Part shown: piece after piece, positions 1 through 58,584 of the stretch | How positions within the stretch are numbered: the first letter of the stretch is position 1 | Layout: every line of letters starts with the position of its first letter | Source: Planctomycetaceae bacterium | GTDB taxonomy: Bacteria; Planctomycetota; Planctomycetia; Pirellulales; UBA1268 | Assembly (NCBI GenBank): GCA_021300535.1 | Contig: JAJTED010000015.1 | Location: 1-58,584 of the forward strand | Direction: 5' to 3' | DNA length: 58,584 nucleotides | Notes under the pieces: generated by a model | The model's input: the letters and a program-made list of their open reading frames with translations, nothing else | Database searches by the model: none | Told to the model about the DNA's origin: nothing | Program-made: the position numbers and the translations under genes

Positions 1-120
1 CCGTGCCGTGCGGGCGTCGAGGCGGGGCTCGAGCCACGTCCACTCCAACGGCAGCCCGGCCGATGCCGCGGCCAGCGACTCGCGGTCATAAGGCTGGATC
101 GAGAAGGCGGCGACACGCAC
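1..120 (-). CDS. D-lactate dehydrogenase-like protein, N-terminal fragment
   Basis: Forty open codons run leftward from a GTG at 120-118 and off the window edge. The peptide begins VRVAAFSIQPYDRESL and contains LEWTWLEPRL, which matches the start of LdhA-type NAD-dependent D-lactate dehydrogenases (a first beta strand, then a conserved Y-D-R/K motif). A GGAG lies 8 nt before the GTG. The gene is divergent from the TIGR03009 gene at 244. The catalytic Arg/Glu/His residues lie outside the window, so another 2-hydroxyacid dehydrogenase remains possible. Confidence 0.62.
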   Translation of the reverse strand, partial: MRVAAFSIQPYDRESLAAASAGLPLEWTWLEPRLDARTAR

Positions 121-243
121 GGGCGGGACTCCGGGAGCAGGAAAACAACGGCTTTCCCGCGGTATCGTAGCCGGAACCGGCCTCGCCCGTTCGCCCGGGC
201 CCTGCTACAGTCGCGCCCCGCAACCCCGGAGCCGCGCCCCGCC

Positions 244-1224
244 ATGTCCCCGCGCCCCGCCTTCGTTCGTGCCCTCGTCGCGACGCTCTTCGCCGCCACC
301 TGGGCCGATGCCGCCCGCGGACAGGTCGCCGCGCCCCAGCAGCAGGTCGCCCAGCCGCAGCAGGTCGCCCAGCCGCAGCCTCCCGCCCCGCGGCAGCCTC
401 CCGCCCCGCGGCAGCCTCCCGCCCCGCGGCAGCCTCCCGCCCTCTCGCCTCAGGAGCAGGCCGCCCTCGATCAGCTGCTCGCCGCCTGGGAGGCCCGCAG
501 CGCCGCCGTGAAGACGTGGTCATGCACGTTCCACAAATGGGAGTACAACGCCTGGAGCCCGGCCGACGCGCAGGGGCAGCGATTGGCGTTCGCCGAGAGC
601 ACAGGCGAGCTCAAGTACGCCGCCCCCGACAAGGGGCTGTTCCGGATCAAGGAGTCGAAGCAGTGGAACCCGCAGACGCGGCGGTACGAGGTGCGCGGTG
701 GTGAGTCGGGCGAGCACTGGGTGTGCAACGGCGAGAGCATCTACGAGTTTCGCCACACCGACCGGCAGCTGCGGGAGACGAAGCTGCCGCCCGAGATGCG
801 CGGCAAGGCAATCAGCGACGGGCCGCTCCCCTTCGTGTTTGGCGCCAAGGCCGAGACGCTCAAGAAGCGGTATTGGATGCGGATCATCACGCCGCCCAAC
901 GCGACGGACCAGATCTGGCTGGAGGCCTTGCCGCGGTTCCAGGCCGACGCGGCCAACTTCTCCAAGGTCGAGCTGATCCTCCGCTCCCGCGACCTGATGC
1001 CGTTCGCGATCCAGATCTTCAAGCCGGGCGGTCGCGATCAGGACGTCTACCAGTTCGACCCCAACACGAACCTCATCGACAAGGGTCTCGACCTGTTCCG
1101 TGACTTCGCCAAGCCGACAACGCCCTTCGGCTACAAGTACATCCTGGAAGAGGTGCCGGCCGGCCCGCAGGCCGCGCCGCCCGGGGGCATGCGACCGTCG
1201 GTGCCGGCGAACCTGCCGCGCTAG
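244..1224 (+). CDS. TIGR03009-type planctomycete exported protein
   Basis: This 326-aa protein has an N-terminal signal sequence (about residues 1-27, ending near ADAARG). A low-complexity Gln/Pro/Val/Arg stretch follows (residues ~30-70), built from an 18-bp unit encoding QPPAPR repeated about three and a half times at 376-438. The globular part (from ~75) starts LDQLLAAWEARSAAVKTWS and has alternating strands with FHKWEYN. I recognise this as the planctomycete-specific TIGR03009 domain, whose function is unknown; the fold resembles LolA-like outer-membrane lipoprotein carriers, but that is inference. The ATG is the first in frame. Dispersed repeat family A begins directly after its TAG stop. 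Confidence 0.8.
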   Translation: MSPRPAFVRALVATLFAATWADAARGQVAAPQQQVAQPQQVAQPQPPAPRQPPAPRQPPAPRQPPALSPQEQAALDQLLAAWEARSAAVKTWSCTFHKWEYNAWSPADAQGQRLAFAESTGELKYAAPDKGLFRIKESKQWNPQTRRYEVRGGESGEHWVCNGESIYEFRHTDRQLRETKLPPEMRGKAISDGPLPFVFGAKAETLKKRYWMRIITPPNATDQIWLEALPRFQADAANFSKVELILRSRDLMPFAIQIFKPGGRDQDVYQFDPNTNLIDKGLDLFRDFAKPTTPFGYKYILEEVPAGPQAAPPGGMRPSVPANLPR

Positions 1225-1347
1225 CAGACTGTGGCACAAGTCTGCCCGAGCATCTGCCCGAGCAGGATGCGATGGCCGTCGACCAAGTGGAAAAAGACCA
1301 TGGAGGGCTTTTTCCACGGACATGGAGCGTGCCGTGACGCAGCCCCG
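1225..1347 (+). repeat. Dispersed hairpin repeat, family A, copy 1
   Basis: The element starts directly after the preceding stop codon with CAGACTGTGG, an ACAAGTCTG..CCGAGC block (partly duplicated here) and AGGATGCGATGG. It then carries a perfect 10-bp stem: GTGGAAAAAG at 1287-1296 pairs with CTTTTTCCAC at 1308-1317 around an 11-nt loop. Related copies lie at 10660 and 28347. This copy lacks the first hairpin present in the other two. The region 1225-1422 holds no credible gene. Confidence 0.75.
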
Positions 1348-1389
1348 GCTGGGGCAAGCCGGGTGATCGAGCCGGTCCGGCGATGCGGA

Positions 1390-1395
1390 TATACT
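1390..1395 (+). promoter_or_regulatory. Candidate -10 box for the Minf_1886-type gene
   Basis: TATACT sits 27 nt before the ATG at 1423 in an otherwise GC-rich stretch. No convincing -35 box is visible 16-18 nt upstream, so this is a weak call. Confidence 0.35.
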
Positions 1396-1422
1396 GCGGA
1401 ACTTCCGCCCCGTCCCGAGGAC

Positions 1423-1902
1423 ATGATGTCGCCCGTCGATCCCTCCCATCCGCTTTACCAGCTTCTGGACCGCGACCGCCGCTACACCCTCGACGCCTAC
1501 CTGTTCGTCCTCGAGGCCCTGTCGTTCGCCCAGGAGACGCTCGGCATGGGGGCGGAACCGGCCGCCGAGGAACTCGAGTCCCGGGCGGAGGTCGAGGCGG
1601 GCGGCAAGCCGCGGTCGCGGCGGGGCCGCAAGCGGCAGGCGGAGCGGCATGTTTCGGGGCAGGAGCTGTGCGAGGCCGCGCGGCTCTACGGCCTGCAGCA
1701 GTACGGCTACCTCGCGCCGACGGTGCTGGCCACCTGGGGCATTCGTGCGACCGACGATCTCGGTGAGATCGTCTTCAACATGATCGACATCGGTCAGATG
1801 CGGAAGACGAAGGCCGACCGGCGGGAGGACTTCCATGGCGTCTACGAGTTTGCCGAGGCGTTCGCCCGCGATCTGGCGTTCGTCGTACCCGACCCCGTCT
1901 GA
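1423..1902 (+). CDS. Minf_1886-type conserved protein (Planctomycetes/Verrucomicrobia)
   Basis: The protein is 159-160 aa long, with two adjacent ATGs at 1423 and 1426. It opens HPLYQLLDRDRRYTLDAYLF and continues with LEALSFAQETLG, then a charged linker rich in Arg/Glu (residues ~45-70), then HVSGQELCEAARLYGLQQYG and ends with a DLGEIVFNMIDIGQM segment. This pattern matches the Minf_1886/TIGR04138 family, found almost only in Planctomycetes and Verrucomicrobia and of unknown function. The reading frame stays open upstream to 1231, but that part crosses repeat A and is not protein-like, so the downstream ATG pair is preferred. It appears to lead a cluster with the next three genes. Confidence 0.85.
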   Translation: MMSPVDPSHPLYQLLDRDRRYTLDAYLFVLEALSFAQETLGMGAEPAAEELESRAEVEAGGKPRSRRGRKRQAERHVSGQELCEAARLYGLQQYGYLAPTVLATWGIRATDDLGEIVFNMIDIGQMRKTKADRREDFHGVYEFAEAFARDLAFVVPDPV

Positions 1903-1915
1903 CGGAGCGCCGCCG

Positions 1916-2020
1916 ATGACCGACTGCTGCGGCCTCGAATTCCGCGGCGCGTTCGCCTGGGCGGTCTTGGCGGAGGCCTGCTGGCTCTGTTTTCTCGTGT
2001 GGATGGCGTTGCGTTCATGA
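1916..2020 (+). CDS. 34-aa single-span membrane peptide
   Basis: This tiny ORF starts 13 nt after the preceding stop. It encodes 34 residues with one hydrophobic segment (AFAWAVLAEACWLCFLVWMA), a Cys pair near the N-terminus and an R-S end. Its TGA overlaps the ATG of the next gene (ATGA at 2017-2020), the arrangement expected of translationally coupled genes. I know no named family. It could be a real micro-subunit of the following membrane protein or only an upstream coupling ORF. Confidence 0.5.
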   Translation: MTDCCGLEFRGAFAWAVLAEACWLCFLVWMALRS

Positions 2021-2721
2021 CGACCTGGTCGTTCGCCGCCGTGCCGCTGTGGGCCGCGATCCTGCCAGCCGCGGCCTATCTGCTCACGCTCGCGGCCCTG
2101 CACCTGCGGCGTCGGCCGGCGGTCGTGGCCGGCTCCAGCGACCTCCTGCTCCTGTCCGCGGGCACCGCGGGGCTGGCGGTGGCGGGCCCGCTGGCGGTCC
2201 TCCAGCCGGCGGTCGGGGGCACCGCATGGGCGGCCTTGATGCTGCTGCTGGCAGCCGGTCTCCTGCTTGCGGCGCTGCTGCTGGCGGCCCGGCCCCGGCT
2301 GGTCGTCTACAACATCACGCTCGAGCAACTGCGGCCGGTCGTGGCGGAGATCGTGGCCGCGCTCGATCCGACAGCCCGGTGGGCCGGGGAGACCGTGGCG
2401 TTGCCCGGCCGCGGCATCCAGGTGCATCTCGACGGTCGGGGCGGCATGCGGAGCGTGAGCGTGGTGGCCTTGGGCGGCCGCACGAGCGCCGAGGGCTGGG
2501 GCGAGTTCAGCCGCCGACTGCGGCAGGCGATCCGCGGCCTGCGGGTCCGGCCCAGCCCTTGGGCGGTCGTGTTCGGCTGCGGCGGCTGTGGGCTGCTGGC
2601 CGCGGCCGCGATCCTCGCCTGTCTGCCTGCCGGCCGCGACGGTACAGCCCCGTCCCCGTCGAGCCCCCCTCCCGCCTCAGGAGCCCGCCATGCCCCTGCC
2701 GGTCGATCTCTCGCCGCATGA
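2017..2721 (+). CDS. Multi-span membrane protein of unknown function
   Basis: The protein has 234 aa and starts at the ATG that overlaps the 34-aa peptide's stop. Two to three transmembrane spans lie in residues ~5-95 ([19 protein letters not shown] and the Ala/Leu-rich run before ARPRLVVYN). A soluble mixed alpha/beta part follows (residues ~98-185, with [19 protein letters not shown]), then a final span near [17 protein letters not shown] and a Pro/Ser-rich tail. The layout recalls hypothetical planctomycete proteins; I assign no function. Its last 32 bases overlap the start of pckA, so the two are probably cotranscribed. Confidence 0.7.
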
Positions 2722-4285
2722 CATCACTGTTCCCGTCGTGATTCGCAACGCGCCACCGGGGCGGCTCTACGAGCACGCCGTCTCCCGCGAGGCGGCGGCG
2801 ATCATGTCGACCGGTGCGATCGCGATCCGCTCCGGAGCGAAGACGGGCCGCAGCCCCGGCGACAAGCACGTCGTGCAGGCTCCCGAGTCGGAGGCCGACG
2901 TCTGGTGGGGCAGCGTCAACCATCCCATCGACGACCACACCTTCCTGCTCAACCGGCAGCGGGCCGTCGACTACCTCAACACCCGCGACCAGATCTATGT
3001 CTGCGACGGCTACGCCGGCTGGGATCCGAGCTGTCGGATCAAGGTCCGCGTGGTCTGCGGCCGCGCCTACCACGCCCTGTACATGCAGAACATGCTGATC
3101 CGGCCCACGCTCGACGAGCTGGAGCGGTTCGGCAGCCCCGATTACGTGATCTTCAATGCCGGTCAGTTTCCGGCCAATCCGCACACGACCCACATGACCA
3201 GCCGCACGAGCATCGACCTGTCGCTCGAGCGGCACGAGCAGGTGATCCTGGGCACCGAGTATGCCGGCGAGATGAAGAAGGGCGTGTTCACCTACATGCA
3301 CTGGCTGCTGCCGGGCCGGGGCGTGCTGTCGATGCACTGCTCGGCGAACCAGGGCATCGCCGGGGATGGCCGGCCGGGGGACGTGTCGCTGTTCTTCGGC
3401 CTCTCGGGCACCGGCAAGACGACGCTCTCGGCCGATCCCGCGCGGCGGCTGATCGGCGACGACGAGCACGGGTGGGGGGACGACGGCGTGTTCAACATCG
3501 AGGGCGGGTGCTACGCCAAGTGCATCCACCTGACCGAGCGGCGGGAGCCCGAGATCTGGCGGGCGATCCGCTTCGGCACGGTGCTCGAGAACGTGGTCTA
3601 CGACCCGGCCACGCGGCTGGTGGACTACGAGTCGAGTGCGGTCACGGAGAACACCCGGGCTGCGTACCCCATCGAGTTCATCGACAACGCGCAGGTGCCG
3701 TGCGTGGGGCCGCACCCGCGGCACGTGATCTTCCTCACCTGCGACGCCTCGGGGGTGTTGCCGCCGGTGAGCCGGCTGTCTCGCGAGCAGGCGATGTACC
3801 ACTTCCTCTCCGGCTACACCGCGCGGGTGGCGGGCACGGAGATGGGCGTATCGGAGCCGCAGGCGGCCTTCTCGGCCTGCTTCAGCGCCGCCTTCCTCGT
3901 GCGGCATCCGACCGTGTACGCGCGGATGCTGGCGGCGAAACTCGCGCGGCACGAGGCCCGCGCCTGGCTCGTGAACACGGGCTGGACGGGCGGCGGCTAC
4001 GGCGCAGGGACGCGGATCGACCTGGGAGCGACGCGGCGGATCATCGACGCCATCCACGCCGGCGTGCTCGACGCGGCCCCCGTGCATCGCGACGATGTGT
4101 TCGGCCTCGACGCCGTCGCCCGCGTGCCGGGCGTGGCCGAGCGGCTGCTGGTGCCGCACCGCGCGTGGCCGGACGAGGCCGCCTGGGAGACGGCCGCCCG
4201 ACGCCTTGCCGCGAAGTTCAAGGACAACTTCCGGGCCTATGCCGACCAGGCGGGGGCGGATGTCGTGGCCGCCGGGCCGGCGTGA
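2690..4285 (+). CDS. pckA: Phosphoenolpyruvate carboxykinase (ATP)
   Basis: This 531-aa protein catalyses ATP-dependent decarboxylation of oxaloacetate to phosphoenolpyruvate, the entry to gluconeogenesis; the length fits the family (about 530-540 aa). It shows [14 protein letters not shown] near the N-terminus, the kinase-1a P-loop [13 protein letters not shown] at residues ~237-249, the kinase-2 metal site [15 protein letters not shown], and [16 protein letters not shown]. The ATG at 2690 follows AGGAG by 6 nt, which decides the start over the longer open frame reaching 2588. The 32-bp overlap with the preceding membrane-protein gene suggests read-through expression. Confidence 0.96.
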
Positions 4286-4319
4286 GCGGGTGGCACCTAC
4301 AGGGAGGGGGCGGCTGCCG

Positions 4320-4515
4320 CGATGTTTTTGCATGGATGGTGGGACGGCCTTCAGACCCGGTGTCGCCGGGCTTCCGCCGTTTGGTGTTGCGCCGATCGGC
4401 GCATTCCCATTCCGTTCAGAGACCGCCACTCCGTGGCGCAAGCCTCCAGGCTCGCGAATGCAGGTAGTGGAGACACAGGCCGGATTCGACGGTCGGAGAC
4501 CGCCGCTACAGCCGG
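4320..4515. repeat. Intergenic repeat cluster (families C and D fragments)
   Basis: The 326-bp gap between pckA and the MEKHLA gene is filled by repeats. Positions 4332-4362 carry the shared GCATGGATGGTGGGAC...TTCAGACCCGG block of family D. A perfect 14-bp palindrome GCGCCGATCGGCGC lies at 4389-4402. Positions 4429-4512 are a family C copy in minus orientation, closely matching 50813-50893 reversed. The open frames here recur wherever the repeat recurs and are not believed to be genes. Confidence 0.7.
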
Positions 4516-4611
4516 AATGAAGACGCCTTTTCACGGCATGAGGCCATCGGAATAGAGAACGCGTAACATCAAAACTTCCGCCCGGGCCTTTTGGAGTGAC
4601 TCGAGGGATCG

Positions 4612-5055
4612 ATGGCGACGCACGTGCAACTGCTGCTTGACTCCTTCGCCCGGCTGCTGGGGCGGGAACTGATCTCCCGGCAGGGCTCTGCCGAGGTACA
4701 GGCGGAGCGGCTGTTTCAGGCGCCGTTCATCGTCGTCTCGCACGGCACCGAGGCCGATCCGATCCTCAATTACGGCAACGCGGCGGCGCTGGCCTTGTGG
4801 GAGATGGATCTCGCCACGCTCACGCGGACGCCGTCGCGGCTCACGGCCGAGCCGGTCCACCGCGACGAACGGGCGCGGCTGCTGGAGCGGACGCGGCGCG
4901 ACGGCTATGTGGACGACTATGCCGGGATCCGCATCTCCAGCACGGGCAGGCGATTCCAGATCGAGCAGGCGATCGTCTGGAACCTCGTCGATGCGGCGGG
5001 CATCCACCGCGGCCAGGCGGCCACGTTCGATCGCTGGACGCCGCTGGATTCGTGA
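4612..5055 (+). CDS. MEKHLA domain protein
   Basis: The 147-aa protein matches the MEKHLA domain over most of its length: LNYGNAAALALWEMD, a TPSRLTAEP motif, ERARLLERTRRDGYVDDY, GIRISSTGRRFQIEQAIVWN and a terminal W-T-P. MEKHLA is a PAS-like domain found alone in bacteria and fused to HD-ZIP regulators in plants, and is presumed to bind a ligand or sense redox/light; the bacterial function is unproven. GAGGG lies 4 nt before the ATG. No membrane segment or signal peptide is seen, so it is cytoplasmic. It appears to stand alone, with a separate promoter serving the following gene. Confidence 0.9.
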   Translation: MATHVQLLLDSFARLLGRELISRQGSAEVQAERLFQAPFIVVSHGTEADPILNYGNAAALALWEMDLATLTRTPSRLTAEPVHRDERARLLERTRRDGYVDDYAGIRISSTGRRFQIEQAIVWNLVDAAGIHRGQAATFDRWTPLDS

Positions 5056-5072
5056 GCCGGCAGCTTTGCGCT

Positions 5073-5101
5073 TTGCCATCCAGCGGGCCATGGCATTTAA
5101 T
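5073..5101 (+). promoter_or_regulatory. Sigma-70-like promoter of the glutathione peroxidase gene
   Basis: TTGCCA at 5073-5078 and TTTAAT at 5096-5101 are separated by exactly 17 nt; each differs from consensus at one position. Transcription would begin near 5108, about 38 nt before the ATG at 5146. Confidence 0.6.
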
Positions 5102-5145
5102 GGACGCATCTGGATCGCAAACCGTCGTCCCGAGGAGGTATGCCC

Positions 5146-5691
5146 ATGAAGATCGTCGCCCTCACGCTGTGCCTGTCGTTTGCCGCCGCCGTCGCCGCCC
5201 GGGCCGAGTCGCCCACGCCGCTCTCCGGCGAGATGAAGGGCATCGACGGCAAGCCCGTGGATCTGGCCTCCTACAAGGGCAAGGTCGTGCTCGTGGTCAA
5301 CGTTGCCAGCCGCTGCGGGAAGACGCCTCAGTACGCCGGCCTGCAGAAGCTTTACAACGCCCACAAAGACAAGGGTTTCGTGATCCTCGGCTTTCCGGCG
5401 AACGACTTCGGCGCCCAGGAGCCGGGCAGCGACGCCCAGATCGCCGAGTTCTGCTCAGCCAACTACGGCGTGACGTTTCCCATGTTCTCCAAGATCACGG
5501 TCAAGGGTGCGGACAAGGCCCCGCTCTACAAGGCGCTCACCGAGGCGGCCGACCCCAAGGGCGAGGTGGGCTGGAACTTCGAGAAGTTTCTCATCGGCAA
5601 GGACGGCGCCGTGATCGGCCGCTTCAAGAGCGGCGTGGCTCCCGACGATGCGAAGCTCGTGCAGGCGATCGAGGCCGCGCTGGCGAAGTGA
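5146..5691 (+). CDS. Exported glutathione peroxidase family protein
   Basis: The protein has 181 aa. An ATG at 5140 also exists, but the AGGAGG at 5133-5138 lies 7 nt before the ATG at 5146 and only 1 nt before the other, so 5146 is the start. Residues 1-20 form a signal peptide ending ARA, so the enzyme should act outside the cytoplasm. The thioredoxin-like fold carries the peroxidatic Cys57 in NVASRCGKTPQYAGL, the conserved Gln in GAQEPGS and the Trp-Asn of WNFEKFLI. The usual second (resolving) Cys of GFPCNQFG is replaced: the sequence reads GFPANDFG. The expected role is reduction of peroxides with thiol donors. A terminator follows at 5845. Confidence 0.93.
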   Translation: MKIVALTLCLSFAAAVAARAESPTPLSGEMKGIDGKPVDLASYKGKVVLVVNVASRCGKTPQYAGLQKLYNAHKDKGFVILGFPANDFGAQEPGSDAQIAEFCSANYGVTFPMFSKITVKGADKAPLYKALTEAADPKGEVGWNFEKFLIGKDGAVIGRFKSGVAPDDAKLVQAIEAALAK

Positions 5692-5710
5692 CGGCGCGGC
5701 GCGTGCGGCC

Positions 5711-5737
5711 CCGAGAAGACCCGGGTGGTAACCCGGG
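5711..5737 (-). terminator. Terminator-like hairpin (family D) for the minus-strand GT cluster
   Basis: Read on the minus strand, CCCGGGT (5737-5731) pairs with ACCCGGG (5726-5720) around a TACC loop and is followed by TCTTCTC. It lies downstream of the GT2 stop at 5914 and belongs to a repeated sequence also seen at 50983 and 51162. Confidence 0.5.
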
Positions 5738-5844
5738 GACACCGGGCATGAAAACCACTGCGTCGTCCATGCTGGAAGGCTGCATGTGATTCCGCGGTTC
5801 AAGCTCGCCTCGCATGGCGACCGGGACGGCATGCCACCCGGAGT

Positions 5845-5870
5845 CCCCGGGCTTCCGCCCGGGGCTTTTT
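5845..5870 (+). terminator. Rho-independent terminator (family D) after glutathione peroxidase
   Basis: CCCCGGGC (5845-5852) and GCCCGGGG (5857-5864) form a perfect 8-bp stem with a TTCC loop, followed by CTTTTT. It separates the convergent peroxidase and GT2 genes. The same hairpin, preceded by ACCCGGAGTC, recurs elsewhere in the window. Confidence 0.8.
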
Positions 5871-5913
5871 GTGCTGTTCACACGGCGTTGATCAGCGCGG
5901 GCCTTCGCGCCGC

Positions 5914-6951
5914 CTACGCCGCCCGTGACGAGCCCGTCGTCGCCCGCTCGCGGCCGAGCGTCCGCCGCACGACCCACGTCGGCCGGCCCTGCGCCTCGCG
6001 GTAGGCCCGCACGACGTACTCGCCGACGATCGCCACGGCCGCGGTCTGCACGGCCGCCACGGTCGCCACCACGGCCGTCACCGCCGCCAGCGAGACGCCC
6101 GGCTGCGGCGCGGCGGCCGTCAACTGCCCGACGAGCGCCACGCTGCCGCTGACGATGCCGATGCCGCCGAGCCCGGCCGCAGCCACCCAGGTGAGCCGCA
6201 CCGGCGCGTCGGAGGAGAGCACCAGCGCGTCGCCGGCGAGTTTGAGCAGCTTCCACGGCGAGTATTTCGTGGTGCCCGCCACCCGGGCGTGCCGGTCGTA
6301 CCACACCGGCTCGTGGCGGAACCCGGCCCAGGGCACCAGGCTCCGCAGGTAGCGACGCTTCTCGGGCAGGGCGTTGACGGCGTCGGCCACCGCGCGGTCG
6401 ATGAGCTTGAAGTCGCCGGTGTCGACCGGCATGGGGTAGGGGATCAGACTGGCGAACAGGCGGTGGAACAGGCTCGCGGTCACGAGCTTGAAGGCCGTCT
6501 CGCCGTCGCGGTGCCGCCGCCGGCCGTAGGCGACGTCCACGCCCTCCCGCCAGCGGCGGACCATCTCGGGGATCACCTCGGGCGGGTCCTGCAGGTCGGC
6601 ATCGGTGATCACGATCGCATCGCCCCGCGCGGCCGCCAGGCCGGCCGACATCGCCGCCTGCTGGCCGAAGTTCCGCGCCAGTTCGATCACCACCGCCCGC
6701 GGATCGTGCGCGGCGATCGCCTCCAGCCCGCGGAGCGTGCCGTCGCGGCTGCCGTCGTCGACGTACACGATCTCGAAGTCCATGCCCGTCGCCGGCAGCA
6801 CCGCGGCGAGCCGCGCGTGCGTGGCCGCGATCACTTCCTCCTCGTTGTGGCACGGGATCACGACCGACAGCAGGCCGCGGCCGGCGCGGCGCCGGTCTGA
6901 GCCTGATGCCGGCCACGGGCAGGCGAGGATCTCGGGGCCGGTCTGCGTCAT
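5914..6951 (-). CDS. GT2 glycosyltransferase, polyprenyl-phosphate (GtrB/DPM1-like) type
   Basis: The 345-aa protein has a GT-A domain at residues ~27-240: VVIPCHNEEEVI, the nucleotide/metal site YVDDGSRDGT, the DADLQDPPE motif, and TGDFKLIDR. Two hydrophobic spans follow in residues ~245-320. This architecture is that of undecaprenyl-phosphate glycosyltransferases (GtrB, ArnC, DPM1), which load a nucleotide sugar onto the lipid carrier at the inner face of the membrane. Its ATG overlaps the stop of the upstream GT39 gene by 4 bp (6948-6951), so it is translationally coupled to an enzyme that would use the lipid-linked sugar. Confidence 0.92.
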   Translation of the reverse strand: MTQTGPEILACPWPASGSDRRRAGRGLLSVVIPCHNEEEVIAATHARLAAVLPATGMDFEIVYVDDGSRDGTLRGLEAIAAHDPRAVVIELARNFGQQAAMSAGLAAARGDAIVITDADLQDPPEVIPEMVRRWREGVDVAYGRRRHRDGETAFKLVTASLFHRLFASLIPYPMPVDTGDFKLIDRAVADAVNALPEKRRYLRSLVPWAGFRHEPVWYDRHARVAGTTKYSPWKLLKLAGDALVLSSDAPVRLTWVAAAGLGGIGIVSGSVALVGQLTAAAPQPGVSLAAVTAVVATVAAVQTAAVAIVGEYVVRAYREAQGRPTWVVRRTLGRERATTGSSRAA

Positions 6952-8717
6952 CGGGTCACCTCGGGAGCGGCGGCGGTGCGGTGCGACGCGGGCTCCGCGG
7001 TGGGCAGCGCCCCGATCGCGAGCACGTCGCGTTTGCGGAAGATCGGCCGCGTTCGGCCCAGCACGCCCCAGCCCGCCGGCAGCGCGGCGGCGATCTCGTC
7101 GTAGCGATCTTCGGGGAGCAGCAGGATGGCGTCGGCGCCGGTCTGCAGGAACGTGGCCGCGTCGGTGTCGTGCTCCATGATGAACTGCCGCACATGGCCG
7201 TTGGAGTAGAAGACCACGTTCGGGCTGGCCAGCAGATAGGTGCCCAGTCGCGCGTTGCCGTCGTGGCGGGCCTGCATCTCCTGCACCAGCGCCGGCAGGG
7301 TGTTTGCCCCGGCGAGTCGGCTGCCGGCGGGCCCGACGGCCAGCGCCGTGTAGATCAGCCCCGTGAGCACCAGGGCCGCGACCGCGGCCTGCGGATGTCG
7401 CCGCGCGAGCCAGCCGCAGGCGATGGCGCCCCCCACGGGCACGAGGCCCACCAGCGCCGCCGGCTCAGCGTCGGGAATGCCGTGGCGGGTCGCCACCAGC
7501 ACGGTCACGGCCGTCGCGGCGCCGCCGAAGGCCAGCCAGCCGAGGCCCGACGCCAGCCACCAGCCGTGCGGCCAACGGGCGGCCGCCGCATGACGGGCCG
7601 CCTCGACGCCGAGGGCCGCCACGAGCAGGGCGGCCGCGGGATAGGCGGGGAGAATGTAGTTGGGGAGTTTCGTCGCCGCGGCGGAGAACCCGCCGACCCA
7701 GACGGCCAGCCACACGATCAGCAGCCCGAGCGTCGCGTGGACTGCCAGCGGGGCGGTCCGCCGCCACAGCCGCCAGCCGGCCACCGCGATCGCCAGCGGG
7801 AGGAAGCAGGACCACGGATAGAAGCCCACGAGCATGGTGAGCGGATGAAAGAGGACGCTGCCGCCGTGCTTCTCCATCGGGGAGAGGAAGCGGCCGACGT
7901 TGTGGACGAAGAAGAAGCCGGCCGTCCATGCGCCGTCGGTGCGCAACGACACGGCGACGTACCACGGGGCGGCGACGGCGAGCGTCGCGCCGAGGATGGT
8001 CAGCGGCCGGATCGCGCGGAGGGCGGCAAACGCCGCGGGCAGCACAGCGGGCAGGCGTCGAGTGCCGGTGGCCAGCCGCCGTTCGAGCGCCAGCCAGCCC
8101 ACCCAGGGAACGATCACCGCCGCCGGCCCCACGAAACCGATCGGACCCTTGCAGACGACTGCCAGGCCGGCGAGACCGCCGATCGCCGCGGCCCGCGGCA
8201 CTGACAGCAGCGGCAGCGGGCCGTCGGCCGGCGGGGCAGTGCCCCCGCGCCGGTCCGGCAGGAAGGGCTCGGCGGCCAGCACGGTGGCCCAGGCGGTGAG
8301 GGCCACGAGGATCGCGTCGGGTGTGGCCGCGTGCGCCTCGATGCCCACCAGCAGGCAGCCGACATACGCCAGCGCCGCCACCATGCCCGTCTCGACGTCG
8401 AACCAGCGGCGGCCGGCGCGGAGCAGGGCCAGCGCCGTGAGCAGGACGGCGACCGCCGAGGGGAGGCGGGCGGCGAACTCGTTCGGTCCGCAGACCGTCA
8501 TCGCCGCCGCCATGCACCAGTGCATGAGCACCGGCTTGTCGACGGCCAGCGCGTCGTTGTAGATCGGCACGACCCAGTCGCCCGACTCGACCATCGCCCG
8601 CGCGATGGCGGCGAACCGCGGCTCGTCCTCGTCCCACAGCGGCGTTCGCGAGAAGCCGACGGCGAGGGCGGCCGTGGCCGCGACGAGAACGAGGGTCGTG
8701 GGATGCGTGAACTTCAT
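6948..8717 (-). CDS. ArnT-like GT39 family membrane glycosyltransferase (copy 2)
   Basis: The 589-aa integral membrane protein has about 11-13 hydrophobic spans. The first periplasmic loop has the family signature TPLWDEDEPRFAAIARAM, whose acidic pair is the presumed catalytic/metal site of ArnT and protein O-mannosyltransferases. AVDKPVLMHW and the RLPSA motif follow. A hydrophilic domain at residues ~480-580 resembles the C-terminal periplasmic domain of ArnT-like enzymes. The expected role is transfer of a sugar from a polyprenyl-phosphate donor to lipid A, glycan or protein. It is a paralogue of the gene upstream (31-bp gap) and overlaps the GT2 gene downstream. Confidence 0.9.
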   Translation of the reverse strand: MKFTHPTTLVLVAATAALAVGFSRTPLWDEDEPRFAAIARAMVESGDWVVPIYNDALAVDKPVLMHWCMAAAMTVCGPNEFAARLPSAVAVLLTALALLRAGRRWFDVETGMVAALAYVGCLLVGIEAHAATPDAILVALTAWATVLAAEPFLPDRRGGTAPPADGPLPLLSVPRAAAIGGLAGLAVVCKGPIGFVGPAAVIVPWVGWLALERRLATGTRRLPAVLPAAFAALRAIRPLTILGATLAVAAPWYVAVSLRTDGAWTAGFFFVHNVGRFLSPMEKHGGSVLFHPLTMLVGFYPWSCFLPLAIAVAGWRLWRRTAPLAVHATLGLLIVWLAVWVGGFSAAATKLPNYILPAYPAAALLVAALGVEAARHAAAARWPHGWWLASGLGWLAFGGAATAVTVLVATRHGIPDAEPAALVGLVPVGGAIACGWLARRHPQAAVAALVLTGLIYTALAVGPAGSRLAGANTLPALVQEMQARHDGNARLGTYLLASPNVVFYSNGHVRQFIMEHDTDAATFLQTGADAILLLPEDRYDEIAAALPAGWGVLGRTRPIFRKRDVLAIGALPTAEPASHRTAAAPEVTR

Positions 8718-8748
8718 GCAGGCGTCCGGTTTGGGAAAGGGGAGTCGT

Positions 8749-10491
8749 TCACTGGCGGTGCGCGGCGGCCTCGGCGGCGAGCCGGTCGGGGCGATCCCCC
8801 GGGCCCACGAGGAGGATCCGGCGGGATTCGGGGAGCGTGGTGGTGGCGTGCAGCACGCGATAATCGGCGGGCAAGGCCGGGGCGACCTCCTCCTCGAACC
8901 GCGCGTCGATGATGAGGTGGGCCCCGGGATGGTCGGCGATGAAGGCCGCCACCTGGGCGGGCTCCCACAGATCGGCGATCCAGCCGTCGGCGGCGCGGCG
9001 GCCTGCGTAGAACGCGGTGCTCGGTGGCGCCCGGTAGCCGGCGATCGGCAGCCCGCCCGGCGCCGCGGCGGGCATGCGGGCGATCAGGTGTCGCATGCCG
9101 CCGGCCCGGCCCAGCGCCGCGGGACCGGCGGCCATGAGCAGGCCAACCGTGGCGCAGGCCGTCGCGGCCAGGGCGGCAGAGGCCGCGAGCCGCGAGTGCA
9201 GGGATTGGCAGGCCCAGGCGAGCGCCGCGCCCGCCAGCGGCACGATGCCGATCAGGCCGAGCCACTCGGCGCCGGGGGTGAAGCGGCGAGCCACCAGGGG
9301 CAGGCCGACGGCCAACGCGACGCCGGCGCCGCCGAGCAGCACCCAGGCCAGCCGCATCCAGCGGTCGGTCGTTGCCGCCGGGAGCCGCACCCAATCGGCG
9401 AAGAACAGCCCCGTCAGCAGGGCGAGCGCCGGATAGGCGGGCCACACGTAGCCCGGCAGCTTTGTGGCGGCCAGCGAGAAGGGCACGATCCACGCCGCCG
9501 CCCAGCAGGCGAGCAGCCGCACGGCGACGCCGTCGGTGCCGGCCCGCGCGGAGCGAACCGCGTGGCCGCCGATCAAGGCCGCGGCCATGGACCAGGGGAA
9601 CATGCCGACGAGCACGACGGCGGGATAGTAGAGCAGCGGCGAACCCGCATGGCCTTCCATCGGCGCCGCGAAGCGGCCGACGTTGTGGACGAGGAAGAAT
9701 CCGCGCAGCCATTCGCCGTCGGTCCGCAGGGCCACGGCCGCATACCACGGGGCGGCCACGGCTGCGGCCGCGCCGAGGATCACCAGCGGCCTGACGCCGC
9801 GCCATGCGGCGGCCAGCGTTGCCGCGGCCCGGGTCGGCAGCGGGCCGCAGCGGGCGGGATCGAGCAGCGCCTGCCACCAGGCGAACAGGCCGAACGCCGC
9901 CAGCGGCGGCACCACTCCCACCGGGCCCTTGGTCAGCACCGCCAGTCCGCATGCCGCGCCGATCGCCGCGGCCGCGCCGGCCGAGAGCCGCACCGGTGCG
10001 TCCCGCCAGCCGGGGCCAGAAGCGGGCGGCACGCGGGCGGCCCGCACGAAGAGCCACAGGGCGAGCGTCGTGAAGAACACCAGCGGCGCGTCGGGGGTGG
10101 CCGCTCGGCCGCCCACGCCGGTCCACAGGCAGGTGGCCATCGCCACCCCGGCCCAGCAGCCGACCGCCGGGCGGAAGGCGGCCGTGCCGATCCGCCACAC
10201 GAGCAGGCAGGTGGCGACGGTGAGCAGCGCGGAGCCGAGGCGGGCGCCGGTCTCGTTGACGCCGGCCACGGCGAAGCCCGCCAGGTGGAGCCAGTTCACC
10301 AGCGCGGGCTTTTCGACCCGCAGCCGGCCGTTGAAGGTGGGCACGACCCAATCGCCGGTGGCGTGCATGGCCAGCGAGCAGGCGGCGTTGCGTGGCTCGT
10401 CGTCATCCCACAGCGGCGCCACGCCGAGATTGGGCAGGAGCACGAGCGCCGCGAAGGCGGCGACGATGAGTCCCTGCGAGCGTGCGGTCAT
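8749..10491 (-). CDS. ArnT-like GT39 family membrane glycosyltransferase (copy 1)
   Basis: The 580-aa polytopic membrane protein carries the signature APLWDDDEPRNAACSLAM in its first extracytoplasmic loop, then RVEKPALVNWLH, and AATPDAPLVFF in a later loop. The same motifs occur at matching places in the downstream neighbour, so the two genes look like an old tandem duplication. It probably transfers a polyprenyl-phosphate-linked sugar at the outer face of the inner membrane. The substrate cannot be read from the sequence. It is the first gene of a minus-strand operon with the second GT39 gene and GT2 and is divergent from gyrA. Confidence 0.9.
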   Translation of the reverse strand: MTARSQGLIVAAFAALVLLPNLGVAPLWDDDEPRNAACSLAMHATGDWVVPTFNGRLRVEKPALVNWLHLAGFAVAGVNETGARLGSALLTVATCLLVWRIGTAAFRPAVGCWAGVAMATCLWTGVGGRAATPDAPLVFFTTLALWLFVRAARVPPASGPGWRDAPVRLSAGAAAAIGAACGLAVLTKGPVGVVPPLAAFGLFAWWQALLDPARCGPLPTRAAATLAAAWRGVRPLVILGAAAAVAAPWYAAVALRTDGEWLRGFFLVHNVGRFAAPMEGHAGSPLLYYPAVVLVGMFPWSMAAALIGGHAVRSARAGTDGVAVRLLACWAAAWIVPFSLAATKLPGYVWPAYPALALLTGLFFADWVRLPAATTDRWMRLAWVLLGGAGVALAVGLPLVARRFTPGAEWLGLIGIVPLAGAALAWACQSLHSRLAASAALAATACATVGLLMAAGPAALGRAGGMRHLIARMPAAAPGGLPIAGYRAPPSTAFYAGRRAADGWIADLWEPAQVAAFIADHPGAHLIIDARFEEEVAPALPADYRVLHATTTLPESRRILLVGPGDRPDRLAAEAAAHRQ

Positions 10492-10611
10492 GAGGGGCGC
10501 AGCCTGTGCCTGGGTGCCGGTGGGGGGCGGGAGGATAGGAGGTCGCCGCGGCGCGGGTCAAGGCATCACGAGCCGGCGAAAAACCCCTGTCAGGCGGCGG
10601 TTTCAGGCCGG

Positions 10612-10639
10612 TTGACCGCCCTGGCATGCCGGGTATGTT
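10612..10639 (+). promoter_or_regulatory. Candidate gyrA promoter
   Basis: TTGACC (10612-10617) and TATGTT (10634-10639) are 16 nt apart. A start near 10646 would place all of repeat A copy 2 in the gyrA leader. Confidence 0.45.
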
Positions 10640-10659
10640 CAAGCATCCCGCGGGCCGCC

Positions 10660-10772
10660 CAGACTGTGGATCAAGGCTGCCCGAGCGGGATGCGATGGCC
10701 ATCGCCCCAGGAGACGCTCGGCGTTTCCTGCGGTCGATGAAGTGGAAAAAGGTCAGGGACGACTTTTTCCAA
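10660..10772 (+). repeat. Dispersed hairpin repeat, family A, copy 2 (two hairpins)
   Basis: CAGACTGTGGATCAAGGCTG opens the element. Hairpin 1 pairs CAGGAGAC (10708-10715) with GTTTCCTG (10723-10730), including one G-T pair, around a 7-nt loop. Hairpin 2 pairs GTGGAAAAAG (10742-10751) with CTTTTTCCAA (10763-10772), 9 of 10 pairs, with an 11-nt loop as in the other copies. It ends 42 nt before the gyrA start. The rest of the 323-bp gap (10492-10659) holds only the candidate promoter. Confidence 0.75.
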
Positions 10773-10814
10773 TGACAGCATGTCCGGCGGGTTTTTGGGC
10801 TCGGAGACCGTTCC

Positions 10815-13565
10815 TTGGCTGACGACGTGAATCCCCCTGCGGAGGGCGACGGCAGTCCCTCCCCGGCCGACGGCCTGCGGGACATTTCCGGCGGCCGGCT
10901 CGTCGAGCTGCCGATCGAGCAGGAGCTCAAGGACAGCTATCTCACGTACGCCATGAGCGTGATCGTGAGCCGGGCGCTGCCCGACGTGCGCGACGGCCTC
11001 AAGCCCTCGCAGCGGCGGATCCTGGTCGCGATGAACGACCTCAACCTCTCGCCGGGCGCCGCCCGGGTGAAGTGCGCCAAGATCTCCGGCGACACCAGCG
11101 GCAACTACCACCCGCACGGCGAGAGCGTGATCTACCCCACCCTCGTCCGCATGGCCCAGGAATGGAACATGCGGCACGTGCTCGTGGACAAGCAGGGCAA
11201 CTTCGGCTCGATCGCCGGCCTGCCCGCCGCCGCCATGCGATACACCGAGGCCCGGCTGTCGCCGATCGCGGCCTTGATGCTCGACGACCTCGACCTCGAC
11301 ACGGTCGACTACGTGCCGAGCTACGACGAGCGGAACACGGAGCCGGTCGTGCTGCCGAGCCGGTTCCCCAACCTCGTCGTCAACGGCGCCGGCGGCATCG
11401 CCGTGGGCATGGCCACGAGCATCCCGCCGCACAACCTCGGCGAGGTCTGCCGGGCGCTGGTGGCGATGATCGACAATCCGGGCATCTCGATGGCCGAGCT
11501 GCTGCAGATCGTGCCCGGGCCCGACTTCCCCACCGGTGGCATCGTGATGGGCCGCGAGGCGCTGGCCCGCGGCTACCTCACGGGCCGGAGCACGATCACG
11601 CTCCGGGCCCGGGCCCACGTCGAGGAGTTCGGCAAGAACCGCCATCGGATCGTGGTCACCGAGATCCCCTACCAGCAGACCCGCGACGCGATCGAAGAGA
11701 AGATCGCGGAGCTGGTCAACGAGGACCGGATCAAGGGGATCTCCGCGATCCGCAACGAGAGCGACCTCAAGGAGCCGGTGCGGCTGATCCTGGAGCTGAA
11801 GCGCGACGCCGATCCCGATGTCGTCCTCAACCAACTCTACCAGTTCTCGCCGCTGCAGACCTCGTTCTCGCTGATCTTCCTGGCGCTCGTGGACGGGAAG
11901 CCGCGGATCCTGTCGTTCAAGAGCATGCTGGAGGAGTTCCTCCGGCACCGCACGACCGTGCTGCGGCGGCGGACGCAGCACCTGCTGCAGAAGGCCCGCA
12001 GCCGCAAACACACGCTCGAGGGCCTGCTCGTCGCGCTGGCCAACATCGACGAGGTGATCCGCATCATCCGCTCGTCGAAGTCGCAGGCGGAGGCCAAGGA
12101 GCGGCTCTGTCAGTTGCAGGCACCGGCGGCGCTGCTGGAGCGGGCGCTGGGCGCCGACGGGTTCGCCGTGCTCCAGGAGGAGCGGGGGGCGAGCGACACC
12201 TACGGGCTGTCGCCGGTCCAGGCCGACGCCATCCTCCGGCTCACGCTCGGGCAGCTGGTGAACCTGGAGCAGGAGAAACTCGGCGGCGAGCATCGCGAAC
12301 TGCTGGCCAAGATCGGCGAGTTCCGCCGCATTCTCGCCAGCGACGCCAACATCAAGGCCCTGATCCGCGGCGAGCTCTCCGAGCTGGAGGCGAAGCACGC
12401 CGACGAGCGGCGGACCGAGATCAGCGGCGAGGTGGGCGACATCCGCGACATGGCCGAGCTGATCACCGAGGCCACGATGGTGGTCACGATCAGCCGGACC
12501 GGCTACGTGAAGCGGACGGCGGCCGACACCTACCGGGCCCAACGCCGCGGCGGCAAGGGGCTCAAGGGGGCCAGCGCCGGCGAGGAAGATCCGATCGAGC
12601 ACCTGTTCGTGGCCAGCACGCACGACTGGCTGCTGGTGTTCACCACCCTCGGGAAGGTGTTCTCGATGCGGGTCTTCGAGCTTCCCGAATTGGCCCGCGA
12701 CTCGAAGGGCCGGGCGCTGGTGAACCTCCTCGAGTTCGAGCCGGGCGAGAAGGTGGCCGACTGCCGGGCGGTCGGCGGCTTCGAGGATCCGAACCAGTTC
12801 CTCATGCTCGCCACCCGCAGCGGCATGGTGAAGAAGACGGCGCTCGAGCAGTATCGCCGCCGGCGGACGAAGGGCCTGATCGCGGTCAAGCTCCGCGAGG
12901 GCGACGAGCTCGTCGACGCGGTGATCACGAAGCCGGGCGACGAGCTCGTGCTGGCCACGGCGAAGGGCATGGCGATCCGCTTTCCCGAGAGCGACGCCCG
13001 GCCGATGGGCCGCGACACCAGCGGCGTGCGCGGCATCAAGCTCGGCAGCGGCGACCGGCTCGTGGGCATGGTCGTGGCCGAGCCCGACGCCACGCTGCTC
13101 ACCGTCTGCGAGAACGGCTACGGCAAGCGGACGCCCTGCGGCGTGGGCACGCCCGTGTCGGGCCCGGCGCCCGACGAAGAGGGGGGCGAGCCGCCTGCCG
13201 CCGAGGAGCCGGCCGAGAGCGAAGCCGGTGACGAGGGCGACGGCGATGCCGGCTCGAGCGGCATGCGGTATCGCACCCAGCGCCGTGGCGGCAAGGGCAT
13301 CCGCGACATCAAGGCGACCGCCCGGAACGGCGCGGTCGTGTCGATCGTCACGGTTCGCGACGACGACCAGGTGCTGATGATGACGGCCCGGGGCAAGATC
13401 CAGCGGGTGAACGTCCGTGAGATTCGGCCGATGGGCCGCAACACGCAGGGCGTACGGATCATGCGGATGGATGACGGCGACACCCTCGCTGCCGTCGTGC
13501 CGGTGCCGCCGAGCGAGCAGGAGGAGGCCGACGCCCCGCTGGAAAGCGGAGAGTCGGCATCATGA
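10815..13565 (+). CDS. gyrA: DNA gyrase subunit A
   Basis: The 916-aa protein starts at a TTG (a GTG at 10827 is the alternative). It is the DNA-breaking/rejoining subunit of gyrase, which introduces negative supercoils with GyrB. The winged-helix domain carries [15 protein letters not shown] and the catalytic Tyr143 in [11 protein letters not shown]. The quinolone-site helix reads [17 protein letters not shown]. coli Ser83 is kept as Ser104, but Asp87 is Pro108. The C-terminal beta-pinwheel has a GyrA box, QRRGGKG, near residue 576 and a second exact QRRGGKG near residue 821, which distinguishes it from ParC. An acidic insert (residues ~770-815) interrupts the pinwheel just before the second box. 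The gene overlaps ugd by 4 bp. gyrB is not in the window. Confidence 0.96.
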
Positions 13566-14869
13566 AGATCGGCGTCGTCGGCACCGGCTACGTGGGGCTC
13601 GTGACGGGCACCTGCTTCGCCGACAGCGGCAACGCGGTCACCTGTCTCGACATCAACGCCGACAAGGTCGCGCGGCTGCAGCGGGGCGAGATTCCGATCT
13701 ACGAGCCGGGCCTCGAGGAACTCGTCGTGCGGAACGCCCGGGCTGGCCGGCTGCGGTTCACGACCGACACGGCCGCGGCGATCCGCGACGCCGAGGTCGT
13801 GTTCTTGGCGGTCGGCACGCCCCCCGCCGCCGACGGCTCGGCCGACCTCTCGGCCCTGTGGAAGGTGGTGGAGTCGATCGGCCCGCATCTGCGGGCCGAC
13901 GCCGTCGTGGTCACGAAGAGCACGGTTCCGGTCGGGACCTGCGCCGGCATCGAGCGGCGGCTCAAGGCGGCGCTCGGCCGCGACTGTCGCGTGGCGAGCA
14001 ACCCCGAGTTCCTCAAGGAGGGGGCCGCGATCGAAGACTTCCAGAAGCCCGACCGGGTGGTGGTGGGCGTGCGTGCGGCGGAGGTGGGCGAGGTCCTGCG
14101 TTCGCTTTACGCCCCCTTTCTGCGGACCGAGAACCCGTTCCTCGTCATGGCGCCGGAGAGCGCGGAGATGACGAAGTACGTGGCCAACGCGCTGTTGGCC
14201 ACCAAGATCAGCTTCATCAACGAGGTCGCCAACCTTTGCGAGCGGATGGAGGCCGACATCGACGACGTCCGCCGCGGTATCGGCCACGACAGCCGCATCG
14301 GCTTCGCCTTCCTGTTTCCCGGGGCGGGCTATGGCGGCAGCTGCTTCCCGAAGGACGTGCAGGCCCTGGCGGCGATGGCCCGCGACAAGGGCGTGGCGCC
14401 CCGGATCCTCACGGCGGTGCACGAGACGAACCGTGCCCAGAAGCAGGTGCTCGGGGAGAAGATCGCCGCGCATTTCGGCGGCCACCTCGCCGGCCGGAAG
14501 GTCGCCGTCTGGGGGCTGGCGTTCAAGCCGCGGACCGACGACGTCCGCGACGCGCCGGCGCTGGATCTCATCGAGCGGCTGCTCGCCGAGGGCGCGGCCG
14601 TGACGGTGTTCGACCCCGAGGCGACGGAGAACGTACGGGCCATGTATGGCGACAGGCTGGCGTATGCCGCGACGCCCATGGAGGCCCTCGACGGTGCCGA
14701 CTGCCTGGCGATCGTGACGGAGTGGGGCGATTTTCGGCGGCCCGATTTCGACGAAATGGCCCGCCGGATGAAGTCCCGCACGATCTTCGACGGCCGCAAT
14801 CTCTACGCCCCGCGGGAGATGCGGGCCCGGGGGTTCGCCTACCACGCGATCGGCAAGGCCCCGGTTTGA
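13562..14869 (+). CDS. ugd: UDP-glucose 6-dehydrogenase
   Basis: The 435-aa enzyme oxidises UDP-glucose to UDP-glucuronate with two NAD, supplying uronic acids for surface polysaccharides or lipid A modification. The Rossmann motif [13 protein letters not shown] starts the protein. [19 protein letters not shown] and the catalytic Cys261 in YGGSCFPKD are all present, and [15 protein letters not shown] marks the C-terminal domain. The ATG overlaps the gyrA stop (ATGA), so the two are translationally coupled although functionally unrelated. A terminator follows the stop. Confidence 0.96.
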
Positions 14870-14882
14870 CGGCGGCGGTTTG

Positions 14883-14902
14883 ACTTCCCCCCGTGGGGAA
14901 GT
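14883..14902 (+). terminator. Rho-independent terminator after ugd
   Basis: ACTTCCCC (14883-14890) pairs perfectly with GGGGAAGT (14895-14902) around CCGT, and TTCAATTT follows. It lies 14 nt after the ugd stop and closes the gyrA-ugd unit. Confidence 0.75.
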
Positions 14903-15013
14903 TTCAATTTCGCGCTCCCGCGGCCGTGCCGCGACCGGGAGGGGCTTGCTGGGGCCTTCCCGCAACCGTTCAAGCGTTCCGCTCGTGTCTTGTCTTTCCG
15001 GAGTCTTCCGATC

Positions 15014-17614
15014 GTGAAACGTGCCACCGCTCTTGTCGTCGCCGCGCTTCTCGTCCTGCCGTTCGTCGGCTGCGGCGGCGCACCCGTGAATCCCGAGGCG
15101 CCCCCGACTGGCTTCGCGAACATGTTCTACATCTTCTGGTGGCTGGTGGGCGTGGGCGGGGCGGTGCTGGCCCTCTTTCAGGCCTGGCAGTTCTTCCAGT
15201 GGATGGAGGCCCAGCCGGCTGGCACGCAGAAGATGATCGACATCGCCGGCTACGTCCGCACCGGCGCCGATGCGTACCTCAAGCAGCAATACAAGGTCGT
15301 GGGGTGGGCGTTCCTCGCCATCTGCGTCCTCCTGCTGTGGATGGCCTTGGGCCTCGGCGTGCAGAGCCTGTGGGTGCCGTTCGCGTTCCTCTCCGGCGGC
15401 CTGTTCTCCGGCCTGGCCGGCTGGTTCGGCATGAAGACGGCCACGCTCGCCAGCAACCGCACGGCGGCCGGCGCCGAGCGGTCGCTCAACGAGGGGCTGC
15501 AGATCGCCTTCCGCTCGGGCGCCGTCATGGGGCTCACGGTGGTGGGCCTCGGCCTGCTCGACATCATGCTCTGGTTCTTCATCCTCTACTGGCTCGTGCC
15601 GATGCTCGGCTTCCAGCCGCTGTCGCTGGAGGAGATCACGGTCACGATGCTCTGCTTCGGCATGGGCGCCAGCACCCAGGCCCTCTTCGCCCGCGTCGGC
15701 GGCGGCATCTTCACCAAGGCGGCCGACGTGGGCGCCGACCTGGTGGGGAAGGTCGAGCACTCGATCCCCGAGGACGATCCGCGGAACCCGGCGACGATCG
15801 CCGACAACGTGGGCGACAACGTCGGCGACGTGGCCGGCATGGGGGCCGACCTCTACGAGAGCTACTGCGGCAGCATCCTGGCCACGGCCGCCCTCGGCGT
15901 GGCGGCCTTCACGGGCGACGGCGCCATGCAGCTCAACGCGGTTTTTCTGCCGATGGCGATCGCCGCGGTGGGCACGATCCTGTCCGTGTGGGGCATCTAC
16001 CAGGTTCGGACCCAGGAGGATTCCTCGCAGAAGGCCCTGCTGGCCGCGCTGGCCAAGGGCATCAACTTCTCGACGATCGCCATCGTGGCGGCCACGTTCG
16101 GGATCACCTTCCTGCTGATGCGCGGCTTCTCTCACATGGGGATCGCGATCTCCGTGATCGTCGGCCTCGTGGCCGGCTGGCTGATCGGCAAGTGGACGGA
16201 GTATGCGACGAGCAACGAGTACGCCCCGACCAAGGAATTGGCCGACCAGGCCCTGACCGGTCCGGCGACGATCATCATCGGCGGCGTGGCCGAGGGCATG
16301 CTCTCCACCTGGGCGCCGGTGCTGATCACCGGCGCGGCGACGCTCCTGGCCTTCGGCTTCGCCAACGGCTTCAACTTCACCGACCCCAACGCCTTCGCCC
16401 TGGGCCTGTATGGCGTGGGGATCGCGGCCGTCGGCATGCTCTCCACGCTCGGGATCACGCTGGCCACCGACGCCTACGGCCCGATCGCCGACAACGCCGG
16501 CGGCAACGCCCAGATGGCCGGCCTGCCGGAGATCGTGCGGGAGCGGACCGACGCCCTCGACGCCCTGGGCAACACGACCGCCGCCACCGGCAAGGGCTTT
16601 GCGATCGGCTCGGCCGCCCTGACCGCGCTGGCCCTGCTCGCCGCCTACGTCGAAGAGGTGCGGATCGGCTTCGACCGCTGGGGCCACGCCGCCGTGGTGA
16701 CCCGCGACAACGTCCAGGAAGTGGCGGCCGGCGGGCGGAAACTCGCCGCCGGCGACTGGGTAAAGCTCGCCGACCGGCTCGTCGTCGGCGTCGGCGACAA
16801 GGCCGAGAACAACCACGTCTATATGGTGCTCGACCCGGCCGTTCTCGACGGCCGCAAGGGCCGCGACGGCAAGGAGATTCTGGCGCCGGCGGTGGCGGGC
16901 CTGCAGGGCGCCGTCCGTGGCGCGGTCGCCGCGGCGGCACCGGCCCCCGAACTGATCGCCGAGCTCGTCAACGAGAACCGGGTCGTGGACGTCAAGAAGG
17001 CGACGATGCGGGACTACATGCGGTTCTACGACGTCACGCTCATGAACCCGAAGGTGCTCGTCGGCATGTTCATCGGGGCGATGAGCGTGTTCGTGTTCTG
17101 TGCCCTGACGATGAAGGCCGTGGGCCGGGCGGCGAAGGGCATGGTGGAGGAGGTCCGCCGCCAGTTCCGCGAGAAGCCGGGCATCATGGAGGGCACCGAA
17201 CTGCCCGACTACGCCGCCCCCGTGGCCATCAGCACGAAGGCGGCCCAGAAGGAGATGGTGCTCCCCTCAGTGCTGGCGCTCGCCGTGCCCGTGGTCGTGG
17301 GCTTGTTGCTGGGTGTGAGCGGCGTGCTCGGCCTGCTCGTGGGCGGCCTGACGACCGGCTTCTGCGTGGCCGTGTTCATGGCCAACTCGGGCGGTGCCTG
17401 GGACAACGCCAAGAAGTACATCGAGAGCGGCGTGCACGGCGGCAAGGGGAGCGACGCCCACAAGGCGGCCGTCGTGGGCGACACGGTGGGCGATCCCTTC
17501 AAGGACACCAGCGGCCCGAGCCTCAACATCCTCGTGAAACTCATGAGCATGGTGAGCGTGGTGGTCGCCGGCCTCGTCGTGCGGTACTCGCTGGAAGCCC
17601 TGGGAATCTTCTGA
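15014..17614 (+). CDS. hppA: Membrane-bound ion-pumping pyrophosphatase (K+-dependent type)
   Basis: The protein is 866 aa from a GTG at 15014 (GGAG 10 nt upstream; a TTG at 14990 is the alternative). It hydrolyses pyrophosphate and pumps H+ or Na+ across the membrane. The PPi site shows DVGADLVGKVE and DDPRNPATIADNVGDNVGD, with TVGDPFKDTSGPS near the C-terminus. GNTTAATGKG at residue ~519 has Ala where K+-independent enzymes have Lys, so K+ dependence is expected. It is about 100 residues longer than most bacterial relatives, owing to a hydrophilic insert at ~550-668 between two membrane spans. Residues 1-22 look like a signal sequence ending FVGC, near a lipobox. Whether it pumps Na+ or H+ is not settled. 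Confidence 0.95.
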   Translation: MKRATALVVAALLVLPFVGCGGAPVNPEAPPTGFANMFYIFWWLVGVGGAVLALFQAWQFFQWMEAQPAGTQKMIDIAGYVRTGADAYLKQQYKVVGWAFLAICVLLLWMALGLGVQSLWVPFAFLSGGLFSGLAGWFGMKTATLASNRTAAGAERSLNEGLQIAFRSGAVMGLTVVGLGLLDIMLWFFILYWLVPMLGFQPLSLEEITVTMLCFGMGASTQALFARVGGGIFTKAADVGADLVGKVEHSIPEDDPRNPATIADNVGDNVGDVAGMGADLYESYCGSILATAALGVAAFTGDGAMQLNAVFLPMAIAAVGTILSVWGIYQVRTQEDSSQKALLAALAKGINFSTIAIVAATFGITFLLMRGFSHMGIAISVIVGLVAGWLIGKWTEYATSNEYAPTKELADQALTGPATIIIGGVAEGMLSTWAPVLITGAATLLAFGFANGFNFTDPNAFALGLYGVGIAAVGMLSTLGITLATDAYGPIADNAGGNAQMAGLPEIVRERTDALDALGNTTAATGKGFAIGSAALTALALLAAYVEEVRIGFDRWGHAAVVTRDNVQEVAAGGRKLAAGDWVKLADRLVVGVGDKAENNHVYMVLDPAVLDGRKGRDGKEILAPAVAGLQGAVRGAVAAAAPAPELIAELVNENRVVDVKKATMRDYMRFYDVTLMNPKVLVGMFIGAMSVFVFCALTMKAVGRAAKGMVEEVRRQFREKPGIMEGTELPDYAAPVAISTKAAQKEMVLPSVLALAVPVVVGLLLGVSGVLGLLVGGLTTGFCVAVFMANSGGAWDNAKKYIESGVHGGKGSDAHKAAVVGDTVGDPFKDTSGPSLNILVKLMSMVSVVVAGLVVRYSLEALGIF

Positions 17615-17642
17615 GAGCCGGACAGGCCAACGCGTATTGGTT

Positions 17643-17734
17643 CGCCGGCGGTGGCATGCTCGCCGCCGGCGGACTTTGTCAACATCCGGCGCGCTCGGAA
17701 TGGATGCTCCTGCGGCGGAGACAAAGTTCACCGG
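17643..17734 (+). other. Two overlapping inverted repeats downstream of hppA
   Basis: CGCCGGCGG (17643-17651) pairs perfectly with CCGCCGGCG (17663-17671) around an 11-nt loop, 29 nt after the hppA stop, with no T-run. A second, longer repeat pairs CCGGCGGACTTTGTC (17666-17680) with GACAAAGTTCACCGG (17720-17734), 13 of 15 positions, across 39 nt. The two structures exclude each other. The rest of 17735-17963 shows nothing I can name. Confidence 0.5.
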
Positions 17735-17963
17735 CGGCTGCGCGTGCCCCCGACCGGCTCCGCCGCAAGCATCTTCAGCTCGATTGCCGGCATCTGGCCG
17801 TCGTGCCCTGCCGTTGGGCATCGTGAGGCTTGGTCACCTCATGGAATCCGGCCGGCGGCTGTCTTCGGGCGCGCGGATGGTGAGGGTTGCCTGTGGCGTG
17901 CCCCGTGTGGTTTCCTGGGAGTCATGAGCCTCGTGGATCGGATGCCCAATGTTGGACCAGTGA

Positions 17964-18095
17964 GGGGCTGCCCATGCCCCGGGAGCCGGCGTAGGCGGCC
18001 AGCGGAGCCATGGATGGCGGAGCGCAGACGCCTCCGAGAGAGTGAAGGCCCGGAGGGCCGCAGCGAACGTCCGGCGACGGGGCGTGGGCAGCCCC
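17964..18095 (+). repeat. Dispersed repeat, family B, copy 1 (132 bp, terminal inverted repeats)
   Basis: GGGGCTGCCCATGCCCC (17964-17980) and GGGGCGTGGGCAGCCCC (18079-18095) are inverted copies matching at 16 of 17 positions. The interior carries GAGCCGGCGTAGG, CAGACGCCTCCGAGAGAG and GCGAACGTCCGG blocks shared with the copy at 39815. It ends 67 nt before tgt. No ORF in it looks real. Confidence 0.75.
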
Positions 18096-18162
18096 GAACG
18101 GTGGCCCCAGTTTCGGTTGTGCTGCACGCCCTGCCGACAGCCCAGTCAAGCAAGCGTGCCGT

Positions 18163-19308
18163 ATGAAACCCGGCTTTGCATTTGCGCTCGAGGCCACCGA
18201 TGGCGCGGCGCGGGCGGGCATGCTCACGACGCCGCACGGGAGCGTGGCCACGCCGCTGTTCATGCCCGTGGCCACGGCCGCGACAGTGAAGGGGATCGAC
18301 ATCGGCCGCGTGCGGGAGACCGGCGCGGGGATGGTGCTCTCCAATGCGTATCACCTCCACCTCCGGCCCGGTGAGGCGATCGTGGAGCAGGCGGGCGGGC
18401 TGGCGGCCTTCATGGGCTGGGACGGCCCCACGCTTACCGACTCCGGCGGCTTCCAGGTCTTCAGCCTCGCCCGGCAGGTGAAGGTCACCGAGGAGGGGGC
18501 GTTCTTCCGCTCCCACCTCGACGGCGGTCGCGTGGAGTTCACGCCCGAGAACTCGATGCGGATCCAGGAGCGGATCGGGGCCGACGTGGCGATGCAGATG
18601 GATCACGTCGTGCCGCTGCCCAACGACCGGGCCGTGGTAGTCGACGCCATGCGGCGGTCGCTGCGGTGGGCCGCGCGGTGCCGGGACGCCCACACGCGGC
18701 CGAGTCAGGCGTTGTTCGGGATCGTGCAGGGGGGCCTGGAGCCCGACCTGCGGGAGGAGAGCGCGGCAGGGCTCGTGGCGCTCGGCTTTTCGGGCTACGC
18801 GATCGGCGGCCTGTCGGTGGGCGAAGGGCCGGCGGCGATGGACGCGGCGCTGCGGGCCACGGTGCCGCACCTGCCGGCCGACCGGCCGCGGTACCTGATG
18901 GGCGTGGGCCAGCCGCGGGACATCGTTGAGTCGGTGGCCGCCGGCGTGGACATGTTCGACTGCGTCCTGCCCACGCGGTGCGGGCGGAACTCGCTCGTCT
19001 ACACGTTCGCCGGCCAGTTGCGGCTGCGGAACGCGGTCCACGCGACGGACGACCGGCCCCTCGAGGCGGGCTGCCCGTGCGTGGCCTGCCGCCACGGCCG
19101 CGGCTATCTGCGGCACCTGTTCCTGGCCGGGGAGATGCTGGGGCCCGTGCTGGCCTCGATCCACAACCTGACCTTCTACCAGCGGCTCGTCGTGCGGCTG
19201 CGGGCGGCCATCGCGGGCGGGCACTTCGCGCGGACGCGGCAGGAACTGCTGGCGGCGTTCACGCCGGCTGCGGGTCAAGCGGGCGGGGCGGAGCCGGTCG
19301 CCGAGTGA
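18163..19308 (+). CDS. tgt: Queuine/preQ1 tRNA-ribosyltransferase
   Basis: The 381-aa enzyme exchanges the wobble guanine of GUN-anticodon tRNAs for preQ1, a step in queuosine synthesis. It contains the substrate-binding DSGGFQVFSLA, the GIVQGG motif, the nucleophile Asp in GVDMFDCVLPTR, and the zinc site GCPCVACRHGRGYLRHL. The length fits the bacterial family. The order tgt-yajC-secDF is the classical arrangement in many bacteria. A candidate separate promoter for yajC lies just downstream of the stop. Confidence 0.96.
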   Translation: MKPGFAFALEATDGAARAGMLTTPHGSVATPLFMPVATAATVKGIDIGRVRETGAGMVLSNAYHLHLRPGEAIVEQAGGLAAFMGWDGPTLTDSGGFQVFSLARQVKVTEEGAFFRSHLDGGRVEFTPENSMRIQERIGADVAMQMDHVVPLPNDRAVVVDAMRRSLRWAARCRDAHTRPSQALFGIVQGGLEPDLREESAAGLVALGFSGYAIGGLSVGEGPAAMDAALRATVPHLPADRPRYLMGVGQPRDIVESVAAGVDMFDCVLPTRCGRNSLVYTFAGQLRLRNAVHATDDRPLEAGCPCVACRHGRGYLRHLFLAGEMLGPVLASIHNLTFYQRLVVRLRAAIAGGHFARTRQELLAAFTPAAGQAGGAEPVAE

Positions 19309-19345
19309 ATCAGCCGACCTCGTGCTCGCTCCGCACGGCGCGGGC

Positions 19346-19375
19346 TTGTCGGGCATGCGCGGGGGCCACTACATT
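19346..19375 (+). promoter_or_regulatory. Candidate promoter of yajC-secDF
   Basis: TTGTCG (19346-19351) and TACATT (19370-19375) are 18 nt apart in the tgt-yajC gap, which would give a leader of about 55 nt. The boxes match consensus at 4 of 6 and 4 of 6 positions. Confidence 0.4.
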
Positions 19376-19435
19376 TGCGGGCTTCCGGGCGACGTCCGTC
19401 CGGGAGTCCCGCTCCGCGCCGGCACGGTCGTCCGC

Positions 19436-19822
19436 ATGTTCTGTCCCTTCGCCCTCGTCGTCCTGCTGGCGGATGCCGCCGACCCGGCCGCCGCCACGGC
19501 ACCACCCGAGTTCCTCAAGACCCTGATCAACACGCTGCCGCTGGCCTTGATCGCCGTGGCGGCCTATCTGCTGCTCTTTCGCCCGGAGCAGGAGCGGCGC
19601 AGGCGGCAGCAGGACCTGCTCGGCGGCCTGAAGAAGAACGACCGCGTCGTGACGACGGCGGGCATCTACGGCACCGTCGCCAACGTGGAACGCGACGCCG
19701 ATCGCGTCGTGCTCAAGATCGACGACGCCGCCAACGTGAAGATCACCGTCACGCTCTCCAGCATCGCCCGCGTGCTGGGCGACGAGAAGCCAGAGGCCCG
19801 AACCGGAAGAGACGAGTCATGA
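19436..19822 (+). CDS. yajC: Preprotein translocase subunit YajC
   Basis: The 128-aa protein has one transmembrane segment (about residues 31-50, TLPLALIAVAAYLLLFRPEQ). The typical YajC cytoplasmic domain follows: ERRRRQQDLLGGLKKNDRVV, TAGIYGTVANVE and DAANVKITVTLSSIARVL. It associates with SecDF at the Sec translocon. The frame is open upstream to 19322, but the ATG at 19436 gives the family length. Its stop overlaps the secDF ATG by 4 bp. Confidence 0.94.
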   Translation: MFCPFALVVLLADAADPAAATAPPEFLKTLINTLPLALIAVAAYLLLFRPEQERRRRQQDLLGGLKKNDRVVTTAGIYGTVANVERDADRVVLKIDDAANVKITVTLSSIARVLGDEKPEARTGRDES

Positions 19823-22740
19823 ACATGCCCTCCATCGCCATTTGTCTTTTCGCCCAGGCTGCCGATGTGGCCGCCGCGGCTCCGGCCGCCGCAGCGCCCG
19901 CTGCCGCCGCGATGGCGGCGGAGTGGTGGCGGGAGCCGTGGGCCCTGTGGGGCCTCGCCCTGCTCACGATCGCGGGCCCGACGTTCCTCGCCTGGCTGCT
20001 CGCCAAGTCGTTGCGGGCCAGCGACATGTGGGGGCGGCTCGCGGCGGTGCTCGTCGCTGCCGCGGCTGGCGGCGTGATCTGCTGGCTGGGATGGCCGCCG
20101 CGACTGGGCATCGACCTCAAGGGGGGCGTGATCCTCGTCTACGAGGTCGATCAGGCGAAGCAGCGGCAGAAGGACGCCGCTGGCGTCGCGGCCGGGCCCG
20201 TCGACATGGACAAGCTCGTCGCGGCTGTCAGCCGCCGCGTGAACCCGGGCGGCCAGAAGGAGGTCACGGTCCGCCGGTTCGGCCTCGACCAGCTGGAGGT
20301 GATCGTTCCCGAGGTCGATCAGGCCGAGGTCGATCTGATCAAGAAGACCGTCTCCAGCGCCGGCGTGCTGGAGTTCCGGATCACGGCGAACTCGGAAGAT
20401 GCGCGGCATCGGCGGGCGATCGAGCTCGCCGGTCGGTCGGCGGGGGAGACGGTCAGCGACGGCGGCAAGCCGGTGGCCCGCTGGGTGCAGCTCGACACGG
20501 CGAAGATGGATCCGGCCGAGAATCGCGGCCTCGTGATCCGCACGTCGTCCGACGGCCGGGCCGAAGCGCTCGTGATCCTCGACAACATGAACGTCACCGG
20601 CGGCTCGCTCGCCCGGGCTTCGTCGAGCTACGACTCGAACATGGCGCCGTGCGTGAACTTCGCCTTCAAGCCGGACGGGGCCGTGCGGTTCCAGGTGCTG
20701 ACGAGCCAGAACCTGCCCGACCAGGCCAACGGCCAGTACAGCCGGCTGGGCATCCTCCTCGACAGCACGCTGCTATCGGCGCCACGGATCAACGACGTGA
20801 TTTCCGCCAACGGGCAGATCACCGGCAACTTCCAGCAGTCCGACGTCGATTGGCTCGTCGGCGTGCTCAACGCCGGCAGCCTGCCGGCGGCGCTGGTCAG
20901 CGAGCCGATCAGCGAGCAGAAGATCAGCTCACAGCTCGGGGCCGACACGATCGCCTCCGGTGCGCGGGCGATGCTCCTGGCCACGATCGTCGTGCTCGTC
21001 TTCATGCTCGCCTATTACCGGTTTTCCGGGTTCGTGGCCGATCTGGCCGTGCTCCTCAACATTCTCCTCGTGCTCGCCCTGATGATCTCGATCAAGGCGG
21101 CGTTCACGCTCGCCGGCCTCGCCGGTCTCGTGCTCTCCGTGGGCATGGCGGTGGACGCCAACGTGCTCATCTACGAGCGGATGCGGGAGGAGATGGATCG
21201 CGGCGCGGCCGTGCGGATGGCGATCCGCAACGGCTTCAGCCGGGCCTTCTCCACGATCGTGGACTCGAACCTGACGACGCTCATCACCGGCTTCGTGCTG
21301 TACTTCATCGGCACCGACCAGTTGAAGGGCTTCGCCGTCACGCTGATCCTCGGCCTGACGCTCAATCTGTTCACGGCCGTGTTCTGTTCCCGGGTGATCT
21401 TCGACCTGGCCGAGCGGAACCGCTGGATCACGAAGCTCTCCATGGCCCGGCTCTTCGGGCAGACGAACTTCCGATTCGTGGCCTGGATGCGGCCGGCGAT
21501 CCTGTTCTCGCTGTGCTTCGTGCTCGCCGGCCTGGCGGCCGCTTGGCTCCGCGGGCCGGGGCTGTTCGACATCGACTTCACGGGGGGCACGAGCGTGCAG
21601 GTCGCATTCAAACCCGACCAGCCGCTCGACATCGCCGCGGTGCGGAAGGCCGTCTCGGTGCTGCCCGACGTGGCCGTGAGCGCCGTGACCGCCGGGGACG
21701 CGGCGGCCGGCACGCGTTACAAGATCGACACCTCGATGCGGGACGAGACGCCGGACGACGGCAACGACGTGGAGAAGACGCTGCGCGAGGTGTTCCCCGG
21801 CCGCCTGCTCACCTACTCGATGGGCTTCGGCGAGGTGACCTCGACGGCCAAGGCGGGGGAGAAGCCCGATCCCGCGGCGCTGACGACCGTCGCGCCCCTC
21901 GACTTCCCGGAGAAGATCAACCGGGTCACATTGCAGGCGACCCTGCGCGACGCGTTCGCGGCGGCCGGCTTCGCGGACGCCGCCTTCGAGCTCGAGGCCG
22001 AGGGCAGCGCGAGCCGCACCCGGCCGGAGCGGAATTGGGCCGTTTCCACCGCGCTCGAGCCGGCACAGCTGCGCACGGTGCTCGAGCAGGTGGCGGCAAA
22101 GCTGGCGGGCACCCCTGTCTATCTGTCCGCCAACGCGATCGGCGGCAAGGTGGCGGGTAACACCAAGCTCACGGCCGTGTACGCCCTGCTGGCCAGCCTG
22201 GTGATGATCGTGCTCTACGTGTGGGTGCGGTTCCAGAACGTGGCCTTTGGCCTGGCGGCGGTCGTGGCCCTCCTTCACGACGTGCTGGTGGCCGTCGCCT
22301 GCCTGGCGTTGAGCAAGTTCATCGCGCCCTTCATGGGCTGGGCGCTGGTGGACGACTTCAAGATCAGCCTCGACGTCGTCGCCGCCCTGCTGACGATCAT
22401 CGGCTTTTCGATCAACGACACGATCGTGATCTTCGACCGGATCCGTGAGCTACGGGGCAAGAGCCCGTTTGTCTCGGCCGACATGGTGGATCGCGCGGTC
22501 AACCAGACGCTGAGCCGCACGATCCTCACCTCGGGCACGGCGCTGCTCGCGACGCTGATCCTCTACCTGTTCGGCGGCCAGGGGATCCATGCCTTCGCGT
22601 TCACGATGCTGGTGGGCATCATCACGGGCTCCTACAGCACGATTTACATCGCCGCGCCGATCGTGCTCTGGCTGCAGCACCGCTTCGGCGGGGCCGCGGA
22701 GCGGTCCGTCCGCCCGTCCGCTGCGGCCCAGCCGGCGTGA
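19819..22740 (+). CDS. secDF: SecD-SecF fusion, protein translocase subunit
   Basis: One 973-aa chain carries both Sec accessory proteins. After an Ala-rich N-terminus and two hydrophobic spans (residues ~35-95) comes the SecD signature GIDLKGGVILVYEVD. The large periplasmic P1 domain runs to ~360 and the SecD membrane block (AGLVLSVGMAVDANVLIYER) is near residue 450. The SecF half starts with FDIDFTGGTSVQV near residue 588, has its own periplasmic domain, and ends with the membrane block containing TIIGFSINDTIVIFDRIREL. SecDF uses the proton motive force to pull exported proteins through SecYEG. The start is fixed by the ATGA overlap with yajC. The SecF periplasmic domain looks long. Confidence 0.96.
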   Translation: MNMPSIAICLFAQAADVAAAAPAAAAPAAAAMAAEWWREPWALWGLALLTIAGPTFLAWLLAKSLRASDMWGRLAAVLVAAAAGGVICWLGWPPRLGIDLKGGVILVYEVDQAKQRQKDAAGVAAGPVDMDKLVAAVSRRVNPGGQKEVTVRRFGLDQLEVIVPEVDQAEVDLIKKTVSSAGVLEFRITANSEDARHRRAIELAGRSAGETVSDGGKPVARWVQLDTAKMDPAENRGLVIRTSSDGRAEALVILDNMNVTGGSLARASSSYDSNMAPCVNFAFKPDGAVRFQVLTSQNLPDQANGQYSRLGILLDSTLLSAPRINDVISANGQITGNFQQSDVDWLVGVLNAGSLPAALVSEPISEQKISSQLGADTIASGARAMLLATIVVLVFMLAYYRFSGFVADLAVLLNILLVLALMISIKAAFTLAGLAGLVLSVGMAVDANVLIYERMREEMDRGAAVRMAIRNGFSRAFSTIVDSNLTTLITGFVLYFIGTDQLKGFAVTLILGLTLNLFTAVFCSRVIFDLAERNRWITKLSMARLFGQTNFRFVAWMRPAILFSLCFVLAGLAAAWLRGPGLFDIDFTGGTSVQVAFKPDQPLDIAAVRKAVSVLPDVAVSAVTAGDAAAGTRYKIDTSMRDETPDDGNDVEKTLREVFPGRLLTYSMGFGEVTSTAKAGEKPDPAALTTVAPLDFPEKINRVTLQATLRDAFAAAGFADAAFELEAEGSASRTRPERNWAVSTALEPAQLRTVLEQVAAKLAGTPVYLSANAIGGKVAGNTKLTAVYALLASLVMIVLYVWVRFQNVAFGLAAVVALLHDVLVAVACLALSKFIAPFMGWALVDDFKISLDVVAALLTIIGFSINDTIVIFDRIRELRGKSPFVSADMVDRAVNQTLSRTILTSGTALLATLILYLFGGQGIHAFAFTMLVGIITGSYSTIYIAAPIVLWLQHRFGGAAERSVRPSAAAQPA

Positions 22741-22842
22741 AGCACGGCTTGTGATGGTCGGGCAACGCATGCGGCCTGCGGTGGCGGTGCGGGTGGTGCC
22801 GACACGGACTGGCAGGCGGGGCGAGGTTGGCCGAACGTGTCT

Positions 22843-22861
22843 CCGCGGCCGACGGCCGCGG
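22843..22861 (+). other. Perfect 8-bp hairpin downstream of secDF
   Basis: CCGCGGCC and GGCCGCGG pair around GAC, 102 nt after the secDF stop, without a T-run. It may be a terminator or processing site. The rest of the 191-bp gap shows nothing else. Confidence 0.35.
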
Positions 22862-22931
22862 CTCCCGGCGGGAGGCATGGTTGCCTTGTGGCCATGCATG
22901 CGGCCCGCGAGCCGCGCCGGGAGTCAGGATC

Positions 22932-23924
22932 ATGTCGAGAATCGTCGCCGCGTTCCGGTTTCTGATCGGGCTGGCACTGGTGGCCGCCGGCGCCGCCCTC
23001 GCCGGGCCCACGATCGTGTCGCTCGTGCAGGAGCTGGTCCGGCATCGGCAGGCGGCGCCCGCGGTCGTCGCGGCTGCGGCGGCGCCAATGCAGACTCCGG
23101 TCGGCCAGCACCCCGCGGCGCCGCCGCTCGCGATGCAGCCTCCCATGCCGGCGTGGCCACCGGTCGAGGAGCAGGCCATCCCAGGACCGGCGGTTCCGCC
23201 CGACCCGCACTACCAGCCGCCGCCTCCCCCGGCCCCGCTGCCCCCGGTGACGGCGGATCTGGCCGGCTTCGCGCCCGAGGTGGCGGCGGCCTATCGGTCG
23301 ACGTTCGCCGTACCTCCGCCCCCGCTCCTCGACGCCCATCGGCCGCCGCCCTTGGCCGCGGGGTGGACGGCCCGCGAAGTCGGCCCGCCGCCAGTGGCGG
23401 AGATGCCGGCGGCGGTCGTGCCGCAGACCTACGTGATTCGTGACGGCGACGACCTCACCGGCATCGCCACGCGGTTTTACGGTCATGCGTCGGCTGCCAC
23501 CGCCATCTGGGCCGCCAACCGCGACGCGCTGCCCGACCCGAACGTGCTGCCGATCGGGGCCGCGATCACCCTGCCACCGGCGTGGACGGTGCATGCGGCG
23601 CGTCATGGCGATCCGCGGGCGATCGAACCGCGCCCCGCAGGCGCGGCTCCAGCCATGCCGGAAGCGGCGCTGGCGATGACGGCGGCGCGGCCCGTCGGCT
23701 GGCTGACCGGCGATCGGCCGCCGGCCGCATCGCCGGCAACGGTAGGGCCGGTGACGCCGCAGCGGCCAGGGGCCGTGCGCGTCGCCCCGGGCGAGACGCT
23801 GGCGTCGTTGGCCCGTCGGTTCTACGGCGATGAGCGGATGGCCGCCCGGATCTGGGAGGCCAACCGCGACCGCCTCCGCAGCCCGGAACTTGTCGTGGCG
23901 GGCATGGAGTTGAGGCTGCCGTGA
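22932..23924 (+). CDS. Membrane-anchored double-LysM protein
   Basis: The 330-aa protein has an N-terminal hydrophobic segment (residues ~8-35, FLIGLALVAAGAALAGP) and a long Pro/Ala-rich stretch (~45-160). Two LysM modules follow. The first, at ~164-215, reads TYVIRDGDDLTGIATRFYG with IWAANRDALPDPNVLPIGA. The second, at ~280-330, reads VRVAPGETLASLARRFYG with IWEANRDRLRSPELVVAG and ends the protein. LysM modules bind N-acetylglucosamine-containing glycans such as peptidoglycan, so this is probably an envelope protein that tethers to the wall. No catalytic domain is present. It is convergent with the next gene across 192 bp. Confidence 0.88.
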   Translation: MSRIVAAFRFLIGLALVAAGAALAGPTIVSLVQELVRHRQAAPAVVAAAAAPMQTPVGQHPAAPPLAMQPPMPAWPPVEEQAIPGPAVPPDPHYQPPPPPAPLPPVTADLAGFAPEVAAAYRSTFAVPPPPLLDAHRPPPLAAGWTAREVGPPPVAEMPAAVVPQTYVIRDGDDLTGIATRFYGHASAATAIWAANRDALPDPNVLPIGAAITLPPAWTVHAARHGDPRAIEPRPAGAAPAMPEAALAMTAARPVGWLTGDRPPAASPATVGPVTPQRPGAVRVAPGETLASLARRFYGDERMAARIWEANRDRLRSPELVVAGMELRLP

Positions 23925-24116
23925 CGGCGCCGCCGCGCGGGGCCTGCCGGATGGTCGCCGGCGAGTGGGCGGCAAAAGTCGCCGCTGCGCGGTCTTGCAG
24001 ATTCTCGCTGTGGCCGCGGCGGCCACACGCTCGTCGAGCGTTCGCCGACCCACTCGCCTTCTCCATGGGAGCGCATGCGGCACTCTCGTCAGGCTGAGGA
24101 GAGAGGGGTGGGGCGG

Positions 24117-25220
24117 TCAGCGCTTCGGGCGGGCGAGGGCCATGCCGAAGAACTTGCCGATCACGGCGGCCGGGCTGAGCACGCGGTCGGAGGCCAGGGC
24201 GTCGGCCGTGCGGGTCGAGTCGAACTCGAAGAAAAACAGGCTCGCCTTGGCCGGGTCGTCGAGCTTCGCCGCCTTGTCCGTGGTGCGGTCAGCCCGCTGC
24301 TGAAACCACGACGTGGGCCGGTTCCGCTTCAGCTGGTCGAAGACCTTGGCGGCGTCGCGGTCGGATCGTCCCGCGATCACCATCACAGGGACGTGCGCCC
24401 GCACCGCCTCGTTGGCCAGCGGTCCGCTGATCGAAAAGCCGCGGGTCGTCCACGCCGGACTGATGAGCACCAGCCCGCGAACCTGCCGGCCCTGATCGCC
24501 CCTTGTGCCCGCCGGCCAGTTCGCATCCTCGGCGGTCCACGCAGCCGCGATGGCGGCGCCGAACCCGGACCCCACCACGAACAGCCGGTTCATGTCGAGC
24601 ACGCCGTCTTCGGCCTTGCGCTTCATCCAGTTGCGCACGGTCTCCACGTCGCCACGGATGGCGGACTGGTCGCGGATCTGGCCGCCGCGGGCGGCGGCCA
24701 TGAGCTCGAAGTCGGTTTTCTTCAGGAGGCGGAGATCGACGTCGTCGCCGGCCCGCGTCGTGCTGGCGCCGTGACCGCGGAGGTCGGGCGCCACGACGTC
24801 GCAGCCGGCCGCCTGGAGAGCGATGGCCAAGGGTTCGACGGAGCGGTGCGCTCCCTCGAGGTCGTGCAGCAGGATCACCGTGGCCTTGGGCGACTCGTCC
24901 TTCGCAACCTTGGCCGGGTAATGCCAGGCGTGCAGGTCGAGGCCGTCGGTCGTGGCGAGCACGAGTTCCTCCGGCTTTGCCGGCTGGGCGGACGTGGCCT
25001 CGGCAGGCGGCTGGGCGGGCGGCTGGGCGGGCGGCTGGGCGGGCGGCTGGGCGGGCGGCTGGGCGGGCCCCGGCGTGACTGCCGGCACGGATGTGGCTGG
25101 GGGGGCGGGGGGCGGGGGGCTGACCGCCGGTTCGTCGCCGACCTCCACCTGGGCCTGGGCGGTTCCCAGAGCCAGGGTCGCGGAAATCGTCCACAGGCAC
25201 AGGGAGCGGGACTTTTTCAT
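24117..25220 (-). CDS. Exported alpha/beta-hydrolase-fold protein lacking the usual nucleophile
   Basis: The 367-aa protein has a signal peptide (residues 1-23, ending AQAQ) and a Pro-rich linker with an AQPP repeat (~52-73). The alpha/beta-hydrolase fold starts at ~85: VILLHDLEGAHRSVEPLA, VVAPDLRGHGAS, LFVVGSGFGAAIA, VRGLVLISPAW and PVMVIAGRSD. The nucleophile elbow that should read G-x-S-x-G is G-S-G-F-G (217-221), placing Gly where the catalytic Ser belongs. The C-terminal region around FFFEFDSTRTAD has no clear catalytic His. I infer a non-catalytic or atypical member. It is divergent from the VWA gene, with a palindrome between them. Confidence 0.8.
   Translation of the reverse strand: MKKSRSLCLWTISATLALGTAQAQVEVGDEPAVSPPPPAPPATSVPAVTPGPAQPPAQPPAQPPAQPPAQPPAEATSAQPAKPEELVLATTDGLDLHAWHYPAKVAKDESPKATVILLHDLEGAHRSVEPLAIALQAAGCDVVAPDLRGHGASTTRAGDDVDLRLLKKTDFELMAAARGGQIRDQSAIRGDVETVRNWMKRKAEDGVLDMNRLFVVGSGFGAAIAAAWTAEDANWPAGTRGDQGRQVRGLVLISPAWTTRGFSISGPLANEAVRAHVPVMVIAGRSDRDAAKVFDQLKRNRPTSWFQQRADRTTDKAAKLDDPAKASLFFFEFDSTRTADALASDRVLSPAAVIGKFFGMALARPKR
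25009..25068 (+). repeat. 12-bp tandem repeat, five units, inside the hydrolase-like gene
   Basis: GGCTGGGCGGGC repeats five times without change. On the minus strand it encodes an AQPP-type tetrapeptide repeat in the linker between signal peptide and fold. Its perfect identity suggests recent slippage and a site likely to vary in length. Confidence 0.9.
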
Positions 25221-25271
25221 GATGCCTTTCGAACCAAAAGGCCGTGGCGACCGAAGGAAGAGGCGGAAACA

Positions 25272-25298
25272 CCCGCCGGGGAATAGAATACCGGCGGG
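25272..25298. promoter_or_regulatory. Palindrome with AT-rich core between divergent genes
   Basis: CCCGCCGG (25272-25279) and CCGGCGGG (25291-25298) are perfect inverted repeats around an 11-nt core containing TAGAAT, a plausible -10 box for the VWA gene. This would suit an operator or a shared divergent promoter. No clear -35 box is seen. Confidence 0.4.
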
Positions 25299-25362
25299 GT
25301 GCCGAAGTATTCCATGGCGGGGCCACCCGCCCGGTCCAGAGATTTCTACGCGGGTGCCAGCC

Positions 25363-27333
25363 GTGAGTTCGCTCGATCGTTTCAGACTGTGGTGGCAGGA
25401 GTACACGGGGGAGGAAGAGACCCCGTTCGACGGCGACACGCCCGCCTGGGCCGTGAGCCTGGTGCTGCACGTCACGGTGCTGCTGGCGATGGCCCTGATC
25501 GGCTTGCCCGTGGCTCCCGCCAAGCCGCGGCCGATTGCCATCGTCGCCACCGAGCCGGTCGAGACCGAAGTCCTGCTCGATCCGCCCCAGGAACTCACCG
25601 TTTCGGTCGAGCCCCAGCCGGAGGCCGGAGCCCAGAGCGATGATGCCCTGGAGGTGGCCCAGGCGTTGGCCCCGACGATCGCCGAGGAGTCGATCGTGCC
25701 CGAGGCCGTCGAGGACAGCCCGACGGCGGAAGTGGACGTGGAACTCGCCGACGTCATCCCGACTGGCCTGCAACTGGACTCTGACATCGCCGTGAAGGGC
25801 GACGTCGGCGTGGGCACCACCGGTGCCAGCGGGGCGGTGGACCGGCTGACCGTCGAGATCGCGGCGTCGCTCGAGCAACGGCCCACGCTCATCTGCTGGG
25901 TGTTCGACCAGTCGGTGAGCCTGGCGGCGCAGCGGAAGGAGATCGCCGCGCGGCTGGACCGCGTGTTCGACGAACTCGGGATGAACAAGTCGCAGGCGAA
26001 CCGCCCCGACCTCCTGAACCTCGTCTTCGCCTACGGCAAGGGCATGCAGCAGGTGATCGAGAAGCCCACTTCCGATGCCGACGCCGTCGTGGCGGCGATC
26101 GAGAACATCGCCGTCGATGATTCGGGCGTCGAAATGACGTTCGCGGCGATCCGGGCCGCGGCCGAGCGGGCCAAGCTGCTGCGGATCGGTCCGCCCCGGC
26201 GCCATGTGATGATCGTCGCCTTCACCGACGAGGTGGGCAACGATCCGCAGCTCGCCGATCAGACGGCCCAGGTCTGCCGAACCCAGGGCATACCGGTGTA
26301 CGTGGTCGGCGTGCCCGCGCCGTTCGGGCTGCCGCAGGTGAAGATGAAGTTCGTCGAGTTCGATCCGCAGTATGACGGCGGCGAGCAATGGGCGGTGGTC
26401 GACCAGGGGCCGGAGACGCTGTATCCGGAGTTCGTCCGCATCCACCCCCGCGAGGCCGAGGAGCCGATCGACTCGGGCTTCGGGCCGTTCTATCTGTCGA
26501 AACTCTGTGCCGAGACGGGGGGCATCTATTTCGCCGTCCATCCCAATCGGGGAGCCCGTGGCCGGGTGAGCGACGCTGAGGTGGCGCCGATGGCCTCGCG
26601 GCTGCGGCGGTTTTTCGCGCCGGACGCCCTCAAGGCGTATCGCCCGGATTACGTCGCCGCGGTCAAGATCGATCAGATGATCGTGGCCAACAAGGCGAAG
26701 AAGGCCCTCGTCGAGGCCGCCCGCAGTTCGCAGATCTCGCCCATGGATGCCCCGACGACGACCTTTCCGCGGGTGGACGACGGCGCCTTGGCGCTGCTGC
26801 TCGCCGAAGCCCAAAAGGGGGCGGCCAAGATCCAGCCGAAGATCGACGCCCTCTACGGCACCCTCGCCGCGGGCGCCGCTGACCGCGACGCGATCAAGGA
26901 GAAGCGGTGGCAGGCGGGCTACGACCTGTCCATGGGCCGCGTCCTGGCGGTGAAGATTCGCACCGACGCCTACAACATCATGCTCGCCCAGGCGAAGACG
27001 GGGATGAAGTTCAAGAACCCGAAGAATGATACCTGGGTGCTCGAGCCGAGCGACGACGTCTCGGCCACAGGCTCGCAGACGGACAAACTCGCCAAGCAGT
27101 GCCGCACGTATCTGGAGCGGGTTGTCAAGGACCACCCGGGCACGCCGTGGGCCTTCCTCGCCGGAGAGGAACTGAAGACGCCACTCGGGTACGCCTGGAC
27201 CGAGACCTACACGGGCGTCAACAAACCGCAGATGGGCAACGGCGGGGGAGGTGGTGGAGGCAATCCCGCGGATGATCAAGCCCGGGCCCGCCTGGCCCCG
27301 CCGAAGCCGAAGCGGCCGCTCAAGAATCTGTGA
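25363..27333 (+). CDS. Membrane-anchored von Willebrand factor A-like protein
   Basis: About 656 aa from GTG 25363 (GTG 25354 also possible); the longer open frame upstream runs through the divergent gene and is not used. One transmembrane segment (~residues 30-50, LVLHVTVLLAMALIGLPV) is followed by an acidic stretch, then a VWA-like domain beginning RPTLICWVFDQSVSLAAQRK. The D-x-S-x-S MIDAS is imperfect (DQSVS). VMIVAFTDEVGNDPQLADQ is a later VWA strand with its acidic residue. A helical C-terminal half and a Gly-rich run near the end complete it. The overall layout resembles uncharacterised planctomycete VWA proteins; the ligand is unknown. Confidence 0.8.
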   Translation: MSSLDRFRLWWQEYTGEEETPFDGDTPAWAVSLVLHVTVLLAMALIGLPVAPAKPRPIAIVATEPVETEVLLDPPQELTVSVEPQPEAGAQSDDALEVAQALAPTIAEESIVPEAVEDSPTAEVDVELADVIPTGLQLDSDIAVKGDVGVGTTGASGAVDRLTVEIAASLEQRPTLICWVFDQSVSLAAQRKEIAARLDRVFDELGMNKSQANRPDLLNLVFAYGKGMQQVIEKPTSDADAVVAAIENIAVDDSGVEMTFAAIRAAAERAKLLRIGPPRRHVMIVAFTDEVGNDPQLADQTAQVCRTQGIPVYVVGVPAPFGLPQVKMKFVEFDPQYDGGEQWAVVDQGPETLYPEFVRIHPREAEEPIDSGFGPFYLSKLCAETGGIYFAVHPNRGARGRVSDAEVAPMASRLRRFFAPDALKAYRPDYVAAVKIDQMIVANKAKKALVEAARSSQISPMDAPTTTFPRVDDGALALLLAEAQKGAAKIQPKIDALYGTLAAGAADRDAIKEKRWQAGYDLSMGRVLAVKIRTDAYNIMLAQAKTGMKFKNPKNDTWVLEPSDDVSATGSQTDKLAKQCRTYLERVVKDHPGTPWAFLAGEELKTPLGYAWTETYTGVNKPQMGNGGGGGGGNPADDQARARLAPPKPKRPLKNL

Positions 27334-27341
27334 TCACGCGA

Positions 27342-27551
27342 GGCCTCGGCATCCTGCCTCGCCTCGCTTGGCCGGCCTCCGCCGGCTCATGAGGGGCCGC
27401 CATCCGGGCGGCCGGTCGTGCGACGGGGCTTGTCGTTTGGCGTGGTGGCCTCGGCATCCTGCCTCGCCTCGCTTGGCCGGCCTCCGCCGGCTCATGAGGG
27501 TCCGCCATCCGGGCGGCCGGTCGTGCGACGGGGCTTGTCGTTTGGCGTGGT
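27342..27551 (+). repeat. 105-bp tandem duplication
   Basis: A 105-bp unit (27342-27446) is repeated at 27447-27551 with one visible difference (GAGGGGCC versus GAGGGTCC), and a third copy begins but breaks off after GGCCTCG. The unit contains GCCGGC and GGCCGCC inverted repeats. It occupies much of the 416-bp gap after the VWA gene. 105 is divisible by 3, so spurious frames stay open through it. Confidence 0.9.
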
Positions 27552-27656
27552 GGCCTCGTTGCGCAGAGGCGGACACGCTCTGGAAGCCCGAAGCGAGCTT
27601 TGGTGGTGCGTGTTCTCGCTGTTCTTCTTTCGGCTCGACACGCGCCACGAGCGCAC

Positions 27657-27681
27657 AAAAAGCCCCCGGCGGAAACCGGGG
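27657..27681 (-). terminator. Rho-independent terminator (family D) for the lipoprotein gene
   Basis: On the minus strand CCCCGG (27681-27676) pairs with CCGGGG (27669-27664), followed by C and TTTTT (27661-27657). It lies 69 nt past the lipoprotein stop. Positions 27694-27725 next to it resemble a fragment of repeat C (CCTGTGGCTTCACGACCCGC). Confidence 0.75.
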
Positions 27682-27749
27682 AGCATGATGCACTCGCCCT
27701 GTGGCTTCACGACCCGCTCGCGCCACCGGACGACCGGCCCCGCCGCCGC

Positions 27750-28361
27750 TCACAGCACGTGATTGTCGCTCGCGAACACATCGCGGCTCTCGTAGGCGTG
27801 GAAGAACCGCGAGATCTTCAGGGCGAGCTGCTGGAGGAACAGCGCCCGGAACTGGGCCTCGCTGCGGTCGGTCGTCGGGATCGCGCTGTCGCCCGGGAAC
27901 GTGTAGTCGTCGATCCGCTTCTTGTCCACGTCGAACACCCGCACGTGGACCGTGGCCCGGCCGCGGTACAGCGTCGCCCCTTCGTGGAGACGAAAGCCCT
28001 CGAGGTCGATGCCCACGACGTAGTTCGCGTCGAGTGCCTTGCCGAGCGTCGGGTAGTCGACCCAGGCGTTCTCGTCGATCCAGCGGGCCACCTCATGCTG
28101 CCCGATCACCTTCACCTTGCGGACGGCCTGCTGGAGCTGGCCGCCGACGAGCGACGCCAATTCACGGGACGAGCCGGCGTCGCTGAACTCGAGCTCCACG
28201 ATCGGCTTGCAGACGACGGCCACGTGCTTGCCCTTGAGGCCGGCGAACTCGGCCGGCACGTCGGCGGGCTGGAGCAGGTAGGCCGCTGTGATCAGCGTCG
28301 AGCAGCCCGAGAGCAGGGGCAGGGCCAGGGCCAGGGCGATGCCGAGCAGACGGTGGAACAA
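27750..28361 (-). CDS. Lipoprotein of unknown function
   Basis: About 203 aa if it starts at TTG 28361. The N-terminus is a lipoprotein signal: FHRLLGIALALALPLLSGCS, with lipobox LSGC and Cys near residue 20. The mature part reads KHVAVVCKPIVELEFSDA, then SRELASLVGGQLQQAVRKV, NYVVGIDLEGFRLHEGATLY, and RATVHVRVFDVDKKRIDDY. This suggests a CsgG/LpoB-like alpha/beta domain of outer-membrane lipoproteins, but I cannot name a family. No Shine-Dalgarno sequence precedes the TTG, and the first ~15 bases lie inside repeat A copy 3, so the start is uncertain. A family D terminator follows the gene. Confidence 0.65.
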   Translation of the reverse strand: MFHRLLGIALALALPLLSGCSTLITAAYLLQPADVPAEFAGLKGKHVAVVCKPIVELEFSDAGSSRELASLVGGQLQQAVRKVKVIGQHEVARWIDENAWVDYPTLGKALDANYVVGIDLEGFRLHEGATLYRGRATVHVRVFDVDKKRIDDYTFPGDSAIPTTDRSEAQFRALFLQQLALKISRFFHAYESRDVFASDNHVL

Positions 28362-28489
28362 GTCTGTCCGAGCAGGATGTGAGGGATGTCGACCGGGGAA
28401 ACTCACGGCGTTTCCACCGGGCGACCAAGTGGACAAAGGCCGAGGAAGGCTTTGTCCACGGGCAGCGAGCGCGGTGCGACGGAGCATGG
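28347..28489 (+). repeat. Dispersed hairpin repeat, family A, copy 3 (two hairpins, compensatory change)
   Basis: The element opens CAGACGGTGGAACAAGTCTG. Hairpin 1: CCGG+GGAAAC (28393-28402) pairs with GTTTCC (28410-28415) and CCGG (28417-28420) around a 7-nt loop. Hairpin 2: GTGGACAAAG (28429-28438) pairs perfectly with CTTTGTCCAC (28450-28459) around 11 nt. Relative to copies 1 and 2, one A-T pair has become C-G on both sides. It overlaps the lipoprotein start and ends ~155 nt before tilS. Confidence 0.75.
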
Positions 28490-28644
28490 ACGGGTTCCTC
28501 TCGGCCTCGGGTCGTCCGTGGGCACCCACGGTGGCGGGAGGGTAGGGCGGCGCGGTGCCCGGCTCAATGCCGCTTCGGCGCGGTGCCCGGCGGCCGGCAC
28601 GACGCCGCCCGTCCGGGCTGGCAGAATGGGAAACCGGGAAAGCC

Positions 28645-29682
28645 ATGGATTCCTCCGCTGCACCATCGTTCTCCGCCCGCGACCGGCTCCTCACCGGCCT
28701 CGCCGCCGGCCTGCCGGCCGGCGGCATCTGGGCGGCACCCGCGGTCGTGGCCGTCTCGGGGGGGGCAGACAGCACGGCGCTGCTGCTCGGCCTCGTCGCC
28801 CTGGCGCCGCCGCCGGCCCGCCTCGTCGTCGCCCACGCCGAGCACGATCTGCGGGCGAGCGCGGCCGCGGATCGGGAGTTCGTGGCGACGCTCGCCGCCC
28901 GGCTCGGGCTGCCGTTCGTCTGGCGGCGGCTCGCCGTCCACGCTGCCGACGACGAGGCCGGCACGGGCATCGAGGCCCGGGCTCGGCGGCTGCGGTATCG
29001 GTTTCTCGAGGAGGTGGCCGGTGAGCACGGCGCCCGGCACGTGCTCGTTGCCCACACGGCCGAGGACCAGGCCGAGACGATCCTCCACCGCATCCTCCGC
29101 GGCACGGGTCCTGCGGGCCTGGCCGGGATGGCGGTCGCCCGCGAACTCTGCGCCGGCGTGGCTCTCATCCGGCCGCTGCTGGCGGTGGGGCGGAGCGACG
29201 TGCGGGAGTTCCTTGCGGCCGAAGCGGAAGCCTGGCGGGAGGATGAGTCGAACGCCGACGTCCGCTTCGCCCGCAACTTTCTCCGCCACGAGATCCTCGC
29301 CCGCTGCGCCGCCGGGCCCTATCCGGCCGCCACGGCGGCGCTCGTGCGGCTGGGGCGGCAGGCCGGCCAACTGGCGGCGGCCCTGCGCAGCGCTGCCGAG
29401 CACCTGCTCGACACGTATGCCCGCCGCCGCGCCGACGGCACGATCGACCTGCGCACCGCTCCCCTCGCCGCACTCGACCCGTATCTCCTCGCGGAGATGT
29501 TCGCAGTCCTCTGGGAGCGGGAGGGCTGGCCGCGCCGCGACATGACGGCCGTGCATTACGAGCGGCTGGCGGCGCTCGTCCGGGCCACGGATGCCGTGAC
29601 CGGCGGCATCACCGACTACCCCGGCGGCGTGCGCGTGACGCCATCGACCGGCGGCCGTCTGGAAATGCGGCCGCCCGGCTGA
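28645..29682 (+). CDS. tilS: tRNA(Ile)-lysidine synthase
   Basis: The 345-aa enzyme converts the wobble cytidine of tRNA-Ile(CAU) to lysidine, which is essential for reading AUA. The N-terminal PP-loop SGGADST is at residues 38-43, followed by VVAHAEHDLR, RLRYRFLEE, VAHTAEDQAETILHRI and the ESNADVRFARNFLRHEIL motif. At 345 aa it is shorter than the E. coli enzyme (about 430) and seems to lack the full C-terminal tRNA-binding domain, as in many compact TilS proteins. The ATG at 28645 is chosen because the family N-terminus aligns there. It is convergent with the MFS gene with only 3 bp between stops. Confidence 0.92.
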   Translation: MDSSAAPSFSARDRLLTGLAAGLPAGGIWAAPAVVAVSGGADSTALLLGLVALAPPPARLVVAHAEHDLRASAAADREFVATLAARLGLPFVWRRLAVHAADDEAGTGIEARARRLRYRFLEEVAGEHGARHVLVAHTAEDQAETILHRILRGTGPAGLAGMAVARELCAGVALIRPLLAVGRSDVREFLAAEAEAWREDESNADVRFARNFLRHEILARCAAGPYPAATAALVRLGRQAGQLAAALRSAAEHLLDTYARRRADGTIDLRTAPLAALDPYLLAEMFAVLWEREGWPRRDMTAVHYERLAALVRATDAVTGGITDYPGGVRVTPSTGGRLEMRPPG

Positions 29683-29685
29683 CCG

Positions 29686-31386
29686 TCAGTGACCAAGGCC
29701 GCGGGCCTGGTAGCCGCCGCGAGCCTTGAACCAGGCCAGGAGCAGGGCGTAGCAGACGAACATCGTGGCCGGAACGAGGGCCGTGAGCTTGAGCGCCTGG
29801 CGGCCGCCGAAGAGCCCGGCCGCCTCGACGAGCGGCTGGTCCGCGGCCCGCGTCGGCGCGGCCGTGTCGGTCCACCAGGCGACGAGTTCCCTCTGGGCCG
29901 CGACGGTCTCGGGCTTGGCCTGTTCCTTTTCAAGCAAGGCCAGCGCCCGCTCCGCCTCCTTGCCGCCGTCCTCGAGAACACCGACCTTGGCACCGTCGAG
30001 GCCGACGGCCTTGAGCCACAGGAACTCGTTCTCTTTGGGCGCCCGGTAGCGTTCGAAGACGGCCGCATCCGCGGACCGCAGGTTCTCGGAGGCGTTCTTG
30101 TCCTGCAGGAAGCCGATGCCCGGACCGCCGAGGAGGCCGGCCGCAAGCATGCCCACGCCGCCGGCGGCTCCGATCGTGATCGCGCCCCCCTTCGGGAACT
30201 GTTCGCTCACGACGGCGAGCATGGTCGGCCAGAGGAAGGTCTTGCCGATGCCGTAGACCGTCGCCGCGACGACGCACATCACGGCGCCCTCCGCGTTGCC
30301 CAGCAGCGTCAAGCCGATGGCCCCGAAGATGGCCGAGGCGGCGAGCAGGCCGAGCGGCGAGATCTTCTCCACGATCGGTCCGGCGAAGAACCGCAGGATG
30401 AACATCAGGCTCGATGTGTAGACGAACAGCAGCAGACCGTTCGCGGGGCTGGCCATGATCGCGCCGGTAATCTTCGAGATCCAGGAATCGGTGCCGAGCT
30501 CCACATACCCCACCATCGCATGGACGAGCAGCAGGAAGGCAAGCAGCAGGTGGCCGAAGCGGAATCCGGTGGCGGCGCCGAAGGCCGCCAGCAGGGCCGC
30601 AGCGATGCCCGCCGACACCAGTGGTGACAGCCCCAGGTCGCTCTTGAAGAACAGAGCCAGCAGGCAGCAGATGACCGCGGCGCCCGCCAGGCCGAGTTCC
30701 CCGAGCATGTCGCGGAAGGACACGCCCGAACTGCTGGCCTCGCTCTTGGGGAACCGCTGCCCCAGCATCATCAAGCCGTAGAAGACCACGGGGACCAGGA
30801 ACAGCGAGATCTGGATCTGCCAGGAGACGGGCTTCGTCGCCGCATTGCCGGCCATGAAGTAGCTGGCCAGTCCACCCAGGATCAGCCCGCCGGGCCAGCC
30901 GGCATGGAGGATGTTGAGGTAGTGGGTCTTGTTTTTGGGAAACAGCGTGGCGACCAGCGGGTTGACCACCGCCTCGGCGATGCCGTTGCCGATGGCGAAG
31001 AGGAACATCCCCCAGAACAGGCACTGGAATGCCAGCGGTTTGCCTCCCGCCGCGAACGCCGCCCCGGTGGCCAGCGTGAGGGCGGCCGAAATCAGGTGCA
31101 TGACGAACGCGGCGAACATCAACGTGCCGAATCCGATGCGGTCGGCGATCAGGCTGGACAGCAGGATGATGATGCCGAAGCCCGTCAGGCCACCGCCCGT
31201 GATCGCGCCGAGTTCGGTCTGGGTGAACCCGTACTGCTCCGCCCATTGGCCGAGGATGCCGCCCCGGATGGCGAAGCCCACGCCGGCGGCGAGGATCGCC
31301 ATGAACCCGGCCCACAGGAGCCGCTGGGCATTGGGCGTGGCGCCGGTGAGATCGTGGTCATGGCTCGACGTGGCGCGGGCGTGCAT
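29686..31386 (-). CDS. MFS transporter with large C-terminal hydrophilic loop
   Basis: The 566-aa membrane protein has about 12 transmembrane spans. The first motif AAGVGFAIRGGILGQWAEQY and the loop SSLIADRIGFG (an MFS D-R-x-G motif) place it in the major facilitator superfamily, with similarity to sugar permeases of the FucP/NarK kind common in planctomycetes. A hydrophilic stretch at residues ~430-520 (ENLRSADAAVFERYRAP and a Glu-rich helix) precedes the last span and is unusual for an MFS protein. The substrate is unknown. A TATAGT box at 31428-31423 may be its -10 element, giving a short leader. Confidence 0.85.
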   Translation of the reverse strand: MHARATSSHDHDLTGATPNAQRLLWAGFMAILAAGVGFAIRGGILGQWAEQYGFTQTELGAITGGGLTGFGIIILLSSLIADRIGFGTLMFAAFVMHLISAALTLATGAAFAAGGKPLAFQCLFWGMFLFAIGNGIAEAVVNPLVATLFPKNKTHYLNILHAGWPGGLILGGLASYFMAGNAATKPVSWQIQISLFLVPVVFYGLMMLGQRFPKSEASSSGVSFRDMLGELGLAGAAVICCLLALFFKSDLGLSPLVSAGIAAALLAAFGAATGFRFGHLLLAFLLLVHAMVGYVELGTDSWISKITGAIMASPANGLLLFVYTSSLMFILRFFAGPIVEKISPLGLLAASAIFGAIGLTLLGNAEGAVMCVVAATVYGIGKTFLWPTMLAVVSEQFPKGGAITIGAAGGVGMLAAGLLGGPGIGFLQDKNASENLRSADAAVFERYRAPKENEFLWLKAVGLDGAKVGVLEDGGKEAERALALLEKEQAKPETVAAQRELVAWWTDTAAPTRAADQPLVEAAGLFGGRQALKLTALVPATMFVCYALLLAWFKARGGYQARGLGH

Positions 31387-31577
31387 GCGTTATCCCCCAG
31401 AAAGGCAGTGGACGAAGGCGGCACTATAGCAAGGGCCGCAGGCTGGGGGAACGGCGGGTTCTCGCGGGGCGGCGCGGGCTGACGGCGGCTTGACCCCCCG
31501 CGGCTGCAGGCCTATTTTCCCCACCCCGTTCCGGGCTTTCGGCACCCCTGCGCGCCGGCGCATCCTTCGAGCTGCTC

Positions 31578-34500
31578 GTGAAACCGCTCGCCGACTTCCT
31601 CTGGACCCTCGTCCGCTGGTCGCTGCCGCTCACGGTGGCCGGCGTGATCGCCGCCGGCGCGATCGGCGCGGGGCGGTTCGGCGACGTCGTGCGCGGCCGG
31701 ATCGAGGCGCGGCTGCGGGAGGAGTTTCCGGGCGTGGCCGTGCAGGTGCAGGCGGCGAGCATCGTGGATGGCGACGGGATCGTCGTCCGCGGGGTCTCGT
31801 TCGTCGATCCGTCGAGCCCGCCCCAGCACCGTCAACTCGTCTGGATCGACGAACTGACGCTCGCCTGCCGCACCGACCTGGCGGAACTGACGAGCGGCCA
31901 GCCGCGGATCACGGCGCTCCGCGTCCGCCGGCCCGTCGTGCATGCGCGGCGGGCGGCCGACGGCCGCTGGAACCTCGCCCGTCTGGCCCGCCGGCCGACG
32001 GCCGACGCCGCGTTGCCCGTGACCGTCGAAGACGCGACGTTGCTCCTCGAGGACGAGCGGCTGCGGGCCCGGGCGGCGCTCCGGCAGATCGAGGTCGTGG
32101 TCGACCCGCTCGCCGCTGGGCAGACGGGCGGAGCATGCGCGGTGCGGGGCACGTGCACCGGCGACTGGTTCGATCGCGCCGGGTTCGCGGGGCAGTTCAC
32201 GCCGGCGACGGGTGGGTTCACCGTCTCTGGCACGGTCGATGCGATCGAGCTCTCCAAGCGGCTCACGGCGCCGCTGCCCGTGACCCAAGGACCGGGCAGG
32301 TGGCTGGCGGGCCTCGAGGGGCGGGTCGGCATCCGCTGGCAGGCCGCGGGCGCCATCGCCGCGCTCGACGCCGTCGCGTTCGAGGCCGCGGGCCGGCTGG
32401 AGTCGGGCCGCTTCGAGCATCCGCAACTGCCCTTCGCCGTCAGCGACGTGACCGCGGAGTTCACCGCCGACCGGCAGGGCGTGCGGTGCGACCGCCTGGA
32501 GGCTCGCTCCGGATCGACGCTGCTCCGCGGCTCGGGACGGCTCGACGGCTGGACCGAAACCGCCGACTTCGAGGCTGCCGTCGAGGCGGAGCGGCTCCTC
32601 GTCGGCCGGCACTGGGAGGGGCTGCTCCCGGAGTCACTGGCGGCCCATTGGAGCCGCCTGCTGCCGGCCGGCGAGGTGGACGTGACCGCCCGCGTCGCCC
32701 GGCGTGGCGGCGCGATCGCGCCCGACGTCGCCATCCGTTGCCGCAACGTCTCGCTGACGCACTACCGGTTCCCCTACCGGCTCGATCGCACCGTCGGCAC
32801 CGTGACCTACAAGGACGGCGGCGTCGTCCTGCATCTCACCGGGCAGGCGGGCGGCCACCCGGTGCAGGTCGACGGCCAGCTGACGCAGACAGCGGACGGG
32901 ACGACTGGGTTCGTGGAGGTGCGGGGCGAGCGGATGCAGATCGACGACGCGCTGCTCGCCGCCATGCCGCCGCGGAGCGCCGACATCGTCCGCATGCTCC
33001 GCGGCGCGGGCAGCTTCGGCTTCGTGTTCCGTCACGACCGGTCGCCGCAGCTGCCGGGCGGCCATGCCAACTCGCTCGGCATCCGGCTCGCGCAGTGCAG
33101 CCTGTGCTATGCGGGCTTCCCCTATCCGCTCACGAACGTATCGGGGCTGATCCGCATGCACCGTGGCCGCTGGACGATCCACGACGTGGTGGGCTCCAAC
33201 GACACCGGCGTCGTGCGCTGCTCGGGTGCGCTCGAGCCGCTCGGGGCCGACGACGGCGCGCTGACGCTCAACCTCGTCGGCAGTGGCGTGGTGCTCGAGC
33301 CGGAGTTGCGCGACGCGCTGCCGCCTGGCATGCGGCGGATCTGGAACGACGTCGATCCCCGCGGCAACGCGGAGTTCACCGCCACGGTCCGCCACCGCGT
33401 GAAGGCCCGCCGCACGGACGTGGAGCTCGCGGCGACGCCGGTGGGCGACACCGTCTCCATCGAGCCGGCCTGGTTTCCCTACCGCCTGGAGCGGCTCCGG
33501 GGCCGGCTCACGCTGGCCGGCGGCCGGCTCCGCTTCGAGGATGTCTGCGGCGTGCATGATCGCACCACCGTCGCGGCCGCCGGCACGTGTCAGTTCACGC
33601 CCGACGGCGGCTGGCGGGTGTCGTTCGAGCGGCTCACGGCGGACCGCTTCCGGGCCGATCACGAAGTCCTCGCGGCCCTGCCCGCCGGCCTGCGGCAGGC
33701 GGTGTCGAGCGTCGACCTGCAGGGCCTGCTCGCGCTCTCGGGAGCCCTCGACATCTACTCCACCGCTCCCATGAACACGGTCCTGCCCGACGGCCGCACC
33801 GAGGCGGTGCCCGGCCCGGCGGCGGCGGCCTGGGATCTCCACCTCGACGTCGAACAGGCGTCGCTCGACGTCGGCCTGCCCGTGGAGCACGTGCACGGCG
33901 GCATCCGGCTCCGCGGCCAGAGCGACGGCCGCGGCTGGCAGACGGTCGGCGACGTCGCGATCGACAGCGCCATGTGCCGGGGCGTGCAGCTCACGCACGT
34001 GCAGGGCCCGCTGACGATGGACGCCGCCGGTGTGCGGTTCGGCGCCGCAGCGGCGGCGCCCGGCCAGCCGGGCGGCCGCCGGCTCTCGGCCCGCGTTGCC
34101 GGCGGCACGCTCCTGCTCGACGGCAGCGTGGCGGCGGCGGCACCGGGCGCGTTCACGATCGCCGCGGTGCTCGGCGACGCCGACCTGGAGCGGCTCGCCG
34201 CCGACGTCACCGGCGCGGCAAACCGTTACCGCGGCCGCGTGTTCGGCGGCGTGGAGGTCAGCGGCTCGCGGGCCGGACGGCATTCGCTGGCGGGCCGTGG
34301 CCAGGTGCGGCTCCGCGATGCCGACATCTACGAGCTCTCCGTGGTCGTGGCCCTCCTCAAGATCCTGCGGGTCAAGCCGCCCGACCGCAGTGCCTTCAGC
34401 ACGAGCCTCGTCGACTTCCGCATCGAGGGGCCGCGGGCCTACCTCGACACGATCGAACTGTCCGGCGACGCCATCAGCCTCGTCGGCGCCGGCGAGATCG

Positions 34501-34754
34501 ACTTCGACTCGAACATCAACCTCACCTTCCGACCGATCATGGGTGACAGCGAGACGCAGCTCCCGGCCATGAAGCGGCTGCTCGGCAGGGCTGGCGGCCA
34601 GTTCATGCTCGTCCACGTCGATGGCACGCTCGCGGATCCCGTGCCCACCACCGAGGCCTTCCCGACGCTGGCCGCGGCCTTGCAGAAGTTCCAGACCCAG
34701 CGGCGCGGCGGTGGCGGGGAGCGGACGGCGGCGCTGTGGGAACCAGCACGGTGA
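31578..34754 (+). CDS. AsmA-like/YhdP-type envelope protein
   Basis: The 1058-aa protein starts at a GTG. One N-terminal membrane anchor (residues ~12-35) is followed by a very long beta-strand-rich region. The C-terminal part (IYELSVVVALLKILRVKPPD, DSNINLTFRPIMGDSETQLP, LVHVDGTLADPVPT) matches the AsmA C-terminal domain. AsmA, TamB and YhdP proteins are inner-membrane-anchored beta-groove proteins proposed to move phospholipids to the outer membrane. The location upstream of dapF and an acyltransferase gene fits an envelope role. The start is supported by the anchor directly following it; no strong Shine-Dalgarno sequence is visible. Confidence 0.85.
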   Translation: MKPLADFLWTLVRWSLPLTVAGVIAAGAIGAGRFGDVVRGRIEARLREEFPGVAVQVQAASIVDGDGIVVRGVSFVDPSSPPQHRQLVWIDELTLACRTDLAELTSGQPRITALRVRRPVVHARRAADGRWNLARLARRPTADAALPVTVEDATLLLEDERLRARAALRQIEVVVDPLAAGQTGGACAVRGTCTGDWFDRAGFAGQFTPATGGFTVSGTVDAIELSKRLTAPLPVTQGPGRWLAGLEGRVGIRWQAAGAIAALDAVAFEAAGRLESGRFEHPQLPFAVSDVTAEFTADRQGVRCDRLEARSGSTLLRGSGRLDGWTETADFEAAVEAERLLVGRHWEGLLPESLAAHWSRLLPAGEVDVTARVARRGGAIAPDVAIRCRNVSLTHYRFPYRLDRTVGTVTYKDGGVVLHLTGQAGGHPVQVDGQLTQTADGTTGFVEVRGERMQIDDALLAAMPPRSADIVRMLRGAGSFGFVFRHDRSPQLPGGHANSLGIRLAQCSLCYAGFPYPLTNVSGLIRMHRGRWTIHDVVGSNDTGVVRCSGALEPLGADDGALTLNLVGSGVVLEPELRDALPPGMRRIWNDVDPRGNAEFTATVRHRVKARRTDVELAATPVGDTVSIEPAWFPYRLERLRGRLTLAGGRLRFEDVCGVHDRTTVAAAGTCQFTPDGGWRVSFERLTADRFRADHEVLAALPAGLRQAVSSVDLQGLLALSGALDIYSTAPMNTVLPDGRTEAVPGPAAAAWDLHLDVEQASLDVGLPVEHVHGGIRLRGQSDGRGWQTVGDVAIDSAMCRGVQLTHVQGPLTMDAAGVRFGAAAAAPGQPGGRRLSARVAGGTLLLDGSVAAAAPGAFTIAAVLGDADLERLAADVTGAANRYRGRVFGGVEVSGSRAGRHSLAGRGQVRLRDADIYELSVVVALLKILRVKPPDRSAFSTSLVDFRIEGPRAYLDTIELSGDAISLVGAGEIDFDSNINLTFRPIMGDSETQLPAMKRLLGRAGGQFMLVHVDGTLADPVPTTEAFPTLAAALQKFQTQRRGGGGERTAALWEPAR

Positions 34755-34840
34755 TGCCCGCCGCCGCGGAAGCCTGGTAAATTGGGTCATGCGCGCCGGA
34801 GCATCCCGCTTCCGGCACGGGCTCCAGGAGCGATCGACCG

Positions 34841-35704
34841 ATGAAGTTCGTGAAGATGCACGGGGCAGCCAACGACTACGTCTACGTGGACTGCTTCCAG
34901 GAGCGGTCGCCGCCCGATCCGGCCGGCCTCGCGCCGCGGATCGCGGACCGGCATCGGGGCGTCGGCGGCGACGGCCTCGTGCTCGTGCAACCCTCGCAGG
35001 TCGCCGCGGCCCGGATGCGGATGTTCAACGCCGATGGCAGCGAATCGGAGATGTGCGGCAACGGCGTGCGGTGCGTCGCCCACCTCGTCGTCTCCCGCGG
35101 CCATGCGGCCGCGGGCCGGGTGGCGATCGAGACGGGCCGGGGCGTGCTCACGCTCGACGTGGAGCGGACCGGCCCGCGGACCTCGCGAGTCCGGGTCGAC
35201 ATGGGGCAGCCTCTGTTGGAGGCGGCTGAGATCCCGGTTGCCGGTGCGGGGCGGATCGTCGACGCGGCCTGCCCGGCGGTCGGAACGCACGAGCCCTGGT
35301 GGGACGCCTGCGGCCTCGATCCGCGGATGACGTGCGTGTCGATGGGCAACCCGCACGTCGTCTTCTATTGCCGCGACGTCGCCCGCGTGCCGCTGGAAAC
35401 CGTGGGGCCGCGGATCGAGACGCACCCGATCTTCCCGCGCCGCGTGAACGTGCATTTCGTGGAGGTGCTCGCACCCGGCCACGTGCGGATGCGAACCTGG
35501 GAGCGTGGCAGCGGGATCACGATGGCCTGCGGCACCGGCGCGTCGGCCGTGTGCGTGGCCGGCGTGCTCACCGGCCGCACCGCCGGCACCCTCGCCGCCG
35601 ACCTCCCGGGAGGCCGGCTCGATCTGGCGTGGGACGGGGCCGGACCCGTGTTCATGACGGGCCCGGCGGAGGAGGTCTTCGAGGGAACGTGGCCCGACGC
35701 GTGA
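34841..35704 (+). CDS. dapF: Diaminopimelate epimerase
   Basis: The 287-aa enzyme converts LL- to meso-diaminopimelate for lysine and peptidoglycan synthesis. Both catalytic cysteines are visible: EMCGNGVRCVAH and ACGTGASAVC. Also present are KMHGAANDYVYVD at the N-terminus, RMFNADGSESE, and SMGNPHVVFY. The length is usual for the family. A DapF gene implies meso-DAP synthesis, consistent with planctomycetes having peptidoglycan. The next gene starts 37 bp downstream, probably in the same transcript. Confidence 0.96.
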   Translation: MKFVKMHGAANDYVYVDCFQERSPPDPAGLAPRIADRHRGVGGDGLVLVQPSQVAAARMRMFNADGSESEMCGNGVRCVAHLVVSRGHAAAGRVAIETGRGVLTLDVERTGPRTSRVRVDMGQPLLEAAEIPVAGAGRIVDAACPAVGTHEPWWDACGLDPRMTCVSMGNPHVVFYCRDVARVPLETVGPRIETHPIFPRRVNVHFVEVLAPGHVRMRTWERGSGITMACGTGASAVCVAGVLTGRTAGTLAADLPGGRLDLAWDGAGPVFMTGPAEEVFEGTWPDA

Positions 35705-35741
35705 CGACGAGCCAGCGGTGGTCCAGGGAAGGACGGCGAGC

Positions 35742-36557
35742 GTGAAGATCAAGTCTCCATTCGCGATCGGTGCCTGGTCGCTCGTGTCGACGGCCGCCAT
35801 CCGGCAGTGGATGGGCACGCTCGACTGCAAGGCCGACTTCGGCGATCCGACCGTCGATCCGGTGCACCCCGGCTACCGCGGCGCGAAGATCTACGTCTTC
35901 TGGCACGAGAACATCCTCCTTCCACTCTATATCCGCGGCCACTCCAACATCTCGATGCTCCTGTCCCGTCACTGGGACGCCAACATTCTCGACCGGGTCG
36001 CCCGAATGATGGGGTTCGGCGTGGTTCGTGGCAGCACGTTTCACGGTGGCTCGGCGGCGCTCCGCGAGCTTGCGGCTCGGGCGGCGGAGGGCAACCTCAC
36101 GATCACGCCCGACGGCCCGCGCGGGCCGCGGCGCCGGCTCGCGCCGGGCTGCGTGTTCCTGGCGAGCACGCTGCAAATCCCGCTGGTCGCCATGGGCCTT
36201 GGGTACGAGCGGCCGTGGCGGCTGGGTACCTGGGATCGGTTCGCGATCCCGCGGCCCTTCTCCCGCGCCCGGGCGATCGTCAGCCGGCCGCTGGCGATCC
36301 CCGCCGACCTCGATCGCGACGGAATCGAGGCCCACCGGGTTGGCGTGGAGCGGCTGCTGGTTCACCTCTCCGATGCGGCCGAAGAATGGGCGACGGCCGG
36401 TGGGCGGCGGCCGGGCGAACGGGTCGTGCGCAAGGAGCCATCGCGGGTGGCCCGTCAGGCTGCCGCGCTGCCCGGCCCCGCGGGCGTGTCGCTCGACGAG
36501 GAACTTTCCAAGCACGCGCTGGAAGGTCTGGACACGATCGGGAGATCCGCCGCCTGA
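35742..36557 (+). CDS. DUF374 lysophospholipid acyltransferase family protein
   Basis: The protein is 271 aa from GTG 35742, which has AAGGA 8 nt upstream; an earlier GTG at 35718 lacks such a site. Motifs of the DUF374/LPLAT group are present: YVFWHENILLPLY (the H-x4-D-like acyl site is an H-E version here), MMGFGVVRGSTFHGGSAAL, and LTITPDGPRGPRRRLAPG. These proteins are thought to acylate lipid A precursors or other glycolipids, replacing LpxL/LpxM in some phyla. A hydrophobic N-terminal segment suggests membrane association. The exact acceptor is not known. It is convergent with the PDZ gene (13 bp between). Confidence 0.9.
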   Translation: MKIKSPFAIGAWSLVSTAAIRQWMGTLDCKADFGDPTVDPVHPGYRGAKIYVFWHENILLPLYIRGHSNISMLLSRHWDANILDRVARMMGFGVVRGSTFHGGSAALRELAARAAEGNLTITPDGPRGPRRRLAPGCVFLASTLQIPLVAMGLGYERPWRLGTWDRFAIPRPFSRARAIVSRPLAIPADLDRDGIEAHRVGVERLLVHLSDAAEEWATAGGRRPGERVVRKEPSRVARQAAALPGPAGVSLDEELSKHALEGLDTIGRSAA

Positions 36558-36570
36558 CCAGCGGCCACGA

Positions 36571-37953
36571 TCAGCGCCGCGGCGCGACGCCGAGTTCGCG
36601 CTCCAACGCCTCGAGCCGTGCCCGCAGCCGCCGCAATTCCTCGCGGGCCGCCTCGTCGGCGGGACGATTGGCCCGGTAAGGGAATGATTCCGTGGCCGGG
36701 CTCACGGCACCCGGCGCGGGGCTGGGCAGCAGCGTCGGCACGCTCGGGGCGGCCGCAGGACCGGTGCCGATCAGGGCCCGCTCGAGCGGCAACTCGAGCG
36801 GCTGGAGTACGACATCCGCCCTCTTGGCCGCGCCGCCGGGCAGCACGTACTCCAGCGACACGGGCCTGCCGACCGGGCCGCTGGTCACCATGCGCGTGAG
36901 ATCGTCAGGCGAACCGACCGGCCGCGCGTCGAGCGCCACGATGACGCTGCCGGGCGGCACGCCGGCGCGGGCAGCGGGCAGATCCTGCACCACTCCGATG
37001 ACGTAGGCACCGCGGAGGGCCGGGAGGCGAAACCGCGACTGTGTTTCCGCATCGATCGCCACGGTGCGGACGCCCAGTGCGGTGCGGCCCCGGCCGCCCG
37101 GCGCGGCATCCGGCGGCGGAAGTTCCTGGGCCGCGGATGGCGGCGGTGCCGTCGGGCCCGGAATGCCGGCGGTGGCGGCGGGTAGGAAGCCACTGGCTGG
37201 CGCTGCCGCGAAGGCCGAAGGTGCGGCAAAACGGCTCGGTGGAGCGACCGCCGGCGGCACCAGGACGGACGGGGCCGGCTGCGCCGGTGGGGCCAACGTG
37301 GCAGCGGCGGACGGGTCAGCCATCGGGGCGGGCTCGGTGACGGCGGGAGGCAGCGCGACAGCGGCGGGAGCCACTGCCGCCCCCGCGAAGCCGCTCCGGT
37401 CCGGCATGGCAGGGACCGGCTCGCCGGGGGCCGCCTGCCAGCCGCGCACGGCTGCCGGCGTAGGCCGCGGCACGGCGGTCATCCGCACGTCCGCAACCGA
37501 CTCGTCGCGGGCGATGGCGATGCTCACCGCCTGGCCCGGAGCGAGCGCCGTGAGCGACTGCGACACATCGTCGGCACTTTGCAGCCGCGTGCCGTTGATG
37601 GCCCGCACGTCGTCGCCGGCTCGGATGCCTGCTGCGGCCGCGGGGCTGCCGGGCGCGACCTCGGCCACGACCCACCGGCCGGGTGTTCGCGACTCGGCCA
37701 CGACGATGCCCAGCCAGCCGTTGCCCGGGACGGCGGCCGGCGGTGCGACCGCGGCAGGTGCGGCAGTCGGGGGCTGGTTTTGGGGAAGAACGATCGGCTC
37801 GCCGATCGAGATTTCGCCGGGCACGAAAGGCGGGGCTTCGGCGTTATCGGCCGCCTGGAGCGATCGTCCGCCCGCGACGACCCCGAGCAGGGCAAGGTAT
37901 GCGGCCCACGTGAGGCAACGAATGGCGGCCGAAGATGGAGCGTCGTGCATCAT
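36571..37953 (-). CDS. Exported two-PDZ-domain protein
   Basis: The 460-aa protein has a signal sequence (residues ~10-35, ending QAAD). PDZ domain 1 spans ~78-160 (GWLGIVVAES, EVAPGSPAAAAGIRAGDDV, INGTRLQSADDVSQSL). A long Ala/Pro-rich linker (~165-275) follows, then PDZ domain 2 at ~280-375 (ALGVRTVAIDAET, VVQDLPAARAGVPPGSVIVA, DDLTRMVTSG). A C-terminal coiled coil (REELRRLRARLEALEREL) ends the chain. No protease domain is present, so this is a scaffold or adaptor that could bind exposed C-termini in the periplasm. Two adjacent ATGs compete for the start. A TATACT box lies 66 nt upstream. Confidence 0.87.
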   Translation of the reverse strand: MMHDAPSSAAIRCLTWAAYLALLGVVAGGRSLQAADNAEAPPFVPGEISIGEPIVLPQNQPPTAAPAAVAPPAAVPGNGWLGIVVAESRTPGRWVVAEVAPGSPAAAAGIRAGDDVRAINGTRLQSADDVSQSLTALAPGQAVSIAIARDESVADVRMTAVPRPTPAAVRGWQAAPGEPVPAMPDRSGFAGAAVAPAAVALPPAVTEPAPMADPSAAATLAPPAQPAPSVLVPPAVAPPSRFAAPSAFAAAPASGFLPAATAGIPGPTAPPPSAAQELPPPDAAPGGRGRTALGVRTVAIDAETQSRFRLPALRGAYVIGVVQDLPAARAGVPPGSVIVALDARPVGSPDDLTRMVTSGPVGRPVSLEYVLPGGAAKRADVVLQPLELPLERALIGTGPAAAPSVPTLLPSPAPGAVSPATESFPYRANRPADEAAREELRRLRARLEALERELGVAPRR

Positions 37954-38018
37954 GCATTCCCGCGGGCCGCGATGGATTGAAAGGAGCGAGCGGGATTCCG
38001 CCCGACATCCGACGCCTG

Positions 38019-38024
38019 AGTATA
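38019..38024 (-). promoter_or_regulatory. Candidate -10 box of the PDZ gene
   Basis: Read on the minus strand this is TATACT, in an A/T-richer patch 66 nt before the ATG at 37953. No clear -35 box accompanies it. Confidence 0.4.
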
Positions 38025-38201
38025 GAAAACCACCGCTCGTGCGAAATCGCCCGCCATCAATCGCGGTTTTTTCGCAGTTTCACGCCGCCGGTCGGTGACC
38101 GGCGGCTGCGCCGTACGCCTTCCGTGACCGATGGTGGCGGTGTGTGGCGCGCGGGTCTCGCGCGGTGAATGGCACTCTTCTTCGCGCCGCGTGGCGATGG
38201 T

Positions 38202-38229
38202 TTGACAGCACTGCCAGCACTCCTATACT
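38202..38229 (+). promoter_or_regulatory. Strong sigma-70-like promoter of dnaA
   Basis: A perfect TTGACA (38202-38207) and TATACT (38224-38229, 5 of 6) are 16 nt apart. Transcription from about 38236 gives an ~85-nt leader. In the 367-bp divergent region 37954-38320 I found no sequence close to a DnaA box (TTATCCACA), so this does not look like oriC. Confidence 0.72.
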
Positions 38230-38320
38230 CGCGCCGCGATCGCTCGCTGAACGGTGCGTTCGCCAGGATGGTTGCAGCGAGTGCCGGCGGTGCTGCGGGG
38301 AACCGCCAGCTGCGGAACAT

Positions 38321-39769
38321 ATGGACGGATCCATGGCCAAAGCAGTCGATGTCGCCGCGCGGGCATTGAGCCGGGACATCGGCGGGCTCGCGACGCTCGT
38401 CCGCGACGCGTTTCGGCGGCGTGTGGGCGACGATCGGTTCGCCGTCTGGTTCGGGTCCGCCGCCGTCTTCGCCATCGACGCCGCGGCCGAGTGCCTGACC
38501 GTCGAGTCCGGGCCGGGCTTTCAGCAGGAGTGGCTGCGGCGGACGTTTCAGGCCGACCTCGATGCCGCCACGATCGAAGCCTGTGGCCGGAAGGTGCGCG
38601 TGGTGTGGCGGCCGGGCGTCACTCAGCCGGCCGTGGCTCCCAGCCACCAAGCGACGCCGCGTGCCCGGCGGGCGGCCGCAGCGGCGGCGGTGACCCCGCC
38701 CCCGGCCCCCGCTCCCGCGGCCGGTCCGGGCCGCCGCCCGTTCAGCGACCTGGCGGACTTCGTCGTCGGCCCCAGCAACCGCATGGCCTACGGGGCCGTG
38801 GAGATCGCCGCCGCCCGGCCTGGTGAGATGTCGCCGCTGGTGATCCACGGCCCGACCGGCGTCGGCAAGACGCATCTTCTCGAGGGAATCTGCGGCCGCG
38901 CCCGGCAGAGCCATCCCGGGATCAACGTTGTGTCGCTGTCGGCCGAGCAGTTCACCACCGGGTTTCTGCAGGCGCTGCATGGCACCGGGCTGCCGGGGTT
39001 TCGCCGCAGCTGCCGGTCGGCCGATCTGCTCGTGGTGGACGACATCCAGTTCTTTGTCGGCAAGCGGGCCACGCTCGTCGAGTTTCAGCAGACGGTCGAT
39101 GCGCTGCACCGGCAGGGGCGGCAGATGGTGTTCGCCTGCGATCGCGACCTCGACGCGCTGGACGGCCTCGGTTCCGACCTGGTGGCGCGGCTCCGCGGCG
39201 GCATGAACGCCCGCCTCCTGCCTCCCGACTACGAGGTGCGGCGCGGCATCGTGGAGCGGGTCTGCATGAAGCGGGATCTCCAGGTGCCCGAGGACGTCGT
39301 CCACTATGTGGCCACCCACATGGCCCGCCATGCCCGCGAGCTCTTCGGCGCGGTCAACCGGCTCGAGGCCGCGAGCCTGATGCTGGGGATTCCGTTCTCG
39401 GCCGGCATGGCCGAGGAGGCGCTCGCCGACCTCGTGCGGTCGAGCGGCCGCAGCGTGCGGCTGGCGGACGTGGAGAAGGCCGTCTGCAAGGCCTTCGGCC
39501 TCGACGCGGCGGTCATGCAGTCCGCCCGACGGTCGAAGGCCGTGAGCCATCCACGAATGCTGGCGATGTACCTGGCGCGGCGGCATACCCGCGCCGCCCT
39601 GACCGAGATCGGCGGCCACTTCGGCCGGCGGAGCCACTCGACCGTGATCGCCGCCCAGAAGACCGTGGAGGAGTGGATCGCCAACCGCGAGCAGATCGTG
39701 CTCGCCGAGGTGGCATGGGACGTGGAGGATGCGATCCGCCGCGTCGAGGACATCCTCCGCGCCGGCTAG
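38321..39769 (+). CDS. dnaA: Chromosomal replication initiator protein DnaA
   Basis: The protein is about 482 aa from ATG 38321 (or 478 from 38333). Domain I is at residues ~15-95 (FAVWFGSAAVFAIDAAAECL, FQQEWLRRTFQADL), with an Ala/Pro-rich linker at ~110-140. The AAA+ domain has Walker A GPTGVGKTHLLEG, Walker B LLVVDDIQFF, and a sensor region with GSDLVARLRGGMNARL. Domain IV ends the protein with the DnaA signature RTKAVSHP-like SKAVSHPRMLAMYLAR and HFGRRSHSTVIAA. It binds DnaA boxes and melts the origin. dnaN, recF and gyrB are not beside it. Some planctomycetes carry more than one dnaA, so this may be a second copy. Confidence 0.95.
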   Translation: MDGSMAKAVDVAARALSRDIGGLATLVRDAFRRRVGDDRFAVWFGSAAVFAIDAAAECLTVESGPGFQQEWLRRTFQADLDAATIEACGRKVRVVWRPGVTQPAVAPSHQATPRARRAAAAAAVTPPPAPAPAAGPGRRPFSDLADFVVGPSNRMAYGAVEIAAARPGEMSPLVIHGPTGVGKTHLLEGICGRARQSHPGINVVSLSAEQFTTGFLQALHGTGLPGFRRSCRSADLLVVDDIQFFVGKRATLVEFQQTVDALHRQGRQMVFACDRDLDALDGLGSDLVARLRGGMNARLLPPDYEVRRGIVERVCMKRDLQVPEDVVHYVATHMARHARELFGAVNRLEAASLMLGIPFSAGMAEEALADLVRSSGRSVRLADVEKAVCKAFGLDAAVMQSARRSKAVSHPRMLAMYLARRHTRAALTEIGGHFGRRSHSTVIAAQKTVEEWIANREQIVLAEVAWDVEDAIRRVEDILRAG

Positions 39770-39814
39770 AGCGGTTCTGACTTCGGTGGCGCACCGGCTG
39801 CGGCTGCGGGGGCA

Positions 39815-39946
39815 GGGGTGCCCATGCCCTCGAGCCGGCGTAGGTGGCCAGCGAAGCCCGGAGGGCGAGAGCGCAGACACCTCCGAGAGAGCGGAGGGCA
39901 GGGATGCCAGGAGCGAACGTCCGGGCGAGAGAGCATGGGCAGCCCT
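39815..39946 (+). repeat. Dispersed repeat, family B, copy 2
   Basis: GGGGTGCCCATGCCC (39815-39829) and GCATGGGCAGCCC (39933-39945) are the terminal inverted repeats. Interior blocks CGAGCCGGCGTAGG, CACCTCCGAGAGAGCGGAGG and GCGAACGTCCGG match copy 1 at 17964 in the same orientation. It lies between the convergent dnaA and 40014 genes. Confidence 0.72.
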
Positions 39947-40013
39947 GCTTGGAGTCGTCAGTGCATGAAGGCAGGGTGGCCTGTGTCTCGACCGGGCGGC
40001 GGCGCGGGCGGCT

Positions 40014-40838
40014 TCAGCGGACGCGCTCTTCGAGCGTCGACTTGTAGCGGACGCTCGACTGCGGGCCGCCGAAGCCGACGACGCGGCGGTCGATGCCGGT
40101 CTTGCGGCTCGTGACGCGGCCGGCTTCGATGTCGAACTTGATGGTGCCGTCCCAGATTCGCTCCAGCAGGCGGGCCTCGAGCCGCGGGTCGTCCACGGGG
40201 GTCAGCACCGTGGTGTCGACGCGGATCGTGGCCACCCCGTCGTGGACGTCTTCGAGCCGGTACCGCAGCCGGGTGCGGACCGCCTTGCGGCCGGCCCCCG
40301 GGGCCTCGACGACGACCTCCTGCGGGATCGTCCACTCGACGCCCGCCATCACCGGCTCGTCGGGCAGCGGCACGACCACCAGGTCTCCCGTCGCCGACGG
40401 ATGGCAGGGACGCAATTCGCGGCGGTCAAGGATGCGGCCGCTGGGGTCGATCACCATCCGCGAGAGCGTCACGCCCAGGCTCTGCCGCACGCCCTCGTAG
40501 CCCGGCGGCGGATCGTCGGTGCCGGCGCTGGCCCAGCGGACCTCCCCCTTGTCGCTCGTCCGCGAGGTCATCACGACGTCGTCCACGGAATGCTCGAGCG
40601 TGGCGCGGCCGGCGGCATCCACGGCCACGACCCGCCAGGTCTTCCGCGAGTCGGTCATCGTCTCGACCGTCTGCGTGCTGCCGTTCATCGTCGTTTCGGT
40701 CACCGCCCGGTGGGCGACGTCCATGTCGATCCGGTCGCCGACCTGGAAGCGATACCGCAGCCGCACCGGCTCGGCGGCACGGCTCACCGGCGCCGCCCAG
40801 GCGGCGAGCAGCGCCGCCGCGATCACGATCGAGCGCAT
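40014..40838 (-). CDS. Exported protein of unknown function
   Basis: The 274-aa protein has a signal peptide (MRSIVIAAALLAAWAAPVSR, cleavage near RAAEP). The mature chain is mostly beta strand: LRYRFQVGDRIDMDVAHRAV, TRLRYRLEDVHDGVATIRVD, and a conserved-looking SMKFD-free end with GRVTSRKTGIDRRVVG. A repeated pattern of long strands suggests a beta-sandwich like that of uncharacterised planctomycete exported proteins; I cannot name a family. AGGAGG lies 6 nt before the ATG, inside the end of nadK, and its ATG shares one base with the nadK stop (TGATG), so translation is coupled. Confidence 0.75.
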   Translation of the reverse strand: MRSIVIAAALLAAWAAPVSRAAEPVRLRYRFQVGDRIDMDVAHRAVTETTMNGSTQTVETMTDSRKTWRVVAVDAAGRATLEHSVDDVVMTSRTSDKGEVRWASAGTDDPPPGYEGVRQSLGVTLSRMVIDPSGRILDRRELRPCHPSATGDLVVVPLPDEPVMAGVEWTIPQEVVVEAPGAGRKAVRTRLRYRLEDVHDGVATIRVDTTVLTPVDDPRLEARLLERIWDGTIKFDIEAGRVTSRKTGIDRRVVGFGGPQSSVRYKSTLEERVR

Positions 40839-41776
40839 CAACGACCTCCTGTCGTGCCCGGTTCGGCGGCCCGCAGGCCGCCGCCCCAGCCGAGTTTCTC
40901 CCGGAGCGTGCGATAGTAGCCGTGGTGGCTGGTTTCCACCAAGGTGAACCGCGGCGTCGCCCGGCGGACGCGGACACCGTCGCCCGCTTCGAGGGCCGCC
41001 ACGACCTGCCCGTCCACCACGCAGGCCGACCCGGCGTTGGGCCGCGGCACGAGCAGCTCGTAGGTTCGGGCCGCCGACTCGACCACCGTGCGGTTGGACA
41101 GCGTGTGGGGATTGAGCGGCGTGAACACGAAGGCGTCGAGGTCCTTGCGGATGATCGGGCCACCGGCCGAGAGGTTGTAGGCCGTGGAGCCCACCGGGGT
41201 GGAGACGATCAGCCCGTCGGCGCGGTAGGTGGTCGCCAGTTCGCCGTCCACGAGGAGGCGGATCTCGATCATCGAGAACGGCGGGCCGGCGAGGATCGAG
41301 GTCTCGTTGAGGCCGAGCTCCGTGCGCACGACCGCGCCGCCACGGACGACTTCCGCCTCGAACATCAGGTGCTCCACCAGCCGGAACCGTCCGGCCGTGA
41401 TCTCGTCGATGGCGCCGGCCACGTCCTCGCGGGAGAACCCGGCGAGGAAGCCGAGCGTGCCGAGGTTCACCCCCAGCACGGGCACCTGCTCGTAGGCCAG
41501 CCATCGGGCAGTCCGCAGGATCGAGCCGTCGCCACCGAGCACGACGACCAGATCGGGGGGCGGCGCTTCCGCGGACCGCAGCGGTCCCATGCCCCATTGA
41601 TCCCGCATCGCGATCCGCACGTTCGCCTCGTGCCCCCGGTCGGCGAGCAGGCGGGCGACGCGGCGGGCCTCGGCGGCCACGTCGGACAACTCGGCGGGCC
41701 CCACGATGGCGACCTGCAGCGGACCGCTCGAGGCCCGCTGCGGCTGCAGCCGCGAGGTCGGAGATGCGGAGGACAT
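40838..41776 (-). CDS. nadK: NAD kinase
   Basis: The 312-aa enzyme phosphorylates NAD to NADP. It shows the family motifs VVLGGDGSILRTAR (GGDG site), GVNLGTLGFLAGF, LNETSILAG, and STPVGSTAYNLSAGGPI. The ATG at 41776 leaves 7 bp to the dxs stop and follows a GGAGGACATGGGG-free region, so it rests on context; the longer frame to 41899 would overlap dxs and is rejected. Residues ~1-25 are Ser/Gln/Arg-rich and unstructured. Placement after dxs is sensible because the MEP pathway consumes NADPH. Confidence 0.95.
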   Translation of the reverse strand: MSSASPTSRLQPQRASSGPLQVAIVGPAELSDVAAEARRVARLLADRGHEANVRIAMRDQWGMGPLRSAEAPPPDLVVVLGGDGSILRTARWLAYEQVPVLGVNLGTLGFLAGFSREDVAGAIDEITAGRFRLVEHLMFEAEVVRGGAVVRTELGLNETSILAGPPFSMIEIRLLVDGELATTYRADGLIVSTPVGSTAYNLSAGGPIIRKDLDAFVFTPLNPHTLSNRTVVESAARTYELLVPRPNAGSACVVDGQVVAALEAGDGVRVRRATPRFTLVETSHHGYYRTLREKLGWGGGLRAAEPGTTGGR

Positions 41777-41783
41777 GGGGCGA

Positions 41784-43736
41784 TCAGGTGTGGGCCGCCG
41801 CGTGGTCGGCGTGGGCCGGCAGGGGATCGCGGCCGGCCAGCCGCCGGCAGGTCGCGGCGATGCCAGCGGCATCGAGACCGAGGGCCGCGAGCAGTTCACC
41901 GCGTTCGCCGTGCTCCACGAAGCGGTCGGGAAGCCCGAGCCGTACGATCGGGCCGCCGGGCGGCCGGGGCTCGCCCGCCTCCAGGGCGGCTGCCTGTGCG
42001 TCGTTGACCATTTCGAGCACGGCCGAGCCGAAGCCCGTCGGCAGGGCGTTCTCCTCGACCGTCACCGTCCAGGGAGCCGCCTCCACCCGCTCCAGCAGCA
42101 GCGACGTGTCGAGCGGCTTCACGAACCGGGCGTTGACGACCGCGATCTCGAGGCCCTCCCGGCGGAGCTGCGCCGCCGCGGCGACCGCTTCGCCGAGCAG
42201 CGTGCCGCAGGCGACGATCAGCCCGTCGTGTCCCTCGGTCAGCAATTCCGCCCGCCCGAACTCGAGCGGTGGCCGGGGACCGGGCTGCCGCTCGACGACC
42301 GCCTTCGGGTAGCGGATGGCCACCGGACCATCGTGGGCCAGCGCCCAGTCGAGCATCGCGCCGAGGTCGTGCTCGTCGCCCGGGGCGAGGACCGTCATGT
42401 TGGGAAACAGCCGCATGTAGCCGAGGTCGTAGGAGCCGTGGTGCGTGGGGCCGTCGGGACCCGTGAGTCCGGCCCGATCCATCATGAACACGACCGGCAG
42501 GTTCTGCAGGCTCACCTCTTGGAACACCTGGTCGAACGACCGCTGGAGGAACGTGCTGTAGATGTCGACGATCGGCCGGCAGCCTGCCTTGGCCTGACCG
42601 GCAGCGAAGGCCACCGCGTGCGACTCGCAGATTCCCACGTCGAAGAACTGCGTGGGGAACTCCGTTCGCACCTTCTCGAGCTTGTTGCCCTGGCACATCG
42701 CCGCCGTGAGCACCGTGACCCGCGGATCGCGGCGCAGCGCGGCGCCGATGGCGTCGGCGGCCACGTCGGTGTAGGCCCGCGTCGCAGACTTCTTGATCGA
42801 CACGATGCAGTCGTCGTCGTCGCACTCGAAGGGGGCCGGCGTGTGGAAGAAGACGGGATCGGCCTCGGCCGGCTTGAACCCGTGCCCCTTCTCGGTGAGC
42901 ACGTGGAGGAGGATCGGGCCCTCCGCGTCCTTGACGAGCTCCAGGTAGCGGATCAGGTTGGGCAGCGAGTGGCCCTCGACCGGGCCGAAATACCGCACGC
43001 CGAGGGCCTCGAAGAGGGCGCCGCCGTGGAGCGTCGTCTTGATCGAGTCCTTGACGTTGACGAGCATCCGCTCGACCGACTCGCCCACCATCGGCACGCC
43101 CTTGATGATCTCGCCGGCCTGGCTCTTGAGGCCGCGGTACCAGGGATTGGTGCGGATCACGTCAAGATACTCGGCCAGCGCCCCGACCCGCGGGCAGATC
43201 GACATCTTGTTGTCGTTGAGGATGATCAGCAGCCGCTTCTTGAGAAAGCCGGCGTTGTTGAGGGCCTCGAAGACGATTCCCGAGGGCAGGGCGCCGTCGC
43301 CGATCACCGCCACGCTGTGGCGATCCGGCTCGCCCCGCAGGTCGTCGCCGCTGGCCAGGCCCAGGGCCGTGGAGACGCTGCAGCCGGCGTGGCCGGTCAT
43401 GAACAGGTCGTAGGGGCTCTCCTCGGGATTGGGATAGCCCATCAGGCCGCCCCGCGTGCGGATCGTGCCGAAGCGGGCGAAGCGGCCGGTGATCAGTTTG
43501 TGGGGATAGATCTGGTGACCGGTGTCCCAGATCAGACGATCGCGGCTGAAGTCGAAGACGCGGTGCAGGGCGAGGCAGAGTTCGACCACGCCGAGGTTCG
43601 AGGCGAAGTGTGCGGTGCGGCTCGCGGCCACCTCGCACAGGGCGCGGCGCATCTCGGCGGCGAGCCGCTCGAGATCGGCCATCGGCAGGTCGACGAGATC
43701 CCGCGGCGAATGAATCGAGGGAAGGATGTCGGCCAT
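41784..43736 (-). CDS. dxs: 1-deoxy-D-xylulose-5-phosphate synthase
   Basis: The 650-aa thiamine-diphosphate enzyme condenses pyruvate and glyceraldehyde-3-phosphate, the first step of the MEP isoprenoid pathway. It has SRTAHFASNLGVVELCLAL, the diphosphate/Mg site GDGALPSGIVFEALNN followed by LNDNKMSI, ICESHAVAFAAGQAKAG (the catalytic Glu; E. coli reads GIAEQHA) and YSTFLQRSFDQVFQE with MDRAGLTGPDGPTHHG. The substitutions GALPSG and ESHA mark a divergent, planctomycete-type branch of DXS. It follows the polyprenyl synthase gene by 36 bp in the same direction. Confidence 0.95.
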   Translation of the reverse strand: MADILPSIHSPRDLVDLPMADLERLAAEMRRALCEVAASRTAHFASNLGVVELCLALHRVFDFSRDRLIWDTGHQIYPHKLITGRFARFGTIRTRGGLMGYPNPEESPYDLFMTGHAGCSVSTALGLASGDDLRGEPDRHSVAVIGDGALPSGIVFEALNNAGFLKKRLLIILNDNKMSICPRVGALAEYLDVIRTNPWYRGLKSQAGEIIKGVPMVGESVERMLVNVKDSIKTTLHGGALFEALGVRYFGPVEGHSLPNLIRYLELVKDAEGPILLHVLTEKGHGFKPAEADPVFFHTPAPFECDDDDCIVSIKKSATRAYTDVAADAIGAALRRDPRVTVLTAAMCQGNKLEKVRTEFPTQFFDVGICESHAVAFAAGQAKAGCRPIVDIYSTFLQRSFDQVFQEVSLQNLPVVFMMDRAGLTGPDGPTHHGSYDLGYMRLFPNMTVLAPGDEHDLGAMLDWALAHDGPVAIRYPKAVVERQPGPRPPLEFGRAELLTEGHDGLIVACGTLLGEAVAAAAQLRREGLEIAVVNARFVKPLDTSLLLERVEAAPWTVTVEENALPTGFGSAVLEMVNDAQAAALEAGEPRPPGGPIVRLGLPDRFVEHGERGELLAALGLDAAGIAATCRRLAGRDPLPAHADHAAAHT

Positions 43737-43772
43737 GATTTCGGTGCGCTCCTGCGTCGCGGCAACGGTCAG

Positions 43773-44714
43773 TCAATGGTCGCGGGTCACGATCCAGCGT
43801 GCCAGTCGGGCCAGTTCTGCGGCGGCGGCGCCCAGGGGGGCGACGGCCGCTGCCGCCGCGTCTGCCAGGTCGACCGCTCGCCGCCGCGACTCGGCGGTGC
43901 CCAACACGGTGGGAAACGTGAGTTTGCCGCGGTCGGCATCCTTGCCCACCCGCTTGCCGACCGTCGCTTCGCTGCCCTCGGCGTCGAGCAGGTCGTCGGC
44001 GATCTGGAAGGCTTGGCCAAAGGCGGCGCCGAAGGTCGCCAGCAGTTCCAGCCGGGCGGCGCCGGCCCCGGCCGCCAGGCCCCCGAGTTGCAGCGCGGCA
44101 TGGAATAGGCCGCCGGTCTTGCGGCGGTTGATTCGTTCCATCCACGCGACCTGCACCGTGGCCGGCTCGGGGCGCAGATCGGCGATCCAGCCGCGCTCCG
44201 TGGCCAGGTCGTCCATCTGGCCACCGACGAGGGCCTCGGCGCCCGCCGCCCGGGCGAGCACGGCGCACCCGCGGGCCGCGCCGTTGGCCGGCATGCCCGT
44301 GGCCAGGATCTCGAAGGCCAGCGCCTGCAGGGCGTCGCCGCAGAGGATCGCCGTGGCCTCGTCGAAGGCCCGATGGCAGGTCGGCCGCCCACGCCGCAGG
44401 TCGTCGTCGTCCATCGCCGGCAGATCATCGTGCACCAGCGAATAGGCGTGGATCATCTCCACGGCCACGGCGGCAGGGGCCGCCCCCTCCCAGGTGCCGC
44501 CACAGGCCTGCGCCGCCCAGAGCACGAGCGCCGGCCGGAGCCGCTTGCCGGGCGCGAGCAGCGCGTACCGCATGGCATCGACGAGCCGCGGCGCGGATTC
44601 CGGGGATCCGGCAAGGCTGGCTTCGAGCCGCGGTTCGATGAACCCACGGACCTTCTCGAGCGCCGCACGAATCTCGGTGTCGGAACAGGCGGCGGTGATG
44701 GTGGAGGCGGTCAC
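43773..44714 (-). CDS. ispA: Polyprenyl (farnesyl/geranylgeranyl) diphosphate synthase
   Basis: The 313-aa isoprenyl chain elongase has the first Asp-rich motif in SLVHDDLPAMDDDDLRRG (D-D-x4-D, the IspA pattern) and the second in FQIADDLLD. GKRLRPALVLW, EMIHAYSLVHD, GGQMDDL, and GKLTFPTVLG are also present. It condenses isopentenyl diphosphate onto dimethylallyl/geranyl diphosphate. The residues before the first motif decide C15 or C20 and I cannot resolve them, so the symbol is a best fit. The order xseA-xseB-ispA-dxs is conserved in many bacteria. Confidence 0.93.
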   Translation of the reverse strand: MTASTITAACSDTEIRAALEKVRGFIEPRLEASLAGSPESAPRLVDAMRYALLAPGKRLRPALVLWAAQACGGTWEGAAPAAVAVEMIHAYSLVHDDLPAMDDDDLRRGRPTCHRAFDEATAILCGDALQALAFEILATGMPANGAARGCAVLARAAGAEALVGGQMDDLATERGWIADLRPEPATVQVAWMERINRRKTGGLFHAALQLGGLAAGAGAARLELLATFGAAFGQAFQIADDLLDAEGSEATVGKRVGKDADRGKLTFPTVLGTAESRRRAVDLADAAAAAVAPLGAAAAELARLARWIVTRDH

Positions 44715-44819
44715 ACGATTCCGGACGGAGGCCGGCCAGGTTGCCGAAACGGTCCGCGGTCGCCGTGTCTCGCGACCGGTTCAACGCCGCGACTCCCGCT
44801 GCTTTTCCCGCTGAAAAGT

Positions 44820-45194
44820 CTAGGCTTCCGCCGCGGCATCGTCCATCCCGGGCAGGCTTCGCGGCCGGGCAGTCTTGGCCCGCGGCGGCCGCGGGCCGCG
44901 CGGCGCGGCCGGCTGGGTCGAGTCTGCGGCCGGGGACGCCCCGGTGGCCGCGGGCTCGAGGATCGGTCGCCCCTCGTCGTCGATCCGCACGAGCACGTTG
45001 ACCCGCTCTTCCGCCGCGGCCAGCTCTTCGTGGAGGCGGCGGAGGATGGCCACGCCGCGCTCGTAGGCGTCGATCGACTCGGAGAGCCCGAGGCTGCCCG
45101 ACTCCAGGCGGGCCACGATGTCGCCCAATTGGTTGAGCGCCGACTCGAACGTGGCTGCGGCGTCGGCGGGCTGTGTGTCAGAGGTGGGCGTCAT
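44820..45194 (-). CDS. xseB: Exodeoxyribonuclease VII small subunit
   Basis: The protein is 124 aa from ATG 45194, which has AAGGA about 9 nt upstream; the longer frame to 45233 is not needed. Residues ~15-75 match XseB: FESALNQLGDIVARLESGSL, LSESIDAYERGVAILRRLHE and LAAAEERVNVL, a helical pair that binds the XseA coiled coil. The usual length is about 80 aa; here a Pro/Ala/Arg-rich basic tail (residues ~85-124) is added. The gene is intact, yet the adjacent xseA has lost the region to which XseB binds. Confidence 0.93.
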   Translation of the reverse strand: MTPTSDTQPADAAATFESALNQLGDIVARLESGSLGLSESIDAYERGVAILRRLHEELAAAEERVNVLVRIDDEGRPILEPAATGASPAADSTQPAAPRGPRPPRAKTARPRSLPGMDDAAAEA

Positions 45195-46256
45195 CGGTCG
45201 TCGTCCTTTCCAGTCGGCTCCAGAGTTTGCCATCGGCGAGCTGGGTCATGATCTCGTCGCCGACGCGGAGTCCGGCCACGGATCGCAGCGCGGTGCGGTC
45301 GCCCGCCCGCGTCGTCACCGACCAGCCGCGAGCCGCCGATCGCGGACGAGTCGCGACGGGTCGGCGAAGATCCGTGACCGGGCCAGTTGCACGACCCGCT
45401 CGCGGGCCAGCGTGACCCGCCGGCCGAGGCCGGACTGCAGCCGCAGGCCGAGCTCCGTCACGGTCGCGGCCACCTGGGGACCGTCGGGGGAGACGCGGGT
45501 CGCCGCGTCGGTCGGCGTCAGGGCCCGGAGGTCGGCGGCGAGGTCGGCGAGCGTGACGTCGATCTCATGGCCCACGCCCGACACCACGGGAATCGGGCTG
45601 GCGGCGACCGCGCGGACGAGCGGCTCCTCGTTGAAGGCCCACAGATCCTCGAGGCTGCCGCCCCCCCGCACCAGCGCGATCACGTCCACCGCCGGCACGA
45701 TCCGCGCGGCGTCGGCCAAGGCCGTCGCAAGCTCCGCGGCGGCGCCGGCCCCCTGCACCCGCGACGGCACGACGATCACCTCGCTCCCCTTCCAGCGGGC
45801 GAACAGCGCCGTGAGGAAGTCGGCGATCGCGGCGCCGGTGGGGCTCGTGACCAGCGCGATGCGGCGCGGGAAGGCGGGGATCGGCCGCTTGCGCGAAGGC
45901 GCGAACAGCCCCTCGCGGTCGAGCGCGTCCCGCAGCCGGCGGAGCTGGGCTTCGAGCGCGCCGGTGCCGAGGGCGTGCAGGCGGTCGATCGTCAATTGAT
46001 ACGTGCCGCGTGGCGGGTAGACCTCGAGCCTGCCGTGGCACACGACCTGCAGCCCGTCGGCCGGATCGATCGCCAATTGGGCGGCGGTGCCCCGCCAGAT
46101 CACCGCCCGCAGCAGGGCCGCTTCGTCCTTGAGCGAGAGATAGACGTGGCCCGACGAGGCACGCGTCAGGTTCGACACCTCGCCCGCCACCCAGACATCG
46201 GCGAACCGCGTCTCCAGCTGCTCCTTGACGCGGGCGGTCACCTCCGACACGCTCAT
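45178..46256 (-). pseudogene. xseA: Exodeoxyribonuclease VII large subunit, internally deleted and frameshifted
   Basis: The first frame (from ATG 46256, or 46304) encodes the OB-fold and catalytic domain: MSVSEVTARVKEQLE, VWVAGEVSNLTRASSGHVYL, RIALVTSPTGAAIADFL, VIALVRGGGSLEDLWAFNEE and VSGVGHEIDVTLADLAADLR. It then ends abruptly at the TGA 45317-45315 after RLVRDRRLAAGR. The true C-terminus (ARGWSVTTRAGDRTALRSVA, then GLRVGDEIMTQLADGKLW) follows in another frame from ~45333 to its stop at 45178, overlapping xseB by 17 bp. The ~100-residue coiled coil that should lie between is missing. The frame-0 product would be about 313 aa against 400-450 for the family. I see no slippery heptamer that would rescue the frame; sequencing or assembly error is possible. 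Confidence 0.8.
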
Positions 46257-46360
46257 GGCGTCCGGCGGCGGGCTGCGGCGGTCGGCGGCGAGGCGGTCGA
46301 ACATCGGCCGCAATGTACCACTTCCTCCCCCGGGCTGTTCCCCGCAGTCTCTCCATCATC

Positions 46361-47683
46361 ATGGCAGCATCCACCGCCCCATCGTCGCAGCCGTCCGGGG
46401 AGCGTGACGCCGCCGCGCCGCCGCGCGGCGCCCTGCTGGTCGTGTTCCTCACGGTGTTCATCGACCTGCTCGGGTTCGGCATCGTGCTCCCGGTGATGCC
46501 GCGGCAGGTGCAGCCGTTCCTCGACGCCCTGGGTGTGGCGCCCGTGCCCGGGGGCGCCGTGATCGGCCTGTTGTTCTCCGTGTTCTCGCTGATGCAGTTC
46601 CTCTTCAGCCCGCTGTGGGGCCAGATCTCCGACCGCGTCGGGCGGCGGCCGATGCTGCTGTTGAGCCTCGCCGGATCGGTCGTCTTCTACGCCGTCTACG
46701 GCTACGCCGCGAGTTTTTCCACCGCCGACACGATCACGCCGCAGGCCGCGCGGACGGCGCTGGCCTTGATGCTTCTGGCACGGGTCGGCGCCGGCATCGC
46801 GGGGGCGAGCGTCGGCACGGCGGCCGCGGTGATCGCCGACTGCACGACGCCCGAGAACCGGGCCCGCGGCATGGCCCTGATCGGCATCGCCTTCGGTGGC
46901 GGGTTCACGCTCGGGCCGCTGATCGCCTATTTCGGCCTCGGCCTCTTCGGGCGGCAGCCGTGGGGTGTGGGCGCGATCGCGTCGCTGCTCTCGCTCATCG
47001 CGTTGGTGATCGCGGCGGCCGTGTTCCGCGAGACCCGCCGGCCCGGGGCCCAGGCGGCCAAGGAGTGGCCCAGCCTCGCCCGCACCGCGGCCGTGCTCCG
47101 CATGCCGGCCGTGGGCGGCCTGGTGCTCGTCTATTTCCTAGCGATCTTCGCCTTCGCGAACTTCGAGGCCACGCTCGCCCGGCTCACGAAGACGGCCTTC
47201 GGCATGGACGACGACGGCAACTTCCTGGTGTTCGCCTTCATCGGCTTCATGCTGCTGCTCGCCGGTGGCGGTTATCGGCCGCTGGCCAAGCGACTCTCCG
47301 AGGGGACGCTCCTCGCCGGCGGCGTGGCGCTGATGATCCTCGGGCTCGGTCTGATCGGCGGCGTCGCCTGGGCTGTGTTTCGCGGCACGGCATGGGGCGG
47401 CCTCGAGAAGCTGTTCTTCGTGGCGGCCGCGATCGCGGTCGCCGGCTTCGCCGCCGTGAATCCGTCGGTGTCGGCCCTGATCTCGCGGCGGACCGATCCC
47501 GAGCGGCAGGGCGAGGTGCTGGGGGTGAACCAGTCGTTCGCGTCGCTCGGCAGGATCCTGGGGCCGCTCGCCGGCTCGATCCTCTTCGACGCCCATGCGT
47601 CGCACGCGCTGCCGTTCGTGGTGGCGGTGGCGACGCTCGGCCTGGTGGCGGCGATCGTGCCGCGGATCGCGCGGCGGGCGTGA
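46361..47683 (+). CDS. TetA-type MFS efflux transporter
   Basis: The 440-aa protein has about 12 transmembrane spans. FIDLLGFGIVLPVMPRQVQ at span 1 and the loop SPLWGQISDRVGRRPMLLLS (the full MFS motif A, D-R-x-G-R-R-P) mark the drug:H+ antiporter-1/TCR branch. VGAGIAGASVGTAAAVIADC corresponds to motif C (G-x8-G-x3-G-P-like) of exporters. The second half repeats weaker versions. A charged, hydrophilic N-terminus (residues 1-20) precedes span 1. These proteins export small molecules including tetracyclines, but the substrate cannot be inferred. It is divergent from xseA and 20 bp upstream of cbiX. Confidence 0.9.
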   Translation: MAASTAPSSQPSGERDAAAPPRGALLVVFLTVFIDLLGFGIVLPVMPRQVQPFLDALGVAPVPGGAVIGLLFSVFSLMQFLFSPLWGQISDRVGRRPMLLLSLAGSVVFYAVYGYAASFSTADTITPQAARTALALMLLARVGAGIAGASVGTAAAVIADCTTPENRARGMALIGIAFGGGFTLGPLIAYFGLGLFGRQPWGVGAIASLLSLIALVIAAAVFRETRRPGAQAAKEWPSLARTAAVLRMPAVGGLVLVYFLAIFAFANFEATLARLTKTAFGMDDDGNFLVFAFIGFMLLLAGGGYRPLAKRLSEGTLLAGGVALMILGLGLIGGVAWAVFRGTAWGGLEKLFFVAAAIAVAGFAAVNPSVSALISRRTDPERQGEVLGVNQSFASLGRILGPLAGSILFDAHASHALPFVVAVATLGLVAAIVPRIARRA

Positions 47684-47703
47684 GGCCGACCGGGGGCGAC
47701 GCG

Positions 47704-48531
47704 ATGCACGGAGCCGCGACCGCCGATCTCCCCGGGGTGATCGTCATCGGGCACGGCACCGCCGACGCCACCGGCGCGGAGGAGACGCGGCGCACGGCGG
47801 CGCTGGTCGCCACGCTGCTGCCCGGCGCGGCGGTGGAACTCGGCTTCCTGGAACTCGTCGCCCCGTCGATCGAGGATGCGGTCGCCGCGCTCGTGGGCCG
47901 TGGGTGCCGCGCCGTGGTGGCGGCGCCGGTGCTGCTGTTTCGCGCCGGCCACGCCCGGCGCGACGTGCCGGAGGCGCTGGCGGCGGCTGCCGCGCGGCAT
48001 GGGCTCGCCGTGCGGCAGGCGGAGCCGCTCGGGTGCCACCCGGCCATCGTCGCGCTCGCGCGGCGGCGGCGGGCGGAGGCGCTGGCGGGGCGGGCCGCGG
48101 TGGCCGCGGCCGAGACCCGCCTCGTGGTGCTCGGTCGCGGCGCGAGTGATCCGCGGGCCGTCTGCCAGCTCTGCCGGCTGACGCTGGCCACGACGGCCGC
48201 TTGGCCGGCGCCGCCCCTGCATCTCGGCTTCGCGGCGGCGGCTCGCCCCACGCTCGACGAGGCGTTGGCTGAAGCCGGCGCGGCCGCCGGCGTGCGGCGG
48301 ATCGTCGTCCAGCCGCACCTTTTGTTCAGCGGGCACGTAGAAGGGCAGGTCGACGCGGCCCTGGCCCGAGTCCGCGCGCGTCGTCCCGACATCGAATGGC
48401 TGCGGGCGGCTCGGCTCGGCGCCGATCCGGCGGTGGCGGCGGCCCTGGTCGCCCGGCTGATCGAAGTGGCACCGGAACTGCAAAATGCCGTTTCAGTCGC
48501 GGCAAATCAGACCTCGCCAAGGCCGTCGTGA
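47704..48531 (+). CDS. cbiX: Sirohydrochlorin chelatase, two-domain CbiX type
   Basis: The 275-aa protein consists of two similar CbiX domains. Domain 1 (~10-125) starts GVIVIGHGTADATGAEETRR, whose His binds metal and tetrapyrrole. Domain 2 (~138-255) starts RLVVLGRGASDPRA and contains IVVQPHLLFSGHVEGQVDAA with the second His. Such proteins insert Co2+ or Fe2+ into sirohydrochlorin for cobalamin or sirohaem. The first His of domain 2 is replaced by Arg (GRGASD versus GHGTAD), so the active site is probably built from His of domain 1 and the FSGH of domain 2. It is 20 bp after the MFS gene; no other cobalamin genes are nearby. Confidence 0.88.
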   Translation: MHGAATADLPGVIVIGHGTADATGAEETRRTAALVATLLPGAAVELGFLELVAPSIEDAVAALVGRGCRAVVAAPVLLFRAGHARRDVPEALAAAAARHGLAVRQAEPLGCHPAIVALARRRRAEALAGRAAVAAAETRLVVLGRGASDPRAVCQLCRLTLATTAAWPAPPLHLGFAAAARPTLDEALAEAGAAAGVRRIVVQPHLLFSGHVEGQVDAALARVRARRPDIEWLRAARLGADPAVAAALVARLIEVAPELQNAVSVAANQTSPRPS

Positions 48532-48580
48532 CTCGTCACAATGACGGTTCTCCGGAACGTTCTTTAGAAGGAGTAACCGC

Positions 48581-50779
48581 GTGACCCATTCAAGCCCGGC
48601 GAACCTGCTTCTCGGCCTGCGCCGCGTCTTCCTCCTGGCAGTGCTCGCTGTCGTCGCCACCGTGGTTCCCGCGGCGGAGCCCCCCCGCTCCGCACCCGCC
48701 ATTCCGGTTGCCGGCGGCGGCCCGAAGCCCGGCCCCAACGATCGGGCGATCACGCTCGCCGTCCGCAACTTCCTCGAGCGGGAGCACTATTTGAACCGCC
48801 CGATCGACGACGAGGTGGCCCGGCGCTGGTTCAAGGGCTTCCTCGAGGCCCTCGATCCGATGAAGGTCTACTTCCTGCAAAGCGACGTCGACGCGTTTCT
48901 GCAGAAGCGGGATTCCCTCGACGACCTCGTCAAGCGCGGCGACGTGTCCTTCGCCTACGAGGTGCTGGCCCGGTTCCTGCAGCGGGTCGACGCCCGCCTG
49001 CCGCTGATCGAGCGGCTGCTGCAGACGCCCCAGGACTTCACCAAGGATGAATCGATCATCATCGACCGCGACGCCACCACCTGGGCGCGGAACGAGGCCG
49101 AGGCCGAGGACCTGTGGCGGCGGCGGATCAAGTACGACCTGCTCGTTCAGAAGATGGAGAAGACACCCGAGGCGGAGGCCAAGGAGAAGCTCCTGCGCCG
49201 CTACCGGAGCTTCGCCAAGCGGATGCACCAGATGACGGCCGACGAGCTGCTCGAGACCTACCTCTCCTCGCTCACCGCGAGCCTCGATCCGCACACGAGC
49301 TTCATGTCGCCCGGCACGCTGGAGAACTTTGAGATCCAGATGCGGCTCCAGCTCGACGGCATCGGGGCCTCGCTCAAGGGGGAGGACGGCCACACGACCG
49401 TCGCCGAGGTGGTGCCCGGCGGGGCGGCCGACCGCGACGGCCGGCTGAAGGCCAAGGATCGGATCATCGGCGTGGGGCAGGGGACCGATGGCGAGGTCGA
49501 GGATGTCGTCGATCTCAACCTCAACGAGGTGGTGAAGAAAGTCCGCGGCAAGCGCGGCACCGTCGTGCGGCTGAAGGTGATCCCGGTCGGTGAGACGGCC
49601 CCCAAGATCTACGACATCGTCCGCGACAAGATCGAGCTCAAGGACGCCGAGGCCCGGGGCGAGGTGATCGAGCACGGCAAGAAGGCCGACGGCGCGGCGT
49701 ACCGGTTCGGCGTCATCAACCTGCCGAGCTTCTACATGGACATGGACGCCGCCCGACAGGGACAGGCTGAATACAAGAGCACCACGCGGGACTGCCGGCG
49801 GCTGCTCGACGATTTCCGGCAGAAAGGGGTCGACTGCGTCGTCCTCGACCTGCGGAACAACGGCGGCGGCTCGCTGCCCGAGGCGATATCGCTCACCGGG
49901 CTGTTCATCGATCGCGGCCCGGTCGTGCAGGTGAAGAAGAAGGACAAGTCGGTCGAGGTGTATGACGACACGGAGCCGGGCGTCTCCTGGTCGGGCCCGC
50001 TGGTGGTGCTCACCAACAAGTTCAGCGCCAGCGCCAGCGAGATCGTCGCCGGCGCCATTCAGGACTACGGCCGCGGCCTGCTCATCGGCGACAACGCCAC
50101 CCACGGCAAGGGCACGGTGCAGAGCCTCCTCGACCTGGGGCGGCAGCTGTTCCAGCGGTTCGACAACGCCCCCTCGCTCGGCGCGATCAAGATCACGATG
50201 CAGCAGTTCTACCGTCCGTCGGGGGCCAGCACGCAGCTCGAGGGCGTGAAGAGCGACGTCGAACTGCCGAGCATCACGACCCACCTGCCGGTCAGCGAGT
50301 CGGACCTCGACTACGCGGTCGCGTTCGACCGCCTGCCGGCGGCGGGATTCCAGGCCGCCGGCCGGGTGAGCGAGCCGATGCTGGCGGCCCTGCGGCAGCA
50401 GTCGCAGACCCGCGTCGCCGCCCACGACGAGTTCAAGAAGCTTGCCGGCGACATCGAGCGGTATGAGCGGCGCAAGAAGGAGAAGACGCTCTCGCTGGTG
50501 GAAAGCGTGTTCGCGCAGCAGTGGAACGAGGGCAAGGCGGCCGAGGCCGAGGAGAAGAAACTCGAGGAGATGGAGTCGCACAAGCGGCCCGTTGTGAAGC
50601 GCGACTTCTACTTCGACGAGGCGATGAACGTGGCCGTCGACTACCTGCGGGCACTGGCCGGGGCCGCCGGGCTGGCCGGCGCCCCACAGCAGGCCGAAGT
50701 CGTGCGGCCGGTCACGCCGACGCCGGTGCCGGCGCCGCCGCGGTTCCAGACGCCCGTGCCGGTGCCCATCCCACAGTGA
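48581..50779 (+). CDS. prc: Carboxy-terminal processing protease, Prc/Tsp type (S41)
   Basis: The 732-aa protein starts at a GTG preceded by AAGGAG 7 nt upstream. It has a signal peptide (~residues 10-32) and an N-terminal helical domain (~45-240, FLEREHYLNRPIDDEVARRW, LDPHTSFMSPG). A PDZ domain lies at ~255-345 (IGASLKGEDGHTTVAEVVPG). The S41 core carries VVLDLRNNGGGSLPEAISL and the catalytic Ser/Lys pair in KFSASASEIVAGAIQDYGRG and GDNATHGKGTVQ. A DUF3340-like C-terminal helical domain and a Pro-rich tail complete it. Prc degrades or trims periplasmic and misfolded proteins from the C-terminus. Confidence 0.95.
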   Translation: MTHSSPANLLLGLRRVFLLAVLAVVATVVPAAEPPRSAPAIPVAGGGPKPGPNDRAITLAVRNFLEREHYLNRPIDDEVARRWFKGFLEALDPMKVYFLQSDVDAFLQKRDSLDDLVKRGDVSFAYEVLARFLQRVDARLPLIERLLQTPQDFTKDESIIIDRDATTWARNEAEAEDLWRRRIKYDLLVQKMEKTPEAEAKEKLLRRYRSFAKRMHQMTADELLETYLSSLTASLDPHTSFMSPGTLENFEIQMRLQLDGIGASLKGEDGHTTVAEVVPGGAADRDGRLKAKDRIIGVGQGTDGEVEDVVDLNLNEVVKKVRGKRGTVVRLKVIPVGETAPKIYDIVRDKIELKDAEARGEVIEHGKKADGAAYRFGVINLPSFYMDMDAARQGQAEYKSTTRDCRRLLDDFRQKGVDCVVLDLRNNGGGSLPEAISLTGLFIDRGPVVQVKKKDKSVEVYDDTEPGVSWSGPLVVLTNKFSASASEIVAGAIQDYGRGLLIGDNATHGKGTVQSLLDLGRQLFQRFDNAPSLGAIKITMQQFYRPSGASTQLEGVKSDVELPSITTHLPVSESDLDYAVAFDRLPAAGFQAAGRVSEPMLAALRQQSQTRVAAHDEFKKLAGDIERYERRKKEKTLSLVESVFAQQWNEGKAAEAEEKKLEEMESHKRPVVKRDFYFDEAMNVAVDYLRALAGAAGLAGAPQQAEVVRPVTPTPVPAPPRFQTPVPVPIPQ

Positions 50780-50787
50780 CGTCCGGA

Positions 50788-50900
50788 GCGGCGGTCTCCG
50801 ACTGTCGACCCCTGTAGCGGCGGTCTCTGACAGTCGAATCCGGCCTGTGGCTCCACGACCCGCATTCGCAAGCCTGGAGGCTTGCGCCACTGGCTTCAAG
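50788..50900 (+). repeat. Dispersed repeat, family C, copy 2, with an internal duplication
   Basis: GCGGCGGTCTCCGACTGTCGA (50788-50808) is repeated at 50817-50837 with two changes. The main unit (50813-50893) then reads AATCCGGCCTGTGGCTCCAC, GCATTCGCAAGCC and TGGAGGCTTGCGCCA, matching 4429-4512 reversed. CAAGCCT/AGGCTTG is a 7-bp inverted repeat within it. It starts 9 nt after the prc stop. Confidence 0.75.
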
Positions 50901-50937
50901 GGCCAGGAAGCGAAACTCCGGAGCCACGATGACGCGG

Positions 50938-51063
50938 GCCGTCGTGCGGCGTGGCCGGCGGGGTGGTTTTCGTACCTCGTGTCCCCGGGTTTCCACCCGG
51001 GGCTTCTTGAAATGCGCGTCGCTCCCCGCAAAAAGCCCCCGGCGGGAGCCGGGGGACTCCGGG
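50938..51063. repeat. Bidirectional terminator cassette (family D), tandem copy 1
   Basis: This ~126-bp unit contains two opposite-facing terminators. On the plus strand CCCCGGGT/ACCCGGGG (50983-50990/50995-51002) is followed by CTTCTT. On the minus strand CCCCCGGC/GCCGGGGG (51055-51048/51043-51036) is followed by C and TTTTT. It lies between the convergent prc and SDR genes. Confidence 0.85.
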
Positions 51064-51116
51064 TAGCATGACTTCCCGCGTGCCATCCGGTGCGGGGGCG
51101 AGCCTAGAAATCGCCT

Positions 51117-51242
51117 GCCGTCGTGCGGCATGGCCGGTGGGGTGGTTTTCGTACCCCGTGTCCCCGGGTTTCCACCCGGGGCTTCTTGAAATGCGCGTCG
51201 TTCCCCCCAAAAAGCCCCCGGCGGGAGCCGGGGGACTCCGGG
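51117..51242. repeat. Bidirectional terminator cassette (family D), tandem copy 2
   Basis: This is nearly identical to the copy 179 bp to the left. Plus-strand stem CCCCGGGT/ACCCGGGG is at 51162-51169/51174-51181. Minus-strand stem CCCCCGGC/GCCGGGGG is at 51234-51227/51222-51215, followed by TTTTT at 51213-51209. This copy would stop transcripts from the SDR gene (stop at 51285). Confidence 0.85.
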
Positions 51243-51284
51243 ATCGACAACCTTGTCGCCTTCCATGCGGCGGTACCCTGAGGC

Positions 51285-52160
51285 TCAGTCGACGAGCGTC
51301 GTGAGCGCGGCGAGCGGGTCGGGATGGGCCAGCCGGATCGGGAGGTCGGCGAACAGTCGCGCCGGGTCCACACGCTTGTCCGCGCCGCGACTCCGCGGGG
51401 CCACCGCGTCGAATCGCGGTGCGGGGCTGCCGGTGAGCGTGGCGAGCGTGCCGTACAAGTCGCGGCGGCGGACCGGCCGGCCGTCGGAGACCACGTAGAG
51501 CGGCCCGGGGGCGGCAGCCGCGGCGACGACACGGACGACCTCCGCGGCGTCGTCCACGTGGATCAGGTTTAGCCAGCTGTCGGGATCGGCGGCGATCGGC
51601 GTTCCCGCCCGCAGGTCGGCGATCCGTGGCAGCCGACCGGGGCCGTAGAGTCCGGCGAACCGCAACGCCACGCCCGGCCCCTTCAGGTGAGCCCGGAGGA
51701 GCGCCTCCGCCTCCAGCAGCACCCGGCCCGCCTCGCGGGTCGGGTGGGCGGGCGTGTCTTCGCGCACCACGCGGCCGTCCTCGTCGCCCCACACGCCCGT
51801 CGAACTCGAGAGGATGACGCGGGGCGAGCCCGGCAGGGCGGCGAGCAGGCGGGCGAGGCCGAGGACATGGACGTCGCGGTGCGTCGTGCCGGAGGACCGG
51901 TCGAAGCCCACTCCCCAGAAGACCGTGGCCGCGTCGGGCAGCCCGGCAGCGGGAAAGTCGGGATCCGTGACGTCGGCCACGAGCGGCTCCAGGCCGAGCC
52001 GCGCGAGCTCGTCCGCCCGCTCCCGCCGACGGGTCACGGCCACGACGCGGTCACCCGTGGCCAGCCAGCGGGCGGCGACCCGCGTGCCCAGGTAGCCGCA
52101 GCCCACGACGAGCCGCGTGGCCGGTTCCGCCGCGGCGACTGTTCGGCTCGGAGCGGTCAT
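51285..52160 (-). CDS. NAD(P)-binding SDR/epimerase-like protein (YeeZ-type)
   Basis: The 291-aa protein is an extended short-chain dehydrogenase fold: LVVGCGYLGTRVAARWLATG (G-x-G-x2-G), VTRRRERADELARLG, VILSSSTGVWGDEDGRVVRE, RFAGLYGPGR and NLIHVDDAAEVV. The Ser-x-Gly of the active strand is kept, but the canonical Y-x3-K pair is not visible, as in the YeeZ/atypical SDR group. It may be a sugar-nucleotide epimerase relative with altered or no catalysis. It overlaps ruvX by 4 bp and is the last gene of the minus-strand cluster, followed by the duplicated terminator cassette. Confidence 0.85.
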   Translation of the reverse strand: MTAPSRTVAAAEPATRLVVGCGYLGTRVAARWLATGDRVVAVTRRRERADELARLGLEPLVADVTDPDFPAAGLPDAATVFWGVGFDRSSGTTHRDVHVLGLARLLAALPGSPRVILSSSTGVWGDEDGRVVREDTPAHPTREAGRVLLEAEALLRAHLKGPGVALRFAGLYGPGRLPRIADLRAGTPIAADPDSWLNLIHVDDAAEVVRVVAAAAAPGPLYVVSDGRPVRRRDLYGTLATLTGSPAPRFDAVAPRSRGADKRVDPARLFADLPIRLAHPDPLAALTTLVD

Positions 52161-52642
52161 CCGTCGAGCGGCCGGGCAGCCGACTCCGCGTCACCATGCC
52201 GCTGGGCGTCGATCCACGACGCGAGCACGACCTGGGCGGCGACGGCGTCGGCCCGGGCCTTCTTGCGGCCCCGCGAGAGGCCGACGCCCGCGAGCATGCC
52301 GGCGGCCTCGCGGGAGCTGTACCGCTCGTCGTGAAAGGCGACCGGGAGGCCGGTGATCCGGCCGAGCCAGGCCCCGAACCGCTCCACCTCGGCCGACATC
52401 GCGCTCGTGGTGCCATCGGCGTGCACCGGCAGGCCGACGACGAACCCGACGACCGCCTCGGCGGCGGCGAGGCGGCTGAAGAAGGCCGCGTCGGCCTCGT
52501 GGTCGCCGCGCGTCTCGTGGATGCACAGCGGGCTCGCCAGGATCCGCTCGGCGTCGCAGACGGCGACGCCGATGCGGCGGCGACCGTAATCGACGCCGGC
52601 GACGCGGCCCGGCGGAATCGACTGTGAGCGGGGCGTGGTCAT
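52157..52642 (-). CDS. ruvX: Putative pre-16S rRNA nuclease / Holliday junction resolvase-like YqgF
   Basis: The 161-aa RNase H-fold protein starts at ATG 52642, overlapping the upstream gene's stop by 4 bp. It shows GRVAGVDYGRRRIGVAVCD with the first catalytic Asp, FVVGLPVHADGT, the DERYSS motif, and KKARADAVAAQVVLASW with the final Asp. The family processes the 5' end of 16S rRNA. The longer frame up to 52888 is rejected because residues before MTTPRSQS are antisense to the neighbouring gene. The length is slightly above the family average of about 140. Confidence 0.93.
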   Translation of the reverse strand: MTTPRSQSIPPGRVAGVDYGRRRIGVAVCDAERILASPLCIHETRGDHEADAAFFSRLAAAEAVVGFVVGLPVHADGTTSAMSAEVERFGAWLGRITGLPVAFHDERYSSREAAGMLAGVGLSRGRKKARADAVAAQVVLASWIDAQRHGDAESAARPLDG

Positions 52643-53628
52643 TCGGCGGTCGGCGGCGCGGCGGGCAGGGCGGCGGGGAAGCGGCCGGTCGCCAGGAACT
52701 CGCGGGTCGCCCGTTGCACGGCGGCGTCGCGCATCATGGCGGCATGGTGCACGGGGAGGACGACAAAGTCGGCGGCGCCGGGGAGCCGGGTCTCCGCGAC
52801 GCGAACCACCGCATCGTCGTCGCCGGCCAGCAGCGGGCTGTAGCCGTCTGCGTCCCCCTTGCCGCCGGCCACGATTCCGAACGGGCACTCAGGCACGGCC
52901 AGCCCCGGCTCCACCCGCTGCCACTCGACGACCAGATCCCGGGCGGCGCCTTCGGCCGTCGCGGCGACGCCCCAGATTCGCGAGGCCATGCGGGCCAGGT
53001 CGGAGCCCTGATTGGGCGGACCGAGCATCACCAAGCGATGCACGCGGCCGCGGTCGGCCGGGGCGGCGATTGCCAGCCAGCGGCGGACGACGAGATTGCC
53101 GAGGCTGTGACCGACGAAACTGATCCGCTTCGCCGCCGGCAGGCCGGCCACCACGGCGGCCAGCGCCCGGCCGTGGGCGTCGATGTCGGCCTTCACGCTG
53201 GCGTAGCCGAAGGTCAGCACCGTGGCGTCGAGCGACCGCCGCAGGTGCTCGGCGAGCGGCTGCATCGAGGCCCGCCCCTCGCCCAAGCCGTGCAGGAGGA
53301 TCACCGTTTCACCGGCGACGGGCGGCACACGGCCAGACGCGGCGAGGGCCGTGAAGGCCGTGCGGCACTCGTCCGCCGTGCCGTCGCGGACGAGCCCGTC
53401 GGCCGGATCGAGGATCCGACAGGCGGTCGTGCCCGGCCGGCGCTGCAGCCGCCAGTCGTGGAGCACCGCCTCGTCCGTCCACTCGAGCGCCTCGCGCGAT
53501 CGACGGGCCGCCTCCAGCCAGGCGGCGTCGCGGCGGTGCACGGCGTCAGCCGCCGTCTCGTCGGCTCGGCCGGCTGCCGCCAGGGCCGCCATCACGAGCA
53601 CCGCCGCCGTCAGCCGACTCCCGTTCAC
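52639..53628 (-). CDS. Exported alpha/beta hydrolase (lipase/esterase-like)
   Basis: The 329-aa protein has a signal peptide (residues 1-22, MNGSRLTAAVLVMAALAAAG). The hydrolase domain starts with TVILLHGLGEGRASMQPLAE. The nucleophile elbow is intact, RISFVGHSLGNLVVRRWL (G-H-S-L-G), and VMLGPPNQGSDLARM follows as in triacylglycerol lipases. A DDDAVVRVAETRLPGAAD segment and VLPVHHAAMM carry likely catalytic Asp and His. It probably cleaves ester bonds in the periplasm. It overlaps manC upstream and ruvX downstream by 4 bp each. Confidence 0.88.
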   Translation of the reverse strand: MNGSRLTAAVLVMAALAAAGRADETAADAVHRRDAAWLEAARRSREALEWTDEAVLHDWRLQRRPGTTACRILDPADGLVRDGTADECRTAFTALAASGRVPPVAGETVILLHGLGEGRASMQPLAEHLRRSLDATVLTFGYASVKADIDAHGRALAAVVAGLPAAKRISFVGHSLGNLVVRRWLAIAAPADRGRVHRLVMLGPPNQGSDLARMASRIWGVAATAEGAARDLVVEWQRVEPGLAVPECPFGIVAGGKGDADGYSPLLAGDDDAVVRVAETRLPGAADFVVLPVHHAAMMRDAAVQRATREFLATGRFPAALPAAPPTAE

Positions 53629-54707
53629 AGATACTCCTGCCAGCCGCGTTGCTCGAGCTCCGCAACCACCTTCCGCACGGTCTCCTCACGGGTCCGGTCG
53701 GCCACGAGCGTCGCGTCCGGGGTGTGCACCACAAGCATATCCTCGAGCCCCATGGTGACGACCAGGTGGTCGCCCGCGGCGTGCACGATCGTGCGCACCG
53801 AATCGATGCCCAGGTGCCGGCCGACGATCGTGTTGCCCTCGGCGTCCACACCCCGCTGCCGGGCCACCGCGGACCAGCCGCCGAGGTCGTCCCACGTGAA
53901 CGGCGCCTCGATGACGACCACGTCGGCCGCGTGCTCGAGCACCGCGTAGTCGATCGAGATCCCCTTGATGGCGGCGAACTCACGGGCGAAGACCGCCTCG
54001 CGGTCGGGGCCGTCCCAGGCGGCGGCGATCCGCTCCAGGTGGGCGAGACAGTCGGGCTGCCGCTCGCGGAGCGCGGCGAGGATCGTGGCCGCCTTCCAGA
54101 CGAAGATCCCGGCATTCCACAGGGAGTCACCGGCGGCCAGGTATTCCGCGGCGACCTGGGCCGGCGGCTTCTCCCGGAACCGCGCAACCACGTGGGCCGG
54201 CGCGGCGCCGGGGGCGACGGCGAGCGCGGCCCCCTGCTGGATGTAACCGAAACTTTCGGCGGGATACGTCGGCCGGATGCCGAAGGTCACCAGGCGGCCC
54301 GGCGCCGCCTCGACCAGCGCCGCCGCCTGGCGGATCGCGTCCTGGAACTTCGCGGCCGGCGCGATCACGTGGTCGGAGGGCATGACCGCCATCGTGGCGT
54401 CGGGATCGTGCCGCGACACGAGCAGGGCGGCGAGCCCGATGCAGGGGGCGGTGTCCCGCTTGCAGGGCTCGCCCACGAGCCCTGACTCGGGCACCTGCGG
54501 CAGTTGGCGGCGGGCCGCGTCGAGCAGCCGCGCCGACGTCACCACCAGGACACGCTCCGGCGGCACCAGTCCCTCGAGCCGGGCGACGGTGTCTTCGAGC
54601 AGCGTGCGTTCGCCTGCCAAGGGCAGCAGTTGCTTGGGAAGCGCGGCCCGGCTGGCCGGCCAGAAACGCGTGCCCGAACCCCCCGCCATCACGATCGCAT
54701 GCAACAT
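53625..54707 (-). CDS. manC: Mannose-1-phosphate guanylyltransferase
   Basis: The 360-aa enzyme makes GDP-mannose from GTP and mannose-1-phosphate. The pyrophosphorylase signature AIVMAGGSGTRFWPASR with a PKQLL motif starts the protein. EPCKRDTAPCIGLAA, VMPSDHVI, SFGYIQQG, VARFREKPP, WNAGIFVWK and FTWDDLGGWSA all follow the GMP family. It lacks the C-terminal cupin isomerase domain of bifunctional ManC/AlgA, so it is monofunctional. AGGAG lies 8 nt before ATG 54707, which decides the start against the open frame to 54848. GDP-mannose would feed surface glycans, perhaps via the GT genes at 5914-10491. Confidence 0.94.
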   Translation of the reverse strand: MLHAIVMAGGSGTRFWPASRAALPKQLLPLAGERTLLEDTVARLEGLVPPERVLVVTSARLLDAARRQLPQVPESGLVGEPCKRDTAPCIGLAALLVSRHDPDATMAVMPSDHVIAPAAKFQDAIRQAAALVEAAPGRLVTFGIRPTYPAESFGYIQQGAALAVAPGAAPAHVVARFREKPPAQVAAEYLAAGDSLWNAGIFVWKAATILAALRERQPDCLAHLERIAAAWDGPDREAVFAREFAAIKGISIDYAVLEHAADVVVIEAPFTWDDLGGWSAVARQRGVDAEGNTIVGRHLGIDSVRTIVHAAGDHLVVTMGLEDMLVVHTPDATLVADRTREETVRKVVAELEQRGWQEYL

Positions 54708-54742
54708 CCCCCGCACTCCTTTCTGGTTCGTCAGGGCCGCGT

Positions 54743-54856
54743 TCAGATGCGGCCGCGGACCCACATCCAGAGAATGAATCCCAGCAGTGGAAATCCGCCA
54801 AAGATCACGCCGTAGGTGAAGATCGTCGTCCAGACGTGTCGCGGCCAACGTGCCAT
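54743..54856 (-). CDS. 37-aa single-span membrane peptide
   Basis: This short ORF between two operon genes starts at ATG 54856 with GAGGG 4 nt upstream. It begins MARWPRHVWTTIFTYG, followed by a hydrophobic span (GVIFGGFPLLGFILWMWV) and a basic R-G-R end, a clean positive-inside profile on both ends. It is 7 bp after the upstream membrane-protein stop and 35 bp before manC. No named family comes to mind; the ribosome-binding site, composition and tight spacing support a real small protein. Confidence 0.6.
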   Translation of the reverse strand: MARWPRHVWTTIFTYGVIFGGFPLLGFILWMWVRGRI

Positions 54857-54863
54857 CAAGCCC

Positions 54864-55655
54864 TCATTCCGAACTGCGGACCAGCAGATCGACCGGAATC
54901 TCCAGCGGTTCCTCGGCGGGCTCGGCGAGCCGCACCTCCACCCGCACGCCCCATGGGAGCACCTCGGCCGCCGTCACCGTCGCCTCGACGCCGTCGTAGT
55001 CGGTCGATACCGCGACGGCGGGCGTCGTCGCGAAGGCGGGGCAGAAGCCGACGTGTCCGTGGGCGAGTCGGGTTCCGGCCCCGACCTCGACGTTGATCCG
55101 ACCCCGGAGGCGGTCGCCGCCCTCGTGGGCGTCATACCGGGTGAACCGCTGGCGGAGACGGCCTGGCAGCCGGGCGGCGACAGGGCGGGGGCGGCGGCGG
55201 GCGGGCGCCGAACGCGTGGGCCGGCAGTGGCCTCCGGCCGGCCGCGCCGACCCCGGTCGCGGGCCGATCGCCACGGCGGCCGCCGCGATCGCGATCGCCA
55301 GTGCCGTGGCCGCGGCCTCGAGCCAGGTCGCGGTACGCGGCGGCAGGGCCACCGCCGCCACGGCCAGCACGAGCCCCGCCCGCGCGGCATGGGACGCCAG
55401 ACGGGGGCCGCCTGACCGCAGCGCCGCGTCGGCGAGCGCCACGAGTGCCGCGCCCGCAGCGGTCACCGGCAGCACGACCCCGGGGCCGACCGCGGCGTCG
55501 AAGCCCACCGCCACGCGGCGGGCCACGAGCACGAGGCCCGCCGTCAGGGCGGCCGCAGCCGCGCCGCCTCCGAGGGCGGTCGCGACCAGGGCCGCGAGGC
55601 CGTCGAGGCCGGCGGCAGCCGGCCAGCCGCCACGGCGGGTGGAGGAGGCCGTCAT
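54864..55655 (-). CDS. Membrane protein of unknown function
   Basis: The 263-aa protein has four to five Ala/Leu/Val-rich spans in residues ~15-135 and a linker rich in Arg/Pro (~135-170). The soluble C-terminal domain (~170-263) has FTRYDAHEGGDRLRGRINVE, HGHVGFCPAF, and VEVRLAEPAEEPLEIPVDLL. The C-terminal part is conserved-looking and strand-rich, but I do not recognise a family. The gene starts 7 bp after the metK stop and ends 7 bp before the 37-aa peptide gene, so it is part of the same transcript. Confidence 0.7.
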   Translation of the reverse strand: MTASSTRRGGWPAAAGLDGLAALVATALGGGAAAAALTAGLVLVARRVAVGFDAAVGPGVVLPVTAAGAALVALADAALRSGGPRLASHAARAGLVLAVAAVALPPRTATWLEAAATALAIAIAAAAVAIGPRPGSARPAGGHCRPTRSAPARRRPRPVAARLPGRLRQRFTRYDAHEGGDRLRGRINVEVGAGTRLAHGHVGFCPAFATTPAVAVSTDYDGVEATVTAAEVLPWGVRVEVRLAEPAEEPLEIPVDLLVRSSE

Positions 55656-55662
55656 GCCCGCG

Positions 55663-56838
55663 TCAGGCCATCGCGGCGGCGTTGGCCGCCTCGGCCAGAG
55701 CCGCTGCCCGGTCGGTCTGCTCCCAGCTGAAGCCGTCGCGGCCGAAGTGGCCGCCGGCCGCCGTCTTGCGGTAGATCGGCCGGCGCAGGTCGAGGTAGTC
55801 GATGATGCCGCGAGGCGTGAGCGGGAAGAACTCGCGGACCAGCTCGCACAGCCGCTGGTCCTCGACCTTGCCCGTGCCCTCGGTGTCGACGTGCACGCTC
55901 ACCGGCTCGCTGACGCCGATCGCGTAGGCGAGCTGCACCTCGCAGCGGTCGGCGAGGCCGGCCGCGACGATGTTCTTGGCGACGTGGCGGGCCATGTAGG
56001 CGGCGCTGCGGTCGACCTTGGTCGGATCCTTACCGGAGAAGGCGCCGCCCCCGTGCCGACCCCAGCCGCCGTAGGTGTCGACGATGATCTTGCGGCCGGT
56101 CAGGCCACAGTCGCCGTGCGGGCCGCCGACCACGAACCGCCCCGTGGGGTTGATGTGGTAGGTGACGGCGCTCGTGTCGAGGTCCTTCGGCAGCAGCGGC
56201 TTGACGATCTTCTCGACGATGAACTTCTTGATGTCCTCGTTCGACACGTGGGGGGCATGCTGCGTGGAGACCACGACGGTGTCGATCCGGGTCGGCTTGT
56301 TGCCCTCGTACTCCACCGTGACCTGGCTCTTGGAATCGGGCCGCAGCCAGTCGACCTCGCCCTTCTGGCGGGCCTCGGTGAGCCGGTTGAGGATCCGGTG
56401 CGAGAGCGCGATCGGCAGGGGCATCAGCTCCGGCGTCTCGTTGCATGCATAGCCGAACATCAGCCCCTGGTCGCCGGCACCGATGTCCTTGCCCTTGGCC
56501 TCGTCCTCATTGACGCCCATGGCGATGTCGCCCGACTGCTTGCCGACGGCCACGAGCACGGAGCAGGTGTCGGCGGCGATCCCCATCTCGTCGTCGGTGT
56601 AGCCCACCTCACGGATCACGTTGCGAACCACCTGTTGGTAGTCGATCGTGCCCTTGGAGGTGATCTCGCCGGCGATCACGGCCAGGCCGGTCGTGACCAT
56701 CGTCTCGCAGGCGACGCGGCTCCGCGGGTCCTGGGCGAGATACGCGTCGAGCACGCCGTCGGAGATCTGGTCCGCCAACTTGTCCGGGTGGCCCATGCTG
56801 ACCGACTCGCTCGTGAACAGATACTTTCCTTGAGACAC
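55663..56838 (-). CDS. metK: S-adenosylmethionine synthetase
   Basis: The 391-aa enzyme makes S-adenosylmethionine from methionine and ATP. Signatures are [20 protein letters not shown], the ATP-binding [15 protein letters not shown], and the loop [40 protein letters not shown] and [12 protein letters not shown] are also as expected. The length is typical. The 122-bp upstream gap shows a promoter but no SAM riboswitch that I can recognise. Confidence 0.97.
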
Positions 56839-56910
56839 GTTCCAGCCTCGTGCTTGCTAGGGGATTGGTGGAAGGTTCGGTGGCCTGGCGGCTCCGGACG
56901 GAAGACCAGG

Positions 56911-56939
56911 ATTATCGGGGGCGGGCCGCGGAACGGCAA
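56911..56939 (-). promoter_or_regulatory. Candidate sigma-70-like promoter of metK
   Basis: Read on the minus strand, TTGCCG (56939-56934) and GATAAT (56916-56911) are exactly 17 nt apart, matching consensus at 4 and 5 of 6 positions. Transcription from about 56904 would give a ~66-nt leader. Confidence 0.5.
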
Positions 56940-56960
56940 CCGGCCGGCCTGCGGCCCGTG

Positions 56961-58268
56961 TCATGCCCGCCCGGCCGCCGCGGCGGCCAGGCGGTCGAGG
57001 ATCAACCGGGCCGTGGTCGCCGTGGCGCCGCGCTGGGCGGCCACGAACGTGGCGGCCCGGCGACCGAGGGCGGCTGCCCATGCCGGCTGCTGCAGGCAGC
57101 GGGCCACGAAGGCGTGAAGTTCGCGGCCGTCGGCGACCACTACCGCGGCCTGCACTGCCAGCAACCGCGCCACTTCGTCTTGGAAGTTTCGGGTGTGCGG
57201 GCCGAAGGAGACCGCCGCCCCGTAGGCCGCCGGCTCGAGCATGTTCTGCCCGCCCCGCTTGCCGTCGAGGCTGCCCCCTACGAAGGCGATCGTGGCCGTG
57301 CCCCACCACCAGGCCAGCTCGCCCGTCGCATCGACCAGCAGCACCCGCACGGCGGGATCCGCGGCCGCCTGCTCGATCTGGCTCCGCGGCTGCCACCGCA
57401 GGCCGAGACCGTCGAGGGTGGCGCCGATCTCGGCCGCCCGCTCGACGTGCCGCGGCACGATCACCAGCCGCAGGGCGGGATGCAATGCGCGGAGTGCCAC
57501 GAAGGCCTCCGCCGCCAGCCGCTCCTCGGGGGCCTGCGTGCTGCCGGCGAGGAACACGATGTCATCCGCCGCGAACCCGGCGAGCAGACGCAGCCGCTCG
57601 ATCTCGGGCGTGTTGCGATCGCCCCGCACGCCGTCGAACTTCATCGAGCCGGTCACCACGACCTCCGGGGCACCGAGGGCCGCGAACCGATCGGCGTCGG
57701 CCTGCGACCGGGCGACGACGAGCCCCACGCGGCCGAGCATCCGCCGCACGAGCGGGCGGATCCGGGCGTAGCCGGCGGCACTCCGCTCGCTCATCCGCGC
57801 GTTGGCGACGACGATCGGGATGCCGCGGCGCCGGACTCGGGCCAGCAGGTTCGGCCACAGTTCGAGCTCACCGAGGACGAGCAGGTCGGGGCGGACGCGG
57901 TCGAGCGCCCGGTCCACCGCCCAGGTAAAGTCGAGCGGGCAGGGGAACGACCGCGCGGCGCCGACCCGTTTCGCCGCCACTTCGAGGCCCGTGGTCGTGG
58001 AGCTCGAGAGCACGCAGTCGACCGTCCGGCCGGCGGCCTCCGCCTGGCGGCAGATCTCGGCGGCGAGCGCGGAGAGCAGCTGCACCTCGCCCACGCTCAC
58101 GCCGTGCAGCCAGATCCGCGCCGCGCCCGCGGGCTGCGGCGGCACCGTGACCGCTCCGGTGAATCGGGTCCATGGCGCCGCCACCGGCCGGCCACCCGAG
58201 AGCTTCCGCCATGCGACCCAGGGCAGAAGCGCGACGAACGCGACGAGGTAGAGGACGTCGAGGAGCAT
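56961..58268 (-). CDS. waaA: 3-deoxy-D-manno-octulosonic acid (Kdo) transferase
   Basis: The 435-aa enzyme adds Kdo to lipid A precursor at the inner membrane. It has an N-terminal membrane anchor (LLDVLYLVAFVALLPWVAW), then RIWLHGVSVGEVQ, VLSSSTTTGLEVAAKRV, ELELWPNLLARVRRRGIPIV, ARMSERSAAGYARIRP, GSMKFDGVR, LAGSTQAPEE and VPRHVERAAEI, all family motifs. This indicates that the organism makes Kdo-containing lipopolysaccharide. ATG 58268 is used; the frame stays open to 58544, but that extension crosses repeats B and D. It is followed by metK after 122 bp. Confidence 0.95.
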   Translation of the reverse strand: MLLDVLYLVAFVALLPWVAWRKLSGGRPVAAPWTRFTGAVTVPPQPAGAARIWLHGVSVGEVQLLSALAAEICRQAEAAGRTVDCVLSSSTTTGLEVAAKRVGAARSFPCPLDFTWAVDRALDRVRPDLLVLGELELWPNLLARVRRRGIPIVVANARMSERSAAGYARIRPLVRRMLGRVGLVVARSQADADRFAALGAPEVVVTGSMKFDGVRGDRNTPEIERLRLLAGFAADDIVFLAGSTQAPEERLAAEAFVALRALHPALRLVIVPRHVERAAEIGATLDGLGLRWQPRSQIEQAAADPAVRVLLVDATGELAWWWGTATIAFVGGSLDGKRGGQNMLEPAAYGAAVSFGPHTRNFQDEVARLLAVQAAVVVADGRELHAFVARCLQQPAWAAALGRRAATFVAAQRGATATTARLILDRLAAAAAGRA

Positions 58269-58345
58269 CGAAGATTCAGAGTTCAAGCATGGGGACGGGG
58301 CCGCTCTGGCTGGTCCCAGCGACGGTGCGAGGTGAGCGCCGGTGA

Positions 58346-58425
58346 GGGGCTGTCCACGCCCCGTCGCCGGACGTTCGCTGCGCCCAGAGGCTTTCGCGCC
58401 GTCGCCGCCATCCCGGCGTCGGCTC
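58346..58425 (-). repeat. Dispersed repeat, family B, copy 3 (partial, inverted)
   Basis: GGGGCTGTCCACGCCCC (58346-58362) followed by GTCGCCGGACGTTCGCTGCG is the reverse complement of the right end of copy 1 (18060-18095). The left half is only weakly recognisable. It lies 78 nt upstream of waaA. Confidence 0.65.
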
Positions 58426-58433
58426 CGGCTTAC

Positions 58434-58458
58434 GGTAGCCGGGCTGAGCCCGGCTACC
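58434..58458. repeat. Perfect 11-bp palindromic hairpin
   Basis: GGTAGCCGGGC and GCCCGGCTACC pair perfectly around TGA. It stands next to the block at 58468-58505 which, reversed, reads GCATGGACGGCGGGATC..TTCAGACCCGG, shared with 4332-4362. The remaining sequence upstream of waaA (58269-58345, 58506-58566) shows nothing else. Confidence 0.7.
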
Positions 58459-58566
58459 AAGGCACATTTCCCGGGTCTGAAAACGATCCCGCCGTCCATG
58501 CCGAGAGGCGGCATCTGCTTCCCTGGTGCGAACCCGTATCGCATGGCAGGCGGGAAGGTGTGCGAC

Positions 58567-58584
58567 CCGGAGTCCCCCGGCTTC
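58567..58584 (+). repeat. Family D terminator repeat, cut by the window edge
   Basis: ACCCGGAGTCCCCCGGCTTC at the very end matches the left arm of the terminator repeat at 5839-5852. The right arm and T-run lie outside the window. Confidence 0.5.

What the first reader, a model, noticed from the sequence alone, without database searches (positions are those of the whole stretch)
1225..1347. Structured dispersed repeat (family A) with covarying hairpin, three copies
Intergenic elements at 1225, 10660 and 28347 share a CAGAC-GTGG-ACAAG-CTG-CCGAGC-GGATG head and a terminal hairpin with a 10-bp stem and an invariant 11-nt loop. GTGGAAAAAG/CTTTTTCCAC in copy 1 becomes GTGGACAAAG/CTTTGTCCAC in copy 3: one A-T pair changed to C-G on both strands, while the loops are almost unrelated. 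Copies 2 and 3 add a second hairpin with a 7-nt loop that copy 1 lacks cleanly. All three lie on the plus strand upstream of a plus-strand start (Minf_1886-type gene, gyrA, tilS). Selection on an RNA or DNA structure is the simplest reading; a non-autonomous mobile element of the REP/MITE kind is the alternative.
Basis: seen in the sequence. Interest (0 to 1): 0.75.

Follow-up and report, generated by a model that had tools for sequence, protein, structure and literature searches.

The report
Mini-transposon family in planctomycetes
The repeated hairpin sequence is a small, gene-less jumping DNA element that probably borrows another element's enzyme and is often found exactly on the stop signals of genes, where its landing duplicates and so preserves the signal.

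Summary
The three repeats are real and belong to a family with at least 50 copies in this genome, found in 64 of 72 genomes of its bacterial family and 0 of 324 others searched in the order. It is a miniature inverted-repeat transposable element (MITE): 119-nt core, 18-nt imperfect terminal repeats, 4-bp target duplication (consensus CTAG). A copy inside an rve-type transposase gene has six gap-free empty counterparts. Full-length DUF772/DDE insertion sequences (best NCBIfam model IS1182, below cut-off) have matching ends. The hairpins covary strongly, but G·T and A·C mismatches are equal, 77 and 79, which speaks for upkeep as DNA rather than one-strand RNA. In this genus 40 of 84 copies outside genes sit exactly on a stop codon recreated by the duplication (CTAG controls 12 of 60); elsewhere 20 of 58 against 15 of 76, p=0.07. 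Window copy 3 is in frame inside a lipoprotein gene, not intergenic. New MITE family of a known kind.

The parts
1221..1224 (+). left target duplication CTAG of copy 1; TAG is the stop codon of ORF 244-1224
1225..1322 (+). copy 1, deletion form (98 nt, hairpin H2 lost); right duplication not recognisable
1287..1317 (+). copy 1 hairpin H3: GTGGAAAAAG - 11 nt - CTTTTTCCAC; its 3' arm lies in the right inverted repeat
10660..10778 (+). copy 2, full length (119 nt), flanks CGCC/CATG (no duplication left), upstream of gyrA
10702..10737 (+). copy 2 hairpin H2 (7-nt loop)
   Evidence: consensus coordinates
10742..10772 (+). copy 2 hairpin H3 (9 pairs, terminal mismatch)
28343..28346 (+). left target duplication CGAG of copy 3
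28347..28465 (+). copy 3, full length (119 nt)
28347..28364 (+). copy 3 left terminal inverted repeat (18 nt)
28389..28424 (+). copy 3 hairpin H2 (7-nt loop)
28429..28459 (+). copy 3 hairpin H3: GTGGACAAAG - 11 nt - CTTTGTCCAC
28448..28465 (-). copy 3 right terminal inverted repeat (18 nt)
28466..28469 (+). right target duplication CGAG of copy 3
27753..28487 (-). gene with a lipoprotein-type signal (by eye) that holds copy 3 in frame (41 extra codons after codon 7); no Pfam match; the counterpart in L177 lacks the insert

Best explanation
Family A is a MITE. The 119-nt element carries no gene. A transposase of an IS1182/IS5-like insertion sequence (DUF772 + DDE) most likely binds its 18-nt terminal repeats (CAGACTGTGGAACAAGTC / CTGTCCGTGGACAAAGCC), moves it, and pastes it into a 4-bp site with consensus CTAG (YTAG and CNAG also seen), duplicating the site. 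Shown: terminal repeats, 4-bp duplications, a precise empty site, copy numbers that scatter between genomes, and the same ends with CTAG-like flanks on full-length insertion sequences of the same bacterial family. Inferred: that this transposase acts on it in trans. CTAG is strongly avoided in the window's DNA, and part of what remains is TAG stop codons (12 of 83 control sites). Insertion there duplicates the stop codon, so the gene keeps its stop and the element becomes its 3' flank. Inside a gene the net gain is usually 123 nt (41 codons) and the consensus core has no stop in any frame, so the frame can stay open. The inner hairpins partly echo the terminal-repeat motif GTGGA and are kept as palindromes by paired changes, probably at the DNA level (palindrome correction during replication, or a need of transposition); which of these is not shown.
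For: Duplications: identical flanking tetramers in 31 of 112 near-full copies against 16.0±2.9 shuffled. Without three loci of another genus and extra orthologues: 27 of 104 against 13.2±2.8; other genera 21 of 40 against 9.1±1.9; a further set 9 of 24 against 3.0±1.4. Empty sites: six homologues, in five genomes, of the rve gene hit in L107 align through the join without a gap; they read CTTG, CTGG, TTGG or CTGA where L107 has CTAG. The counterpart of the lipoprotein gene in L177 lacks the 41 codons. Partner: DUF772 elements L185 and L186 have CTAG-flanked ends CAGCCTGTGGAAAAAGT / CAGGCCGTGGACAAAGT and CAGACCGTGGCCAAAGT / CTGGCCGTGGCCCAAGT; about 15 further elements show one such end. Best NCBIfam model IS1182, 193 bits. 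Range: 58 of 72 genomes of the family, 0 of 324 others of the order (two candidates scored per genome); 64 of 72 by covariance model. Stop codons: 46 stop, 46 intergenic, 14 coding of 106 copies; 83 control CTAG sites 12, 48, 23; p=0.0003 outside genes, 0.0008 deduplicated. Frame: 11 of 14 coding copies open; consensus core free of stops in six frames, 0.7% and 0.5% of shuffles.
Against: No DUF772 transposase was found in the own assembly (86% complete). In the genus the Pfam search finds it in 2 of 22 genomes and the protein search adds fragments or weak matches in G006, G017 and G020, so the partner is missing or broken where copies are many. The gene in L186 has an in-frame stop. The IS1182 model score (193) is below its cut-off of 270. 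By eye only the ~18-nt ends are shared with the insertion sequence, so this is not a simple deletion form. 81 of 112 copies do not have identical tetramers. Of 16 sites sent I aligned 5; L107 was clean, the others were gapped or inconclusive at the DNA level. Stop-codon excess outside the genus is not significant: 12 of 35 against 12 of 60, p=0.15; 8 of 23 against 3 of 16, p=0.47; pooled p=0.07. Gene calls are home-made. The six-frame test was chosen after looking, and 82 of the 112 copies have a length gain divisible by three anyway, so open frames are partly automatic.
Confidence: 0.88

Rival explanations
1. A conserved structured RNA (leader, small RNA or 3'-end element) that spread as such, with the hairpins selected as RNA.
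For: Strong covariation: 18 of 37 pairs with double changes, 212 such cells against 74.7±7.0 shuffled and at most 69 when slid; helix H2 has 11 of 14 pairs covarying. The H2 loop CCTCGGC changes about as rarely as the stems. Among copies on a stop codon the right, strong-hairpin end faces the gene more often: R 39, L 15, p=0.0015, six two-sided cases left out.
Against: G·T and A·C mismatches are equal (77 and 79; first set 83 and 64, p=0.14), whereas one-strand RNA should favour G·T. No Rfam match in the window at gathering scores. Of 22 gyrA loci one has it. In the consensus no T run follows the hairpins on either strand, so they are not intrinsic terminators. Target duplications show DNA insertion.
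Confidence: 0.07
2. A MITE that has secondarily become useful: placed after a stop codon, its strong hairpin protects or processes the 3' end of the message, so copies in that orientation are kept.
For: Orientation bias at stop codons in the genus 27 to 11 (p=0.014) and the same direction in two other sets (7 to 2, 5 to 2); pooled 39 to 15.
Against: The bias could equally come from an asymmetric target preference of the transposase. Copies decay: 216 stem cells were broken by single changes against 73 compensated. No expression data.
Confidence: 0.15
3. A REP/BIME element moved by a RAYT (Y1) transposase.
For: Short palindromes, many copies, tandem and alternating arrays in some genomes. The own genome has one weak Y1_Tnp match.
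Against: Terminal inverted repeats and 4-bp duplications, which that kind lacks (recalled); Y1_Tnp in 9 of 22 genomes and not found in copy-rich G001, G004, G015, G021.
Confidence: 0.03

Closest known systems
MITEs tied to ISMac2 (IS1182) in Methanosarcina acetivorans (160 bp, 14 copies, IR 26, DR 4; and 169 bp, 7 copies, IR 25, DR 0; PMC3852290, table seen in one passage)
   Same: small, gene-less, inverted repeats, IS1182-family partner, 4-bp duplication in one of the two
   Different: an archaeon; sequences not compared here; nothing on stop codons or covarying hairpins in the passage seen
QMITE elements of Coxiella burnetii (PMC5896051, passages only)
   Same: MITEs that overlap stop codons of some genes or sit in frame in genes
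   Different: sequences not compared; no CTAG duplication mentioned in the passages seen
GTAG/CGTC-tagged REPs (PMC3733652, passages only)
   Same: short palindromes near genes whose ends often supply a TAG stop codon; also reported from Planctomycetes
   Different: 20-40 bp, tagged by GTAG or CGTC; RAYT transposases; terminal repeats with target duplications are not part of the description seen
RPE palindromic elements of Rickettsia (named in a passage of PMC3733652)
   Same: in-frame insertion in genes
   Different: sequence and mechanism not compared here

Membership tests
MITE | short, multicopy, no coding capacity | tested here: met
   119-nt core, at least 50 copies in the genome
MITE | terminal inverted repeats | tested here: met
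   18-nt imperfect repeats
MITE | target site duplication | tested here: met
   4 bp, three copy sets
MITE | precise insertion shown by empty sites | tested here: met
   six gap-free homologues of the L107 host gene; L177 at the protein level; four other sites tried were gapped or inconclusive as DNA
MITE | ends shared with an autonomous element | tested here: met
   L185 (open gene) and L186 (gene with a stop) with both ends; about 15 with one end
MITE | moved in trans by that transposase | not testable with these tools
   needs an assay
IS1182 family (partner transposase) | DUF772 plus DDE domains | tested here: met
IS1182 family (partner transposase) | NCBIfam NF033551 over its cut-off | tested here: not met
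   193 and 182 of 270 bits, though the best model for both proteins; hence called IS1182-like only
REP/RAYT | associated Y1 transposase | tested here: not met
   9 of 22 genomes, not tracking copies; loci around the Y1 genes were not read
structured RNA family | covariation | tested here: met
structured RNA family | G-U favoured over A-C on one strand | tested here: not met
   77 against 79
structured RNA family | known Rfam family | tested here: not met
   window, gathering scores

The most novel reading that the evidence does not exclude
A mini-transposon shaped to spare genes: it targets a tetranucleotide (CTAG) that is strongly avoided in this DNA but occurs at stop codons, rebuilds the stop by its own duplication, and inside genes adds 41 codons free of stops in all frames, while its inner palindromes are actively kept paired as DNA, by palindrome correction or because a folded single strand takes part in its movement.
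Probability: 0.3. Interest if true: 0.65.

Novelty: new member of a known kind. Interest (0 to 1): 0.45.

Why it matters
It explains a high-copy repeat across a family of planctomycetes, names its likely partner insertion sequence, and offers many natural insertions for asking how a mobile element spreads in a compact genome without breaking genes. It also gives a clean case in which covariation, often taken as a sign of RNA function, goes with no wobble bias and seems to arise at the DNA level.

Tried and rejected
IS701-type partner (PF13546): in 2 of 22 genomes; no pair of matching ends (the one end-like match, in L181, belongs to the neighbouring DUF772 element). RAYT partner. Riboregulator of gyrA. 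Rfam. RNAalifold on A1 without a given structure found only 5 pairs; I then counted a structure that I named myself, so it leans on my reading of the alignment, and A1 is a selection: 34 of 55 non-redundant copies of the first set, 38 of 41 of the second, and two window copies. Similarity of H2 arms to the terminal repeats is suggestive only (2.6% and 5.1% of shuffles for the 5' arm, 21% and 25% for the 3' arm; H3 5' arm 1.2% against the right repeat, 24% against the left). A first, cruder stop-codon test gave 43 of 109 copies against 14 of 121 CTAG sites and was replaced. Literature: ten searches of the held library listed no paper that I recognised as describing this element; passages were read in five papers, none in full.

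Full report
Observation. The three repeats are present. Copy 2 (10660-10778) and copy 3 (28347-28465) are full 119-nt cores; copy 1 (1225-1322) is a 98-nt deletion form without hairpin H2. The named A-T to C-G change in the last hairpin is real. The window has no Rfam match at gathering scores. A DNA search finds at least 47 copies in this 4.0-Mb assembly (39 of 99 candidates scored) and a covariance model at least 50 (50 candidates scored).

Anatomy. The consensus is CTAG, left inverted repeat CAGACTGTGGAACAAGTC, a linker that is itself a hairpin in many copies of other genera (CGCCGC-AGGAT-GCGGCG), hairpin H2 with a 7-nt loop CCTCGGC, hairpin H3 whose 3' arm lies in the right inverted repeat (read inward CTGTCCGTGGACAAAGCC), and CTAG. 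Most copies add exactly 123 nt (119 plus a 4-bp duplication): 79 of 112.

Mobility. In 112 near-full copies (of 158 distinct hits) the tetramers on both sides agree far more often than when dealt out anew: 31 identical against 16.0±2.9. Without three loci of another genus and extra orthologues it is 27 of 104 against 13.2±2.8, and in other genera 21 of 40 against 9.1±1.9; a last set gives 9 of 24 against 3.0±1.4. One copy (L107, G004) lies in a gene with rve domains; six homologous stretches in five genomes run through the join with no gap. Four other sites tried were gapped or inconclusive as DNA. Window copy 3 sits in frame between MLRRTAL and GIALALALPLLSGC of a lipoprotein-type gene; its DNA alignment to the counterpart in G005 (L177) ends 5 nt past the join, but the translated counterpart clearly has no insert.

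Partner. PF05598 (DUF772) transposases occur in 2 of 22 genomes of the genus; a protein search finds relatives in 20 of 72 genomes of the family, many broken or at contig ends. The 1.5-kb elements L185 and L186 have two CTAG-flanked ends that match the MITE ends, and about 15 further elements show one such end with CTAG, TTAG, CTAA, CTGG or similar flanks. Pfam gives DUF772 and DDE_Tnp_1; NCBIfam's best model is IS1182, below its cut-off. The own assembly (86% complete) shows none. IS701-type and Y1-type transposases do not fit.

Range. 18 of 22 genomes of the genus match by DNA. 58 of 396 genomes of the order match, all in the own family (58 of 72), none of 324 outside; in that search two candidates per genome were scored and some matches are partial. 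The covariance model finds 64 of 72, the weakest at E=7.6e-4. Matches per genome run from 0 to at least 50. The named sources are Planctomycetaceae or Planctomycetota MAGs by their titles.

Structure. On 74 distinct copies from nine genera (A1, a selection), the named four-hairpin structure has 88.3% paired cells, 212 cells changed on both sides against 74.7±7.0 in shuffles and at most 69 when slid, and 11 of 14 H2 pairs covary; pair 53/73 shows all four Watson-Crick types. H1 hardly covaries and is probably just the inverted repeat. G·T and A·C mismatches are equal (77, 79), so one-strand RNA selection is not seen. In the first set broken single changes outnumber compensated ones (216 against 73). 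I therefore place the upkeep of the palindromes at the DNA level; the mechanism is open.

Where it lands. CTAG occurs 6 times in the window against 40±6 expected. With home-made gene calls (codon scores trained on 20 window genes), 46 of 106 copies have the duplication exactly on a stop codon, 46 are intergenic and 14 in coding sequence; 83 control CTAG sites give 12, 48 and 23. Outside genes this is p=0.0003, deduplicated 40 of 84, p=0.0008. Other genera: 12 of 35 against the same control, p=0.15; 8 of 23 against 3 of 16, p=0.47; pooled 20 of 58 against 15 of 76, p=0.07. The right end faces the gene more often, 39 to 15 with six two-sided cases left out (p=0.0015). Of 14 coding copies 11 keep an open frame; the 'coding' call of window copy 2, one of the three broken ones, is doubtful. 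The consensus core has no stop codon in six frames in both subfamilies; 0.7% and 0.5% of shuffles do as well (the test was chosen after looking), while single copies average 1.3 stops.

Judgement. It is a MITE, most likely of an IS1182-like insertion sequence. Precedents exist for each part: an IS1182-linked MITE with a 4-bp duplication (PMC3852290, passage), repeats supplying stop codons (PMC3733652 and PMC5896051, passages) and in-frame insertion (the same passages). The combination, with DNA-level covariation, is of moderate interest.

Noticed in passing
L025, L033 (both sides read), L041, L035, L032, L042 (one side read): A second repeat with ends like CAATCCCGTTCGGCACGA is nested at the same point in the loop of hairpin H3 of family A, apparently duplicating CCATGGA; its interior differs between copies.
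   Followed up: partly
L149-L155 (genome G021): The right 98 nt of family A alternates with a ~90-nt repeat (CCGGCTCGGGGGCGGCAAAAGTCGCG...), like a composite repeat.
   Followed up: partly
L075 (G005:C11), L031, L038, L006: Tandem arrays of family A; in L006 two full copies share one tetramer between them, as if one had inserted in the other's duplication.
   Followed up: no
18056-18095 and 58346-58385: 40-nt inverted pair, 95% complementary, of another repeat that by eye also appears in L068 and L042.
   Followed up: no
5714-5871, 50921-51242, 58471-58584: A further dispersed repeat family with a CCCGGAGTCCCCGGG...GCTTTTTG end.
   Followed up: no
27342-27551: 105-nt tandem duplication, 99% identical.
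   Followed up: no
28343-28487 (minus strand): In the lipoprotein-type gene the element offers an in-frame TTG just before the signal peptide, which could serve as a new start; not tested.
   Followed up: no
L142 (G006) and L248 (G036): Copies in two different genera share at least 10 nt of flank on each side (CGTAGTAGTA left), perhaps a shared site, a transferred stretch or a binning error.
   Followed up: no
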